From contig CM041197.1 in the NCBI GenBank assembly GCA_023078555.1, positions 3,010,501 to 3,074,500 of the forward strand: DNA of 64,000 nt, given 5' to 3'. Under the pieces are notes generated by a model. That model made no database searches. It was not told the origin of the DNA and was given only the letters and a program-made list of their open reading frames with translations. The translations under genes were made by a program, and so were the position numbers. Of the stretch, positions 1-64,000 are shown piece after piece. Every line of letters begins with the position of its first letter. Within the stretch, counting starts at the first letter, position 1. The stretch is from Ulva prolifera (lineage: Eukaryota > Chlorophyta > Ulvophyceae > Ulvales > Ulvaceae).

Positions 1-1116
1 CCACAGGCCTGACATTCCATGGATCAGCATAAAAGTACAAAAAATTGAGTCCGCCATTTATTTTGGACAAATTAAAACAGAAAGTGGATACGGTCAAGTC
101 TTAAAAAAATGTCGTAACTGTCGTGTTTTTCACCTTCCCCACACGCAGCTGCGGTACGATCTTCCGCAACTGCTTGAGAACGATGTGTCGGAACTGCGTG
201 GGGTAGATCTACCACATGCACGACACACAGTTCAGGTAATTGGTGCATCATGTCACGCTCGGTCATCCTGTCCAAAGCTTCCTCCCCACGGGTGGCCATG
301 CATCACAGCGGCACCAAGTCCACCTGCCACATATTGCGTCGTGACGGCATGCAGCTGGTTCGCAGCCCTATGCATGACGGCCGCTTGTGACCAAGGCCTT
401 GCAAGGTCGCGGCGGCCAGGCAGCCTGGCCGCTTGCCCGTGGCCATCCACAAAGTCTCGTGATTAGCACGTGTTTCCGTTTCCTGACATCATGCGGAGTC
501 AAGCGGCATAGGCTTGATGTAGCAACATGGCTCCACTCGGTGCTAACGAGGTGCTGCCACGCTGGCATACGTAGGGACCAAGCGGAGGGCTGACAGCACA
601 TGCCCGCTCCCGAGCATGGCAGGTCTCTGCACACAGCAGCTGAACGACTGCGCTACAGCCTCAATGCTGCAGCTGTCATTCAAGGAGACTGCGTGGGGCG
701 GCGTGTGCCGCGTGCGCGTGCGGCTGCGGCCTTGCCGGCCTGCTTCTGCTCACGCACCCCATTCCGCATGGCCTGCTTCTGCTCACGCACAGAGTGAGCC
801 ACTAGATTCAATACCATATCGTGAGCTGCCGCCTCATTATATTATATGTGATGCGGGCTCGCAGTGTGTCGTGCAGCGCCAGCGTTGTCACACACATTGG
901 CCCAGGATACCCGGGTGGTCAACATCCCAGTGGATGTGGCTATGTCATCATGCATGCGTAAATTTACACACATTGGAGGAGGGCCCCTGACTGCATCATG
1001 TGTCTCCAGCTGTGCCCTTCAGACCCGGCGCTCAAACCCCCACATCCCGCCTGTCATCCTTTTGCCACGAAAGTGCACTGTGAGCACCATGCCTGATGTG
1101 CCCTCTTCTGCTGCAG
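1..1116. other. No supported gene in the left flank
   Basis: Short frames on both strands show no recognisable motif or convincing exon chain. An 18-20 base direct repeat containing gcctgcttctgctcacgca occurs twice near 739-790. Upstream exons of the gene ending at 3132 may lie here or outside the window, but I could not link any to it. Confidence 0.4.
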
Positions 1117-3132
1117 ACGTCACCCTCCCCCTCTCACACTTCCTCACACGGCCTATCACAGACGCCGACAGCCGCCGGGGCGCACAGCGAACGCAGCCGG
1201 GGCCCCTGCGCCGCGTTTCCTGTCTGCCGCAGGCCCCCCCGCCGCTGCATCTCGCACACCGCCGGCGGCCGCATCACAACCTTCCCGGCACCCCCCGCCC
1301 GCACCTTCTCGACACATTCCGGCTCCCCTGCGGCCACCCTCTCCGCCAGCCGCAGCCTCTTTGCCGCCGTCGCGCGGCCGCGGCCTGGCCGGCCCAGATT
1401 CAGCCCGTCCAGGCACGACGGCGATGACTCAGCGCACGAGCCACGCTCCCCCCGGCACGGGTATTGCAGCCTCTCGTGCTCGCATCACACAGCGCACAGC
1501 CCGGAACATGGCAGCGCTTCCTCGACACGCCTCCTTGCGCAGCACATCACGCAGACTTGTGTCCAAGACCCGGAAAAATGCCGTGCGGATGCGTCCGGGA
1601 CGGACCGCGTCTTCCCGCGCTCGCCCGTACTTGCTCTGGAGGCGGAGGCGCGGGCTGCGCTGCCGCACGCGCTGTTCCACGCAGCAGGCCTTAATAGCTC
1701 GGCAGTCCATGAGTGGATGGGCGGCGTGGCTGTGGAGCCGCCGTCTCCCATGGCTCTCGGCGGCGACCCTACGCCACCCGCTGCCGACGCACCGGCTCAC
1801 ACAGCCTCTGACGCAGAACTGCGGCGGTACCAGTCCGGCATCCTGTCCGCTGGAGGCGGCCCCGCCGCCGGGGCAGCCTTCGGCGCTGCCGAGCCCAGCG
1901 CCCCTGTAGACGCGTCTTGCACATGTGTCTCCAGCTTCAACGAAGAACCGCCTTTCAACCAACCCCTCCCGCACGTGGGCTCCGTCCACAGTGATGAGGA
2001 GTCGTCAGGGGACACCCTGGACCTTCCTGCAGCCGTGTCCCGCCCTGTCCACGCATGCCTCGGGCTGACCCCGTTCTCCTCCCACTGGCACCTCAACTCC
2101 AGCACGTCCGGTCTTCTCACAACCACTGGCAACTTGTCGCAGGACGGCGGGGCTGCAGACGGCAGCGACGAGGTCATGCATGAGGACGTGGTGCACGAGG
2201 GGTACGTCTCGTCAGAGGACTCGGACCCCTTCCTGCATGAGGGTCCGCGGGAGGCGAGTGTGGAGGCACCCTACGGCTACCCTGTGACACCTGAGCCACC
2301 CTCTCCCCGCCCGGCGAGCAGCAATCCCAGCACCGAGTCTCTGGAGCGGGCGCTGTCATACGACCCGGCCGACACGGAGGCGCATGTGTTCAAAACATTC
2401 CAGGACGTTCCGCGTCCGCCTCCACGTGCCGTTGACACTATCGCCGACCGCATCGCGCGTTGCCGCACCGAGCCCCATGTGCACATGCATGCGGGAGAGG
2501 CGGCACGCATGCCGCGCGCGAGCGGCAATGGTGCACTCAGCATGCATGGCGGCGTGTATGCGGAGCATGAGTTCGGCCCAGAGATGGCGATTCCTGCTTG
2601 CGACTGGCGAGGTGCGGCAGTAGACGCTCTGCGTGCTGCGGGAGGTGTGGGGAATCACACACCCCTCTCGGCAGGCGGGGTGGAAGCGCTGAGCAGCAAC
2701 GAGCTGCCGCATGCATGTGGGTGTGTCGCCGACAGCGGCACGATGCTCACATCCCTGACGCCCGAGCTGTGTGATTGTGAGCCAGGTACCAGCGCCCCCC
2801 CTGAGCTGGCACCCGCGGCCGCCATTGCCGCTCGCAGGGGCTTGCACCGGCAGCGGCCCTCAGACGACGAAGCCTCACATGTGACGTTCAAGACGCGGCG
2901 GAGCGTCTCGGACAGCGTGTCGCTGCCGCAGCTCTCGTACCGAAGTGGCCGGCGCAGAGACGTTTTGGAAGCCTCGCTGTGGCGTGATGACGGGGCCGAT
3001 GCGGAGGCGATCGCAGAGAGCAACCGCCGCGAGCTGGGCAACACGCTGCGTGCGATCATCCGCAGCGTGCCCAGCGCGCCGGCGGAGATTCTGCTGTTGG
3101 CGCAGAACAACATGGTGGCGAGCGTGGTTTAG
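1117..3132 (+). CDS. Unrecognised low-complexity protein, 3' (last) exon
   Basis: This is a long open frame of about 671 codons ending in a TAG stop at 3130-3132. The start given is a strong splice acceptor (cttctgctgcag before 1117) that enters the frame in phase 0, so I read it as the terminal exon of a gene whose 5' exons were not found. The exon could begin further right, because the first few hundred bases are compositionally ambiguous. The protein is rich in Ser, Pro, Ala, Glu and His and looks disordered. The last 90 residues are more ordered: a basic Ser-rich stretch (FKTRRSVSDSVSLPQLSY), then an amphipathic segment (ESNRRELGNTLRAIIRSV) and the end AQNNMVASVV. The RRSVS site resembles a basophilic kinase site. 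No signal peptide, membrane segment or enzyme motif is visible, and I do not recognise the family. Confidence 0.5.
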   Translation, partial: TSPSPSHTSSHGLSQTPTAAGAHSERSRGPCAAFPVCRRPPRRCISHTAGGRITTFPAPPARTFSTHSGSPAATLSASRSLFAAVARPRPGRPRFSPSRHDGDDSAHEPRSPRHGYCSLSCSHHTAHSPEHGSASSTRLLAQHITQTCVQDPEKCRADASGTDRVFPRSPVLALEAEARAALPHALFHAAGLNSSAVHEWMGGVAVEPPSPMALGGDPTPPAADAPAHTASDAELRRYQSGILSAGGGPAAGAAFGAAEPSAPVDASCTCVSSFNEEPPFNQPLPHVGSVHSDEESSGDTLDLPAAVSRPVHACLGLTPFSSHWHLNSSTSGLLTTTGNLSQDGGAADGSDEVMHEDVVHEGYVSSEDSDPFLHEGPREASVEAPYGYPVTPEPPSPRPASSNPSTESLERALSYDPADTEAHVFKTFQDVPRPPPRAVDTIADRIARCRTEPHVHMHAGEAARMPRASGNGALSMHGGVYAEHEFGPEMAIPACDWRGAAVDALRAAGGVGNHTPLSAGGVEALSSNELPHACGCVADSGTMLTSLTPELCDCEPGTSAPPELAPAAAIAARRGLHRQRPSDDEASHVTFKTRRSVSDSVSLPQLSYRSGRRRDVLEASLWRDDGADAEAIAESNRRELGNTLRAIIRSVPSAPAEILLLAQNNMVASVV

Positions 3133-6100
3133 GTGCGCTTCCCCCCACCCCCTCTGTGCCTCTTAGCAAGAATCCCGTGGCGTGGATTGCCCAACTGGTG
3201 CCTGCGGTTGCGACGCCTGCTGGCATGGGGGGCACTTGCACTGACCAGTAGTCTGTACTGCTACAAGCGTGGTACGAAAGCCTGGGATCCGTTAGCTCCA
3301 CGCCATCTGAAGAGTGATGTCCCAGACCGCAGGCATCAGCTGTGCTATCGATGCCCTGTGCTTGTGCTGTACTGCAGCGGTACTGAAGGCTGACCCTGCT
3401 GCGCAGGCGTGGATGTTGAGGGCATAGATGCCCTGTGAAGCAGCTGCGGATTGCATTCGCCACAGATGCTGTCGAGAGCAATCGCCAGATGCCTCCAGAA
3501 CCGTCGGGACGAATTGAACGATGCACGCTGCGCTGTCGATGTATATGAGCTGCGCATATCTACAGATACACGCGGCGCTGCGCTGAGCTGTCGATGTAGA
3601 TGCACGAACGCATTCGGCCCCACCATGGACCTTTCCTGGCGGCTGTAGGGGGGTCTGAAAGCCTCCCCTGGAACAGCTGCCACCTTTCTCGGGCCGCCGG
3701 AGTGCGCTCGGATTTCCACATCATGATGGTCAGGTCGTAGCAACATGTTGATGTGCGGCCACTGATGGCCGCGAGATGGCGACATGCCGTATGTGCGGAT
3801 GCATGCCTGGCGGGCGGCTGCGCCGGCTGCCGGCTGCAAGTGAAGAAGGGCGCCGCTGGCGCATGATGACTGGCGAGGGCTGCCGCGATGATGCCGAAGC
3901 GGCCATGCATGATGCCGCACGCCCCGAGCGGATGCACCCCCTGCGCATGGCCGCAGGAGATACCAAAACCAAGACAAAACTGGTTTTTTTTTTAACTTAC
4001 AAATTTTTTTGTCGCACCCACTGGGCAAGCCAAGCCCGCCCGGCCTGCCATCGCCGTCGATGCGTGTGAAGCCTTGTTGTCAGGCCACCCGCACGCATGG
4101 GCCTTTGCTGTGCAGCCGCCCGTGCTACCCCCGCCTGCGAGGCCGCAAGCTGTGCCCACGCACTTGTGTCCCTTGCATGGCCGGGCCCTTGGTGTGGAGT
4201 GGGTAGCCTGCTCATGCATTGCCGTGCTCCAGCCAGAGAGCCTGAACCGGGCTGCCTGCATGGCATGCATGTGCGTCAGTCGCCCCCTGTGCAGTCCACC
4301 GCGGTGTGCTCATGGCGCTCTGCAGATGCCTGGGGCCGCTCCACGGCCGAGGCATGTGTACATTTCTGTACAGATCATCAGTTGGCCAGCTTGGCAACTG
4401 GCTGTGTGTGTTTGGTGTAGGCACCGCGGGTGCTGTCTCCTGGGGCACTTCCACATTGCGATGTGGCTCAGAGATGGAAATAACAAGATACGATTTCTCA
4501 GGCATGTCTGGGCGCCTCTGGGTGGCTGTTCTATTCCTGGCCCGGGTGTCCTAGAGATGAGTCTGTTGTGATCAGTAGCTGGCTGGTAGCTTGCAGTACA
4601 TGAACAGGTACATGTCATGGGGTGGGGGCCCTGCTTGTGGCCCCTGCCACGGCCCGCCGATCGATGTTCAGCGCTTCAGCAGCTGTACTTGCTTCACAAC
4701 GTCTTGTGCTCGACGCCGGCCTGGAGTGTGTCGAGGGCAGCCGGACGTGCCCCTCAAGGTGCCTTGCTGCACAGAGGTTCTAGAAAAACCTCGCTGTGGA
4801 GCTGTCTGTAAAGTAGAATAACGTAATCTGGACAACGCACAAACTCTGATGCACTGAGCCATCGATTGATTGGACCATGGCCACTCCGACCGGCCTGGAT
4901 CACATGCCATTGTGGTGTCCCACTGAGATGTTTCCTCAGAGAACATACTTGCCAGCACACCTCACAGGGCATCGGCCTGGGAGAAGGAGATGGACATGCA
5001 GTGCGGTTTCGACCCCACAGCGCACACCATGCACACAGAACTGTGCCCGTGGGACACGAGTTTAGCTTTTCGAGCAACGATAGCCAGGCGTTCCTCTGCA
5101 TGCTGATGGAGCATTGGTATCTCTGTTACCAGAACTGTGTGCCAAGAGAGGCATCAGCATGTGTGTGGCCAGAACCCCATGATGCATGTGCTGTGTGACA
5201 ACCGATCCGCATGTCCTCGATGGAGCACTGCTGGTGTCCGGGCGTGCGTGCATGGACGGCAATCATCTGCGATGCTGCGCACAAGACACACACTCCCGTG
5301 GACTCCTGTTTGAACTTCATGCAAATGTCACCGTGCAGCATGTTCCGGCCATGCTGGAGGTCGCAGCTGATGAGCCACGTGTGGGATCTGCCAGAGGTGT
5401 CGGGTGCCATGGCCGTCCTGGCGCCGCACTCAGGCCTCCTCACAGTGGCCTTGGGTCTTCCCAAAGCCCCGTATGCTGGCTGAGCGTGACAGGGCTGCAC
5501 AGCCCTCACTGCACAGCCCTCACTACATCGATGCCGCCTCCTCAGTTGCAGGCCTTGCCTCGAGGCAGCCTGCGCCATCCTGGCAGTCAGGGTGCAGCTG
5601 CGGGTGGATGTGTGCGGCAGGCAGCCGGCGTGGTGCATGGGTGGCATGGGCACGCAGGCACAGACTCTGGTCGTTGATGGTGAAGTACAGTGAACCTAGA
5701 CCTACTGAGACTGACTGGGCCACATGCCGAACGGGCAAACCACCTGGAAACCCCCCGCCGACAACCCCCCTCGACAACCCCCTTCGGCAACCTGACGCAA
5801 TTCACAGGGCTTCCTCCTGTGCTGAGGGAGGTTGTCATGCATGGTGTGTCGCATGGTCAAAGGCGGAGACGCCGGTGCCACCGCAGGCAGCCACCCCAGG
5901 GGCAAGCGCGCTGCGCACGCAAGCCACTGCCGTCACCCCACAGCCACCGCAACCCTGGAACACGGCTCGGCTACTGTGTCACAAGGATACAGCTCGGTCA
6001 CTGTGGGGGTGGTGCAGGGGGTCTGAGCCTGCACGGGCTTGCTCATACACGCCTGGCCCACAGTTCGGCAGGGGAATGCTGAGCGTATATTGGGTTCCAC

Positions 6101-6203
6101 CTTTGATTCGGCGTGGAGTGCGTGCATCTCCGGGCAGCGTACCAACTCCACCCACCGCCGTCCCTTGCACGTTGACTGCAAAGGCAGCCCCCACCCGCTG
6201 TTG
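3133..6203. other. Intergenic stretch
   Basis: No convincing coding exon was seen. It holds T-rich runs at about 3985-4010 and a short direct repeat (cacagccctcact) near 5500-5530. One copy of a dispersed repeat lies at 5677-5757. Confidence 0.4.
5677..5757 (-). repeat. Dispersed repeat copy R1
   Basis: The reverse complement matches 28676-28800: a shared ggtttccaggtggttt core, the PFG-coding block, then a tcagta..gta..ttcactgtactt tail. The middle block present in R3 and R4 is missing, so this copy carries an internal deletion. Confidence 0.6.
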
Positions 6204-7510
6204 TCATGCGTCTGCAGAGGAAACGCGCGTCGATACTCCAGCCCGCCTCCGCGATTGCAGTGTTGTCGACAGCCAATGGAGTCCTTCATACAGCCCCTCG
6301 CCCCTGCAGCCAGAGGAGCGAAATTGTTGTGTGTACACCCCAGCCTGGGCCAGGTGCTGGTTCCTATGATTGGTAGTCCCATGATCCGCACCTATTCGCC
6401 ACACATGGCTGCACATGCCACGGTCGTCCTGTCAGCGTATGCAACTGGAATGCCTCTGTCACCTCAGCAGTTGTACACGCCCCTGGCTGCAAGCACCGAC
6501 TGAGAGGTGGGCGCTATGTCGCAGCATGGGCAAGGACACACGCAACATTGCAGGCACTGAGAGGCTCACCAGATCTTGCTTGTTGGCGAAAATCAGAATG
6601 GCGCTACTTGCCAGGAGAGGATGCTCCACAGTGAACTGCGACCTCATGCTGTTGTCACTGTGTGGTTACATCTGATGGCATCGCTGATGCACACTGCTGC
6701 TGACACTGTGGACCGACAAGAAGTGTCGGATAAGCTGGTGCATCATGGAGTCGGAGCACACCTGGAACTCTTCGGCTGCGATCCCTATACGATCTCTATC
6801 TGCTGTATCCACCACAAAGATCAGTGCATCTGTGTTGTTGAAGTAGTGCTTCCATAGAGGACGCAAATGGCGCAGGTGCCCAGGGTCCCAACTTGCGAAT
6901 TCAACGTTCCTGTATCGTAATGTTTCGAGGCCGAAACCTGCGAGCGGTGTACGATATTATAGTATCACAAGTACGATCCCCGAGGAGTGACATACACGTG
7001 ACACGGCCATGCCAAACGTCAACGGTCAGTGCGAGGGCGTGCGAGGGCCACTTAGATCTAATTGAGATTTACAGCAAGAACACGTTTTTGCAGCAGTGCT
7101 GAAAATATAGGTACCGCACCAATGGTTGGGACGGTGGTCACTATCTTTCCGAGTTTCACCTTGTACAGAATTGTCGTTTTTCCAGCTGCGTCAAGTCCAA
7201 GCATGACAACCTACAGTATATGACATGATTCTCACGAACAGTTTACGCATCGCGTCGGCTGATCGCGTCCAGTGGCTGGCTTTGTGCTGTAACGGGCACT
7301 TGACAGTCCGTACCCGAGTCTCTTGATTACCAAAGCGGGCGTCGAAGAGCTTTGTGAAAGCATTTCCCATGATTTGAGAATCTCATCAGATCACATACAC
7401 GACAACGGAGTCAGTTACGCTCGGGTCATCTTGCCGCAATGCACGGCACAGCCGGCTTGTCGAGCACAAACGATGCTGCTGCATGCTCTACACCATGTAG
7501 ACGACTTGCT
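6196..7510. repeat. Tandem segmental duplication, left unit
   Basis: About 1.3 kb that recurs at roughly 8529-9850 in the same orientation. It contains one complete ARF-like gene plus about 140 bases upstream of its start. Identity is very high (a few differences per 120 bases) from 6200 to about 6615, introns included, and falls to roughly 70-75% from there to 7370. The left edge is clear and the right edge fades near 7500. Confidence 0.85.
6204..7370 (-). CDS. ARF-like small GTPase, copy 1 (G3 motif altered)
   Basis: ADP-ribosylation-factor family GTPase of 194 residues (ARFs are about 181). Exons, 5' to 3' on the minus strand: 7370-7314, 7210-7120, 6937-6762, 6635-6570, 6486-6392, 6303-6204. 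All have GT/AG borders and matching phases. The N-terminus MGNAFTKLF keeps Gly2 for myristoylation. The P-loop is GLDAAGKTT, switch I is TTVPTIGF and G4 is ANKQDL. The C-terminus [11 protein letters not shown] matches ARF. The G3 region, WDVGGQDK in ARF1, reads WDPGHLRH, so the invariant DxxG glycine is His and the catalytic Gln (ARF1 Gln71) is Leu. The G5 TCAT is replaced by CVAN. ARFs recruit coats and effectors to membranes when GTP-bound. This copy is expected to hydrolyse or switch abnormally, but it has no stop or frameshift, so I call it a gene. The start is the only ATG giving the ARF N-terminus. Confidence 0.88.
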
Positions 7511-8536
7511 GATTCGCCCGCCTGCCGCCTCGATCATTGTCACAACATGTGGAAGGCGCAGTGTTTGTGCACGCCGCCTTACGCAGCCTGCTCTTGCACA
7601 GTTGGCACCCGCTTGTGAGTGTGACAAGGGCACACAGTCAGCAGAGTCCCATCGTTGACAGTCGGGGAGGCAGGCAGCTCCGCCGGGTCAACATACAGGG
7701 TCAACATACAGGGTTTAGCAACGTCACCGCCAACAGTGGAGTCACAGCACCGCACGCATGTCACCGGCACCCGCCCTGTTGTGTGCTCCTGTCGGGGATG
7801 CGGTCAAAACTCTTGCATGCTGCAGCGGGTTGTGGCCGTACCGCGATGTCGCATCTGCAGAGCCACATGCGGCCTCTGACTGTGCATCCAGCAGTTCGCT
7901 GGTGCTGTGGCTGCCTTTGCATTCTCATGGCCCACATGTCGGCCTGATCGAATCTGCGTTGGCCCCCCAGAAGCCCACTACAGCCGCGCTGAACAGTTCA
8001 GCAGGCTTGAGCGTCACTGGCCATGTTAATGCCAGGCCGGGCCAGCATTCCTCGCGCGGAGTCTGTGTGTACGTTGGCTTCCAGATTCGTGCCAGCAAGG
8101 GGTGCGTGCATCGCGTGGTTGAGTCAAACCCAACCACCATCAAGCGTCGAAGACGCCGCCCTGCTGGCCCAACGTGTATGCAGATGCATGGGGAGGAGTG
8201 TCCGTGGGGGGCCTCCGTGCATGCGGGGGCTGTCATGGACATGTGCCCTGGTGGAGTTGGAGCCCTTGTGATGTCGGACAATGCGTCCAGCAGCTCCACC
8301 GGCCGCGGAGCCGGCCGCGGAGCCTCCTCTCTCGAAGGCCTCCACGAGAACGGTCCCTGGGTTTGTTACAGACCAGTTTCACCACCCAGCCGAGAAGAAG
8401 GCACGATGACTCGGCATGCAGCGCCGCCACACGCCGAGGCGTCACGGCACCAGCCTGAACTACGGCACATAGACGATTCAGGTTCAGGACGCCCTACTCC
8501 GGGGCAGCATAGCACAGCACAGGCCCCCCGCGACAG
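7371..8536. other. Spacer between the two ARF-like genes
   Basis: The first 140 bases are shared with the region upstream of copy 2 (9707-9850) and probably hold the promoter. Near 7688-7715 the block gggtcaacataca is repeated twice. The rest shows open frames without motifs, and no gene is supported. Confidence 0.45.
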
Positions 8537-9850
8537 TCATCCGTCGGCAGACGAAACGCGCGTCGATTCTCCAGCCCGCCTCTGCGATTGCAGTGTTGTC
8601 GACAGCCACTGGAGTCCTTCATACAGCCCCTCGCCCCTGCAGCAAGAGGAGCGAAATCGTTGTGTGTACACCCCAGCCTGGGCCAGGTACTGGTTCCTAT
8701 GATCGGTAGTCCCATGATCCGCACCTGGTGGCCACACATGGCTGCACATGCCACGGTCGTCCTGTCAGCGTATGCAACTGGAATGCCTCCGTCACCTCAG
8801 CAGTTGTACACGCCCCTGGCTGCAAGCACCGACTGAGAAGTGGGCGCTATGTCGCAGCATGGGCAAGGACACAAGCAACATTGCAGGCACTGAGAGGCTC
8901 ACCAGATCTTGCTTGTTGGCGAAAATCAGAATGGCGCTACGTCGCAGAAGAGGATGCTCCACAGTTTTCTGCAACCTCATGCGCTTGTCACTGTGTGGTT
9001 ACATCTGATGGCATCGCTGATGCACACTGCCGCTGACACTGTGGATTGACAAGAAGTGTCCGATAAGCTGGTCCATCAATGGTGTCGGAGATCACCTGGA
9101 AGTCTTCGACTGCTTCCGCTTTACAAAGCCTGTCAGCTGCGTCAAGCACAAAGATCAGTGCATCTGTGTTGTTAAAATAGTACTTCAACAGAGGTCGCAA
9201 TTCTCCACGATGCCCAAGGTCCCAAACTGTGAATTGAACGTTCCTGTATCGGACTGTGTCGACGCTGAAGCCTGCAACAGGTGTACCACATTACCGTATG
9301 TCAAATACGGTGCCTGAGATGTGACACACATGCGATACAGCCATGCCCAACGTCCACGCTCAGTGTGAGGGCGTGCGAGAGCCAGCCAGTCTTGACTGAA
9401 ATTCAAAGCAAGAATATTCTTTTATGGCAGTGCTGAATTTGTAGACATCGCACCAATTGTTGGGATAGTGTTCGATATCTCTCCGAGCTGCAGCTTGTAC
9501 AAAATTGTCGTTTTCCCAGCTGCATCACGTCCAAGCATAACAACCTACAGTAAATGATGTGAGACTCGTGTGTAGTTTTTTAAGCGTCACGTCGGCTGAT
9601 CGCATTCAGTGGCTTGCTTTGTGCTATAACGGCACTTGACAAGCAGTACCCGCGTCTCTTGATTACCAAAGCAGGCGTTTAAGAGCTTTTTGAAAGCATT
9701 GCCCATGATTCAGAGATCTCTGCAGATCAGGTACGCGACAACGGAGTCAGTTACGCTTGGGTCAACTGGCAACGCAATGCAGGGAACGATCGGCCCGTCG
9801 AGCATAAACGATGCTGCTGCGATGCTTTACACCATATGGCCGACTGCCTG
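8529..9850. repeat. Tandem segmental duplication, right unit
   Basis: Second copy of the unit at 6196-7510, same orientation, offset about 2.33 kb. It holds a full ARF-like gene with exon lengths identical to the first. Confidence 0.85.
8537..9706 (-). CDS. ARF-like small GTPase, copy 2 (G3 motif altered)
   Basis: Paralogue of the gene at 6204-7370, also 194 residues. Exons on the minus strand: 9706-9650, 9544-9454, 9271-9096, 8968-8903, 8819-8725, 8636-8537. Their lengths (57, 91, 176, 66, 95, 100) equal those of copy 1. The N-terminus MGNAFKKLL keeps the myristoylation Gly. The P-loop reads GRDAAGKTT, with the usual Leu replaced by Arg. Switch I is NTIPTIGF, G4 is ANKQDL and the C-terminus is [12 protein letters not shown]3 reads WDLGHRGE where ARF1 has WDVGGQDK, so the DxxG Gly is again His and the Gln is Arg. 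The frame is intact throughout. The 3' half, introns included, is nearly identical to copy 1 while exons 1-3 differ substantially. Both copies may be an atypical GTP-locked or nucleotide-insensitive ARF subfamily, which is inference. Confidence 0.87.
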
Positions 9851-10535
9851 GCACGTAAGCAATGCTTGAAAGCACTTTCTCTTCTCGATTACATGTATGC
9901 GTGCCGTACGCGGCCTCGTTTGGCTTGCAGTCGCAGCCAATCGCTATAGCGTCTTCACGGCGAGGGGTCGCCAGCATGTGCAGTGAAGCTCGCGGGCAGC
10001 TACCTAGTCGGCCATACGATTTGCGGCCTGAAGCGCTGTCATATTGGAATTTCGAAGTCGCTGTGAAGTTGCTGCATTGTGTCGAGGTGTTGCCAGTGCC
10101 AACTTGCCACTCAGGGAACAGTTGATAAACTCGCACGCAGAGCGGCCAGGCCTTAAAGGCTTACTAATCTGCTACATCATAGTACTGTGTGCTACTTGTT
10201 CATCTGGACGTGGTGTCGGGGCGACGTTGTGTTCCAGCTTCGCAGACGGGGTCACCCCGGATGACTCATCCGGGTGACACGGGTGCACGGCCCCACGAAC
10301 AATAAACGCAGCATGTTGTATACTATATAGTACACAGTAGTAGATACAGCCGCAGAACAAGCCCATGCGAGCACACTTTGGCGCGTGTGTACATGCCGGT
10401 CTAACGTGATCATATGGCGACGGGGTGCTGATGCCAAGCCTGTGTGTGTGATCTCCTGCTTTGATGATAATTAAAAAGCAATAAAGCATATTTATATATG
10501 CTATTTCAAGACATTGTGTCACGGATATCCCATCT
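9851..10535. other. Intergenic, upstream of tRNA-Trp
   Basis: Nothing coding is supported. An A/T-rich patch (about 10460-10500) lies just before the tRNA gene. Confidence 0.4.
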
Positions 10536-10607
10536 GGCTTCTTGGCGCAATGGTAGCGCATCTGACTCCAGATCAGAAGGTTGCAGGTTCGAGTCCTGTA
10601 GGGGTCA
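10536..10607 (+). tRNA. tRNA-Trp (anticodon CCA)
   Basis: A 72-base cloverleaf without an intron. The D arm is GCGC/GCGC around AATGGTA. The anticodon arm is TCTGA-CTCCAGA-TCAGA with anticodon CCA. The variable loop is AGGTT and the T arm is GCAGG-TTCGAGT-CCTGT. The acceptor stem GGCTTCT/AGGGGTC pairs with three G-T wobbles, and the discriminator base is A. From the D arm through the variable loop it closely resembles plant nuclear tRNA-Trp. CCA is not encoded, as expected for a eukaryotic nuclear gene. The internal A and B boxes (tagcgca.. and ggttcgagtcc) are present. Confidence 0.93.
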
Positions 10608-10611
10608 CACC

Positions 10612-10615
10612 TTTT
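10612..10615 (+). terminator. RNA polymerase III terminator for tRNA-Trp
   Basis: A TTTT run five bases after the tRNA 3' end fits a Pol III stop signal. Confidence 0.6.
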
Positions 10616-12648
10616 GTCGCTCCAGAGAGCAGCTGGAGGCAATGTTTCTCTCAGCCACTGGTCGGGATATGCAGTGTTACCGCCTCTGCCGCCCTGCCTG
10701 CTTGTGAAACTCCCATGCTGCACATTGTGCAACACCAAGGCGTGCCAAACCGTGCGCACACGATGAGAACAAGCAGGGTGCTGCCTTCTGAGAACCGCCC
10801 TTCCGATTGCGTCTGCATTAAACCTGATATGGCTTGCTACATTAATACAGATCCTAACTACAGTCAGGCTACTTCGAGCTAGGGCCCCTGGCCCCATTCA
10901 TTGACTCTATTACGCCCTACCGGGAGATAATATGTACACACTCCTCGTGTGTATCCGGGAGGGGACACTCGCGAGGAGGCCTTTTTGTCTGCGTGTTCCC
11001 GTCTGTCTCCTGTCTTGCAGGCATTGTGGTGAGAGCCTTTGGTTCGTCTACACTCCGCTGATGCCTTCACGGCATGCATCGCTCGTGCACGCATCGGGGC
11101 AGTTCTGCCACCTGCCCCGTCAGCACATCTTGCTCGGCATGTGTGGCAATCCAGAGTCATGTCCGCTATACCGCTATACTGGCTCCTTGCACGTCACGGC
11201 ACAGCGTGTCTCCGCCGTTGCGGATTCGGTGCCGCAGTTGCTCGCAAAGGCCTGGTCCGCATGACAGTGTGCCTCTGGTGTCACGTGGAGTGGTGTAGCA
11301 GTCGTGCTGGTTGTGGGTGTCGATGGTGTCAGTGGTGATGCTGGGGTGCCGGGTGTTGCAGTTCGCCCGTCCCCTATCGCAAAATTGGTTTGTGTTCGTG
11401 GCGTGAGTCATGGTCTGCAACGACATGTAGAGTGGGTGCCTCTTTCGGTCCCGCATTTCCATGTTGTACCTGTGCAAATGGACATGGGTGTGCACAAAGT
11501 GTTTATTGATCATGTAAGAGTGCATGCATACAGCTTTCTCTTTGCTCTGTTTCTGACATATATTCACCTTTTTTTGGGTTTGCATTCGATGCCCGACCTG
11601 CTATGCGCCACGCTTTTCAGCTTCAGCATTGCTGGTGCGCACGTTTCACATGCATTACGCTGTCTACCGCTCGACACATGGTAGGGGTCTGCGGTGGTGT
11701 AGCTGCTCGGCTTGCGGAGCCATGGCTTCTCCATCACAGACGCCACTTGTGATTCAGCAGTGCAGCAGGACGTTGCTTGCATTGCATCGGCGGCGGCTGA
11801 TCACAAAAGTAAACGGCAGAAAACTTACACTGTGCTGCAGTGTCGAGCTACTGAAGAGTGCACCCTGCAGCCACACTACACACCCCCCTCCTACAACACC
11901 ACCGCAGCCATACAGGATGCAATGGCCTCACCCTGCGACTGCTGTCGACATTCTCAGGGAACGCTGACACGAAGGCCTCCCCCTGTTTCGCTTTCCTAGC
12001 TCCCTTGTGGCACGACGCTCTACTCTCTCTCTACGACAACCTACCATGATCTCTTGCTACAATCTCGAGCAGCTCATGCAGCAACTGCAACAGTCACAAC
12101 TGTCAACGTATCCATGACTGTGAAAAGCGGGTACACTGTGCACCCAGGCGCACCCTTGTGGCACCTACACAAGGGGCACTACAGCAGAGGCCGTCTCAGC
12201 AGCGCCACCAAGCCGCACCTCTCCTCCTCGGCGTGGACACTCCTGGGTCCGCACACACGGCCGCTTCCTGATATTCATCCTCGCCTGAATACTGCAGGCC
12301 TAAGAAGCACATTGAATCATGCGTACATTCGGGCATCACCCACACCTCAGTGCCGCGAAACAATTGAATGATCACGCTCGCTGCGACGCCGCAACATCGG
12401 CCCCATGGGTGCAGCCGCCCCGTCAACCCCGCAATGCCTCCATGCAGTCATCCCAACACGGGCTCGTGTCCCCGACCGCCTGGACGCGGAGAGGTACAGA
12501 CCTTCTGATGTTGACGTTGTGCCGAGTCTTCGGTTGGTGCTCAAGCAGAACTCTACAGACTCTGCACATGAGACAGGCCACACAGGGTGCGCGCCCGCGT
12601 GTCCTACAACACAGCGTACACATGCCGCGGCAGCCTCGCCCGGCCCAT
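10616..12648. other. Intergenic stretch
   Basis: Open frames on both strands carry no recognisable domain. This region probably includes the 3' UTR of the bestrophin gene that ends at 12649 on the minus strand. Confidence 0.4.
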
Positions 12649-15600
12649 TCATCTGTCGCCCTCCACACCCACCTCACCCCTAGTCGACGGGGCTGCCTTA
12701 TCGCCCTGAGCCTCCAGCGTCTCACCGATAAATGGAGATGGACCTGTCTCTGCCTGCAGCGGCTTCGGGTCCCCGGCCAGCGACACCGCATCCATCCCCC
12801 GGCCCCCGGCCGAGCCACTCACCTCCGGCAGCACTCCCGCAAAGCTCAGGCTGAGCTGCTTGGTCGCCTCCGGCGCTGCCCCCGACCCGGACCGCCGCGC
12901 GCGGCCGTCGGCGACGATGACTTGCAGCGGATTCGGCTCACCACCCGGCACACCGCCCGCAGCGGCAGTGAGGTCCGCCGCGGCCGCGGCCACATCGTCG
13001 CTGCGGTGGCCACGATACAGCATCGCCGCACCCGGCCGCGTGCCCCGCTGCGACAGCGCGGCGGCGCCGAGCGACGGAGTCGTCTGCATCGGCAAGAGAT
13101 CCGGTGACGGCACCGGGATGGAGGCCGGAGACGCGGTGCTTGTGTCGTCGGTGCCCGTGATGCGTGCGTGCGAGCTGTGGCGCTTGATCGTCGCGCGGCG
13201 GCTGCGAGAGCGTTGCATCGTGGTGCGCCACCGCGACGCCGCCCCGGACACCTCCTCCGGGACGTTGGCGGTGGAGTACGCCGTGACGCTGGCGGCGTCG
13301 AGGCCCGGCGGCTGCGCGGACGGCGCTCCGGAGAGCTGCGCGGTGATGCTGCCGCTGGTCGGCGCGCCCGGGCTGGGGGGGGGCGGGGAGCCGGGGGGGG
13401 AGACGGTCGCGGCGGGGGGGGATGCACCGGCGGCGGTCGCGCTCGAAGGGGAGGCTGGGGTGATCGATGGGGGCGGGGGGGTTGGCGTGCGGATGGACTG
13501 GGTGCTGGAGGAGCCGGTGGCGGCGGCTGGCCCGGCCTGGATGGTGCCTGCCTGCGCCGTCGAGGCCTGCACAGAGGCCACCGGGTGTGGCATGCATGCG
13601 TGGGACGGCATGGAGATTGCATGGCTACAGGAGGAAAGGGCCACAGAGTGGCACGGCCCGGCAAAGCCGACGCCACATTTCAAACAGGCTCGTTGAGGAC
13701 TGCTGGCACAGGCATTGCCGCACCGAGTGGCAGCGGCGACGGCACAGCAAGAGCGCGGAGCCTGCAGCAGCCAGTGCAGAGGCACAGACCTGGGCTGGAG
13801 GGGGGGCAGCAGGGGGCATGTGCACGGTGTTGCCGGGGCCGGTGAGGTCGCCGACGTCCGTGAACGCGAGCGGCCGTCGGCTGCGCGACACTGCCAGCAG
13901 CCGCTCGTTCATCTTGTACTGAATCTGCACATCAGGGCAGCGGTGCGCACGTCCACGCAGCGCAAGGGGCACGCACAACTGGCCAGGCTGCCATGGTGCG
14001 CTGAGACTGCAGCGAAACATGGCGGTGCCCCCTGTATGTCAATTGGAAATGCGCCATGAGCTCATGCGCGCCGGCGCAGCGGACAGGCAGCTACAGGCGC
14101 CTGGCGGGAGTAGACACAAACTTCCACAACGCGCTCACAAGCGCAGCCGGACGTGGTGCTGGTCTTTGGCGCTGTCCGGCACGGGTGGCGTGGGGCCACA
14201 TACCGCGGCCACTGCGGCCCTGTCCGCTCTGCTGTGACGCAGCTGATCTCGTGAACACGCAGCCCAGTGTATGAAGCAGCTCACGATTCGCAGGAGAGAG
14301 TGAACGTGTGCAGGCAGGGGGCCGGACCTGCGGGAGGGGGAGCTCGTTGGGGTCGTAGTGGAAGGGGTCCTCGATGTCGCGTGCGACCTCGTTCAGCATG
14401 ACGTGCGTGTGCGCCGCGATGAAGGTGACGATCGCTGCGACGTACGGGTGCCGCACAAACGCGACGACGATGATCGGCAGCGTCATGCAGAAGATGAGCA
14501 GCACGATGTTGACCGCCTGCGCCCACGGGAACGGGAACGGCGTCTCGGTGAGCTTCCTGCATGCGGGCCATGCATGGAGTGCAAGACACGGACGAGACCG
14601 AGTGGCTCATGCCCTGCTGAGAGATGCGACGGTGTCAGGGGTGAGGGGCACGGTGCAATGAGGTGGCTACGGGGGGCGCACTTGCACTGCTCGTAGCCGA
14701 GCATGGAGTCGGAGAGGACCTGGTGGATGCGTGACTGGATCGGGGGCGCGGCCTTGACGCCGCCGGCGTGGATGCGCTCGATGAGGACCTGCTGCACCCA
14801 GGCGAGCACCGTGTGCACGCGCTCCGTCGGCGCGGGCGCGTACGTGCCTGCATGCATGCCCGGAGCATCAGTCTCCCGGCCTGCCGTCTCGGGAACACGG
14901 GCGGGAGTGTGCACAGGGGGTGAGCACTTTTGGCGTGCCACGCTGCAGCAGCCCGCGGCCCGAGGCAGGCGTGGCAGGCGGCGGCCGCGGCGGGGCGGCC
15001 TCGCTGTGGCCCGGGTGAACGTAAGTTCTGCAGCCTGGAGGGCCGCCGAGAGGAGTCGCGCGCCGGTTCCGGCTCGTCCTGGTGTTTGGGCTCAGCACAA
15101 GTATGTGAGGTTCGAGTACGTCAGATACGCAGACGATTTCATCATAGGCGTCGAAGGCAGCCACCCAGAAGCGAAAAGCGTGTCCAGCCGCAATGGCCTG
15201 TGCCCGTGAAGCTCACGGCTGTGTCTAGAGAGGCCATGTGAGGCTAAGCCAGGGGACCAACACGATTGGAGGACGGCCAGGGATTGGCATGCATTGTGAG
15301 GGAGGGCTGCAGGGGGCGGGGGCGCACCGTCGCCGAGGATGAGGCCGTGGATGCCGAGGTCGAGGTTCGGCGTCGCCGCGCCCTTGTCGCCGCTCGTGAC
15401 AAACGCGCCGAGCGCGACGCCCTCCGCCTGCGTGAAGCCGCCGATGACGGGCAGCTTCATCGCGCTGTGGATGTGCTGCGCGTGCTCCACGTCCGTCCCT
15501 GCACGCGCCGGCGCGTCGCCGCATCTGCCCTCCGCTGACCCACGCAAATGGCCGCCAGGGGCTGCTGTCAGAAGGGCCGTGTGCAAACGTGCAGACCTCA

Positions 15601-18600
15601 CCTAGACAAAGCATTCTGAAACGGAATGGACATGATGACAGGACAAAGATAGCACCACGAAGGCGCAGCTGTTGTGTGGCGCTGCCCCGTCAGGACCACA
15701 GGGCACTTCTAACGAGACACCGTGAATGGCATGCATGCATGAAATGAAGGTTCACAGTCAGCAGGTGCGCACGCAGGATGAAGTAGTCGAGGAAGCTGCG
15801 CTTGCCGGCGAGCGCGTGCGCCTTGGCATGCTCCGAGAGGGCGCTGCTGTGGTGGGGCTCGACGGGCCCTGCCGACGGCGACGCGCGCCGCCGCCGCAGG
15901 CCGCCGCTGCTCGCGTCGCCCTTCCCGCCGCCGCCGCCGCCGCCGCCACTGGCGGTGCTGCCAGTGGAGGGGGCCTCCTCGGTGATGTCGTCGAGGCCGT
16001 CAAAGTCGGAGCGGCGGACGTTGAAGGGCGGCGCCTGCGCGAACGAGTCGTGCGCCTGCACTCCCTCGGCACGGTCAGCCGGCGTTGAGAGAGCATGCTC
16101 CATATGCCCATGGGCTGAGGATGCCACATGCCAGAATTTCAACACAGGCTCCAATCTCCCAGAATCTACTCTGAAAGTGGGGTGCACCGGAGCTCAGAGA
16201 CCGCAAGCGGCAGTCGCCCGCGGAGGGCAGCAGCGTGAACTGACCGGCGCTACTCTCCCCGCAGTGAGGGGCAGCATGGCAGCCTGGGGACTGCCCTGAC
16301 TGTCACCAATGGCACATGATCGCGCCTGAGACGGCGTGCTCTGGCCGCCTGCCTCAGTGTTCTGACAGGCAACAGCCTCAGCTCATTTCATGTGTAAGGG
16401 TCGTGGATGCCGGGAGCGTCGGCATCATCACATGCCTAGCGCAGTGCATGACAAATCCCTGGCAAGAGATGACTCACGATCACAGCAGCCGGCACAGCCT
16501 GCCGTTTGCATTGGTCAAAAGACCGGCACGTGTGCTGCCTCACACACCAGTGCACGAGCAGTGCAGTGCACCATGTATCAGCCCTACACTCACCCGCCGC
16601 ACCCGCCAGACGGCTGACAACAGCTCGGCAGCATGCGCACACCGCACCGGGGACCGCCCACTCTCTTGCCAAGCAGCAGCGGCTGCCATGCATGCGGAGG
16701 ACGCGCACCACGAGGTTCTCCATGTCAAAGTCCTCGCGCAACGTCGCGAGCGCGACGGCGTGCATGAGGCTGATGAGGTGGACAAAGGTGTCCCGGAACC
16801 AGTCGTGGGCGTCGATCTGCTCCTGCGTCGCACCGACGGCGGGCACGGAGGTGCGGTCAAACTGCAGCGACATCACGACGGCGTCGGTGAGCTTCGACGT
16901 CACCTGCTGCAGCTGCGTGCGCCCCTCCCAGTACCGGCCGTAGCTCAGGTTGCTCCTGCACCCAGGCGCTCCGTGCTCGCGAAAACAGCAAAAGAAGATG
17001 ACGTCTGATGGGCTGCAGCCAATGCATGATGGAAGATCATACCAAAAGACAGAAAAAGCAGGACGTGGAGGCCTCAGTATGTTCAGTACGACTTGCGCTC
17101 ACAAGCGGCGAACGCAGGCTGCCGGCCGCACAGGTTGTGTACAAGAGGACATTTTGGACGGTCGATAGCAATCGCATGCATGCGGGAAACGGCACAAGAA
17201 TCCAAACAGGCAGAGAAGGAACACCAGCAACAAATGTTGATATTGTGCCGTGTGGGCGGTCACATCGTGCGGCACAAGCACCTCGACGGCGAGGCAGGGA
17301 GGTAGGAGGGTTGCTGCTGGTTGAATGCTCACAAAAAGTGCGGCTGTCAGACGTTGCTGGAACAGCCTGGTGTCGTGGCCTCGACGCGTGCAGCAGCAGA
17401 GTGCCTCTAGCCAAGAGATGCTGAACGAGGTGAGCGCAACCAAGGAGGGCTGCGGCTGCCCTGTGGTGCGCGTGTTTGTGCGCAGGCACGGAATGGAGGG
17501 GCTCGACATCAGCACCCAGCAGGGGATTCATATGCCTGTGGCCTGCATGCTTATACAGGACTCCAAGCGTCTATGTGTGCATGGCAGGACAGGTTGACTT
17601 GCTTGTTGATGGCGGCAGGGCAGGGTCTGGGTGCCCTTAACAGAGCAGGGCAGACCATGCGGTGGTCCGTGAGCCAGGGCTTCCATGTTTGCTGCACAAA
17701 CACCGTAGAAGAGCAGTTTGAAGCAAATCAAAGATCTGATTACCACTGATTCAGGACTAGACGGCATGAATGTCCGCATGGCACTTGACTGAGACCTGCT
17801 GCAAGTGCACTGCTGTGCTGGTAGAATTATCACATCCTTGATGCCAAAACGACTTGGGGTACTATACCAGTACAGAAGATTGGATGTGTCATTGCTTACG
17901 TGAGGTCTAGAGCGTTGCCGTGAGTCATGTGCCCTACTGAAAGCGCAGTGTGAGCAGCCACACGGTGTACACAGCAGACAGCCTCCCAACTAGGGAGGGG
18001 AATCGAGTACGCATGGAAGAGGCGACCGGGTCCCGGGCCACATACACAGCAAGAATAACAACAAAGAAGGGATTTCGGGTAAGACCTGCAAACAACGTCA
18101 AAGCGTCGCGCCATTGCTTGGACGTCGACACGCTGTTGTTGCTCTGGGAGATTTGACAGCTGTGACTGACGCACACCAGCCCTATATTTCATTAGTGATC
18201 CGGCACTGTGCAGTATACGTGGCTTGTTCGAGATGACTCGCTGATCGAATCTGTGATGTTGCTCAGTAGTGTCCATTAGGCCGTGTTCAGTGGCGACGAA
18301 CGGAGCACACCATGTATCCGCGCGCAAGACATGCACATGCAGGTCAAGTTCGATATTCAGACATCGCCGACGATACTGTACTTTCCTCTCACAGTTGTTT
18401 TGTCTATGATGCCTGTTCCAGACGGCTGCAGTCTCACAAGGCCTATTTGCCTCCACAAGGCCAAGACCACCAGGACTGGGCAGCAAACGCCACGAAGGCC
18501 CCGTGTAAAATGAAAAATTATGATCTGGAAACATCGTCCTTGCGATTTGTCCAAACAAACGAGATGCGCTCTTCCCTTGTCACCAGGCATCGCGTGGTCG

Positions 18601-19000
18601 GAGCCCCAATTTCCATCGCCATTCAGCGGCAAGAAGAAGCGTATACAGAGACACCACTGACTGCTGGCACTGTATACGGCTGATGCAGCAGTCATTTCCA
18701 TAGAGCGGCGCAGTCAGCGCGCAACTGCTTGGGCGCAAACGGCATCCTGGATGTTTGTGTCGCGGTAGCGGTCATGAATTCGCACCTGAACACAACCATA
18801 AACCCCGCAACGAACGCAAAGGTCTGAAATGGGTAAGGATGTTTGAAGAGGTCCCAGGTGGTAGACGTCGGAAAGAAAGACGCAAGGAAACCAGCCAAAG
18901 CAGCGGAGGTAAGCGAGAACGGCAGAGCGCGAGGAAACGCTGATCCATACATTCGAAACAGTACATGCAGGCCCCAATATTTCTTGCTATACCGGATCAT
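12649..19000 (-). CDS. Bestrophin/UPF0187-family anion channel, paralogue A
   Basis: Predicted 789-residue bestrophin-like chloride/bicarbonate channel. Exons on the minus strand: 19000-18786, 16955-16703, 16055-15773, 15498-15328, 14847-14682, 14556-14328, 13924-13790, 13566-12649. Every border is GT/AG with consistent phase. Signature: the N-terminal FRMYGSAFPRALPF, the exon 1/2 junction VFRSNLSYGRYWEGR and the EVARDIEDPFHYDPNELPL segment after the last membrane helices. Hydrophobic segments lie in exon 1 (two) and exon 6 (two). Exon 3 holds a variable Gly-rich insert. Exon 8 encodes a roughly 305-residue Pro/Ser/Ala-rich disordered tail. In Chlamydomonas such proteins (BST1-3) carry bicarbonate into thylakoids, but no transit peptide is obvious here and the location is unknown. 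The start is the ATG aligned with paralogue B, with an in-frame stop shortly upstream. An additional 5' exon cannot be excluded. Confidence 0.88.
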
Positions 19001-20814
19001 GATTGCAAGCGTTCGGATCAATAAGTTAGAAGTTGTCAAGCGGTACCTCAGGTATCGTAGCTACGCTTAAATTCTGACCACGCTTCGTGGCCGCGCTGGA
19101 GGACCTCCAGGCTGCCTGCACAAAATGATGAGCCGAACATGCGGAGAAAGTATTTGTTCCTGATGCTTGTGACAGTGTGGACGACGAGAGCTCGCGACGA
19201 CCGCAACCATGCATTGACCAAGTGGTGTGTGTGGCTTTCTGCATGGGCCACTCGCAAACACTTGGAGACACGGTGCGGCATGGGCCGCCACTGAACACTT
19301 TACAAGCGTGAGTCACGCAAGTAACGTCACGACACCTCACATGTGAAGAAGCTGGGATTGATGGAGTATATGTCAAATTGAGCAATAGTCTTATTCAACT
19401 TTACGCGTGACTCACTCCCGTACGGTCCTGTCATCATCTGAGGTCACCATGTGGTTACGAAAAGATGCCTTTGTTCTTGAAGTGGCGCCATCATGTGTGT
19501 TCATCCTAGCTCACCGGTTCCTCGAGGTTGTGTCCAGTCTGTTTTGAAGGCCTGGCATGCAGCTGCGAGCACTCCAGCTTAAATTATACGTATATCTATC
19601 GGCCAAATGGTTTAGAAACTGTGCATCCACGGATATTGTCCTTCGGGCGATGGAGCGAAGGGCTGGCCTCAGCTGAGCACTTCCGCCCGCGATCCTAAGG
19701 CTGGGTCAAAACTCAAAACCTGGCACTCGCAAGAGACGCTGCGACCGTATCTACTTGCAAGTGAATCCCTTCAGAGAATATATTCCTGGCCGTGTCGACA
19801 GGTCGCGCGCTGCTGTTGGGCATCCTGCTGGGCTTGAAGCTACATGGAACATGGAAAGCCCAGCAGACCGAGTGCACGCACGGTACTGCATGTGCACCGC
19901 AGGTTGCCCCGAGAGATCTGCAAGGAACGGATTCCTTACTCTACGCTTTAGGCTTCTGCCTTGTTGATTCTGGCTGCACACAGCTGCTGTATGCTCGCAG
20001 ACATGCACACACCCAGTGTCCACACATGCATGCACACACCAGCCTGGCAGCTCACCACGCAACATTGGCGTCCTGGCATCCCGCAGGACCATGTCAGACG
20101 AGAACGTTGATCTGATGGGATGAGTAGGCGCCATGCGATGTGCTGTGCGACTTCTGTGGCAGGCAGATTGCCGTTTGCAGCTGTGCGGAGCGAAGCGCCT
20201 TACAATGGGAGGGAGAGTGCTGTGAGGCAGAGTGGCTGCGGCGATTGAGCGTGTTCTACGTTTGGGGACAGTGCTGATGTTTCTGGGGTTGCGCTCTGAT
20301 ACTCTTTCACTGTGCAGTGCCTGCGGTTCTGCCTGCCTCTCCCACTTCTTGCAGCACATCGCTGCCAGGCAGGCCCGTCTGTCCTGGCAACACATCACGC
20401 ACAACCAGTCTCATAGACAGCATGAGCTCAGACCGTTGTATGGCAGAGCACCGAGACACGCTATAAGGCATCACAAGCAGCATAACGCCAGCAAACGGAG
20501 AATTCACAAATAATAGCATGGCCACAACCTTGGTGCCCAACTAGAGGCTCCTCCACTGCAGAACCAAAAAAAAACAAAAGTATGGAAACGACAATTCGGA
20601 CATGCTTAGGTCGCAGCCACGTACATCAAGCGCGGCAAAGCGGCCCCCTGTGCCCCCTCCGGCGGCCACCCCGGCAACCGAACGAGCATGCCACCAACAA
20701 GGCTGCCCCCGCCTTGAGATCTGCTGACGAAGCACCTCCTGCACAAAGACGGCACGATCCGCTTCAGGGCGGTGGCCGTACCACCTCTGCAGGCACGCAC
20801 TTCAATGCTGAAGT
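19001..20814. other. Region 5' of bestrophin A, with a protein-like minus-strand frame
   Basis: At 19048-19281 (-) a 77-codon frame ends YFLRMFGSSFCAG...WSEFKRSYDT. Its LRMFGSSF resembles the FRMYGSAF of bestrophin exon 1, and it could be a decayed exon duplicate or an unrelated exon. It runs into a stop before the channel start and I could not splice it in. The rest shows no supported gene. Confidence 0.35.
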
Positions 20815-23800
20815 CTAATCCTCCACAATCTCCCACACACCAATCGCCCAGGACACCAGCTTCGTCCGCGGCAGCTCTCCGGCCGGCGGCGGCGTCAGCT
20901 CGGGCGGCGTCCCATGGGTCGGCAGTGGCGCCTGCACGCCTGTGGCCACACTCTCCAGCACCGCCTTCCCCTCGTCCCCACCGCCCTGGCCCTCCATCAG
21001 CTTCACCACGCGCAGCCGCGGCATGCTCTCCAGCGCCGCCGCGAGCAGCCGCGCGCCCCCCAGCCCCACCATGTTCCCCGTCAGGTCCAGCGAGTCCAGG
21101 GCCGACATCTTCGGCACCTCCGCCAGCACCTCCCCCACAGCCACCTCTGGGACCTCACAGCCGTGCAGGCGCAGCCGGGTGAGCCCGGGGTGCGGCGCAA
21201 CGGCGCGCGCAATGTCCACCGCCGCCGCGCCAAGTTCGTTTCTCCCGAGGTCAAGGTACCGGAGCGCCGTCATATGGCGCAGCGCGCGCGCAAGCGCCCG
21301 CCCCTCTGCTTCGCCGATGCCCCCGACCTGACTGCGGAAAACCCTGAGCGCCGAGAGGGTCGTGCATGCGGCCGCGAACGCTGGCCAGAAGGCGGGCGAG
21401 CACCCCCATCCGGACAGAGCGAGGGCTGTCAGCTCCACGCAGCGCGCCCAGCACGGCACGAGCGCGGCTTCGAGGCGCTCCGGCAGGGAGAAGTCGTCGA
21501 GCTGCAGCTGCTGCAGCGAGGAGTGGCGGCGGAACACCGGCAAGAGGCCGGAGAGCGGCGCGTCGTCGTCGAAGCGCAAGCCGGACAGGGTCAGCTTGCG
21601 GAGGCGCGGCAGGTCGGGGAGCGCCGCGAGCATGGGCGCCGGGTCATCGCAGAAGAAAGAGTCGTGAACGCGAACTTCCCGCAGCGTGCTCCAGAGCGCG
21701 CGCAGGCACGCTGCGAGCGGCGGCGCGGCCGGGTACTCGTTGCAACTCGAGTCGAGGGCGAGCGTTGTGAGGGCGGTGAGCGCGGCCGCGGCGGCGAAGA
21801 AGCGCGAGCCCGGGCGGCAGTGCGCACGCATCGCGCCCAGGTAGCTCAGCTCCGGCAGGTCGCGGCACGCCTCCACGACAGCGGTGAGGCCGTCGCCGTC
21901 GTCCACGACGAGCTGCCGCAGCGTCGTGAGCTGCGCGGCCGCAGCCGCGAGCGCCGGCACGGACGCGTCGGGGGCTTTCGGGAGCTGCAGCCGCGTCACG
22001 GAGCCGAGGGTGGTGAGCAGGGCTGAGAGGGCCGCGGTGGTGCATGGCGAGTGCGGGGTGAGCCACCAGGCGTCGATCGTCACTTCTGTGTGCGGTTTCG
22101 GGCGGGGCAGGCCTGCAACTGCTGAGATGACGGCTGCTTTCTCAGAGCCCGACCACTTGGAGGGAGGGGCAGCATTGCCCCGAAGGGGCAGCATCGGCTG
22201 CGGCTCACGCTCGGCAAAGTCCAGGCGGCGGGGGGTGCGGGTGGCGGCAGGCAGGAAGAGGGCCTCAACGGCATGCCCGTGGCTGGAGGGGGGGAGGAGC
22301 TTGATGCAGCGGAGGAGTGTGGCGTGCTTGCTCTTGAAGAGGAGGGGCAGGCTCGCGGGCGGAACCCTGCTCAGCACCTGCACCACCACAGCCCGGTCGT
22401 GCGGCGGTGCTGTGAGCTCGCGGGATCACATGCACCGCAAGATGCATGAGATGTGACCGGCGCCGCGAGATGCATGAGACGTGACAGGTGCTGTGAGATG
22501 CATGAGATGTGACAGGCGCCGCGCGCGCGTGTACCGGCCACTGCATGGTTGCGTCCATGTGCAGAATGCACAATGCCGGGACTCCAATGTCGGACCCGGG
22601 ACACCAGCATCGAATGCCTTCAGCTCGGATTGAGGTGGAGTGCCTGCGTGGCGGTGCGGTGCTGGCCAGTCATACAGCCGACACGGGGCAGCCTGTGTGT
22701 CGCGGCTGTGTAGAAATTCCCTCATTGAAATTGCTGACGATTTGCAGAAAAATCGAAAGGGGGGGGGGGGGGGGGGGCACACCTCGACGTTGTACGCTGC
22801 CCGTGCGGCCTGCGCCTGAGCGTCCAGCGGCTGCTCCGTCTTTGTTGCGCGCACCGCCGGCTTCCTCTTCGAGGCAGCACTGCCGAAGAACCCCCTGGCG
22901 AGGCCGGACCCTGGCGCCGGCTTCGGCTTCACCGGCTGCACGTTGAGGGCCCCTGTCGACGGCGAGCTCGGCGCATCCTTTGCGGGGCTGAGCACGGCTC
23001 CGGCGGCCGCCGCGGCCGGTGGGGGGCCGCGAGCGGGGGCCGGGGCGTCGCCGAAGAGGTGCAGTGCAAGCCGATCGCAGCTAAGAGTGTGCGAGGCATC
23101 GTGCTGCAGGAAGTCCGCGGCCTGCAGGCGGCCTTGTGTGGTTGTGGTTGTGGTTGTGGCTGGTGCCGTCTTCATTGGCGAGAGAGACAAATGGCACGAT
23201 GGTGTGCTCCTGCGCATGCTAGGCACACCACCCGCAGTGACGTGTGCCTCATGAGGTGCAGCTGATGTCACAGTGAGAGGTGACTGCGGACTGCTGTACA
23301 TTGCATTGTGCGCCAGAATTTTGCGCAAACCCGGGATCTACTAGGGGTCACCACGGCGGTGCAGACGCTGGACTACTACTGCTGTTACACGATGCAAGTG
23401 CCCATTGACAGGCTTGTGCTCTATAGCTGTGCCTGGTGCAGATGGTCCCATTACATCTGGCTGCCAGTATCCCGCACCTGCACATGTGGCTGGTGGCCAG
23501 CACTGCACTCATCGGGCCTCGGAGGTCGAGGGCTGATCGCGAAACATGACTCTTAATGATTCGCCACATCACATGGATGCTAGTGTTCCGTCGGCAAGCC
23601 CTTCGCTGGGTGTTGAGGCAAGCCATGGCCTGGTTCGAGGCATGCAGACAGGCTAGCATGCGCACGGGCGCAACAGCGAACCTTGATGGCAGAGATGAGC
23701 TGATCGGGTGTTTGTTCCGTTGCGTCGTCGTCGGCTTCCGGTCCAGCTGCTTGCGCTACATGGAGCCACGCGTCCAGAAAGTCAGGCTCGGCCTCCTGCG

Positions 23801-23972
23801 GAAGCGCCAGCGCAGCGTCGCTCTGGTCTGGAGGCCCGGCTGCTTCGATGATATTGTGCAGAACGACGCTTCCTTGGACAACCTCGCTGCTGATGTGTTT
23901 GCTGAACTCGACCTCGGCGCCGTCCGGCGACCGCACCGAAAACCTAAACCTGACATCCGGCGCGTGATCCAT
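20815..23972 (-). CDS. BTB/Skp1-like domain plus leucine-rich-repeat protein 1
   Basis: Predicted 743 residues in three exons on the minus strand: 23972-23682, 23121-22783, 22416-20815, all phase 0. Exon 1 and the start of exon 2 form a BTB/Skp1-like fold: a first strand (FRFSVRSPDG), an exposed-helix region (SSEVVQGSVVLHNII), then PDQLISAIK joined to AADFLQHD, matching the helix that precedes AAxxL in Skp1 and BTB proteins. Residues about 125-210 are a Pro/Ala/Lys disordered linker. Exon 3 carries irregular RNI-type leucine-rich repeats, for example LRKLTLSGLRF, LTALALSGWG, LRYLDLGRNELG and LDSLDLTGNMVG. The protein ends VSWAIGVWEIVED. BTB-LRR proteins often act as adaptors, possibly for cullin E3 ligases, but the partner here is unknown. 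The exon 3 acceptor (cgcgag before 22416) is the least certain junction. An alternative acceptor a few bases downstream (cacag) breaks the frame. Confidence 0.75.
22759..22777. repeat. G/C homopolymer, 19 bases
   Basis: A run of 19 G on the plus strand. On the gene strand it is a poly-C run beginning four bases after the splice donor of intron 2 of the BTB-LRR gene. Such a run is prone to length errors in assembly. Confidence 0.9.
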
Positions 23973-24470
23973 TGTGCTACTGCTACGTTTGACAACAAAC
24001 GTCTGGGGTAATTCCCAGTGCCTATATAACGTACTGTCACTGTCAAGTACAGACCTGGCGGGGAAGTCGCTTGAAAGTGAGAGGGACTGAATGGCCTGTT
24101 ACCGCGATACCTCGGCAGCATGAGACGTGATAGGTATTTCAAGGATCAGGGCGACAAGGCGGGCAGCACCGCGAAACCAGCAAGCAGCGCAGGAACACAA
24201 CCACCAACACACAACCACGCACCCATCCATCACACCCGCGCTGCAGCCGCAAATCGCGTACGCCAATCCCACAGAGTCCCCAACAACCCCGGCAAGGTAG
24301 CGTGGTGCATCTGCAGAAGAATTCATGTTACTGCATGTGCCAGCAGGCGCATACCTGTTGCCGTTGCTCCTGTGCCACCTCCTCGCATGGTCCCCAGCGC
24401 GCTGCGACTTTCACGTCGCTGGTGAGCACGCCCCTTGCGCTCATGATCAGGCTTGCTTCCACAGTGACCA

Positions 24471-24507
24471 TGGCCGACCGCGGCCGACCGCGGCCGACCG
24501 CGGCTGA
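24471..24507. repeat. Short tandem repeat, 10-base unit
   Basis: About three and a half copies of gaccgcggcc in a row, the last one degenerate. Confidence 0.7.
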
Positions 24508-24702
24508 CCACTTTGAACCCAATACGGTGGCCCGAGGGCTTGGTTGCAAGTGGCCATGGCCATGCCTCCACAGATCGGTAGGGCACGGGTGCTGGGGGCG
24601 GGCACACACGGTAGGGCAGGCTGCTGGGGATGTCCCGCCTCCGCACGCTCTGCTCACGCAGCTGCTGTGCACGCAGCTGCTGTGCCGTACGGTTGTATGA
24701 TG

Positions 24703-24785
24703 GGGGTTTCAACATCGGTCACCGCTTCCGCGTGTGGTCGCGTTTATTCGGAGCTTACAATGTCCTCTTGAGGATACGACCAAGT
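24703..24785 (+). repeat. Dispersed repeat copy R2 (degenerate)
   Basis: Aligns with 28676-28800: gggtttc, then the gtggtc block, tcggagcttacaatgtcc against tcggagttgtcaatgtcc, then gaggatacgacc. It is the most diverged of the four copies. The peptide YSELTMSS remains readable. Confidence 0.5.
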
Positions 24786-25694
24786 CAACGCAGACATACG
24801 TTTCTTGCCCGCGCGGGCAGCATGTCAGCATGGCGGCTCAGCAGCCGATGCGGGGCTTGGACACATGCATGCAAGTCCAGGTTGGCCTCTGCAGCGGCCA
24901 AGCAAGTGCGCCAGGCACTCAACGCAGCTGCAACGTACCTGTGCTGTATCTACGGGCTCATGCATCAGGCCTTCCGAGCCGTGTTACCGCATGGTGCATG
25001 AAAAAGGTGGCCTGGCGACCGAAACCGCAGGCACGGCAAGTCAGCACCACGCCGGGTGCCCGGGAAGGGCTACACGAACCTGCCCGCCAGTGGCGCTTGC
25101 AGGGAGCAGCCACCGGACGTTGCAGGCCTGTGTCGCGCCTGCTATGGAGTGGTGGCAGTGTGAATGGGGGTGTGACGCGTGTTGAGACCGCACACAACAT
25201 TACATGAGCGCGGGGCAATGTACGGCATCAATTATGCCGCAAAACACACAAACCCGCAGCACCACATGCTGATCAACATCTCGATGACGCGTCAGCCCGA
25301 CAGGAAACGGCAGGCCGCGCCAAGCGACCCTGACAGAGCACGCACGCACCAGAGCGCCACTGCCCCAGGCAGTCGCGGCAGATCAGCTGCGCTTCCTACC
25401 AGGATGCCCGACATGGCCGAACAGCTGGTGACGTGCGATGCCAGGCAGACGGCCCGGCCATCAGGGCCCCCACTTCAGCACTCCACACTCACACAGCGAG
25501 TGCACACGCACATGTGGCAGGCTGTCATGCATGCCCACAGTGAGGTAGTGCTACCGTGGGACCTCACATCTCTCTGCGACGGGAGGCTGGCTGCAACCTC
25601 TGCAACCGGCCACGGCAGTGCGGGGCGCCCCCCCCAAAGTGCCCTCGGCCCCCGGGCATGGCATGGCGGAGCGGCACAGGACCCTGTCAACGCA

Positions 25695-28023
25695 TCATCG
25701 GCGGGGCCGCCGGCTGCACCCTGACTCCCATCCCCCACACCGCATCTGCAGCAGCTCCGCCTGGCACGGCAGCTCCTGTGCGAGTCCGACCATGTCCTCC
25801 ATCGGGATGTCGTGCACCGCGAGCGCGAGCTCCCGCAGCCGCCAGGCCCCCCTGAGGCCTCCCACCAGCGCCTCCACGTCCGCGACGTCCGTCAGTGCCC
25901 GGCCGAGCAGCCGCACGCGCGTCAGCCCAGGCATCCGCCGCAGCGCCGCCGCGACGGCCTCCGCTGCCCCCCGCCCCTTGAACAGCCCGCACCGCTCCAC
26001 CTCGAGCGACTCGAGTGCCCGCAGGCGGCCGAGACCGGCCGCGAGCGCCTCCTCGGCGCCCTCCGCGACCTCGCACTGCTCCACTCGCAGCTCGCGCAGC
26101 CCCTGTAGACACCCGAGCGCCTCGGGGAAGGCAGGGTCCTCCGCCGGCAGCGCGTGCGGCCAGTTGGTGGAGAGCGAGGTGAGGTACGTGAGGCGGGACA
26201 GTGCCGCGGCGGCCCCGGAGGCGACATCGGCATCCCAGAGCCGCTGTGCGACGCTGTCAAACGCGAGCACGCGCCGCGCGCACAGCACGGTGAGGCTGCG
26301 CAGCTGCCCCAGCTCGCGCAGCACGGCAGCAAGCTGCGCGGGCTCGAGAATCGTGTTGCAGAGGCTCAGCCGCGTCAGCGCCGTCTGTGCGCCGATCGCG
26401 GCCGCGAAGCGCGGCCCCGCCTCGACGGTCGAACCCGTCATCGGCCCGATCTCCAGCCGCAGCAGCGGCGGCTCCGCGGCGGCGGAGTCGCCGCTGCTGC
26501 CGCTGCCGCTGCGCTCGATGCACGCGAGCACCGCCGCGGCGGCAGCGGAGGTGATGCGGTGGTCGTGGAGGCACAGCGCGCGCAGCGCGCGCGTCGCGCC
26601 GGGGCTGTACAGCTGCTGCAGCAGCACGTGCGCGACGTCAACGTGCGAGCAGCGGCGGCTGCCGCTCAGCGGCTGCCCGGAGAGGTCGAGGTGCGTCAGG
26701 CCGGGGGGGAGGAAGCAGTTGAGGGAGCCGGGGGGGACGGGCGGGTGCGGCAACGAAGCCATCGGCCCCGGGTCCGCGGCAGTCACGGCAGCGAGGGACA
26801 GCGACCGGCACGCCGTGAGGCGCGTCAGCACGGCGAGCAGCGGCATCGCTGTGTCAGCGAGGTACTGGGAGTGCGCGAGTGAGAGGGTGTGGAGGGCGGG
26901 GAGGGCGGTGAGGGTGCGGAGGAGGGGGTGGACGTCCGCAGGGGCAATAGAGGAGTGCGTGAGGTGGAGCGCTGTGAGGGAGGGGAGGGCGGCGAGGTCT
27001 GTGGCTAGGAGGTCGATCGAGGTGTAGCCAAGGAGGGGGATGGGGGTGCGGCTGAGGGTGAGGGTGTGGAGGGCGGGGAGGGAGGGCAGGAGGGTGGTCT
27101 GGATGGCTCGGGGGAGCTCCAGGGGGATGGACTGCTGCGTGTCTGCGCGAGAGAGCGAGAGGGAGGTGAGGGTGGACAGCTGCGCAACGCCGTGGAGCAG
27201 CATCGAGAGCTCGGCTGTGCCGCGGAGGAAGTTGGAGAGGGAGAGCGTGAGTAGGGATGTGAACGACGGGAGGAGGTGGAAGAGATCGGAGAGCCAGCGG
27301 CAGTCGGTGATGTGCTTGAGCTCGAGGGTGAGCGAGTGGAGGGAGGTCAGGGATGAGAAGAGCGTGCGTGGGTCGTGGAGGTTTGTGGCGGGGAGCTGAA
27401 GGGTGAGGTGGCTACCGGGGGAAACCTGAGCCGCTATGGCTTCTGCTTGCATGTCAGCAGGGCCGTTGCAGAGCAGGGAATGGAGAGAGACCCGAGATAG
27501 GATTGTATTTCGGAGGCTGGGCGATAGGCTTTGGATGGCGTTTGAGGAATGTTGCAGTCCGACAGTGCCGCCGTGGAACTTACGTGCCCACGAGTTTGAC
27601 AACTGTGTGGCGACCTCGTTCTCCAGCTGAGGCAGCTCGGTATCGCATAGAAACTCAGCTACCTGTATTCGTATCGGTGTAATGTGCTTGTTCTGCATGT
27701 TTAGTTCCCGAACACGGTGAATGCAATGTTCAGATGCTGCCTGGAGAGCTGCGTTTTACCTTCAGGGCGTTGCACTTGTCCTCGACAGACTCGGACGAGC
27801 GATTCAGCCACAAGTAGAAATCTGACTCCCTTATAGGAAGTGGGATTGGGCCAGACGTGTTTTGCAGAGCTGAATCCAGCACAGCTGAGCGCCGGACCGC
27901 GTCTGCGGGGACAGGCAGGGCCTCAGTGCCAGTGGCACCCGACTCATCGGATTCCACGTATAAATGCTGATCTCCATCTTGTGTTGTGCGGCTGCGCAGC
28001 ATGAGATCACGCTGCATGGCCAT
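25695..28023 (-). CDS. BTB/Skp1-like domain plus leucine-rich-repeat protein 2
   Basis: Large minus-strand gene next to BTB-LRR 1 and of the same architecture. The N-terminus (28023-27760) reads LPVPADAVRRSAVLDSAL, then IPLPIRESDFYLWL, a good match to BTB/Skp1 helices. IRIQVAEFLCDTELPQL follows in the second part. From about residue 150 to the end are RNI-type leucine-rich repeats, for example LHTLTLSRTPI, LTALHLTHSSI and LTHLDLSGQPL. The two parts sit in different frames. They can be joined either by a 19-base GT..AG gap (27759-27741), giving 769 residues, or by assuming one missing or extra base in the T-run at 27754-27757, giving about 775. Both joins give a continuous amphipathic helix. 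The C-terminal LRR part alone is a single 667-codon frame from 27698. The likely role is an adaptor or scaffold, and the ligand is unknown. The start ATG at 28023 is the first in the BTB frame but an upstream exon is possible. Confidence 0.72.
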
Positions 28024-29763
28024 GACTGACTGGTCGTCAAACAGATGACGGACGACGGGTGACCGTCACATACTTGCAACTAAGCACTGGCATCTGGCGC
28101 TTGATTGAAAAGTGGACCCTTTCGAGTATGGCCAGTGCGATCAGGCATGTCTGCGCGCAACGGCAGCAGTCCGAGGGAGACGGATGGAGATGCATGCCGC
28201 TGCGTGCTGCTTCTGTTGTAATCAGGACCAGGCCAGTAAGCCTGCCTAGTCATCGCAGCATCAACACATTCCTGGGGCACACACAACACGGCCACGTTTG
28301 GGGGCATTGTGGATGTGCGTGGGTCGCGATGTGTTGCAATGTACCACTGTGTGCTACCTGCCTCTCCACCTGAGGTTCTGTACCGCACGATGTGGCCATG
28401 ACTCGCAGATGCAGCCATGGGTGAACAGGTGACAACGCTCGCAAACTGTTCCGCTTGCTGCACCGGACGCATTGCTGCATACCTCAGTCCACGATCCTGG
28501 CCTACAATTGATTCGTAAGGCAAACCCAGCGTGCCGTACTGACCAGTCGCAGAACCTCCCCGGTGGCCACGGCATCCAAATGGCACTTGAATGTAATCAT
28601 GCATGAATGCCTCTGCTCCACAGTCCCCAGCTAACTCGATTCCAACAACCTACCAGCACATCTCGAAAACGGTCGTCTGAGGAGGGTTTCCAGGTGGTTT
28701 ACCCCTTCGGAATATGTGGTCCCGTTAACTCGGAGTTGTCAATGTCCAATAGGATACAGCTCAGTAAATGTAGATTTACTTTACTTTACAACTCTCCCGA
28801 CAGCGCACACAGATCAGCTCAGAGCACACAGCACAGCCAGTCTCCACGCAGGTCATCGAGCGTCTGCAGAGAGCAGCAGCTGCTGTCCAGCGGCCCCGGG
28901 CGCCTGGAGTGGGGTTACAAGATGCACTCACAGGCAGAGTCCACTGAGAGGCCTCCGACATGGCCAGTAAACGGCCCAACGGCACCGCACACACGGATGC
29001 CACCACTCCACGGCGCCCTGCCGGCAGTCCGCGTTGGGTCACTATGCTACTGTGAACTACTATACTATGACACATTTTCAGGGCTGCTATCCAGAGATTA
29101 GACCTAAATATTTGGAATTGTTCTAGGTGATATGGCCAAGCGACCCAAGACCGCAGCAGCAGCCGGGCCAGTCGGGCCGCCAGGAGCCCCCAGCACCCGG
29201 ACGGCATCAGCGGCAACAGCACACCCACGTGTGGCCCCGCGCACCCTGTCAAGCTGCCAGCACGCGCCGTGCAGCAGCCAGTGCCTACGACGCACTGATG
29301 CTGCTATCTGCGTACCTCGGGAGAGACAGTGGCTGAGAGACAGTGGCTGCGTCCTCGTAGACACTGAAGCTGGCTGCCGCTGTGCTCTGCCCGCCCGGTC
29401 GAAGCCTCTGCCGCCAGAGCCCCCCACACATCAACGCCCGGCGCGCGAAGTGGACGCTGCTACGTGTTGCATGACCGGCATGCACACACACACACACGGG
29501 CGCTTCGCGGGCCGCCAGAGCAACATCCACTGCGAGGCACAGACCCTACACAAGTTAACCACTACAGCGAACGCACATGTGCTCACATGTGCCCCCGTAC
29601 TGCCGTCCCGCAAAAAGTGTCCAGAAGCACGGTGCTGCCCACGATCTCTGCCGGCACTGCCACGGATTCATGCAAAGAGTGAAAAGCACGGGACAGCTGG
29701 CGCGAATTATGGTACAGCAAAGTCTGCCGCACCACGGAGCGCGCGTGCACGGGTGCGGCCGCA
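28024..29763. other. Intergenic stretch
   Basis: Contains dispersed repeat copy R3 and the 3' flank of the unidentified gene to the right. The long plus-strand frames around 29132-30307 are shadows of minus-strand coding sequence or lack any motif. Confidence 0.4.
28676..28800 (+). repeat. Dispersed repeat copy R3 (longest)
   Basis: The reference copy of a four-member family in this window. Its core is ggtttccaggtggtttaccc, then ttcggaatatgtggtcccg, ttaactcggagttgtcaatg and gatacagctcagtaaatg. One frame reads GFQVVYPFG then GPVNSELSMS, and part of this peptide is shared with the other copies. Confidence 0.65.
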
Positions 29764-31395
29764 CTACGAGCTGTCCCGGCGCCGCCGCAGCTCCTGCTGC
29801 ACCGTGCGAGTGAAGTCCAGCAGCGCCGGCATCGCCGCGCATGCGCGCCTCGGCGCCCCGGTGCCAAACACCCACAGCTCATCCTCCTCCGCCACCGCCG
29901 CCGTTGCGATGCCCAGCGAGACGACCGTCTTGCCGGCCACGGCGGGGTCGGCCGCCGGCAGCAGGCCGCCGAGCGTGCCGCCGCGGGTGACGATGCGGGG
30001 GACGGTCGCTGTGAGGGTGGGGCTGGCGCGCGCGAGGAGCGTGGCCGCGTCGGTGTCGAGGTCGGCTGCCACAGCGCGCAGCATGCGCGGCGCCGGGGCC
30101 TGGAGGGCCAGCAGCACCTGCATGCGTATGCACACAGCCGTGACCGCATGCATGTGTGGACCGGCGGTCTGGGAGCCGCGGTGTGAGCCGGGGAGTAGCC
30201 TTGGATTGGGTGCAGGCGGACGTGACACCGGCGAGCATGTCGCATGCCCGGAGGTCAGCGAGATTCGGGTCGTGCATCGGATCATGGCGCGGCTGGGGGT
30301 GGTGTGAGGGGCGTGTGCAGCATTGACCATCAGGATGGCCACAGTGGCGATGGTCGTCAAGCGGTCAAGGTCAGAAGCATGGGCCCAAGCCGCCGGGTGG
30401 TTTTCATGCCATGTGCACTGTCAAAACATCACAACATCACAGCAAGATCAGGCTCAGCATTGCGCGGTGCTGTTCATATGCGGCAAAGGCAGATGAAGCG
30501 AAGAGCATATGAACAGCACCGCGCAATGCTGAGCAGGCGGGTGGCATGTGCCTTGCATGGACGCGCGTGGCGGCAGCAGCCAGTCGCATCTCTGGCCAGC
30601 TCAGCTTCAGACAAGGTCTGGCTGGTCGCGAGCGCTACAGCGGTGCCGATGATGTGGCCTTGCTGAATCTCAGCTCTGTGCAGGAGCCCCGGTGCTGCTC
30701 CACAAGCTCACATCGTGTTCTCGAGCAAAAACCACAGGCAGTGGCCACGGCGGAGACGAGCGGCCTCGTCGCAACGTCTATGATCAGAACCACACATTGG
30801 CAATGTCAGTGACGCATTTGTCCGGAACGCTATCTGCCCCCGGAATGTCTTTCCGGCTGTCACTTGCGTACTGGTAGACCGTGTTTGTGCCGTGTCCTGA
30901 CGGCCATCGTCGCCAGGGCAGGAACGACTCCGTCGGAGTGTGAATTTGCTGCTGAGATGCTTCGATAATCGAGTCGGGCAGTGGCTTGTCTGGAGAGAAG
31001 TAGCGCCAGATAGCCTGCGCGAAGACCTTGACCAGTGCCTCGTCAGATGCAGGCTCCTCACCCGCTAGAAGATCTGCAGCGGCAGTGACATCTGCGTCCA
31101 CAAATCCACGCTTCTCAAACTTCTCGTCGAAGAATTTCCGGCATGGAGGGTAGGCGGGATCGGCATCGGAGATTAATGGCAGGTTCCAGCCGAAGTCTTG
31201 GCTGAAGAAGCGCGACACCGGGAAGAAGCATCGCGCCCAGAACGGAAGATCACTGAGACCCCGAGTCGTGCTGGTGATGCGTTCAACGTCGCCAGAGTCA
31301 AGGACCTGGCGGATCTTCTCTGCGCCCGTCACCGTGACTTGATCCAGCCCGATCAGCCATACTTTTCGTCGCTCGACACCTTCTGGCAATGACAT
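29764..31395 (-). CDS. Unidentified multi-exon gene
   Basis: Two solid exons and one probable exon. Exon 1 (31395-30796, 200 codons) begins MSLPEGVERRKVWLIGLDQ and includes DLPFWARCFFPVSRFFS and SFLPWRRWPSGHG. It ends at a GTGTGG donor in phase 0. A probable middle exon begins at 30668 (IQQGHIIGTAVALATSQTL) and its 3' end is unresolved. The last exon (30117-29764, 118 codons) runs from VLLALQAPAPRML to a stop after RRRRDSS and contains ELWVFGTGAPRRACAAM. The order of a hydrophobic helix and a late FGxG..RxxC segment is faintly reminiscent of a haem-thiolate enzyme. The Cys spacing does not fit the cytochrome P450 motif, so I assign no function. No signal peptide is seen. The intron before the last exon contains a perfect 30-base-arm inverted repeat. 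The phase between the middle and last exon does not close, so at least one junction is missing. Confidence 0.5.
30452..30534. repeat. Perfect inverted repeat, 30-base arms
   Basis: The left arm 30452-30481 and right arm 30505-30534 are exact reverse complements, separated by 23 bases (30482-30504). It lies in a probable intron of the unidentified minus-strand gene and would fold into a long hairpin in RNA. Confidence 0.95.
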
Positions 31396-34300
31396 TCTGC
31401 TGCCGAGCTGATAGCGCCAATGGCGGAGGATACCTTTAGATAACGATCGTATCTGGGTCGGTCATGCAACTAGGTGGATGCCACGTCTATCCCGGAGACA
31501 GGTAGATGTGGCGGGGGCAGATCAGGCAGCTATACACAGGCAGGTGTCTGAAAGATGGCCAGACACTATATCTACAGCATTGATCTACAGTATGTGGTGC
31601 AATGACAACGTCCAGCCAGCTGAAACATGATATATCGGCAAACTTGGCAAACGTTGGTTTTGTAGAAATCAGTTCTGTTGATAGTCACCATTACCCTGCC
31701 CGATGCCCAATTTCCTTCAATAAAGAATCGTGCATGCATGTATTTACAACTAACGTGCGGCGACGGTGAAGTCACGAACCGTGGCGAACTGGGAAGAGTT
31801 TGGATATTGCATTGGAAATCTGAAATGCGGTGGACAGTCATGGCAGCTTGCGGAGGTGGATTGAACATCCACATGTCTGGTGTAGCCATCACAAACAGTA
31901 CCACCCGAAACCCACACACACACACACACTACATTGCCATAGCAACTGCTGACAATGACTTCATATTATTCTGGATTTGGCATGGGTGCAGCGGTGTAAT
32001 CCACCACATTGCAAGGGTGGAGGCATTGGAGGGGGAGGAGGCTCCTGCGGAGTAGGAGAGTCATCCACCCCTGGGATGTCAGCACAATGCAGTTCATGGT
32101 AGTGATTGTGACGCTACGTAGCATCCATAATGCGTCCCCTGCTGAGCGAGCTGACCATGGCGACAGGGCTTGCGTTGGCTGCGCAGCCGACATATCGGCG
32201 GAGCAGCCCTGGAGCAGCCCCGGTCTTCTGCTCACATCACGCTGGGGCCAAAGGCCGTATCTCGGGTACAACGAGCGTGCATCTTCACGCGACTAATGCA
32301 ATGTTCTGCCTATACGCACAACGTCCGCGGATGTCGCGTACGTTCCGCAACCAGCAGTACCTCTGTTGTGGCAATTCGCATCTTGAGTTGGAGCCGGTAT
32401 TAATCCGTAGCATCTACATCGCGCGCATGGGCATCGTAGGTGCTTTGTCTACACAGTCAGCGCTCAGTTCTGGCTAGATCAGAGATCGGCGGGGCCTGCC
32501 CGCTGCGAAGCTGTCGCAATGTCAATGAAGAGGACACGCATCAGGCGAGTCATCGCTCCGAGACTTCGGCCAACCTGGGTCCAATCTCGCGTCATCACCT
32601 GATCACTCCATCACGTGCTCTCAAGCTTGACAGTGTTCAAGATTTACGAGTCTGTTTGGTCGAAGCTGATTGCTTGAATCTGTCATGCCTGCCTGACAAG
32701 CTAACTCCGGCTGTGCTCGCGGGCCTTTGATCAGCTGTAGATATGGCAAGTCATTCCAAACAGTGCTGGTCATCTCATACATATCTGATGCAGTGATGTT
32801 GCCCCTCAATCTACGAAGGCGTTAATTAGAAGAGCTTGTGCATGAGCTTGCCGCTGCGTCTGGAGCGGGTTTCAGGTTGACCACTGCAGGACTGGCGCAT
32901 GCCTGAGGCATGTTGGAACCCATTGAATGCAGGCATGATGATGATCTACCTATAATAAGTTATGTAATCTGTGTATAATCTATAAACATCACAACAGACA
33001 CAGACGCAGCCAGTCCGACCAGACTCGAGTCACAGGCAAGACCTTCTGCGTCGCACATGCCCAATGCCCAGTGCCGAACATGGTAGGCCTGTCACACAGA
33101 AGCAAGGGCCAACGCCCAGGCGATCAATCACAAGCATCCTCTCGTCACAGGACAGCCGTTGCCGCAGCGGCCTGCAAGAGCACCATAGCAAGCATCCTGT
33201 AACCTTGCATATCCCAAATTCATGTAAGAGCAGAGTGCAGATTCCTGGTTGATGACCACGGCCGAAGCTGGTAGAATCAAGCTCACCGTCACGATGAAAG
33301 AGGTCGAGTGGCCATGGTTGGTGACAGCAATATTGTGAACTTTTATTGCTGTTGTTGCAACAATGAGACGCATGCACGACAGCAATTGCATGCAGAAAAC
33401 AGTCGGGTGGTGGAGAGCTGTGGACTAACTCATGATTGGTGGTGTTTACTCCACTTGGACTTGTCATACTGGCGTCCCGCAACAACCAATGCAGCTTACC
33501 GCTAATCGCACACGCCCTACGATACATAGCTGCAATCTATGTTTCCATCGACAAACCGACCTATGACAGGCCGCAGGCACCCAAATCTCCCGTCACCACC
33601 AGCCGTCACCCTGCAAGAGCGCCGCAGCATGTTCAATTGCAGCACCCACGGCAGACTGCAGCCGGCATGGCTCTCCAACACCTCTAATATTCAAACGCGC
33701 ATAACATATCGAGACTCCGTCCCTCTCGCGCCCATATGGACCACCCCTATCAACCTTGTCACCTGTGCAGCGCCACCCCGCCTCTGTGCGGCCCGGCCTG
33801 AACTCTGCCGAACCCTGATTCACCTCAACTTACACTCCGCCGAATCCTAGATCCTCTCGACCAATGGCGCGGCATCGCCTGCATGGCACATGCGGCCCGC
33901 ACGCACCCTGCACCCGCCGAACAGCCGCTTCGCGTCACGTGCACACCTCTTGTCATCGCCGGTGAGCGTGCCTCATCATCGCCTACAGCCGCCCCGGCCG
34001 GCCCATCCTTGCTGTACAGCGCTCATCTCCCCCCCCAGCGAGCATGCACCCTCCCCCACTGGCAACACGCCAGATCCCTCTGTACGCATGCGGCTGACCG
34101 TGATTATTGTGCCCGGCGCTACGCCCCAAAGCGTCAGCGGCAGAGCAACTGCCGATCTATACCCAGCAGGTAGCCCCGATCACTCCGTTGCTGCCGTCAT
34201 ACACGCGTTTGCTCCTTGTGGCCGCACATTCCAGTGTAGATTGGATGTGCAAACCCTGTCGTCGTCTCTCAGCGCCCCCCCCCCCCCCACCGTCTAAGTC

Positions 34301-34885
34301 CAGGACTGTTCACAGTGGGAATCCAGGGGACGATGCGGCACCTGTGTCCGGTGATCCCACAAGACCTCAGCAGTGCTGGCTCAACATCACCCCCAGGCCC
34401 AAGCCTTCGGATAGGGCGCTTTCTAACACTCAGCACCGCCACGGTCACTCCGACCCTGTGCCAGTTCCCCAGCAGAAAAGATTGGCATAAAACCTGAAAT
34501 GTATGCTCAGGCGTGACTGTACCTCCTGCAAACACCGCCGCAGGGTCTGCCACGCGTGGCCCTCCCTTGCAGCGGCCGCGGCCACAGGCCACCGCCGGGC
34601 AACCAGCCACCACCACAATGAAAGAGTTAAACTGACCACAATACCGAAAACTGAACAGCAAAAGAGCTTGACAGGGGGAGCGGTGTGTTGGGGCCACAAG
34701 CACATGGGGAACATGCATGGCCCCGGCGCAGATTCCACATGCGCCCGCCACAAGACCACAAGCAGCCCTCCCCCTCCACGCAAGCGGCACCTAAGAAACC
34801 CCTCAACTTTTCTGATTTCAAACAGACTTACACTACATGCACACAGGCACAGAGACACGCAGAGACACACAGAGACACACACAGA

Positions 34886-34886
<1 letters not shown>
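31396..34886. other. Intergenic stretch
   Basis: No gene is supported. A minus-strand frame at 31780-31850 ends FATVRDFTVAAR behind a plausible acceptor (cttcccag) and might be a terminal exon, but no partner exon was found. A 15-C run lies at about 34274-34288. Confidence 0.35.

Positions 34887-34945
<59 letters not shown>
34887..34945. repeat. (AC)n microsatellite
   Basis: 59 bases of uninterrupted AC, preceded from about 34848 by an imperfect agagacac repeat. On the minus strand it gives artefactual CVCVCV frames. Confidence 0.97.
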
Positions 34946-34947
<2 letters not shown>

Positions 34948-35171
34948 CGGCCGTGAGAGCTCAGCTCCCACACCGCCGCACCCATGGCCACACAGTCAGA
35001 CCCAACGACATCCGCCGACCTACAGCCGTTATCAACTTCATCCAGTTCCCTGTTCGCGTGCACCCCGGCCCCCTCTACAACCACCCACCCCTGCCTCCAC
35101 TGCCAACAACTTCACCACAGCACACACAGCATGCACCCACGGGCGGATTCTTCCGGACTCTACCGGAAGAA

Positions 35172-38100
35172 TCAGAAGCGGCCGTGCTTCCAGGCGCCCT
35201 GCTGGTGCGCGGCGTGGATGGCCGCATACTGCGCCACCTTCTCCTCTGACGGCCCCGGCTTGCGCGCCTCCGCGCCGTTGCCGCGTGTAGACACGCTCAC
35301 CGGCTTCACGTCGGCCTTCAGCAGCTGCGCCGCGGTGCCGGGCAGCGGCGCGTTGCTCCCCGTCGGCACGGTGACACGCGTCGGGCGGCTCGACGGCCCG
35401 GCCCGCGGCGCCACCCCGACTGACCCGAGGCCACCGACCGTCGTCACCTGCTGCTGCAGCTTCGTGACTCCGAAGCTGATGCTCTTGGAGCCGCTCACAA
35501 CGTCCGCGCTGTCGAGGACCTTCGCCGCGGCCCCAGATGCAGCTGCAGGCGCCATCTTTGGCGGGTCCGCGCTGACCTGTGGAGACGGCAGAGGGGTTAC
35601 GACGCCGTGCGGCACGGTGCCGGACAGCGGCCGGGACTGGTCGAGCGACACGCGGCCATCGGCGGTGTAGACCGATTCGTCCCGCGGCGCCGGCACCGCG
35701 CCGACCCAACCGGCCGCATACGTGCTGCGGCTGTCCACCGACCCGCAGAAGCTCGCGTTGGAGTGCGACACCCTGTGCAGGCCGCCGCCGCGGCGCGACG
35801 GGATCGAGCTGCGTGGGGAGCCGGCATGCATGCCGGCATGCCTGCCGGAGCCGCTCGACCGCCAGCGCAGCGCGTGCGAAGACGCCGCGATCGGCACGGC
35901 ATTTGCCGTCGAGTACTCCAGCAGGTCGCCCGCATCGGATGGGGCCGGCCGTTCGGAGCGCATCGATCGCAGCGACCGCTGGCTGCTCGGCTGCGGCATG
36001 GGGACGGCGGTGCCGTCGGCGGAGGCCATCATGTAGGCCCCCTGCGCCCCGCCTTGAGGGGGGCTGCGCGAGCGGGTGAAGTAGTTGGCGCCGCCGTGGA
36101 TCGAGGCGCTGTTGCGGGACGGCGGCACGCCGGTGGAGAGCTGCGGGCGGAGCTCGTCAGGGTGGCCCCTGCCGGAGGCGGCAGCGATGCGCTCCTTGTG
36201 CGCGGCCGCGGTCGGGCTCGGGGCGACCTCCCCGGACGCGTCAAAGGCCATGTTGGTGACGATCGTCTGCTCTGCTGCCCCTGGCTGCATCACCGGCATT
36301 CGTGTCATGCACTGCATTTGGGGGCGAGATGCGAGAATGCAACAATAGACATCGTGCTGGCCCCGGTACTGCAGGTGGCCACCGACTCTTCCCAGAGCCC
36401 GATCACCTGGACTAGATTCGTGTCGATCCAATTCTGCAAAAGACAAATCAAAAGGACATGGGTCATTGCGTGACAGAGCACCAAAGTTGACTGCCAGGCG
36501 TCACAGCCACAGGCAGTGATCTGGCAACGTGCAGAGGACGTCGCGCGCCGTGTTAGCGTGCCAGAAATCCTGCCGCTCTGTGGAAACGTGAGCATATATC
36601 GACGCAGGCAGCCGGATGGTAGATATCACTGAGCAGTAGGGTGGGGGAGGTGGGCGGGGCCGCACAGGGTTGCTGGGCTGGCCGCCTTCGAGCATGTGCA
36701 CCGTGTGGCCGGGGCCGGTGAGGTCGCCGACGTCCGTGAACGCGATCGGGCGGTCGCTCAGCGACACCGCCAGTAGCCGCTCATTCAGCTTGTATTGCAT
36801 CTGCACAGCGCCACACCGTGAGGGCGGGGCGGCTTGACCTGGTGCGCCGGGAGGGCCGTTGAGGCAACGCCAGTGCAACCAGACGCATAGTTGGCAGCTG
36901 CGAGTACCAGTGCCGGTGACGCAAGGGGCGCTACGGCAGCGAGAAGGTATGGCTGATTTCAGAAACCCAATTGGGGACATGACGGTGACCAAAGCGGTTT
37001 GTCCCCTGCCTGTGAATGAACCAGGTGCCCGGCAACCCCCCGACTCGGCGCTCAAGCTGGAATCACATAGTACAACGACGCTGCATGCGTCGCCCACTCG
37101 CAGCGCCGCCACACCATGGCAGCCAACTCATGCTCCACCAACTATTTGCACAGAACACCTGCTTCACTGCTTCAGCGCACCTGGTATCAAGGCGCACAGT
37201 TTTGAAGCATGTTTCAATGCTGCCTCATGGGGCCACAGATGGTACCTGTGCAGCCCCGAAACGACGGCGGTCGCGTGGATCGAGGCTGCACAGGCTGGTT
37301 GCAGCAGTCATGCCCGTGGCGGCTCGCCCGCACGACACATGTGCCCGCGAAGCGTGTGCTCAGCAGCGAAGCGCACCAGTAACCGCGCAATGCGTGTACG
37401 CATGGTACATGTATGCATGCAAACTAGGCTTCACGCGGTCGCACCCCACGTGGCCAGCATGTTTCTATGATTGAACAGCGCAATTTGCGCACGGAGGCAA
37501 GCACCCCTGGCCATGGAACCAGTCTCCACAGACCCGCGCAAATGTACATGCATGCAGAACTGCACCGGACTCCCGACTGCTTCTACAACCGCAAGCGCGA
37601 TTCTCGTGTCCCAGCCACGCAATCAGAATCGAGGCCCTGACAGCCGGATGGCCCCCACTCGACCCCCGAGACCGGGCGAAAACGCAGCTCATTCCGCGCT
37701 GGGAGACGGCAGACGCCGGCGATGCAACACGAGACACGCGCAGGCTAGGTCGCTGCGCGGCGGACCGTGGCAAGCGCGATGCCCGCGAAGCTCGTCTGCG
37801 GCGCCCGCACAACAGCCCACCACAGCGGGTTCACGAGCCAGGGGCGCCGGCGCCGCCGCGGCCGCGTCCGGGGGCGTGCGCAGCGCATACACCGCGCCCA
37901 TGGCCACGGGGGCCGCAGTCTCGGGCGGGCAGGGCGGACCTGCGGGAGGGGCAGCTCGTTGGGGTCGTAGTGGAAGGGGTCCTCGATGTCACGCGCGACC
38001 TCGTTCAGCATGACGTGCGTGACCACGGCCATGAAGGTGAGCACGGTGGCGACGTAGATATGCTGCGTGAAGCCGACGACGGCGATGGGCGCGGCGATGA

Positions 38101-41100
38101 CGTACACGAGCAGCGTGATGTTGATAGCCTGCGCCCACGGGAACGGGAACGGCGTGTCGGTCAGCTTCCTGCATGGCGCGGCGTGTCGATGCATAGCTGG
38201 TGCGGACAGGAACGGCGGCGAGAGGCCGGAGTGTGGGCGTGGGCATGGCTGCAGCCACCAGTGGACACGCATTGCCATCTCTCACCCGGCCGTGTGTGCA
38301 GGCACACCCTCCCGGCAAACCCGGCCCGGCTGACATGCCATGCACAGCATGGTGCGATGTTGGGTGACGACGTGCCTGATTCCGGTTGATCCTTACGGAG
38401 TCGTATGACAAGCAGAAAGAGGTACTATATGGCGCACGCATGATCGGGGATGAATGGGCTGGTGGGGCGGCGCACTGGCACTGTTCGAAGGCGACGAGCG
38501 CGTCGGCGAGGGAGTGGTGAATACGCGACTGGATTGGGGGCGACGCCTTGACGCCGCCGGCGTGGATGCGCTCGATGAGGCACTGGTGGATCCACGACGC
38601 GATCGTGTGCACCCGCTCCGTCGGCGCCGGCGCATACGTCCCTGCATGTGCCGCCCACACCAGCATGAAACACCCTGCCTCCCCGGACGACTCAAAGCAC
38701 TGACCAACAAACAGCACACTGTATCAAGTGCCTATGCATTTGGCCTGTGCATATGTCGCGCAGCACGCAGCGCACAGCACGCGGGGCGCGCACCGTTGCC
38801 GAGGAGGACGCCGTGGATGCCGAGGTTGAGGTCGGGGACGGCGGTGCAGGTGTCGCCGCTGGTGATGAAGGCGCCGAGCGCGACGCCCTCCGCCTGCGTC
38901 AGGCCGCCGATGATGGGCAGCTTCATCGTGCGGTAGATGTGCTGCGAGTGCTCGGCGCTGGTGCCTGCACACAGCGCTCGGGACATGTGGACGCTGGTGC
39001 AGTGCTACCTGCTGCCAGTGCTGAAGTCCACGATGCGATCAGCATCACACAGGTGCACAATCCATCTGTCCACTCACCATCACATGTTCATGGCAACACA
39101 CCGCATTGGACTCCGCTACACCTCAACACGAGTCTCAGAGATCAGACATCCAGGGTAGAGATGCACTCGGGGCGTGCAGAAAGCAGGAAACAGGGCCGGG
39201 CAGCGCACGCAGGACAAAGTAGTCCATGATGTTCTTCGAGCCCGCCCAGTGGCGGGAGTGCTTCGAGGACTTGGCGGGCCGCGGCAGCTGCGCCTGCACG
39301 CCGTACCCGAACTTGGCCGCGTGGTCGAGGTCGCTGTAGCCCGCCTTTGTCTTGCCCGCGCCGTCCGCGCCCGCGCCGCCATCCGCCGCCTTGGTCGGGC
39401 TGCTGCGGCCGCCAGTGATGACGTGTGCGCTGTCCTCGCTGTCGTGCGAGTCGACCGTGATCTTCGTCAGCATGTGGATGTTGTCCGGGGGCGCCTGTGC
39501 GAGCGAGTCGTGCACCTGCGGCAGGCAAGTGGTCATGCACGGTACATAGCATGATATCTTGAGCCCTGGTCAGGTGGGGGGGACTCCGCGAATCTGGGCG
39601 TGGACCAAGCACTTTGGGGGAGCGAAAGGTGGGGCAGCAACGCGGCTGGGAATGCGGCAAGCCATGTGTTGCACCGTATGCACATCACGCAACGCAGCCC
39701 TTGCCCCTCTGCAGCACGCAACGATCGCGTACGCCACAAGCAGGGGAGGTACGATACGGCACAGGCCATGCCACATGCTTCGAGTTCATGCACGCGCACC
39801 ACGATGTTCTCCATGTTGTAGTCGCCGCGCAGTGTGGCGAGCGCGACGCCGTGGAAGAGGGAGATGAGGTGCACAAAGGTGTCCTTGAACCACTTGTGCT
39901 CCTCGATCTGCTCCGCCGTGGCGCCCGTCTTGGGCACGGCGGTCTTGTCAAAGTTGAGGGTGGTGGTGATCGCGTCGGAGAGCTTCGCGGTCATCTGCTG
40001 CAGCTGCGACCGCCCCTCCCAGTAACGGTTGTAGCTTAGATTGCTCCTGCAGCCGACGTCCGCGTGTCAGATGCTGCGTGCACGTTGTGTCTTTGGTGAG
40101 CATGCTATGCGAATGGGAGTGGATGAGCTAGATTGATCCACATAGCCTATCCACTCTCGAGAGGTACGTACGGGAGTCCCGTGCTCACGGCCTGGGCGCC
40201 GCCCCGCAGCCCCGCACAGCGCTGCGCTGGCGATTGGTTCAATCGCACAATCCAGAACGGAGACGGGTCACAGGGCGCTCGTATCTACTATTCAAGTCGA
40301 TCGTCCAGTCAGGGCCCAGAAGCCACAAACCTCTGCTGATTTGGGGACTCGGGAAGGATGTGTGATATAGCAGAAGCAGCAGGGCCACCTCCGAGTGCTT
40401 GCTGGTCCTCTCACCACGACGTACATCAACTGCTTGGTATGAGTTAGGTAATACATTTTTTAGAGCAAGCCACAGGCAAATGTCAGCTATGACACAAAGA
40501 AGTGGTAGGAAGTCAAGAGTAGTCAAACCCTGACTGTGGTGTCAGATCAACTGCTTGCAATTCCCCCCTGAACTGGATGCAGCTGTGCTCTCAGAAAGGC
40601 CGCATCGCCCCAGTGTAACCCGTAGCTGTGCACAAATCAAGAGCGTACAGCGCAGTCTCAAGAACGCGCCACGAATGGCTCATCGATCTGCACGACACTC
40701 TACACGCCGCCCCGTGTTCGCGATCGCACCTGGGGCATCGCCGCCACTCCCCCCGCGGCCACACCTCACGCTACGTACGCAGGCCATGTCACGCATGCAC
40801 ATGCATATCTGAGCAACACAACGCCTCACATGTACAGGTGTGCGCGACTGTTGGCAGGCCGTGCCACACCAGCACGTGCAGAGACCAATTGGGAAACACC
40901 CGCCACTGACGTAGACCTGTTGTGACAATCGATCGTTGAAACGTGCCGCGCCTGCACGAGGCCGCCCACGTCGTCGAGGTTGAAACAGATAACACGGCAT
41001 GCCGCGGCATGCATACATACACGCGTACGCGCGAAGCTTCTTAAAGCTTGGCAGGCGTGGTGCCGCCTGGCACGTGTGATGGCCCTTGTGGCAGTCCGGT

Positions 41101-42417
41101 AGCTTAGCTATCACATCGCTCAGTCCGCCAACAGACTCGACTTGTAGCGCTTGCGCTGCAGATGATGCTGGCACAGGAGCGTGCGTGCCCTGGTGCTTAT
41201 GCATGATCGCCCTGGCGCACACATGCATGCAGCGGACACTGAATATGTATGGTCGCCGTCATGCTACAAGCTCCCGGAAGCACTCCACGCACGAGCCACC
41301 ACCCGTAGCCGCTGCTGTGCATTTTCTAGACCGACCAAGACAGTGCAGATGGTACCACAATGCGGAATGATGTGGTCCTGACTAATTCACGGGGCTGTGC
41401 ATATTTGTCGAGGGCATGGTGCTGGAGCTACAAAGAGCGCATGCGAGGGGTCGAACTTGTGTGGGCGTCATGGAGGCACCCGCGCGGTGACGGCTGCGGC
41501 GAAGGACGCCCGGGCAGATTGCGTGACTCACGGAGCCCGCCGACAAAGCAGCATACTACGCTATAACGAAGAATCAGTGAAGGAGAGGAATAAAAATGCC
41601 AATATTTAGGCAATCACGCCGCTGCGGGTGCCCCAGGCAGCTGTTTAGTGCCACAGGCGCGTGGCAACACTGCCCTGGCACTGCCGACGTCACGAGGGCT
41701 GTGCTGCGCCAAGGACGGCACGTCCCGCAGCAGCTCCCACCCAAGCCCTCTACAAAAACATTTCTATGGACGCGATACCGCTTCAGTGCCTCCAAGTGCG
41801 GGTGCGCCTGCGGGCGGGCGCCAGTGTTGCCAAGGGTACCTGGTCAAAATCCGTTACGCAGGGCTCGTGAACGCCGCGCGACAAGGCTGAAGCGATGCAA
41901 ACACCACAGAAAGGCTCAGAAAAGAGATAATTACCGATGTGGCACGAGGTGGGGCGTGTTGGGGCTGCTGTGGGCATGGAACTGGGGTCAGGCAGGCTCG
42001 CAGTGCGACTGCAAGCACGAACTGGCGGAGCGCATGAACACACGGAAGGACGACCAGTCGCATCACACGACGCCTGTTCGATGTCATGCACGCCCCCGTG
42101 ACAGCGCGCCATGCAACCGACTGCCGTTTCTCGGAGGTGTGTGCGTGTCAAGCAGGCATGTTCGAGCTGCAGTGGTTGCACAGCCTTCACGGCGAGGTGA
42201 CGCACCTGAACACGACCATGAATCCCGCGATGAAGAAGAACATCTGGATGATGTAGGAGTTGTCGAAGAGCTTCCAGTCGGTGGTGTTGAACAGCGCTGA
42301 GAGGGTTGCCGCGATACCAGCGGAGATGCAGGCGTGAGGCATCGCCCGGGGAAAGGCCGAGCCATACATCCTGAACAACACATGGTGCCCCCAGACTCCC
42401 TTTTTATACGTGATCAT
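35172..42417 (-). CDS. Bestrophin/UPF0187-family anion channel, paralogue B
   Basis: Predicted 870 residues in eight exons on the minus strand: 42417-42206, 40046-39794, 39515-39209, 38964-38794, 38641-38476, 38168-37940, 36800-36666, 36311-35172. Exons 2, 4, 5, 6 and 7 have exactly the same length as in paralogue A (253, 171, 166, 229, 135), and all intron phases agree. Key segments are FRMYGSAFPRAMPH, VFRSNLSYNRYWEGR, KLTDTPFPFPWAQAINI and EVARDIEDPFHYDPNELPL. Hydrophobic helices are in exons 1 and 6. Exon 3 has an Asp/Gly/Lys-rich insert longer than in A. The roughly 380-residue tail is disordered and Ser/Pro-rich and shares a YSTAN...RWR motif with the tail of A. A bestrophin-type pentameric chloride or bicarbonate channel is expected, and the membrane is unknown. 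The start ATG matches that of A. The exon 7 donor (ccct|gtgcgg) is inferred from the matching length. Confidence 0.88.
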
Positions 42418-45400
42418 GACTACTAATCTCGTCCTGTGCTACCATAGACAGGCCCTCGGCAGGCGCTAGTTCAGCGGGCGCAGAAGGCTTCGCTGCAGCT
42501 GCGTGTTAAGCTTCCAGCGGCATATGAGGCTTCATGTAAACGCCTGAGAGCACAGTGACATTGCATGTACTGGAAGGCATCTGTGCGGTATATATCTCCT
42601 GCATGGCCGGCGATTCCCCGCTTGAAACGTTGCCTAGCTGGAACGCATGGTACTGACCACCATTTCTGGCGCACTTGAAGCCATGGGGTACGGGCGGCCC
42701 GGCATGGGTGGCCGCGGGCAGCGTGATTGGCGCCGGCACTTTATGACGATGCAGCCACCGCGGATGCAACGTTGCACCGGTAAACAACAAGTTCTGCCGT
42801 GCGCATGATGCAGTCCCTGAAAGCTCGACCACCGAGCCCCCCAATCGCACGGGTCACACGTACGCATCTGTGACGTGCTCGCATGTGCACAAACCGCACA
42901 ACTCGCTGCACACGGCTCCGTCCTGCAAACGCTGCAATCGATACAGCCAGGTGCTTTGACGGCGTCTCCAGCCACATGGAATGCGTAAGACCACGCCGAT
43001 CAAGACCGCGCGCCCGAATGACTGCAGCGCTGGTAATCACACCTCGACCTACGGGCGTCCCCTCCTGCGAGCGCACAGACAATTGCATGCCACATTTGTC
43101 TGGCATGTAGCTCATGCGCAAACGCGGACGCCGACGTCAGGAATAACGGCTGCACACAGCTCGAGGTGGTCTCGTGCGTTCGCGTGGGCATGGCGGTGCT
43201 GCAGTGCTGTGGCAGGTCATGCCGGGCGAGTTCCTCACGCCACAGCTGCACATTACGGCCTCCAGGACCGGCTGCAGCTCTCATTACACGCAGATCCATG
43301 ACGTGGGCTTCAAGCTAGCCGATCTGACCCTACGGACGTTGGAGGTACACCTTTGCCTGTGGAACCACTATTGATCTAACAATGCCAAGTTGGAGAGGAG
43401 GGTGTAGGCAGCACCCCATGGAGGCACCACACTGGAACATAGCACAGCCAAGCCAAGGCACATCACAGCCATCGTCCAACACAGAGCACGTCCAGGCCTG
43501 GTCCGTGTCATGGCCATGGCCATGCATGTGCCCACACTCAATGAAGTTCAGGTCCTGCTCTACCTTTAAGCTGAAAGCTGTCTAGACAGCTCCAGATGTG
43601 CACGTGCATGTACGCACACAGCCACGGCTGCAGCCCGAGTCTCACACATGACGACGATCAAGGCTGCAGCTCTAGCAGAACAATTGCCACGTGCAGCAGG
43701 CAGCGGCTACGGCTGTCCCGGCCAGCGGTCCAGGCACTCTCCAGCCCACGTGTACGTGCCACGCATCCTCCCTGATCATCGATTAGAGGTTCTTTGATGA
43801 TCTGACTCCCAAGTTGTAATCCCAGCACATCCTACTGACACCTTCTACTAACCGCCCTCATGACTCTGGTCCACGTGTCATGCCAGCAGGGGCTCGAGTA
43901 GAGATTGTCTGCAGCCCTGGCCCTGCTGTACCACATCACTGATCGGTCCACGGGATACCTCTTGTCTAGCCAGCTCCAGGACCTCCACACCCAAGACCTC
44001 CACTGATTCCTCACCTCGTTTGTGAACACAGCCCTGGAAGAGTGCGTGCATGCCAGCCTCACATGTTGGCCCCGCGGCCCGAGCTGCTGGGGGGCAGCAG
44101 CAACAGCAAGGGCCCATGCCCTTGCTGTCCACCTTGCAAGGTCATCTTATTGACTTGCATTGACCAAACAAAAACAAAGACAAACAAAGGCGATCGTGTT
44201 GTACTGACTGCTGGCTTACACGTTGACCGGTCCAGCCAGGCCCGGACACTGACGCACACCTCGGTAGGGTGCAGGGTGGCATGGCCTCGCAGGCTTGGCC
44301 CCACACGTACCTCGAGGCATGCACCCCTGCAGCAGCTGCAACGACATGAGCATCCAGGCGCAGCCAACAAGCAGCTGCAGCCTTCCGCCCTGCCAGGCTT
44401 CACGCCCCTGGTCTGCCGCCGCTCGTTCTGTACGGTCAAAGCGTTGGCCATTGCTCCTGAGCTGGTGTCGCATCGGGGTAAGGCCATGGACCCCCTCCAC
44501 TGAGGCGGTTGCAGCGTGTCACATGGCAGCAGGCCTCGCTGCTGAGAAGCCACGGCCTTGGCAGTAAGCACATGTTCTCAAACGCTCTTCTGATGCGACC
44601 ATGGCAGACCTTGTGTGCAGTAGATTGCCACGCTTGGCACAAGGTGTCGAGCATCTGCGATGTTTCTTCTCAGTTGTATCTGTGACTCAGACAGAGCTCA
44701 ATTGCAGCGGGCAAGCCTGCTGCTGCGCATATACGCTTGAAACTGTTTTCTGCAGCGCTTGGGCTGTGGAGAGACGGGCAGTTGCGAGCGATCGGAGAGC
44801 CAGGCAGGCAAGTGGCACAGGCTCCACTGACTTCGTGAGGGCGGGCGTCCTGAAGTGCAGCCCCAGTGGTGTAGCTTGTCCGAAGTGAAGCATCCCAGGA
44901 ATGATGCACCGGTGTGTGTCACATTTTCAGGATCTTGCGACTTGTAGGTTGCCCGAAAGTGAGTCGATGAGCGTTCCTCGGGTCCCGCAGATTGGGGCTT
45001 GCTGCAAAAGAGCATGCAAAGTCGGCCCTATTGTGACCAGCCATCGCTTTGATTTGCAATTGTAGCGTATCGAGTCTTCCTCCTCGGATGCCCACGCCAG
45101 CTGCAGTAAGCCCTGCGACGCGAATGCGTGTGTGTGTGCGAAGCAGAAGGGAGGGATGCCAAGCACGGTCGCGTCACCGTCGCAAACGTCTCTACGCACA
45201 TAGTGCCGACCGTGTACGGCAATTGTCCGCACTACAAGACGGACGTTGCACCTGCAGCTGTACCAGAGCTGTGCATCGCAGCTAGCGCCGCTTTTGCAAG
45301 CCAGCAGCTTGACAGTATCTCAAGAGATAAGTCACAGACTCTACGTAACAGCCGCTACTGTACACGGAATCTCAGCAGAGCCTGACATCAGAGCGCCAGA

Positions 45401-46154
45401 AGAGAGAGGTGATGCATGATGGCTTCTGGTCGCTGCGCACGGCATGCTCAGACACTCGCGAAATTTCGCACACTGTAGCGCTGGCCTTTTGAACGATGTA
45501 GCGCAGGATCATTGCAAACCATACTGATAGAATGCTATGCAGCCACAACAGCCAGAAAGGCAAATGACACGTTATCAATCATGTTCTATAATTTTGTTCA
45601 TATCGTGTCTTCTTGAATGAAGGAGAGCCAGCATCGTTGAGCGTCCGCGGGAGCATTCTTTGTGCATAGGCTAAGACTGTGGCTTCTCAGCCTATGCATG
45701 TAGCTGTAGAGTGCGCTCTCTTCAAGTCAGACACGTTTTCGGTATCGGTTTTGAGTCTGTCCGGCGGTATCGTCCGGACACAGCTCTCACTACGCGAGGC
45801 AGCGCAAGGCTCTGGAGCACACCAAAAGACGTGAGAGTCATAAACTTGTACACGGCAAGACTCAGTGAGACTTGATTCTTATATTTGACGCTCGAGTGGT
45901 ATGAATTGTGATCATATACATACCAGCACACCATGGTGTCGCACGCAATGCTCCGGACGCCATGGTGTCAAGATGGTTCCCGTGACGTCTTGCATGTGGC
46001 GAAATGCTTGAGATGTGACTGCTGTATATAGACTCCTAATGTGACCGTGCATTATTCTATACGCCTGTGCGTGCTGGCGCGCACCCCGTTGACGACCAGC
46101 TTTGTCTGTTCAGGGCCAGCGACGGGCTGTGGATAAGCTCCATTGCGCGCTCAA
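42418..46154. other. Intergenic between bestrophin B and the B3 gene
   Basis: Mostly without supportable genes. One protein-like plus-strand segment is listed separately. Several minus-strand frames between 42500 and 42850 and around 44950-45200 look partly protein-like but could not be chained into a gene. Confidence 0.35.
43205..43344 (+). other. Candidate isolated exon
   Basis: 140 bases between a good acceptor (ggtgctgcag) and a donor (ggag|gtacac), open in one frame: LWQVMPGEFLTPQLHIT ... DVGFKLADLTLRTLE. The composition is protein-like, but no family is recognised and no adjoining exon was found. Confidence 0.25.
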
Positions 46155-49100
46155 ATGACCCAGGTACAGAATGCGTGTCGTGAGGCCTCGCCTTCAGAAG
46201 CAGAGGAGGCCATGAGTCTGAAGAGGTTCAAAATTCAGGCCTTAGGCAAGGCTGGCCGAGGCCAAAAGAAGAAGGCATCCACAGCAGTGACAGACAGCAG
46301 GAGGCGGTCAGCGCGCGGCAAACGCGCCCGAGAGGACCCAATCACTACTCCAGATGTAGGAAGCAGGCGCCGCCTGAGCTGCGCCAGCCCCTGCCAGGTG
46401 CCGGCGACAGGAGGCACTGCCTTCAGGACACCTGTGTCGGTGACTGTTGGGACTCTCTTCCCGTCTCCAGCCCAGGCCAAAGGCAGCGCCCCGGAGTGCG
46501 ATGGTGAAGAATCAAAAGAGTCTGCAATCTCTACTTTCAATGATCCTCCGAAGCAGGTAGGTTTCGAGAGCTGGGTGGCGCAGATTTATGAATGCTCTGT
46601 CGATGGTACAGCTGCCAAATCTCTCATTGTGTCATGCACTATGTCTACACGAGCTGCAGTCATCTCGCTTATCACGATTCATCGCTCAGTGAAGTAAAGT
46701 CAGGGAGGTGACATGCAGGACAGCCTGCCCGAGGTCGACGATGACATCATCGATGAGGTTGATGATCAGGGAACTCCACTGCTCCTCCTGCACCGTGCGG
46801 AGCGCATGAAGGCCATCAGCAGCAAGCTCGGCGGCATGGGCCTTCGGGAAGCAAGCATGGCCTTGACCACTGGCTGCCGCCCAATCACGGTGCGCAGCCG
46901 CGACCCGCATCAGGGCTGCAGTCTCACTGCGCTGCCACCCGCCAGCGATGCGCAATTGTGGCCAGCCACGTCCAGCACAACTTGCGTCTCAGGTACCACC
47001 TCCCGGCATGCGCCCACGGCACACCGCCGCAACGGGCCCTCACCGCACCCTGCCTGCAGGTCCAGCCGCAGCGCGCCGCACACAAGGTCCGGCGATGCTT
47101 CCCGCCGCCGAAGCCGACGCGCCACTCCGCGAGGACCCAGCACCTGCCGCCCCCCCGGTACAGCGACGGTGTGCACCTCGCCGACCGCTCCGCGCAGGCG
47201 CCGGCCCGCCGCGGAGGGCCCCGCGCGACGACCGCCTCCCGCCGCTCCACCATCGACTCTGCGCCCCGCTCCGCCGGCAGGTGGGTGCCCCACGCGGACC
47301 CCAACCTGCCGGCGGGGTCGAAGGTGTGGTACAACACGGCGCCGGCCACGTCGGCGGACGCGGCGGACGCGGCCTGCGGCGAGGCCGCCGCCTGCGAGGA
47401 GGCGCTCCGGGACGGCGGCGCCCTGATGGTCTCCACCGTGGTGCGCCCCGCGCTGCCTGCTGCCGCCGTGACGCCACTCCGCCGCCACGCTGCGTGCTCC
47501 GATCTGCTGCCTCTGGGTCAACCCCTGTCTACCTGGCATCTCCTTTTCATTCCTAGCCTCGCTGAATGGAATGCGCACGCTCCAGGCGCTTGCATGTAAC
47601 AGGCAGGCGCGCGCGGGAGCGTGCTGGGGAGGTGCTGCATGGCTGCGACACACCCGAACACTGCCGCCTGCTGGCGGCCTGCACCATTGCGCGCATGCTG
47701 CTGCCCTGCGTTGACACTGCTTCGCCTTGGGACCGGCGTGCCTGACTCTGCCATCGCTTTCTACACCGCAGCGGCCCGCACGAGCTCCTGGGGGCTGATG
47801 AACGGGTCAGCCCACAGTGCCCTCTCTGTCAGCGTGCGGCGCAGCCTTCCCAGAACGCACATGCATGACGTGGCACACCTCTCACCGTGCGGCGGCGCGC
47901 AGAGGATGACGTGGTCCAAGGTGGACTCGGGCTTCTGGCTGTCGCTGCCGAGCCAGCTCGTGGCGCGCATGCTCGACGCCTGGTGTGTGAACCAGTTTGG
48001 CAGCATGGAGTCGTGGAAGGTGCCGCTGTCGGTGGCGGCGGGCGCCCTCGAGGCCGAGCACATCGACCCCTGGGTCCGCATCCGCGACGTGCGCCCCCCC
48101 CCCCCCACCTGTGGCTGCGCTGACTGTGGTGGCACATGCGTGGCGCGGGCCCGCCAGCATGCTCGTGCCGGCCGGCACTGCTCTGGTCATTCCCATGCGC
48201 GGATGTGTGGGAGTGTCTGATGCTGATGCTCTGCCACACAGAACCGGTCCGGACGGTAGGGCCTGAGTCTCAGGAGGCTGGACTGGTGAGGGGGCTGCAA
48301 GGCGTGCGGGGTGCGGTGCAGGCGTGGGAGGTCGTGATGCTGCCGCGGGGCAACACCGTCGCCGGCCTCAGCGGCGGCTGGCGCCAGGTCTCCATCGACG
48401 AGGTGCGCCGCTGCCCTCCACGTCGCGCCGCCCACCATCCCCGCTGCGGCCTCCCGACCATGTTGGGCTGACTGTCGCCGCCAGTTGCATACTCTCCCCA
48501 AAGCTCGTACTCATGTTGTCGTCGAGTACCATGGCAGCAGCCCACTGAACCGGCAGCGAGGACCAGCACCGCCACGACTGCCCGAATCCGGGCAGTGGTT
48601 GGGGCTTCGTGTGGATTATGTGCCGCGTATGCCCCGGTGCCTTGTGTCGCTGACTCACACGCTGTGGTGACCTCCCCGTGGTGCCTTCTGCAGAAGCTTC
48701 AGGTGAACGACTACGTCGTGTTTGAGGTCGTGGACGGCCGCCCCGAGGAGCAGCGGGGCGTGCCGGACTGGCCCGCGATCAAGGCGCACATGAGCATCCG
48801 CATGCATGTCTTCCGGGCGCGGCTCCATGATGCGAGGTTCGCGACGGGGGCCGAGAGCGCGTATGGTGCGTGTGCCTGGCACAAGGTGGGCGGCAGCAGC
48901 GGCGAGGAGTCCGGCAGCGAGGACGCCGCGGAGGCGGGGGACGCTGCCGAGGAGGCGGATGCTGCTACCGGGGAGGCAGAGGGCGCGGCCGCGCAGACGG
49001 AGGGCGCTGCTGTGGAAGCAGAGGGCGCGGCCGTGGAGGCGGAGGTTGTGACTGGGGAGGCAGAGGGCGCGGCCGTGGAGGCGGAGGTTGTGACTGGGGA

Positions 49101-49233
49101 GGCAGAGGGCAGCGCTAGTGCCGGGGATGTGCAGGACAGCGGCGACGGTGGCTCTGATGGTGACGTTCAGGGGTTGGAGGACATCTGGGGCGGCCGAGGT
49201 GACGGTGCAGCTGAAATCGCGGCATGTGCGTGA
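46155..49233 (+). CDS. B3-domain DNA-binding protein
   Basis: Predicted plant-type B3 transcription factor of about 586 residues. Exons: 46155-46556, 46719-46889, 47060-47440, 47903-48088, 48322-48402, 48694-49233, all phase 0. An extra small exon between 46890 and 47059 cannot be excluded. The N-terminal exon is basic (nuclear-localisation-like KRARED and GQKKKAS). Exon 2 is acidic (LPEVDDDIIDEVDD). The B3 domain spans about residues 319-440: DSGFWLSLPSQLVARML, GSMESWKVPLSVA, DPWVRIRD joined to AWEVVMLPRG, LSGGWRQV, then LQVNDYVVFEV and IRMHVFRAR. These match the W-x-V, GGWR-x-F, L-x-x-D-x-x-VFE and VxxFRA positions of B3 domains that bind DNA in the major groove. The C-terminal tail is an Ala/Glu-rich acidic stretch with a 14-residue tandem repeat, possibly an activation domain. 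The ATG was chosen as the first in the frame. Confidence 0.78.
48094..48106. repeat. Poly-C run just inside an intron
   Basis: 13 C starting five bases into the intron after the B3 exon that ends at 48088. Confidence 0.9.
49027..49110 (+). repeat. Two exact 42-base tandem copies in the B3 coding sequence
   Basis: 49027-49068 and 49069-49110 are identical. The unit keeps the frame and duplicates 14 residues (AAVEAEVVTGEAEG) of the acidic tail. Similar shorter units lie just upstream. Confidence 0.95.
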
Positions 49234-52200
49234 GTGGGGAACAGGGAGCGGCCGTAAGCAGGAGAGCGGGGGCGGGACTCCGCACGAACCTGAAGCTGGG
49301 CAGCGGCCTGCGCATAGTCTGTGGCAGCGCCCGCAGGTGTTCAACACAGACGAGAAGCGCTGGGAGTCTGTCCGCGGCATGAAGCCTGTCACCATGCGGC
49401 AGCGTATCTCTTGCTGACATGTACAGGTATGGGGTATGTGGGGCTGTGGCTTGTAGTGGCGAGAGCCCCGCTCGCCCGGCAGGGCTCAGAGTGATGATGA
49501 AAATATGCTGCGCATGTGTGCTTTGTTTCAGGCGCGCAATCGCAGAGCACGAGGACGCGTCTGCAGATTCAAATAATGAGGTAACAGGTGAGATGAATGT
49601 TGTTCTGCTGTGAACGTGGCAAAGACAATCTGAACTTAGTGCAGAGTGCCGACGATGTATTATGGATTGCTGCAGCCGTTTCGTATGTGCTCCGGTGGAC
49701 TGCCACACCGTGTAGCTGGTGCACTGCCGTGACAAGGTCCTCCCTACTGCGACATGTGTACCTGGGCCTGCTTCCTGGGCCTGCTTTGCACATCCTGGCA
49801 TCAGCAATCTGATGCAATGATACACCCACAGTTCTCATGCTGACACGAAACAGTTCTCATGAGCCTGGTAAATGCATAGCAGACAACAGCACTCGGAACA
49901 GAAATTGTGACAGTCTGCATACTGCAGGTGGGCTGATCAGCAATGCCCTGTGACGTCACTGGGCACCAGGGCTTAATTGCATGTGTGCACTCTCCACTAC
50001 TTGAAATTGATTTGAAACGATTCAATATCATGTATCTGACAGCCAACGGCATTTCAGGGTCGAAATTTCACGTGATTGAGGACTCTAAACGTGTATATGG
50101 CAACTGTGCTGTGCCTTGGCAGCCCGTGGCAGTGTCTGTTGGTGGGGCAGAAGGGTACTGTTTGGCATGGTACTGTTTGACAAGCAGGCCGCAGAAGGTC
50201 AAGGCATACAGCCCAGCTTTCTCAGGCAGTACATTGTGCACACGTTTTGATCCCACTGCATGAGCCAAGCAGATATACTGCAAGCGCTTAATCAGAGCGT
50301 GAAAGTGGTGGTGATCAACGTTTGTAGCTGTGTTGAGATGCTTCTTGCCCGTGTCTGGAGTTTCAGCGGCCTGTGATCATCATGTTCTCGCCAGAGTCCA
50401 TGGTCAGCACCTGCAGTGTCGACACCACTAGTGGCAGCGTAGTGTTTCGTTGCATAACGAGGCTGCTCTCCAGGACACAGCCGTGCACAGTGGCAAGTCC
50501 TGCTGTGACATCTGTGTACATCTGTACCTGCCAACGCCTGGGCGGGTCTATGCCGTTAATTCCTGGAATACTTCTCGTGATTCGCACATGTACCCCGTCG
50601 CATCGTGCCTTGGATGGTTGCTTTGGCCGTCGCCGTTCGATATCAATCTGCCATGAGCGGTAGGCACAAGTGACACGCATGGCAAAGTGACACGCATGCG
50701 ATTCATTGACATGTACAGCAGCCGGAAGCACAGCCTTGCGCGTGATGGGCCAGACGTGCAGCCGACCACGTCTGCTGCCTGCATGAGCACCTCCGCATGC
50801 TTTCGCAGACGATTTGAAACGTCGGATTTTAATGACGTCGCACGCCGTGTGCATCGAATAGCGCGCAGTGCGCAAAGCTGTGCCTGTGTTAACACACAGT
50901 TGTGCGTGCAAGCAGCGCAGAAGTGGTCGCGCATGTGATGAGATGCGATGTGCGGTCGAGACAACAGACGAACGCAGGTAAAAGTACTAAGGACGGTATC
51001 AGCACCGCATGCGCGGTCTCGAATTGGAACGCAAGGCCACCTACCGCATGCCCGTACTGGCTGGGCACACCATTTCTTCAATGGATTGCTAGATCACGCC
51101 GGCCGTATCTCGAGTACCAAGATAACTGGGCCTACCCACGTCACAGCTGAAGAATCTGAAGTACCTGTAACGCGGTATTACATGCTGAACGATTTTTTTT
51201 CGCGGGGCTTCGCCGTGACAACCTTGGCGCAGGTTGATCGATCCTGTCCGCGATCGGAGTGTGCTTGTGAATGTCGCAACGTTGATTCCCCTTCATCGAT
51301 CAGCATGGATCGACAACTCCTGAAGTGCCCCTGGCGTGTGAGCAAGATCGAGAGCGCTGGGAACTGTTGGTTGCCTCAGAATGAAACTGCATGACACCCA
51401 GGGCCACCACCACTGCACCCACTGTACTGTATGATAATTAAACAGCGTTATGGACCTGCAGCAATGTCGATCCTGCCATGTGCAGCCTCTGCCAAATCCA
51501 CCAGCATATGTGTTTCACAGCCTATCAATCATGATTTATATCGCCTCGCATCTCCAAAACCCGCCATCCCTCAAGTTCAGCTTTCATCGCTCTGAATGCT
51601 GCCTGATCGCCCATTTGTTGTGCGCCAAATCCCTTTTGCACCACCAGAATTCAACTTAGACAATTGTCGTTTCCGTGAAAGCAGCTGTAGCTGATCTCGC
51701 GTCTTTCTAAGTAACATTGCGCTGAGGGGCTTTCGATTCAGTTTTGGCGTGCGGCATGATGCATGGTGCTGACGCGAGGAGAGCGATTGTGGATCAAACT
51801 CGCTGGGAAGTCCATATGGGACCCGTAGTACGGCAACTGCGGGCGTGATATCGCTCAAGCAGTGCCTGACGTCCGCAGAGTTCCACATACTGTGAAAAGC
51901 AAGTTTGCGCGTGTTTCCGCAAGGCACAACATTCAGCTGATCTCAGGATGTCACATCGTGATAGCTGACCTGCTTCTGCGCTGCATGCACCTGCGGAACC
52001 TTTGCGATGCACTCGGGTGACGACCAGTTTCAAGTTCGCGCAAGCGCCTCTTGAAAATTACGGTCGCATGATGCGTCACCAGAGGGAACTTCACGCGGGT
52101 GATGTTGACACTGACACACATCGAGCTGTCGGGATGTTTGTTTCGTCGCTCGATCGTCTGCGGCCGCATGCGATGCTGTGCTACCTGCTTCTCTGTGTAT

Positions 52201-52678
52201 GTGCGTCCACAACCTTGGACCCAATCTACGGGAGGGGGCAGCAACATTGCGAGGTGTTGCCGTGCGATGCCTGCGGCGCTGCCTGCCTCTCTCCTCTGCT
52301 TAAGCGAACATTTTGGTCCATCAACACGTGTACTGCACAGGCCTTGCTTGCTTTTGCCTTGTCACACAGGTGTAGCCTACTTTCTGCAACAAGTGGCACC
52401 GGTGCTCAGCTCTGTGGGTCAGGCATGCCTGCAGCATCAAATGATTCCGAAATTTAAATGGACATGGCAGCTATGGCATGCCACGCCGCCGCTGCTACAA
52501 AACAATCCGCCAGGCTCGATCCATGCATGGGTCAGGGCCACTCCTCATGCCTGGCCCCCACTGCCATGCTGCAGCTAGTGCCTGGCATGGACGGTGCCGG
52601 TACCATCAGCCTGCAGGTGTAGGGGGCCACTGCCAGTTGACAAGGGCGCTTGCTACTGCTGCAGTAGCAAGCTGCAAA

Positions 52679-52703
52679 GGGGGGGGGGGGGGGGGGGGGG
52701 GGG
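52679..52703. repeat. Poly-G run, 25 bases
   Basis: 25 consecutive G on the plus strand, flanked on both sides by the sequence gcaagctgcaa (imperfect direct repeat). Confidence 0.95.
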
Positions 52704-53018
52704 TGGCAAGCTGCAATGCATGGGGCGGCCGAAGCACCCCCAGGCACACCAGTGCCCAGCGTCATATGATGGTCACATGATCTCATATGGTCTTGGCCAT
52801 TGACATGTCCAGCCATGCGTGACCACCTTGTTGGCATAGGAGGTTGCCCTGTGTACAAGATATGCGCGCGGCTGTTTGGACTGGTGTCTAGGTGCTTCAC
52901 CCCTTGCAAGCATGCATGTGCACACCCGTGCGCAGCTGTCAAGGTCCGAAAAGGATATGGCATCTTGATCCAAGCTTCGAATCTGAAGCTTTACATGCCA
53001 CTCACCACAATCACAAGG

Positions 53019-53048
53019 TCTAGATTCCAGCTGCAGCTGGAATCTAGA
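53019..53048. repeat. 30-base perfect palindrome
   Basis: Self-complementary around 53033/53034 with no spacer. It contains nested tctaga, attccagctg and ctgcag elements, and the flanks do not extend it. Confidence 0.95.
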
Positions 53049-53494
53049 TTCCAACATGCAGTCATGAAAGCAACTGATGCCAACACCACCGGTCATGTGG
53101 ACGAGAGCATGAAACATGCAGTTCAGCTTCACGTTGTCTGGACTGCCTGTTAGTGTTGTTCCATGATGCAGCAGGTACCCAGATTGCCTTGCAAGGCCTT
53201 GTCCAGTCACATGAACACGAAGCAGCAGGAGCAGTGGCGCTGGGGTGCCTTGGCTGCGTGGCTTTGTGGCCAGCGGCGCGCCGGTGTGCGACATACGGCA
53301 GCCTGAGCTCAAGTCAGCATGTACTGCGACAGCCACTCTATTCTTCTCAAAAGTTTCGCATTTACTGCCTGCTCCAAGGGCGTGCATCTCGGTGTGATGA
53401 ACGTTTCTTCCGTTCCGCACGTTGTGGCCTCTGGACATAGACTCTTTTGCTGGTAGCGTTTTGTTCAAAGCCTGTATCAACAAAGCAGTGAATT

Positions 53495-56400
53495 ATGCAC
53501 TGCTTGCATTTGACTCCCAACGCCGCCCAGCTACGAAAAGCCGGCAGGCCAGATGGCTGCCGTCTCGCACGACATCGTCCCAGTGCCGTTGCGTACCCAG
53601 TCGTGCTTGAGCCCCCTGAGCGGTCACTGAAGGCCCGAATGTCGTCCATATCCGTCGATGGCAGACCATCTAGTGGGGCTGACAAAGCTGGCCAGGCGCG
53701 TGATGATGCGTCGGTGCCGAAACATGATCGCAAGCGACGCCGCGCTCGTAGGAAAAAGAAGCCGGACCAAGACTCCATGGTATGCACAGCTCCATCACTT
53801 GCACTCAAATATGGTGTTGAATTGCTGCTGCTACATACCTACCCGCCCTGCACACTGCCAATCGGCTGCAGTGTCGTGTACACTTGCGATATTGTGCTGT
53901 GGAGTATTCAGAACTAGGTTGAGTGTGGCACAGCACGCCTTTGTCAAGGGGTTGCGCCCTGACACCGTCAAAGCATTGCCATGCTTTGCTTTGTAGCTGC
54001 TGCAGCTGCTTCGCTTCTGTGCGCTTTATGTGGTGCCATGCAGCGCCAAAGTGCTACCCAATACCAGAAGTTGTACTCCTGGCACCGTTTCCTTCGGGCG
54101 CACACGAGCACCCCTTACGGTAGATTCCCACTAGAGACACCCTACATGGTGCAATCGCCGGCCTAATGCTGACCCACACCAGATGGCGCCCCACCGCCGC
54201 TGCACTTGCGCTCAACCATGCCTTCACTTCCCAACAGGTGCTTCTGAGGCATTCACACGTAGCAGAATCGTCTAGCATCAGGTCCCCATGTATCGTGTTG
54301 AACTCACACCACAGCCGTGGTCGCGTGTGCCATCATGCATTGCTGATCAGCGGACAGCGGCACATACTGCATACAGCGGCCCACCCACCCCACTCCTGCT
54401 GAGAACCGTTCCAACTGGCCGCTCCCATGCTCTCCAGCAGTCACACGGTGAGCGCATGCAGGCGGCGCTGCGGCTGTTCAACATCAAGGTGCCCTGCGAG
54501 AGCGACGCGGGCAAGGACGACTACAGCGCGACCGACGCCGTCACCGCCGCCGCCTCCGCCGTCCTCCGCACCACCACCCCCCTGCCTGCCTCCAGCATCA
54601 CCGTCCTCCGCAAGTCCTACGACTGCAGAACACCCCTGAAGCTGCGGCTGGAACAGGCCAAGCGCAGCAAGGCCGCAGGTGCGGTGCCGCTGCGCGATGG
54701 ACACTCACCTGCCTCGTTGCTGACATGGCGGACAGCTGCTTCCACATCCAGCAGCCACGTGCCCATCTTCCAGGGATGCAGTTGCACAAGATAGCTGGAG
54801 CTTGCTCTCTGGTAAAGTGTCAAGACTCTTATGAGCCGAGAGTGAGTCAGAGAGAGGGCAGCCGTCCCCGGCACACTGCCGGAGTGGCACCCCGTACACT
54901 ACTGTGCTCCCGCTGACGATGTTTCACCTTGGTGTGGTCGCCGCGCAGGTGCAGCCGGCGCTCCGCAGGACGATCCAGCCGAAAGCTCGGAGTACCTCGG
55001 CAAGTTCTCGTACACGCTCCTCGTCGACCACAAGGCCGCTGCGGACGCTGGCGCAAAGTTCAAGCACACTCAAGGCCGCATCGAGACGTGCGCTCACCCC
55101 GCTGCCGCCCTGCCCTGCGCTCGCGCCTGCGCAGCCTGTCCGCGACGCCCCCCCCCTTGTGCACAGCCAGCGCAACACCACACAGGCCGCTGCGCCGCGT
55201 CTCTGGAGCGTGGCGGTCTGGGCTGAGCCAGCTGCGTGACTCGCGTCCGCCGCCGCCAGCTACTGCGTGTCTCTCTCGGTTTCACTCGCTCCATCCCCCC
55301 ACGCCCCTCCCAGATTCGTCAAGTAGTTCTCAGCGATCCAGTCCCAGACACCCGTGTATCTGCTTGACATGTGCCGCAGCATGCATGCAGCCTGACACGC
55401 GCAGCCCTCGCTGAGCTGACCAAGGACCTCGCCGCGTGCCTCGTGCGGCCCCCCGCCATCCGCCCGCCACCTGCCGCCCCCGGCGACAGCCCCCCCGGCC
55501 GCACCATCATCGTCGGCGCGGGCCCCGCGGGCCTGTTTGCGGCGCTCGCGCTCGCGCAGGCGGGCCGCCCCGTGACGCTGCTGGAGCGCGGCCGCGCCGT
55601 GGAGGACCGCGGCCGCGACATCGGCGCGCTGATGGTCCGCCGCGTGCTCAACCCTGAGAGCAACCTCTGCTACGGCGAGGGTGGCGCGGGCACGTGGAGC
55701 GACGGCAAGCTTACGACGAAGCTCGGCCGCAACGGCGTCGCCGTCCGCGCGGTGCGCCGCCCGCTGCACGGCTCTGCGAATTCGTGGTTCATACGTCTGC
55801 AGATGCTAGGTTCTGCGGCAGCGCAGCTGGGTTGTTGAACAGCCTGTTTGTGCCCGGTGGGTATTCCAGATGGCGACACACAAACATGTGATGCGCGTGG
55901 GATCAAGAGGATAATTGTGTGGTTCTTATCTCGCATTCAGAGTGGACCCGTCTCTGACACCGCCACAGCTTCCTCCTAGATTACGCCTTACCTGCAATCT
56001 CGCATCAATCACGGCAACCCTGAGGAAGCCTCCCAGCGACGCCGCAGCGGCCTGTACGTGCAGGTGCTCAACACGCTGGTCGAGTTTGGCGCGCCGGAGG
56101 ACATCCTGCGGGAGGGCAAGCCCCACATCGGCACCGACCGCCTCGTGCGCCTGCTGCGCCGCTTCCGCGACGAGCTGCACCGCCTCGGCGCCGACGTGCG
56201 CTTCGGCGCGCGCGTCGAGGAGGTGCTGCTCGAGGGCGGCCGCGCCGCCGCCGTGCGCCTCGCCGACGGTGCGGCCCCTCCCTGCCCCCCGCTGTGCTGT
56301 GCATCATGGCGCTGTGCCATGCAACGGCCTGCGCTCATGCCCAGATCCCCCTGCGCCCGCCCTCTGGATCGCCCTGAAGTGCGGTGCCCAGCCACGTTCC

Positions 56401-58116
56401 GATCCTGACCCGCAGCGCTGCAGGGGAGGTGTTGCGCGGCGCAAACGTCGTCGTCGCCCCCGGCCACTCCGCGCGTGACCTGTACCGCCACCTCGCCGCC
56501 CTCGGCGCCGTGCTGCAGCCGAAGGAGTTTGCGATGGGCTTCCGCGTCGAGCACCCGCAGGCGCTCATCGACGAGACGCAGTTCGGCGCCGCCGCCGCCG
56601 CGCTCGTCGACCGCGGCCGCGGCAAGGTTCCCGTCGCCGACTACCGCCTCTCGGCGCGGGTGCCCTTGGACCGGCCGCAGCCGCCGCCGCCTGCCGCAGC
56701 CTCCGACCCTGTGGTGCGGCCCCCCACACTCCACCTGTGTACCTCTGCTCTGGGGAGCTTTTGTTGCGATTGATGCTGGCGGCTGCCGACGGCTGCGTGG
56801 CGCCGCGGTGCGATGCGGGTAGGTAGCATGCATGCGTGCACCCCCAGCAACAGCGTGCACACCATGCAGGACGCTGACGCAGCGCCCGCAAACCAGCCGT
56901 ATGAGTGGCTGACCCCTGATGCTGCCACGTCAGTGTCCGCCGCGTCTCCTCCAACTGCCGATGCCGCAGCACCCGCCGCTGCCCCTCCCGGCCCCGCTCA
57001 GCCACCAAGCGCCTCAGGGTCAGGCGCAAAGAGAGATGCCGCGTCTGCTCAAGCCGAGGGTACACGGACGGACTCTGCGGCAGCGGCGAGAGATGGCGAA
57101 CTGGGAGGGGGAGGACCGCAGGGGGGGCGGCACGGCGGCGGGGGGAGCCGCAACGTGTACTCCTTCTGCATGTGCCCCGGCGGGCAGGTGGTGCCGACGA
57201 GCGTGGAGGGCGGCGAGCTGTGCGTCAACGGCATGAGCTTCAGCCGCCGCAACTCGCGGTGGGCCAACTCAGCGCTCGTGGTGGGAGTCAGCGCCGACGA
57301 CTGGGCGCCGTTCGAGGTGAATGCACCCCTCACGTCCCCCTTCATGCGCATCTTGCTGTACATACTGAGCACAATTCTGCACATACTATGGAGGGCTGCT
57401 GCCGCCTCGTTCAGGAGACGTTTCTGTATTTCTGTCAGGCAGTTCCGAGTGCAACGGGTGCTTGCATGGCAGAACCACACAGAACCCCCAGCGTCACCCG
57501 AGGAACCGCAGCACCAGATCTCATACCCTCCCTGGCGCCGTGCACAAAGTCACTGTCCAGTATGTGTTATGCTGCAAAGGTGGGTGCGTGGGTGCAGGAG
57601 GAGCACGGGGTGCTGGCGGGGGCGGCGCTGCAGGCCAGCATCGAGGCCCGCGCCGCCGCCATGGCCGGCACGCCACTGACGGCCCCCGCCCAGCGCGTCT
57701 CCGACTTCCTCGCCGGCCGCCCCTCAGCCACCCTCCCCGCCACCTCGTACCGCCTCGGCATCGCGCCGGCCCCCCTGCACGAGCTCTACCCGCCCCACCT
57801 CACCGCAGCCCTGCAGCACGCCGTCTCGCGCGACTTCACGCGCAAGCTCAAGACGTTTGTGCACGAGGACGCGGTGCTGATTGGGCCGGAGACGCGGACG
57901 AGTGCGCCAGTGCGGGTCGTGCGGGACGAGGCGACGATGGAGGCGGCGGGGGTGCCGGGGCTGTTCCCGTGCGGCGAGGGGGCCGGCTACGCGGGGGGGA
58001 TTGTCAGCGCGGCCGTGGAGGGCATCCGCGTGGCGGCGGCGATCTCGGGGGATGAGCATCTCGCGTGGATCGTGGCGGGCGGGACTGTGCGTGGTGCTGA
58101 GGCGTTTGCGTACTGA
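53495..58116 (+). CDS. FAD-dependent oxidoreductase, PDE327 / At4g30720-like
   Basis: Predicted 820 residues in eight exons: 53495-53779, 54462-54678, 54949-55087, 55391-55751, 56064-56268, 56424-56713, 56870-57316, 57598-58116. Every phase closes. The N-terminal module (FNIKVPCESDAGKDD, SSITVLRKSYDCR, YLGKFSYTLLVDH) is typical of this family. The dinucleotide-binding motif GAGPAG is near residue 256, followed by LLERG and then YGEGGAGTWSDGKL. Later motifs are VEFGAPEDIL, GKPHIGTDRLVRLLRRF and YSFCMCPGGQVVPTS. The C-terminal FAD-closing segment is LFPCGEGAGYAGGIVSA. Arabidopsis PDE327 mutants have pigment defects, which suggests a plastid role. The N-terminal exon is Arg-rich (KRRRARRKKKPDQDS) and could be a transit peptide, but the start is uncertain. 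Exon 7 begins with a Pro/Ala/Gly-rich insert of about 100 residues that I do not expect in the family. The substrate is unknown. Confidence 0.9.
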
Positions 58117-58676
58117 GGTGACATCATGGTGTGGAAGACAGTTCAAATGTGAGTGGGCGTCGCGGACACGTGCGGCAAGGAATGTGAGTAGAGTTGGTGT
58201 GTGTGGCTGTGTGTTGAGTGGTGTGCCTTGGCCTCGGCAGGCTTGGCTCTTTGTGCCTGTAGTAGATCACCATGGTCACCTGGGAGATTGCGCACTGTGT
58301 AACGAGCAGACCGTCGGCCTTTTCATCGACATCACTTTGGGTTTATGTTTCACAAACATACCTGTCTTTCAGCATCAAGGCACATAGAGCAGCTGCGTAT
58401 AGCCACCTCGCTCAGCACAGGAGAAGGCGCTGAGCTTGCTTGTATCGTCTGGAGGGAGCCCTCGGGAGGCTTGTCCCGGCCACACACGTCTGTGTCGCTT
58501 TGGAGCTGTCAAGACCCTGCACATGATGTGGCTGGTACATTCACCGTACTTCCACTGCTCGACCGGCTATGATTGCTGTGCCATGCATCGACGCAGAGGA
58601 AATGTGAGGATGCCTTCGTACCACACAGCCAACGATGGGATGCGCTGACATGTGCCATCTGATCCATCTGTGCAGC

Positions 58677-58768
58677 AGTCTCTGTGCAGCAGTCTCTGTC
58701 TGTGGAGCAGTCTCTGTGCAGCAGTCTCTGTCTGTGGAGCAGTCTCTGTGCAGCAGTCTCTGTGGAGC
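58677..58768. repeat. 32-base minisatellite
   Basis: Two exact 32-base units (58677-58708 and 58709-58740), then a 28-base unit lacking four bases. Each unit is itself two related halves beginning agtctctgt. Confidence 0.92.
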
Positions 58769-59127
58769 ATTCTGCACACCACCGGCCGCCTCTACTCGCA
58801 GGCTGTGCAATGTGCTCAACTGCATGGACCACTGGACCAGCAGCAAGAGCATGTACGGTTAGGGCTGCAAATTACAAGCTAAGCCTGTCTGAAGCCTGCT
58901 TTGGAGTTAATTAAGCCCTTTTAATTAACCCTTGACTGTATTTATGACGATAACTTGGCCAAGTTAATGTGTAGCTTGCTTCAAGTTAAGTGATATACCT
59001 GGTACTTGTAACTTGCACATCTGCTCTTTCGACTGTTTAATTCACATAACTTGGCGCGCTGCTCTCATGGCTGCGCTTGTACGCCTCACGAATGCACATC
59101 TATGAATATGGCTGCTTGATGCAGCAC

Positions 59128-59227
59128 GGGTTCAGATTCACAAGTTCGTCCGAATTCACTGAGCCGTATCCTGAAGAGGACATTGACAACTCCGAATTAA
59201 TGGGACCATATGTGCCGAAGGGGTATA
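59128..59227 (-). repeat. Dispersed repeat copy R4
   Basis: The reverse complement aligns with R3 through ccccttcgg, atatggtccc, aattcggagttgtcaatgtc and ggctcagtgaat. One frame reads YPFGTYGPINSELSMSS, longer than in the other copies. Confidence 0.65.
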
Positions 59228-59604
59228 GTATGCTTTCTCAACATATACAAAATCAGGACGTAGTGCTGTGGAGCACTCCACTGCATCATCACACACTGAA
59301 GCCGTGCCAGGCAGGAACAAAGTGGACGCACTGCTCTAGCATAAGACAGTGCATCCACACGAGCACCAATCCCGACAGTCGAGCATGACAAGCCAGCCTT
59401 GCCAAGGCTTCCCAGGGCCTTGTCCAACATACAGTCTGGCAGTCCACAGCCGTGTGAATTAATGAGCATGTGACAGAGTGATGCGATGGTATGTGGCTTC
59501 ACGAGCTTGTGGCTCGCCCTCTGCACACAGCTGCAGTGCAGACCCAAGGTGTTACACACATTCGCTGTCAGTCGTATACTACCCATACCCTGACCTCACA
59601 GCAA

Positions 59605-62433
59605 TCACAGATCATATTTTGCCCACAATGACCGCACATGCACGGTGTCAATAGCTGAGTCCACGGCCGCCTGGGCGATCGCAGATGCAGACAGGCCAGC
59701 TCCCAAGGCGCCCGGGCCACCCCAGGACACCCTGTCCCTGACTTGCGACCACCACGGCAGCACCGGCTTGCCAAACGTCATCACATGAACGCTCTCACCG
59801 TACTTTTCCCGCAACACCTGCAGCAAGCCAGCCGAATTGGGACCTGCCTGTCAGCAATGTGGCCAAGCGCTGGACTGAGGCCGGGCACACAGCGTGTGAA
59901 CGACCACTTGTGCAAATCGTATGATCAATCTACAATATCTCGGGCCATTGTATGGCAGAGCAAGTCCTTAAATAAACCAACATACAGCAACGACCGGCAT
60001 CCACTTGTGTAGAACTGTGCACAAATAAGGTGAACGACTGCGTGGATGCAGGCGCAGCCCATATCCATTCGGCTTGGCCCACACACACTCCTCCAGCCGC
60101 AGAGAAGGCCTTGGAGAGGACCACCGTCTTACCATGGGAACCACAGTGTCAGCGAAAAGGTGATAGAGCGGGGGACGGCCACGCCTCAAGCAGTGGCCAG
60201 AGTAAAGAGCAGTGAGCTGAGCTGCATGTGACACAGGCGGAGCTCCCGAGTGCACAGCTGTGTGGAACCACAGCGAGCAGAGGAAACAACCGACCCGAGC
60301 GCTGCAACACGGCTGTCCCAGGGGCATGACACCTTAGCACGACGCATCTTCAGTGCATGCCACGTACACAACCATGATCCACGCCACGTGGGCGATGCCG
60401 TGCTTTCAATCAGGGCCGCTCACGGTGGCAGTGGAGCACACCTCTTGCATGGTGCCGACTCGGTCCACGAGGCCGACGGCCACAGCGTCTCGGCCTGTCC
60501 AGACCTTTCCGGAGAAGAGGTCGTGCTTCTCGGGGTCCAGCAGGCTTGCTGCCCGGCGGCCCTTCACAAAGTCGATGAACGACGTATGCAGGCTCTCCAT
60601 CACCTCCTTCTTCAGCGCCTTCTGATCGTCCGTCTCCTCAGAGAAGGGATCTGATGAAACCTTCTTGTCGCCTGCATGGTGCACGTACTTGGCGCTCAGG
60701 CGTGGTTTGCACTGCTGCGCTCCAGAGGTCTTTGGCCTGTCCGGACAGGAAGTACATAACTCTCGTTTCACCAAGGGTGATCGTTTCGGGTGGCGTGTGA
60801 TGGCGTTTGTAGCTTACATGAGGCTGACTCCTGGGGTTGAGTGGATGTATTGGGTGGATTTTCGGGTCGCTGCTGAATGCCTTGCAACGCCTTGCTGTCT
60901 CTCATGCTACCCTGCCATGCAATGGTCTGACCTTATGTGATTTGTCTTCCCAATCACGCTTGGCATATAAAGCATTGACACGCATACACTAGTGTTATGT
61001 TGTGTGCTGCACACTGCTGTCTCAGGCGGCCACCTGGTCCATGACCCAGGCATGCCAGCGCGGTGCCGGTGTGGCGCTGGGGTGCAGGAGTATGACTGTG
61101 AATAGTACCTGAGCAGATATCAACCGTGAAGCTGTCTGCAGCCAGGCGGGCGCGAGTCTACATCGACGCTGTGCTGGATGCACATGGCAAAACTGCACAT
61201 CAATCCGTAGAAGGGACAGACAGCCCCAGCACGAGTCTACGAGATCTACAGTCATTCCTTCAAACGAATGCAGCGCGATGCTACAGTGGTGCTACCAGGC
61301 CATAGAGTATGTGGCAGACAGCTGCATAATCCCTGCCCCAGATGCGCTCGTTTGCGCACAGCTACATTTGTGCATACATTACATGAAGGAATGCACATGC
61401 AAGCAGCATGTTGTTGTGAGTGGTACTGGCCGATACATGTGCAACCATAAGTGCCCTTTTGCTGAGTGGCTGACATGCAATGCAGAACGCTAGTGACGTG
61501 CAACAAGATCCTCCTGGCAGGGCACTGTCTCAACGCCTAGATGGAATTTACTGTGTTGTGGGGGTCTCAAAGGCTGAGTTAAAGGCAAGTGTGGGACAAT
61601 TGTGACATTGTGAAGAATCATACCCGCATGTGCTAATCTTCGTTCAACGCCCAACCACTTCATTGCCTGGACCACACCGAAGGAATTCCCCACAACGCCG
61701 ATACTTCCCACGAGCGATGTGTTGCAGGCATATAGTTCATCTGCAGCGCACATGAGCCAGTACCCCCCCGAGGCTGCGACATCGTTTGCGAACGCTAGGA
61801 CTGGCACCTTCGTCTCGGCTGCTTTGCTGCGGAGGTAGCCTGCGATCAATTCGCACTGAGCGGGAGAGCCACCTGCAAATATGGCGTCATATTATGTCTT
61901 ATATGCTGCTGATAATTTTGGTGATACGAGCGGATGGACCAGCGCGCGTGGTATGCCGCACTCTCTATTGGCGCGTGAAAAGCTCTTTTTTGCAAAGAAA
62001 TGCCCACATGTGGTGCACTACACACGAATCTGCAAGCTGCGCACCAATCATACCGTATAATAATTATGCTTGGTGTATAATGCTGCATGTGGCGGTTCAG
62101 AGGTCGACAGTGCTCCACTGCTTACGTGCCACGGAGCCGTGCCACGGAGCACGCAAGCTGAGATTATAGGATCAAAATCCTGCTGCTTGCTATCGAGAGC
62201 CTCACACCAGGACAGTTGATGTTCAACGCTAGTGCTTGTAAACCCTTGACAGCGAAGGCTTTGTCCGCAGCTGACTTGACCTTGTCGAAGTGGATGTTGT
62301 CATTCGGAAGTGACCGCTGCCGCGATCGGGGTTTCATCAAGACCCCATCAAGCTCCAATACGGCAACAATAGGCCCTTTGATTTCTGGCTTTCTTCCCCA
62401 TGGCCATAACGTTCGCAGCACCCAGTTCGACAT
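59605..62433 (-). CDS. S49-family (SppA-like) serine protease
   Basis: Predicted 305-residue Ser/Lys-dyad peptidase. Exons on the minus strand: 62433-62208, 61872-61624, 60671-60442, 59817-59605, all with closed phases. It starts with IKGPIVAVLELDGVL and then LNINCPGGSPAQ, the SppA oxyanion-region motif. FANDVAASGGYWLMC places the nucleophile at Ser110. AGDKKVSSDPFSEE places the general-base Lys at 162. The Ser-Lys spacing of 52 equals that of Bacillus subtilis SppA (Ser147/Lys199). LVGSIGVVGNSF and the C-terminal SGKVWTGRDAVAVGLVD also fit, and the protein ends SLWAKYDL. Bacterial members cut remnant signal peptides in the membrane. This one has no signal peptide or transmembrane segment, so it is probably soluble, and its substrate is unknown. 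The length is close to the 36-kDa (half-size) type rather than the fused 67-kDa type of plant plastids. Confidence 0.92.
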
Positions 62434-64000
62434 ACTTCAGCTCACAACGTCGCACGGCGGAATACAGAGCAGCCGAAAGCTAGTTTGAGACGTACAGATT
62501 CTGCAAACAATACAGTCATACGTAACATCATAGGACGTGCAGTTGTGTACGTGTCGTTCTCTGACGATCTTGATGGTGTGCATCACCATGCACAGACCCG
62601 GCATTGCAAACACCGTGACGTGCCACGTATCATTTTATTTTGCCTTGAAGAGACGCGCTGCCACTGTCGCTAACTTGCCAAGCGACACTAACAGTGTTAC
62701 AATAGGAAACCCCTGGGCTCACTTGTGACCGGCTGTGTGTTCTTGTCAAATGTCTAGTCAAGATCTCTGACAGGATCTGGTGCAAGAAATAAGAACCAGG
62801 TCAAGGCAGTGGAAGCAAGTGCATCCTTCTTGGACCTGTACTGTGTCCCCCATCTGCCCAGCCTGCTCGACTCAGCATCTGGTCGACAAGTCTTCCCTCA
62901 AGTCGCTATGCTCGACTCGTTTTCCAACTTAAAGAGTCAGCGCGATCAAAGTGGAATCGAACGAGAACTGAACGGAGCATGCGATCAGATCCATGTCACG
63001 CTGGCCCTGCATAACACTGAAATTGGTGAGCCAGGAGGCAGATTCCAGTTTCAGTCTGAGCCTGAGCCCAGCAGTAAGCACAGTCAGCTAGTGTGCGGCC
63101 CGAAGACAAAGCTTGCCACAGCACTGGCCGACGCAGGCCGACAGCTTGGTGCAACCAGGGAGCAGACCCAAGGTGCCCCTATCCAAGCAACTATAAATGC
63201 CAGTACAGTCATCATCATCTCTTGCAACACCTGTTTCAATGCCACAGACATCAATACCAAGAAATGGCATCTGCACCATGACGGTAGCCATGACTGCATA
63301 CTAAACAACACGAAATTCATAGTAGCATACAGTCAACTAAAACATCACTGTCGGAGTGGCTTTGATATTGAGCTGTGAAAAGTGGTGTCGGCGCTGGCGC
63401 ACGTGATTCAGATCAGCACAATAAAACAGACACTACACCACACTGCAAGGTCGCTGAAGCTGCATGATGGCAGGACAGACTGTGAATGATGCCTGTGCAA
63501 GTCTTGGGGGGAATACAACGGGGCATGCAGGGACGAGGCCATTGGTCAACATGCTTCATTGATCGGCACAGAACTGCACATGAACACTGGTATGAAGCGC
63601 TTGTCATGCGACCTGTGATGCCAGTCCTTTTCAATATATTCTGGAGAAAAATGCTCATACTGACAGCGAGACATCAGCACTTGACGCCGAAGCCATCCGT
63701 ATTGCAAAACTCTGGAATTCAAAGACCTGGACCATAGCCGACTCCAACTAAGTAGCAGAATGCAGCGGGTCACACAGTTGGCTCAGCAGTTGTGCGACTT
63801 TGACACAGCCCTGGAAGGTGAATGTCAGCGGAAGCACCAGCCGAGACTCGCACAAACGCATTTAATGGTGGTTTCAGCTGTTGCCCGTTACTTGCCGATG
63901 TATGTGTACGAGATGCACAATTGGTTCAGCAGTCCATGCAATCAGCTTTACTTTCGCCAACAGTCACACTCTATTGAGATACTTTTGATGACTTCCCGCT
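62434..64000. other. Right flank
   Basis: A 189-codon plus-strand frame (62809-63378, MEASASFLDLYCVPH... to RSGFDIEL) is open without introns but has no recognisable domain and may be chance. Nothing else is supported up to the window end. Confidence 0.35.

Follow-up and report, generated by a model that had tools for sequence, protein, structure and literature searches.

In a 64,000-nucleotide stretch of an Ulva prolifera contig (the window), two adjacent genes encode ARF-family GTPases in which the DxxG motif of G3 is destroyed, and the locus raises the question of whether such genes are retained for a role that needs no GTP switch or are duplicates in decay. A first-pass annotation had described a tandem ARF-like pair with full-length six-exon frames, and exon-by-exon reconstruction bears this out, with the span 6204–9706 exact. 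Both genes, here called A and B, have 194-codon frames with zero stops, the same exon lengths (57/91/176/66/95/100 nt) and GT..AG borders at 5/5 introns in each. Damage to frame, splice sites or start, by which a pseudogene would be recognised, is absent from both. The features are listed in Table 1.

Gene structure and the altered G3 loop

The spliced frames agree with the motifs first annotated. Gly2, the P-loop, the switch-I threonine (Thr48) and NKQD are kept in both genes, as are Trp66 and Asp67. The P-loop reads GLDAAGKT in A and GRDAAGKT in B, so that the G1 pattern GxxxxGK(S/T) is present in each together with the G4 pattern NKxD, and the common N-terminus MGNAF carries the Gly2 for which myristoylation is predicted. 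The DxxG and catalytic glutamine of G3 are replaced by DPGHL in A and DLGHR in B, within WDPGHLRH and WDLGHRGE, and the Gly-to-His change common to both and the substitution of Gln by Leu (A) or Arg (B) are thus as originally described. Further substitutions are L25R (P-loop), W78L and H80Y in B, and T161N in the G5 region of A. Genome-wide, the pattern TGGGAYCYNGGNCAY was found at 33 places versus 4 for the reversed control, and only A and B coincide with places matching Pfam Arf (PF00025).

The two units are 84.7% identical over 1329 columns (blastn). Differences between them number 34 in 558 aligned positions of the 3' half versus 131 in 608 of the 5' half (Fisher 1e-14), and the 3' halves have probably been homogenised recently by gene conversion. 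A TGTAA poly-A signal lies at +167 after B; none was found within 1200 bp downstream of A, nor after the canonical paralog C described below, and this comparison is uninformative.

Table 1. Features of the tandem ARF-family locus, in window coordinates.
Feature	Position	Strand	Basis or remark
Gene A, six-exon ARF-family, 194 aa, G3 WDPGHLRH	6204..7370	-	Stop-free spliced frame, GT-AG introns, Pfam Arf
A exon 1, Gly2 and N-terminal helix	7314..7370	-	Reconstruction
A exon 2, switch I Thr48, P-loop GLDAAGKT (7175-7198)	7120..7210	-	P-loop position counted from exon start
A exon 3, interswitch and switch II	6762..6937	-	Reconstruction
A codons 68-73, PGHLRH replacing VGGQEK	6867..6884	-	W66-H70 = C2:3017376-3017390 = window 6876-6890
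A exon 4, NKQD	6570..6635	-	Reconstruction
A exon 5, G5 region VANR with T161N	6392..6486	-	Reconstruction
A exon 6 and stop	6204..6303	-	Reconstruction
Gene B, six-exon ARF-family, 194 aa, G3 WDLGHRGE	8537..9706	-	Spliced frame, Pfam Arf
B exon 1	9650..9706	-	Reconstruction
B exon 2, P-loop GRDAAGKT with L25R	9454..9544	-	Reconstruction
B exon 3	9096..9271	-	Reconstruction
B codons 68-73, LGHRGE replacing VGGQEK	9201..9218	-	Reconstruction
B exon 4, NKQD	8903..8968	-	Reconstruction
B exon 5	8725..8819	-	Reconstruction
B exon 6 and stop	8537..8636	-	Reconstruction
A-side span of A-B homology, 141 bp before ATG to 13 bp after stop	6191..7511	-	blastn
B-side span of A-B homology	8524..9850	-	blastn
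A 3' half, intron 3 to stop, near-identical to B 8537-9095	6204..6761	-	Aligned differences
Spacer separating A and B units	7512..8523	.	Genome search matched spacer itself only

Relatives in the same genome and the order of changes

Against the Pfam Arf cut-off of 22.3 bits, A scores 203.9 and B 194.1 bits, over profile positions 2–173 of 174. A paralog on contig C3, here called C, has the canonical G3 WDVGGQEK and six exon lengths identical to those of A and B; because of this match and the strong Pfam scores, the G3 change is not a slip of gene modelling. ARF1 of this genome, on contig C4, is canonical too, and its exons differ in length from those of A and B, with 66/82/71/120/119 preceding the final exon. 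In a tree of nine rows, A, B, C and PDB 6a8d_A share a clade (99/98), within which A and B group with each other (100/99); the pair stands apart from the genome's own ARL2, and its placement relative to the own ARL1, a long and partial row, is less firm (90/92). The structure 6a8d_A is listed as an ARF/SAR superfamily small monomeric GTP binding protein, presumably from Chlamydomonas, and is the best solved relative of C (316 bits) and of A (258 bits); no paper linking 6A8D to Chlamydomonas turned up in a literature search. C and 6a8d both keep WDVGGQEK, which is absent from A and B. The DxxG glycine is kept in 12/12 other ARF-family genes examined in the same genome, a survey that left out three weak PF00025 places (C3:10503324, C4:846289 and C7:4399457).

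A fourth copy, D, lies ~18 kb outside the window and is broken: codons 40 and 78 are in-register stops, splice sites are lost and gaps are present. Quartet sites group A with B (85 versus 18 and 7), and placements of D beside C or beside A/B have near-equal likelihoods (lnL −2426.55 versus −2427.67 and −2427.71). A G3 change common to D and A/B (GGGCAT by eye) was considered and dropped, the four-way alignment being ambiguous there and the placement of D equivocal.

By parsimony, G70H is older than the split of A from B, with positions 68 and 71–73 differing between the copies. Within the loop (68–73) A and B differ at 4/6 positions, versus 37/188 elsewhere (Fisher 0.019), and the divergence of A from C peaks at codons 68–73 (scan p 0.032; B-C 0.26; A-B 0.34). 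Of 89 positions that are invariant across five canonical ARFs, 15 are changed in A and 13 in B. Omega on the stem is estimated at 12 (the bound) in one codon analysis and 1.7–1.8 in another but is indistinguishable from 1 (2ΔlnL 0.92), and we do not claim positive selection on the G3 loop.

Constraint and neutrality in the two copies

Constraint on A and B is strongly relaxed: codon maximum likelihood gives omega of 0.565 on the A+B branches versus 0.037 on the C/ARF1 branches, and equality of the two is rejected (2ΔlnL 24.6). The first-pass annotation had proposed retained function rather than decay, with dN/dS as a check. The value of 0.57 is below 1 for A+B jointly (2ΔlnL 4.98 and 4.84 in two analyses; p about 0.03), although not for either copy singly (A 2.54, B 0.96); by section, the test of omega = 1 gives 2ΔlnL 5.29 in exons 1–3 and 1.57, not rejected, in exons 4–6. 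The proposal stands in part, in that the joint omega, the stop-free frames and the splice sites speak for it, whereas the single-copy tests, the similarity to D and the equal change of exons and introns speak against it.

In neutral simulation from the split, both copies stay stop-free in 4–6.5% of runs, and the chance falls to 0.006–0.01 with the stem included. Gaps between A and B comprise three runs within introns and none across 585 exon positions, and 0/20 bases of the splice dinucleotides differ where introns differ by 14.8% (chance 0.852^20 = 0.04). Compared with 1000 stop-free simulations, the two proteins show fewer differing residues (41 versus a neutral mean of 50.7; P 0.014) and fewer differences at residues invariant in canonical ARFs (16 versus 23.3; P 0.023), although the mean BLOSUM score of their differences is not better than neutral (P 0.25). 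No neutral descendant reached the ARF-profile score of A (0/1000) or of B (0/1000); in another version of the simulation 0 reached A and 1.2% reached B.

The dead copy serves as a comparison. D, too, scores above its neutral descendants in the profile simulation (z 3.0, 0/500; A and B, z 7.7 and 6.7), and because D rejects neutrality in the same test we treat that simulation as supporting evidence only. No difference was detected between the omega of D (0.70) and that of A/B (2ΔlnL 0.33), and the ratio of exon to intron change, from branch lengths, is 0.92 and 1.08 on the A and B branches and 1.03 for D, versus 0.49 for C. As D gives similar outcomes, the omega and profile tests alone are no proof of current function. 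Sequence alone leans towards working-but-unswitchable genes over decaying duplicates, and retained coding capacity is modestly favoured.

Competing explanations and comparison with known GTPases

We favour, with a probability of about 0.52, the reading that the two genes are pseudo-ARFs specific to this lineage, under residual coding constraint and derived by tandem duplication from a green-algal-type ARF of the C lineage. A serious, if less probable, alternative is that they are young pseudogenes, duplicates of a C-type ARF that ceased to function in their ancestor or shortly afterwards and have yet to acquire a stop or frameshift. The parity of exon and intron change on the A, B and D branches, an omega inseparable from that of D and not distinguished from 1 for A, B or the stem, the alteration of key G-domain positions (G70H, Q71L/R, L25R, W78L, N52G/S), the broken copy beyond the window and the end of A-B homology 13 bp past the stop codon all point to decay. 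Such pseudogenes would, however, seldom both have stayed stop-free, whether counted from the split or with the stem, and the zero exon indels, the zero splice-site changes, the joint omega below 1 and the better match of A and B to the ARF profile than neutral simulation yields argue for constraint.

The annotation's suggestion of GTP-locked, constitutively active ARFs, by analogy with Q71L, is not supported and appears improbable. It would suit the replacement of Gln71 by Leu or Arg and the retention of the hydrophobic triad F51/W66/Y81, but the common, older change removes Gly70, which we take to be the equivalent of Ras Gly60. Pro68 in A probably adds to the defect, and the loop differs between the copies, unlike the outcome of selection for one particular locked loop. 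One Ras study describes Gly60 as binding the gamma-phosphate and the G60A mutant as occupying state 1, the inactive one, and as badly deficient in GTPase activity (PMC4867591), unlike a simple Q71L. G60A substitutes the same DxxG glycine as A and B, albeit as an engineered laboratory mutant of Ras, whereas A and B are natural duplicated genes that have lost the glutamine too. That a canonical G3 exon exists and was missed, through an error in assembly or annotation or through alternative splicing, is very improbable: a six-frame scan, requiring 6 stop-free residues before the motif and 18 after, found no DxGGQ around A or B (window 5253–8453 and 7479–10784), the changes are multi-base and mutually different, the exon lengths exactly match those of C, and we found no evidence for such an artefact.

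If A and B are pseudo-ARFs, their common ancestor would have acquired G70H first, after which the other G3 loop positions, the catalytic Gln71 among them, would have been able to drift and have done so differently in A and B; elsewhere in the G domain weak constraint would have persisted. As to expression, fold, nucleotide state and partners, we infer the following. The proteins would still fold, keep the P-loop and NKxD, and possibly be myristoylated on Gly2; they may be membrane-associated and bind nucleotide, for the most part GDP. With the backbone of Gly70 no longer there to contact the gamma-phosphate, they would neither make nor hold the GTP-bound switch, and are probably unable to adopt the GTP-bound form, hence unlike Q71L. 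Any action would involve no GTP cycle: the proteins would take up ARF exchange factors or membrane sites at the expense of C or ARF1, or else serve as a constitutive scaffold. More tentatively still, they may be a naturally occurring pair of pseudoGTPases, derived from ARF, that has abandoned gamma-phosphate sensing, is maintained as protein at ARF membranes or exchange factors without a switch, and evolves partly in concert via tandem exchange.

With G3 lost in both, A and B show the loss of a nucleotide motif that marks pseudoGTPases. They share with ARF1 the fold family, Gly2, the P-loop, Thr48 and NKQD, and show a gap-free alignment with it through residue 178, but differ in carrying G70H, Q71L/R, V68P/L and K73H/E. 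Atypical ARLs that lack the switch II glutamine include ARL10, ARL13A/B, ARL15 and ARL16, according to one account (PMC12722892); like A and B these have lost the catalytic glutamine and retain the G domain, although they belong to the ARL branch whereas A and B derive from the ARF branch. The genome's own Gln-less ARL13-like, ARL6-like and SAR1-like genes keep the DxxG glycine that A and B lose.

If the proteins are made, they provide a natural experiment on the usefulness of a non-switching ARF, and one genome supplies the comparison set: canonical C, dead D and two separately drifted loops. If they are not made, the locus is a clear case of a duplicated GTPase dying, the DxxG glycine going early and the reading frame last. 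Among the papers listed by full-text literature searches, in a collection lacking most subscription papers, none pointed to an algal pseudo-ARF by its title or abstract opening. A eukaryote-wide survey of >2,000 ARF-family genes states that extremely divergent sequences with disrupted motifs were excluded (PMC8358228), and because of this exclusion genes of this kind may be absent from catalogues and more frequent than supposed.

We also searched two collections, viral_contigs and genome_contigs, which by their descriptions hold viral, bacterial and archaeal sequence; WDxGH occurs in none of the relatives found there, a result with little bearing on algae or on the candidate subfamily that the annotation raised. 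Scanning viral_contigs with a single protein yielded 7 pattern matches, none of them a relative. Alignment scans found one relative among 208 matched stretches in genome_contigs, from a Trichodesmium bin with G3 unreadable and the frame broken, and two among 104 in viral_contigs, both reading DIGGQ.

Two tandem ARF-family genes and their relatives

Splicing of the minus strand at GT-AG sites yields two genes, A and B, each with six exons and 194 codons, and neither spliced frame contains a stop codon. The tandem pair noted in the first-pass annotation at 6204..9706 is correct in both coordinates and motif content. Both genes are assigned to the Pfam family Arf, far over the cut-off, and retain Gly2, the P-loop, Thr48 and NKQD. 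In canonical ARFs G3 reads WDVGGQ(D/E)K; gene A has WDPGHLRH in its place and gene B WDLGHRGE. Gene A additionally carries T161N, and gene B additionally carries L25R in the P-loop and W78L and H80Y in switch II.

Exons of ARF-family genes A and B (window coordinates)
Gene	Exons	Strand	Splicing
A	7314-7370, 7120-7210, 6762-6937, 6570-6635, 6392-6486, 6204-6303	minus	GT-AG sites
B	9650-9706, 9454-9544, 9096-9271, 8903-8968, 8725-8819, 8537-8636	minus	GT-AG sites

Elsewhere in the window, a tRNA-Trp (CCA) gene at 10536-10608 is the sole tRNA found by ARAGORN and Rfam, and two long minus-strand open frames, at 20815-22389 (524 codons) and 25695-27698 (667 codons), are leucine-rich-repeat-like by eye.

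Whole-genome DNA searches (88.9 Mb, 44 contigs; window at C2:3010501-3074500) with either gene A or copy C as query recover the same four places: A, B, C and D. Copy C (C3:5707668-5708831, 72% to gene A) has 194 codons after splicing, exon lengths exactly those of A and B, and the G3 sequence WDVGGQEKLRP. Copy D (C2:2991349-2992372, 63% to gene A), about 18 kb outside the window, is broken: codons 40 and 78 read as in-register stops, there are several gaps, and splice sites are gone. Its introns are still recognisable. The closest solved protein to both C and A is 6a8d_A, followed by other ARF proteins. A nine-row tree places A, B, C and 6a8d in one group (99/98), with A and B joined at 100/99 and C adjoining them at 82/89.

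Homology between A and B spans from ∼141 bp upstream of the ATG to 13 bp past the stop, which suggests that they have no 3′ untranslated region in common. Its last 13 bp are 6191-6203 (A) and 8524-8536 (B), and A-C homology ends ∼29 bp past the stop. The 1012-bp A-B spacer matched nothing in the genome besides itself. Of the 33 places matched in a genome-wide pattern search, 11 (e.g. C2:10473738, C3:9263226, C4:5318940) are the 15-mer TGGGATCTGGGACAT, probably a piece of a dispersed repeat.

Changes in the G3 loop

Codon 70, that of the DxxG glycine, is CAC in A, CAT in B and GGC in C; G70H is common to A and B and by parsimony arose before they split. At positions 68, 71, 72 and 73 A and B each differ from C and from one another, and A-B differences fall at 4/6 loop positions versus 37/188 elsewhere (Fisher 0.019). 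Our reading is that the G3 loop was released once Gly70 had been lost. Exons 1 to 3 with their introns show 131 differences between the two genes over 608 positions, versus 34 over the 558 that begin with intron 3 and end at the stop (Fisher 1e-14); the low divergence of the 3′ half covers introns and exons alike, and fits recent gene conversion. The G3 exon lies outside this homogenised half.

We surveyed G3 in a further 12 ARF-family genes from the same genome, including C, C2:2700119 and ARF1 on C4 (whose motif adjoins an intron and is complete once spliced), leaving out three weaker Pfam places and copy D, the loop of which is not alignable with confidence. All 12 retain the DxxG glycine, and among the genes read only A and B have lost it. 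The catalytic Gln is kept in eight of the 12, and its loss is therefore not rare here: it is His in one gene (SAR1-like), Gly (DVGGG) and Arg (DLGGR) in a tandem pair at C1:535167-535535 and 537535-537942 (by eye ARL13-like), which keeps the DxxG glycine, and Gly (DMAGG) at C2:2700119-2700754 (ARL6-like). These subfamily names are presumptive.

Constraint on genes A and B

Pairwise dN/dS between A and B is 0.52–0.60 by three approximate methods. In a branch codon model of A, B, C and the genome's own ARF1, omega (dN/dS) is 0.565 on the A and B branches and 0.037 for C and ARF1. Equality of the two is rejected (2dlnL 24.6), as is omega of 1 for A and B jointly (4.98), but not for A alone (2.54) or B alone (0.96). 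A, B and their stem together give 0.605, with omega of 1 rejected at 4.12; the stem alone is no different from 1 (0.92). Pairwise tests reject omega of 1 in exons 1–3 (5.29) and not in exons 4–6 (1.57). With D added, omega is 0.57 for A/B and 0.70 for D; a value of 1 is rejected for A/B (4.84) but not for D (1.8), and equality of A/B and D is not rejected (0.33).

The first-pass annotation favoured retained function over decay. By exon/intron branch lengths, A (0.077/0.083) and B (0.080/0.074) look like the dead copy D (0.270/0.262); C has 0.105/0.216 and the internal branch that separates A+B from C+D 0.079/0.126. By integrity (stops, exon gaps and splice sites) they do not look like D. No splice dinucleotide has changed in either gene, the A-B alignment has three gap runs, all within introns, while its 585 exon positions are gap-free, and the neutral probability of both genes being stop-free is 0.04–0.065 since their split, or 0.006–0.01 with the stem. 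Compared with stop-free neutral simulations, there are fewer residue differences (41 versus 50.7, P 0.014) and fewer at invariant positions (16 versus 23.3, P 0.023), with no departure in mean BLOSUM score (P 0.25). Profile simulations favour constraint (0/1000 for A and for B; in another version 0 for A and 1.2% for B), although on the same 177 codons they reject neutrality for dead D too (z 7.7 for A, 6.7 for B, 3.0 for D) and are therefore weak as absolute tests. Constraint is strongly relaxed but probably not absent, and these data do not distinguish whether it acts at present or on both copies. Function is modestly favoured over decay: the joint omega below 1 and the intact frames and splice sites speak for it, whereas neither copy alone rejects 1 and D is not separable by omega.

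Predicted behaviour of the proteins

We take ARF1 Gly70 to be the counterpart of Ras Gly60. PMC4867591 describes Ras Gly60 as binding the gamma-phosphate, with G60A proteins taking the inactive state 1 and their GTPase drastically impaired. With His at position 70 and no Gln, neither switching nor hydrolysis would be expected, and the A and B proteins would favour GDP or no nucleotide. They should not be locked in the manner of Q71L; the earlier suggestion of a GTP-locked form is not borne out, as the DxxG glycine is lost and the G60A analogy points to an inactive state. In the alignment, residues 7-177 of A pair with 3-173 of the ARF6 chain; ARF6 numbering thus runs four lower, and T161N corresponds to ARF6 T157N, which serves as a fast-cycling mutant in PMC4370635. 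If the proteins are made, competition or a scaffold role without a GTP cycle would be the most coherent function.

The loop loss in A and B is real. The Ras superfamily is already known to include pseudoGTPases, and the switch II Gln is missing from several ARLs (PMC12722892); a limited literature search turned up no natural ARF lacking the DxxG glycine, and a eukaryote-wide ARF survey left out extremely divergent sequences with disrupted motifs (PMC8358228). Two IMG/VR contigs, both classed as viral, encode ARF-like genes with canonical DIGGQ; their identity to the query is 42% and 40%. An ARF-like sequence with a breaking frame in JAJEAQ010000118.1, from a bin labelled Trichodesmium, is probably eukaryotic contamination.
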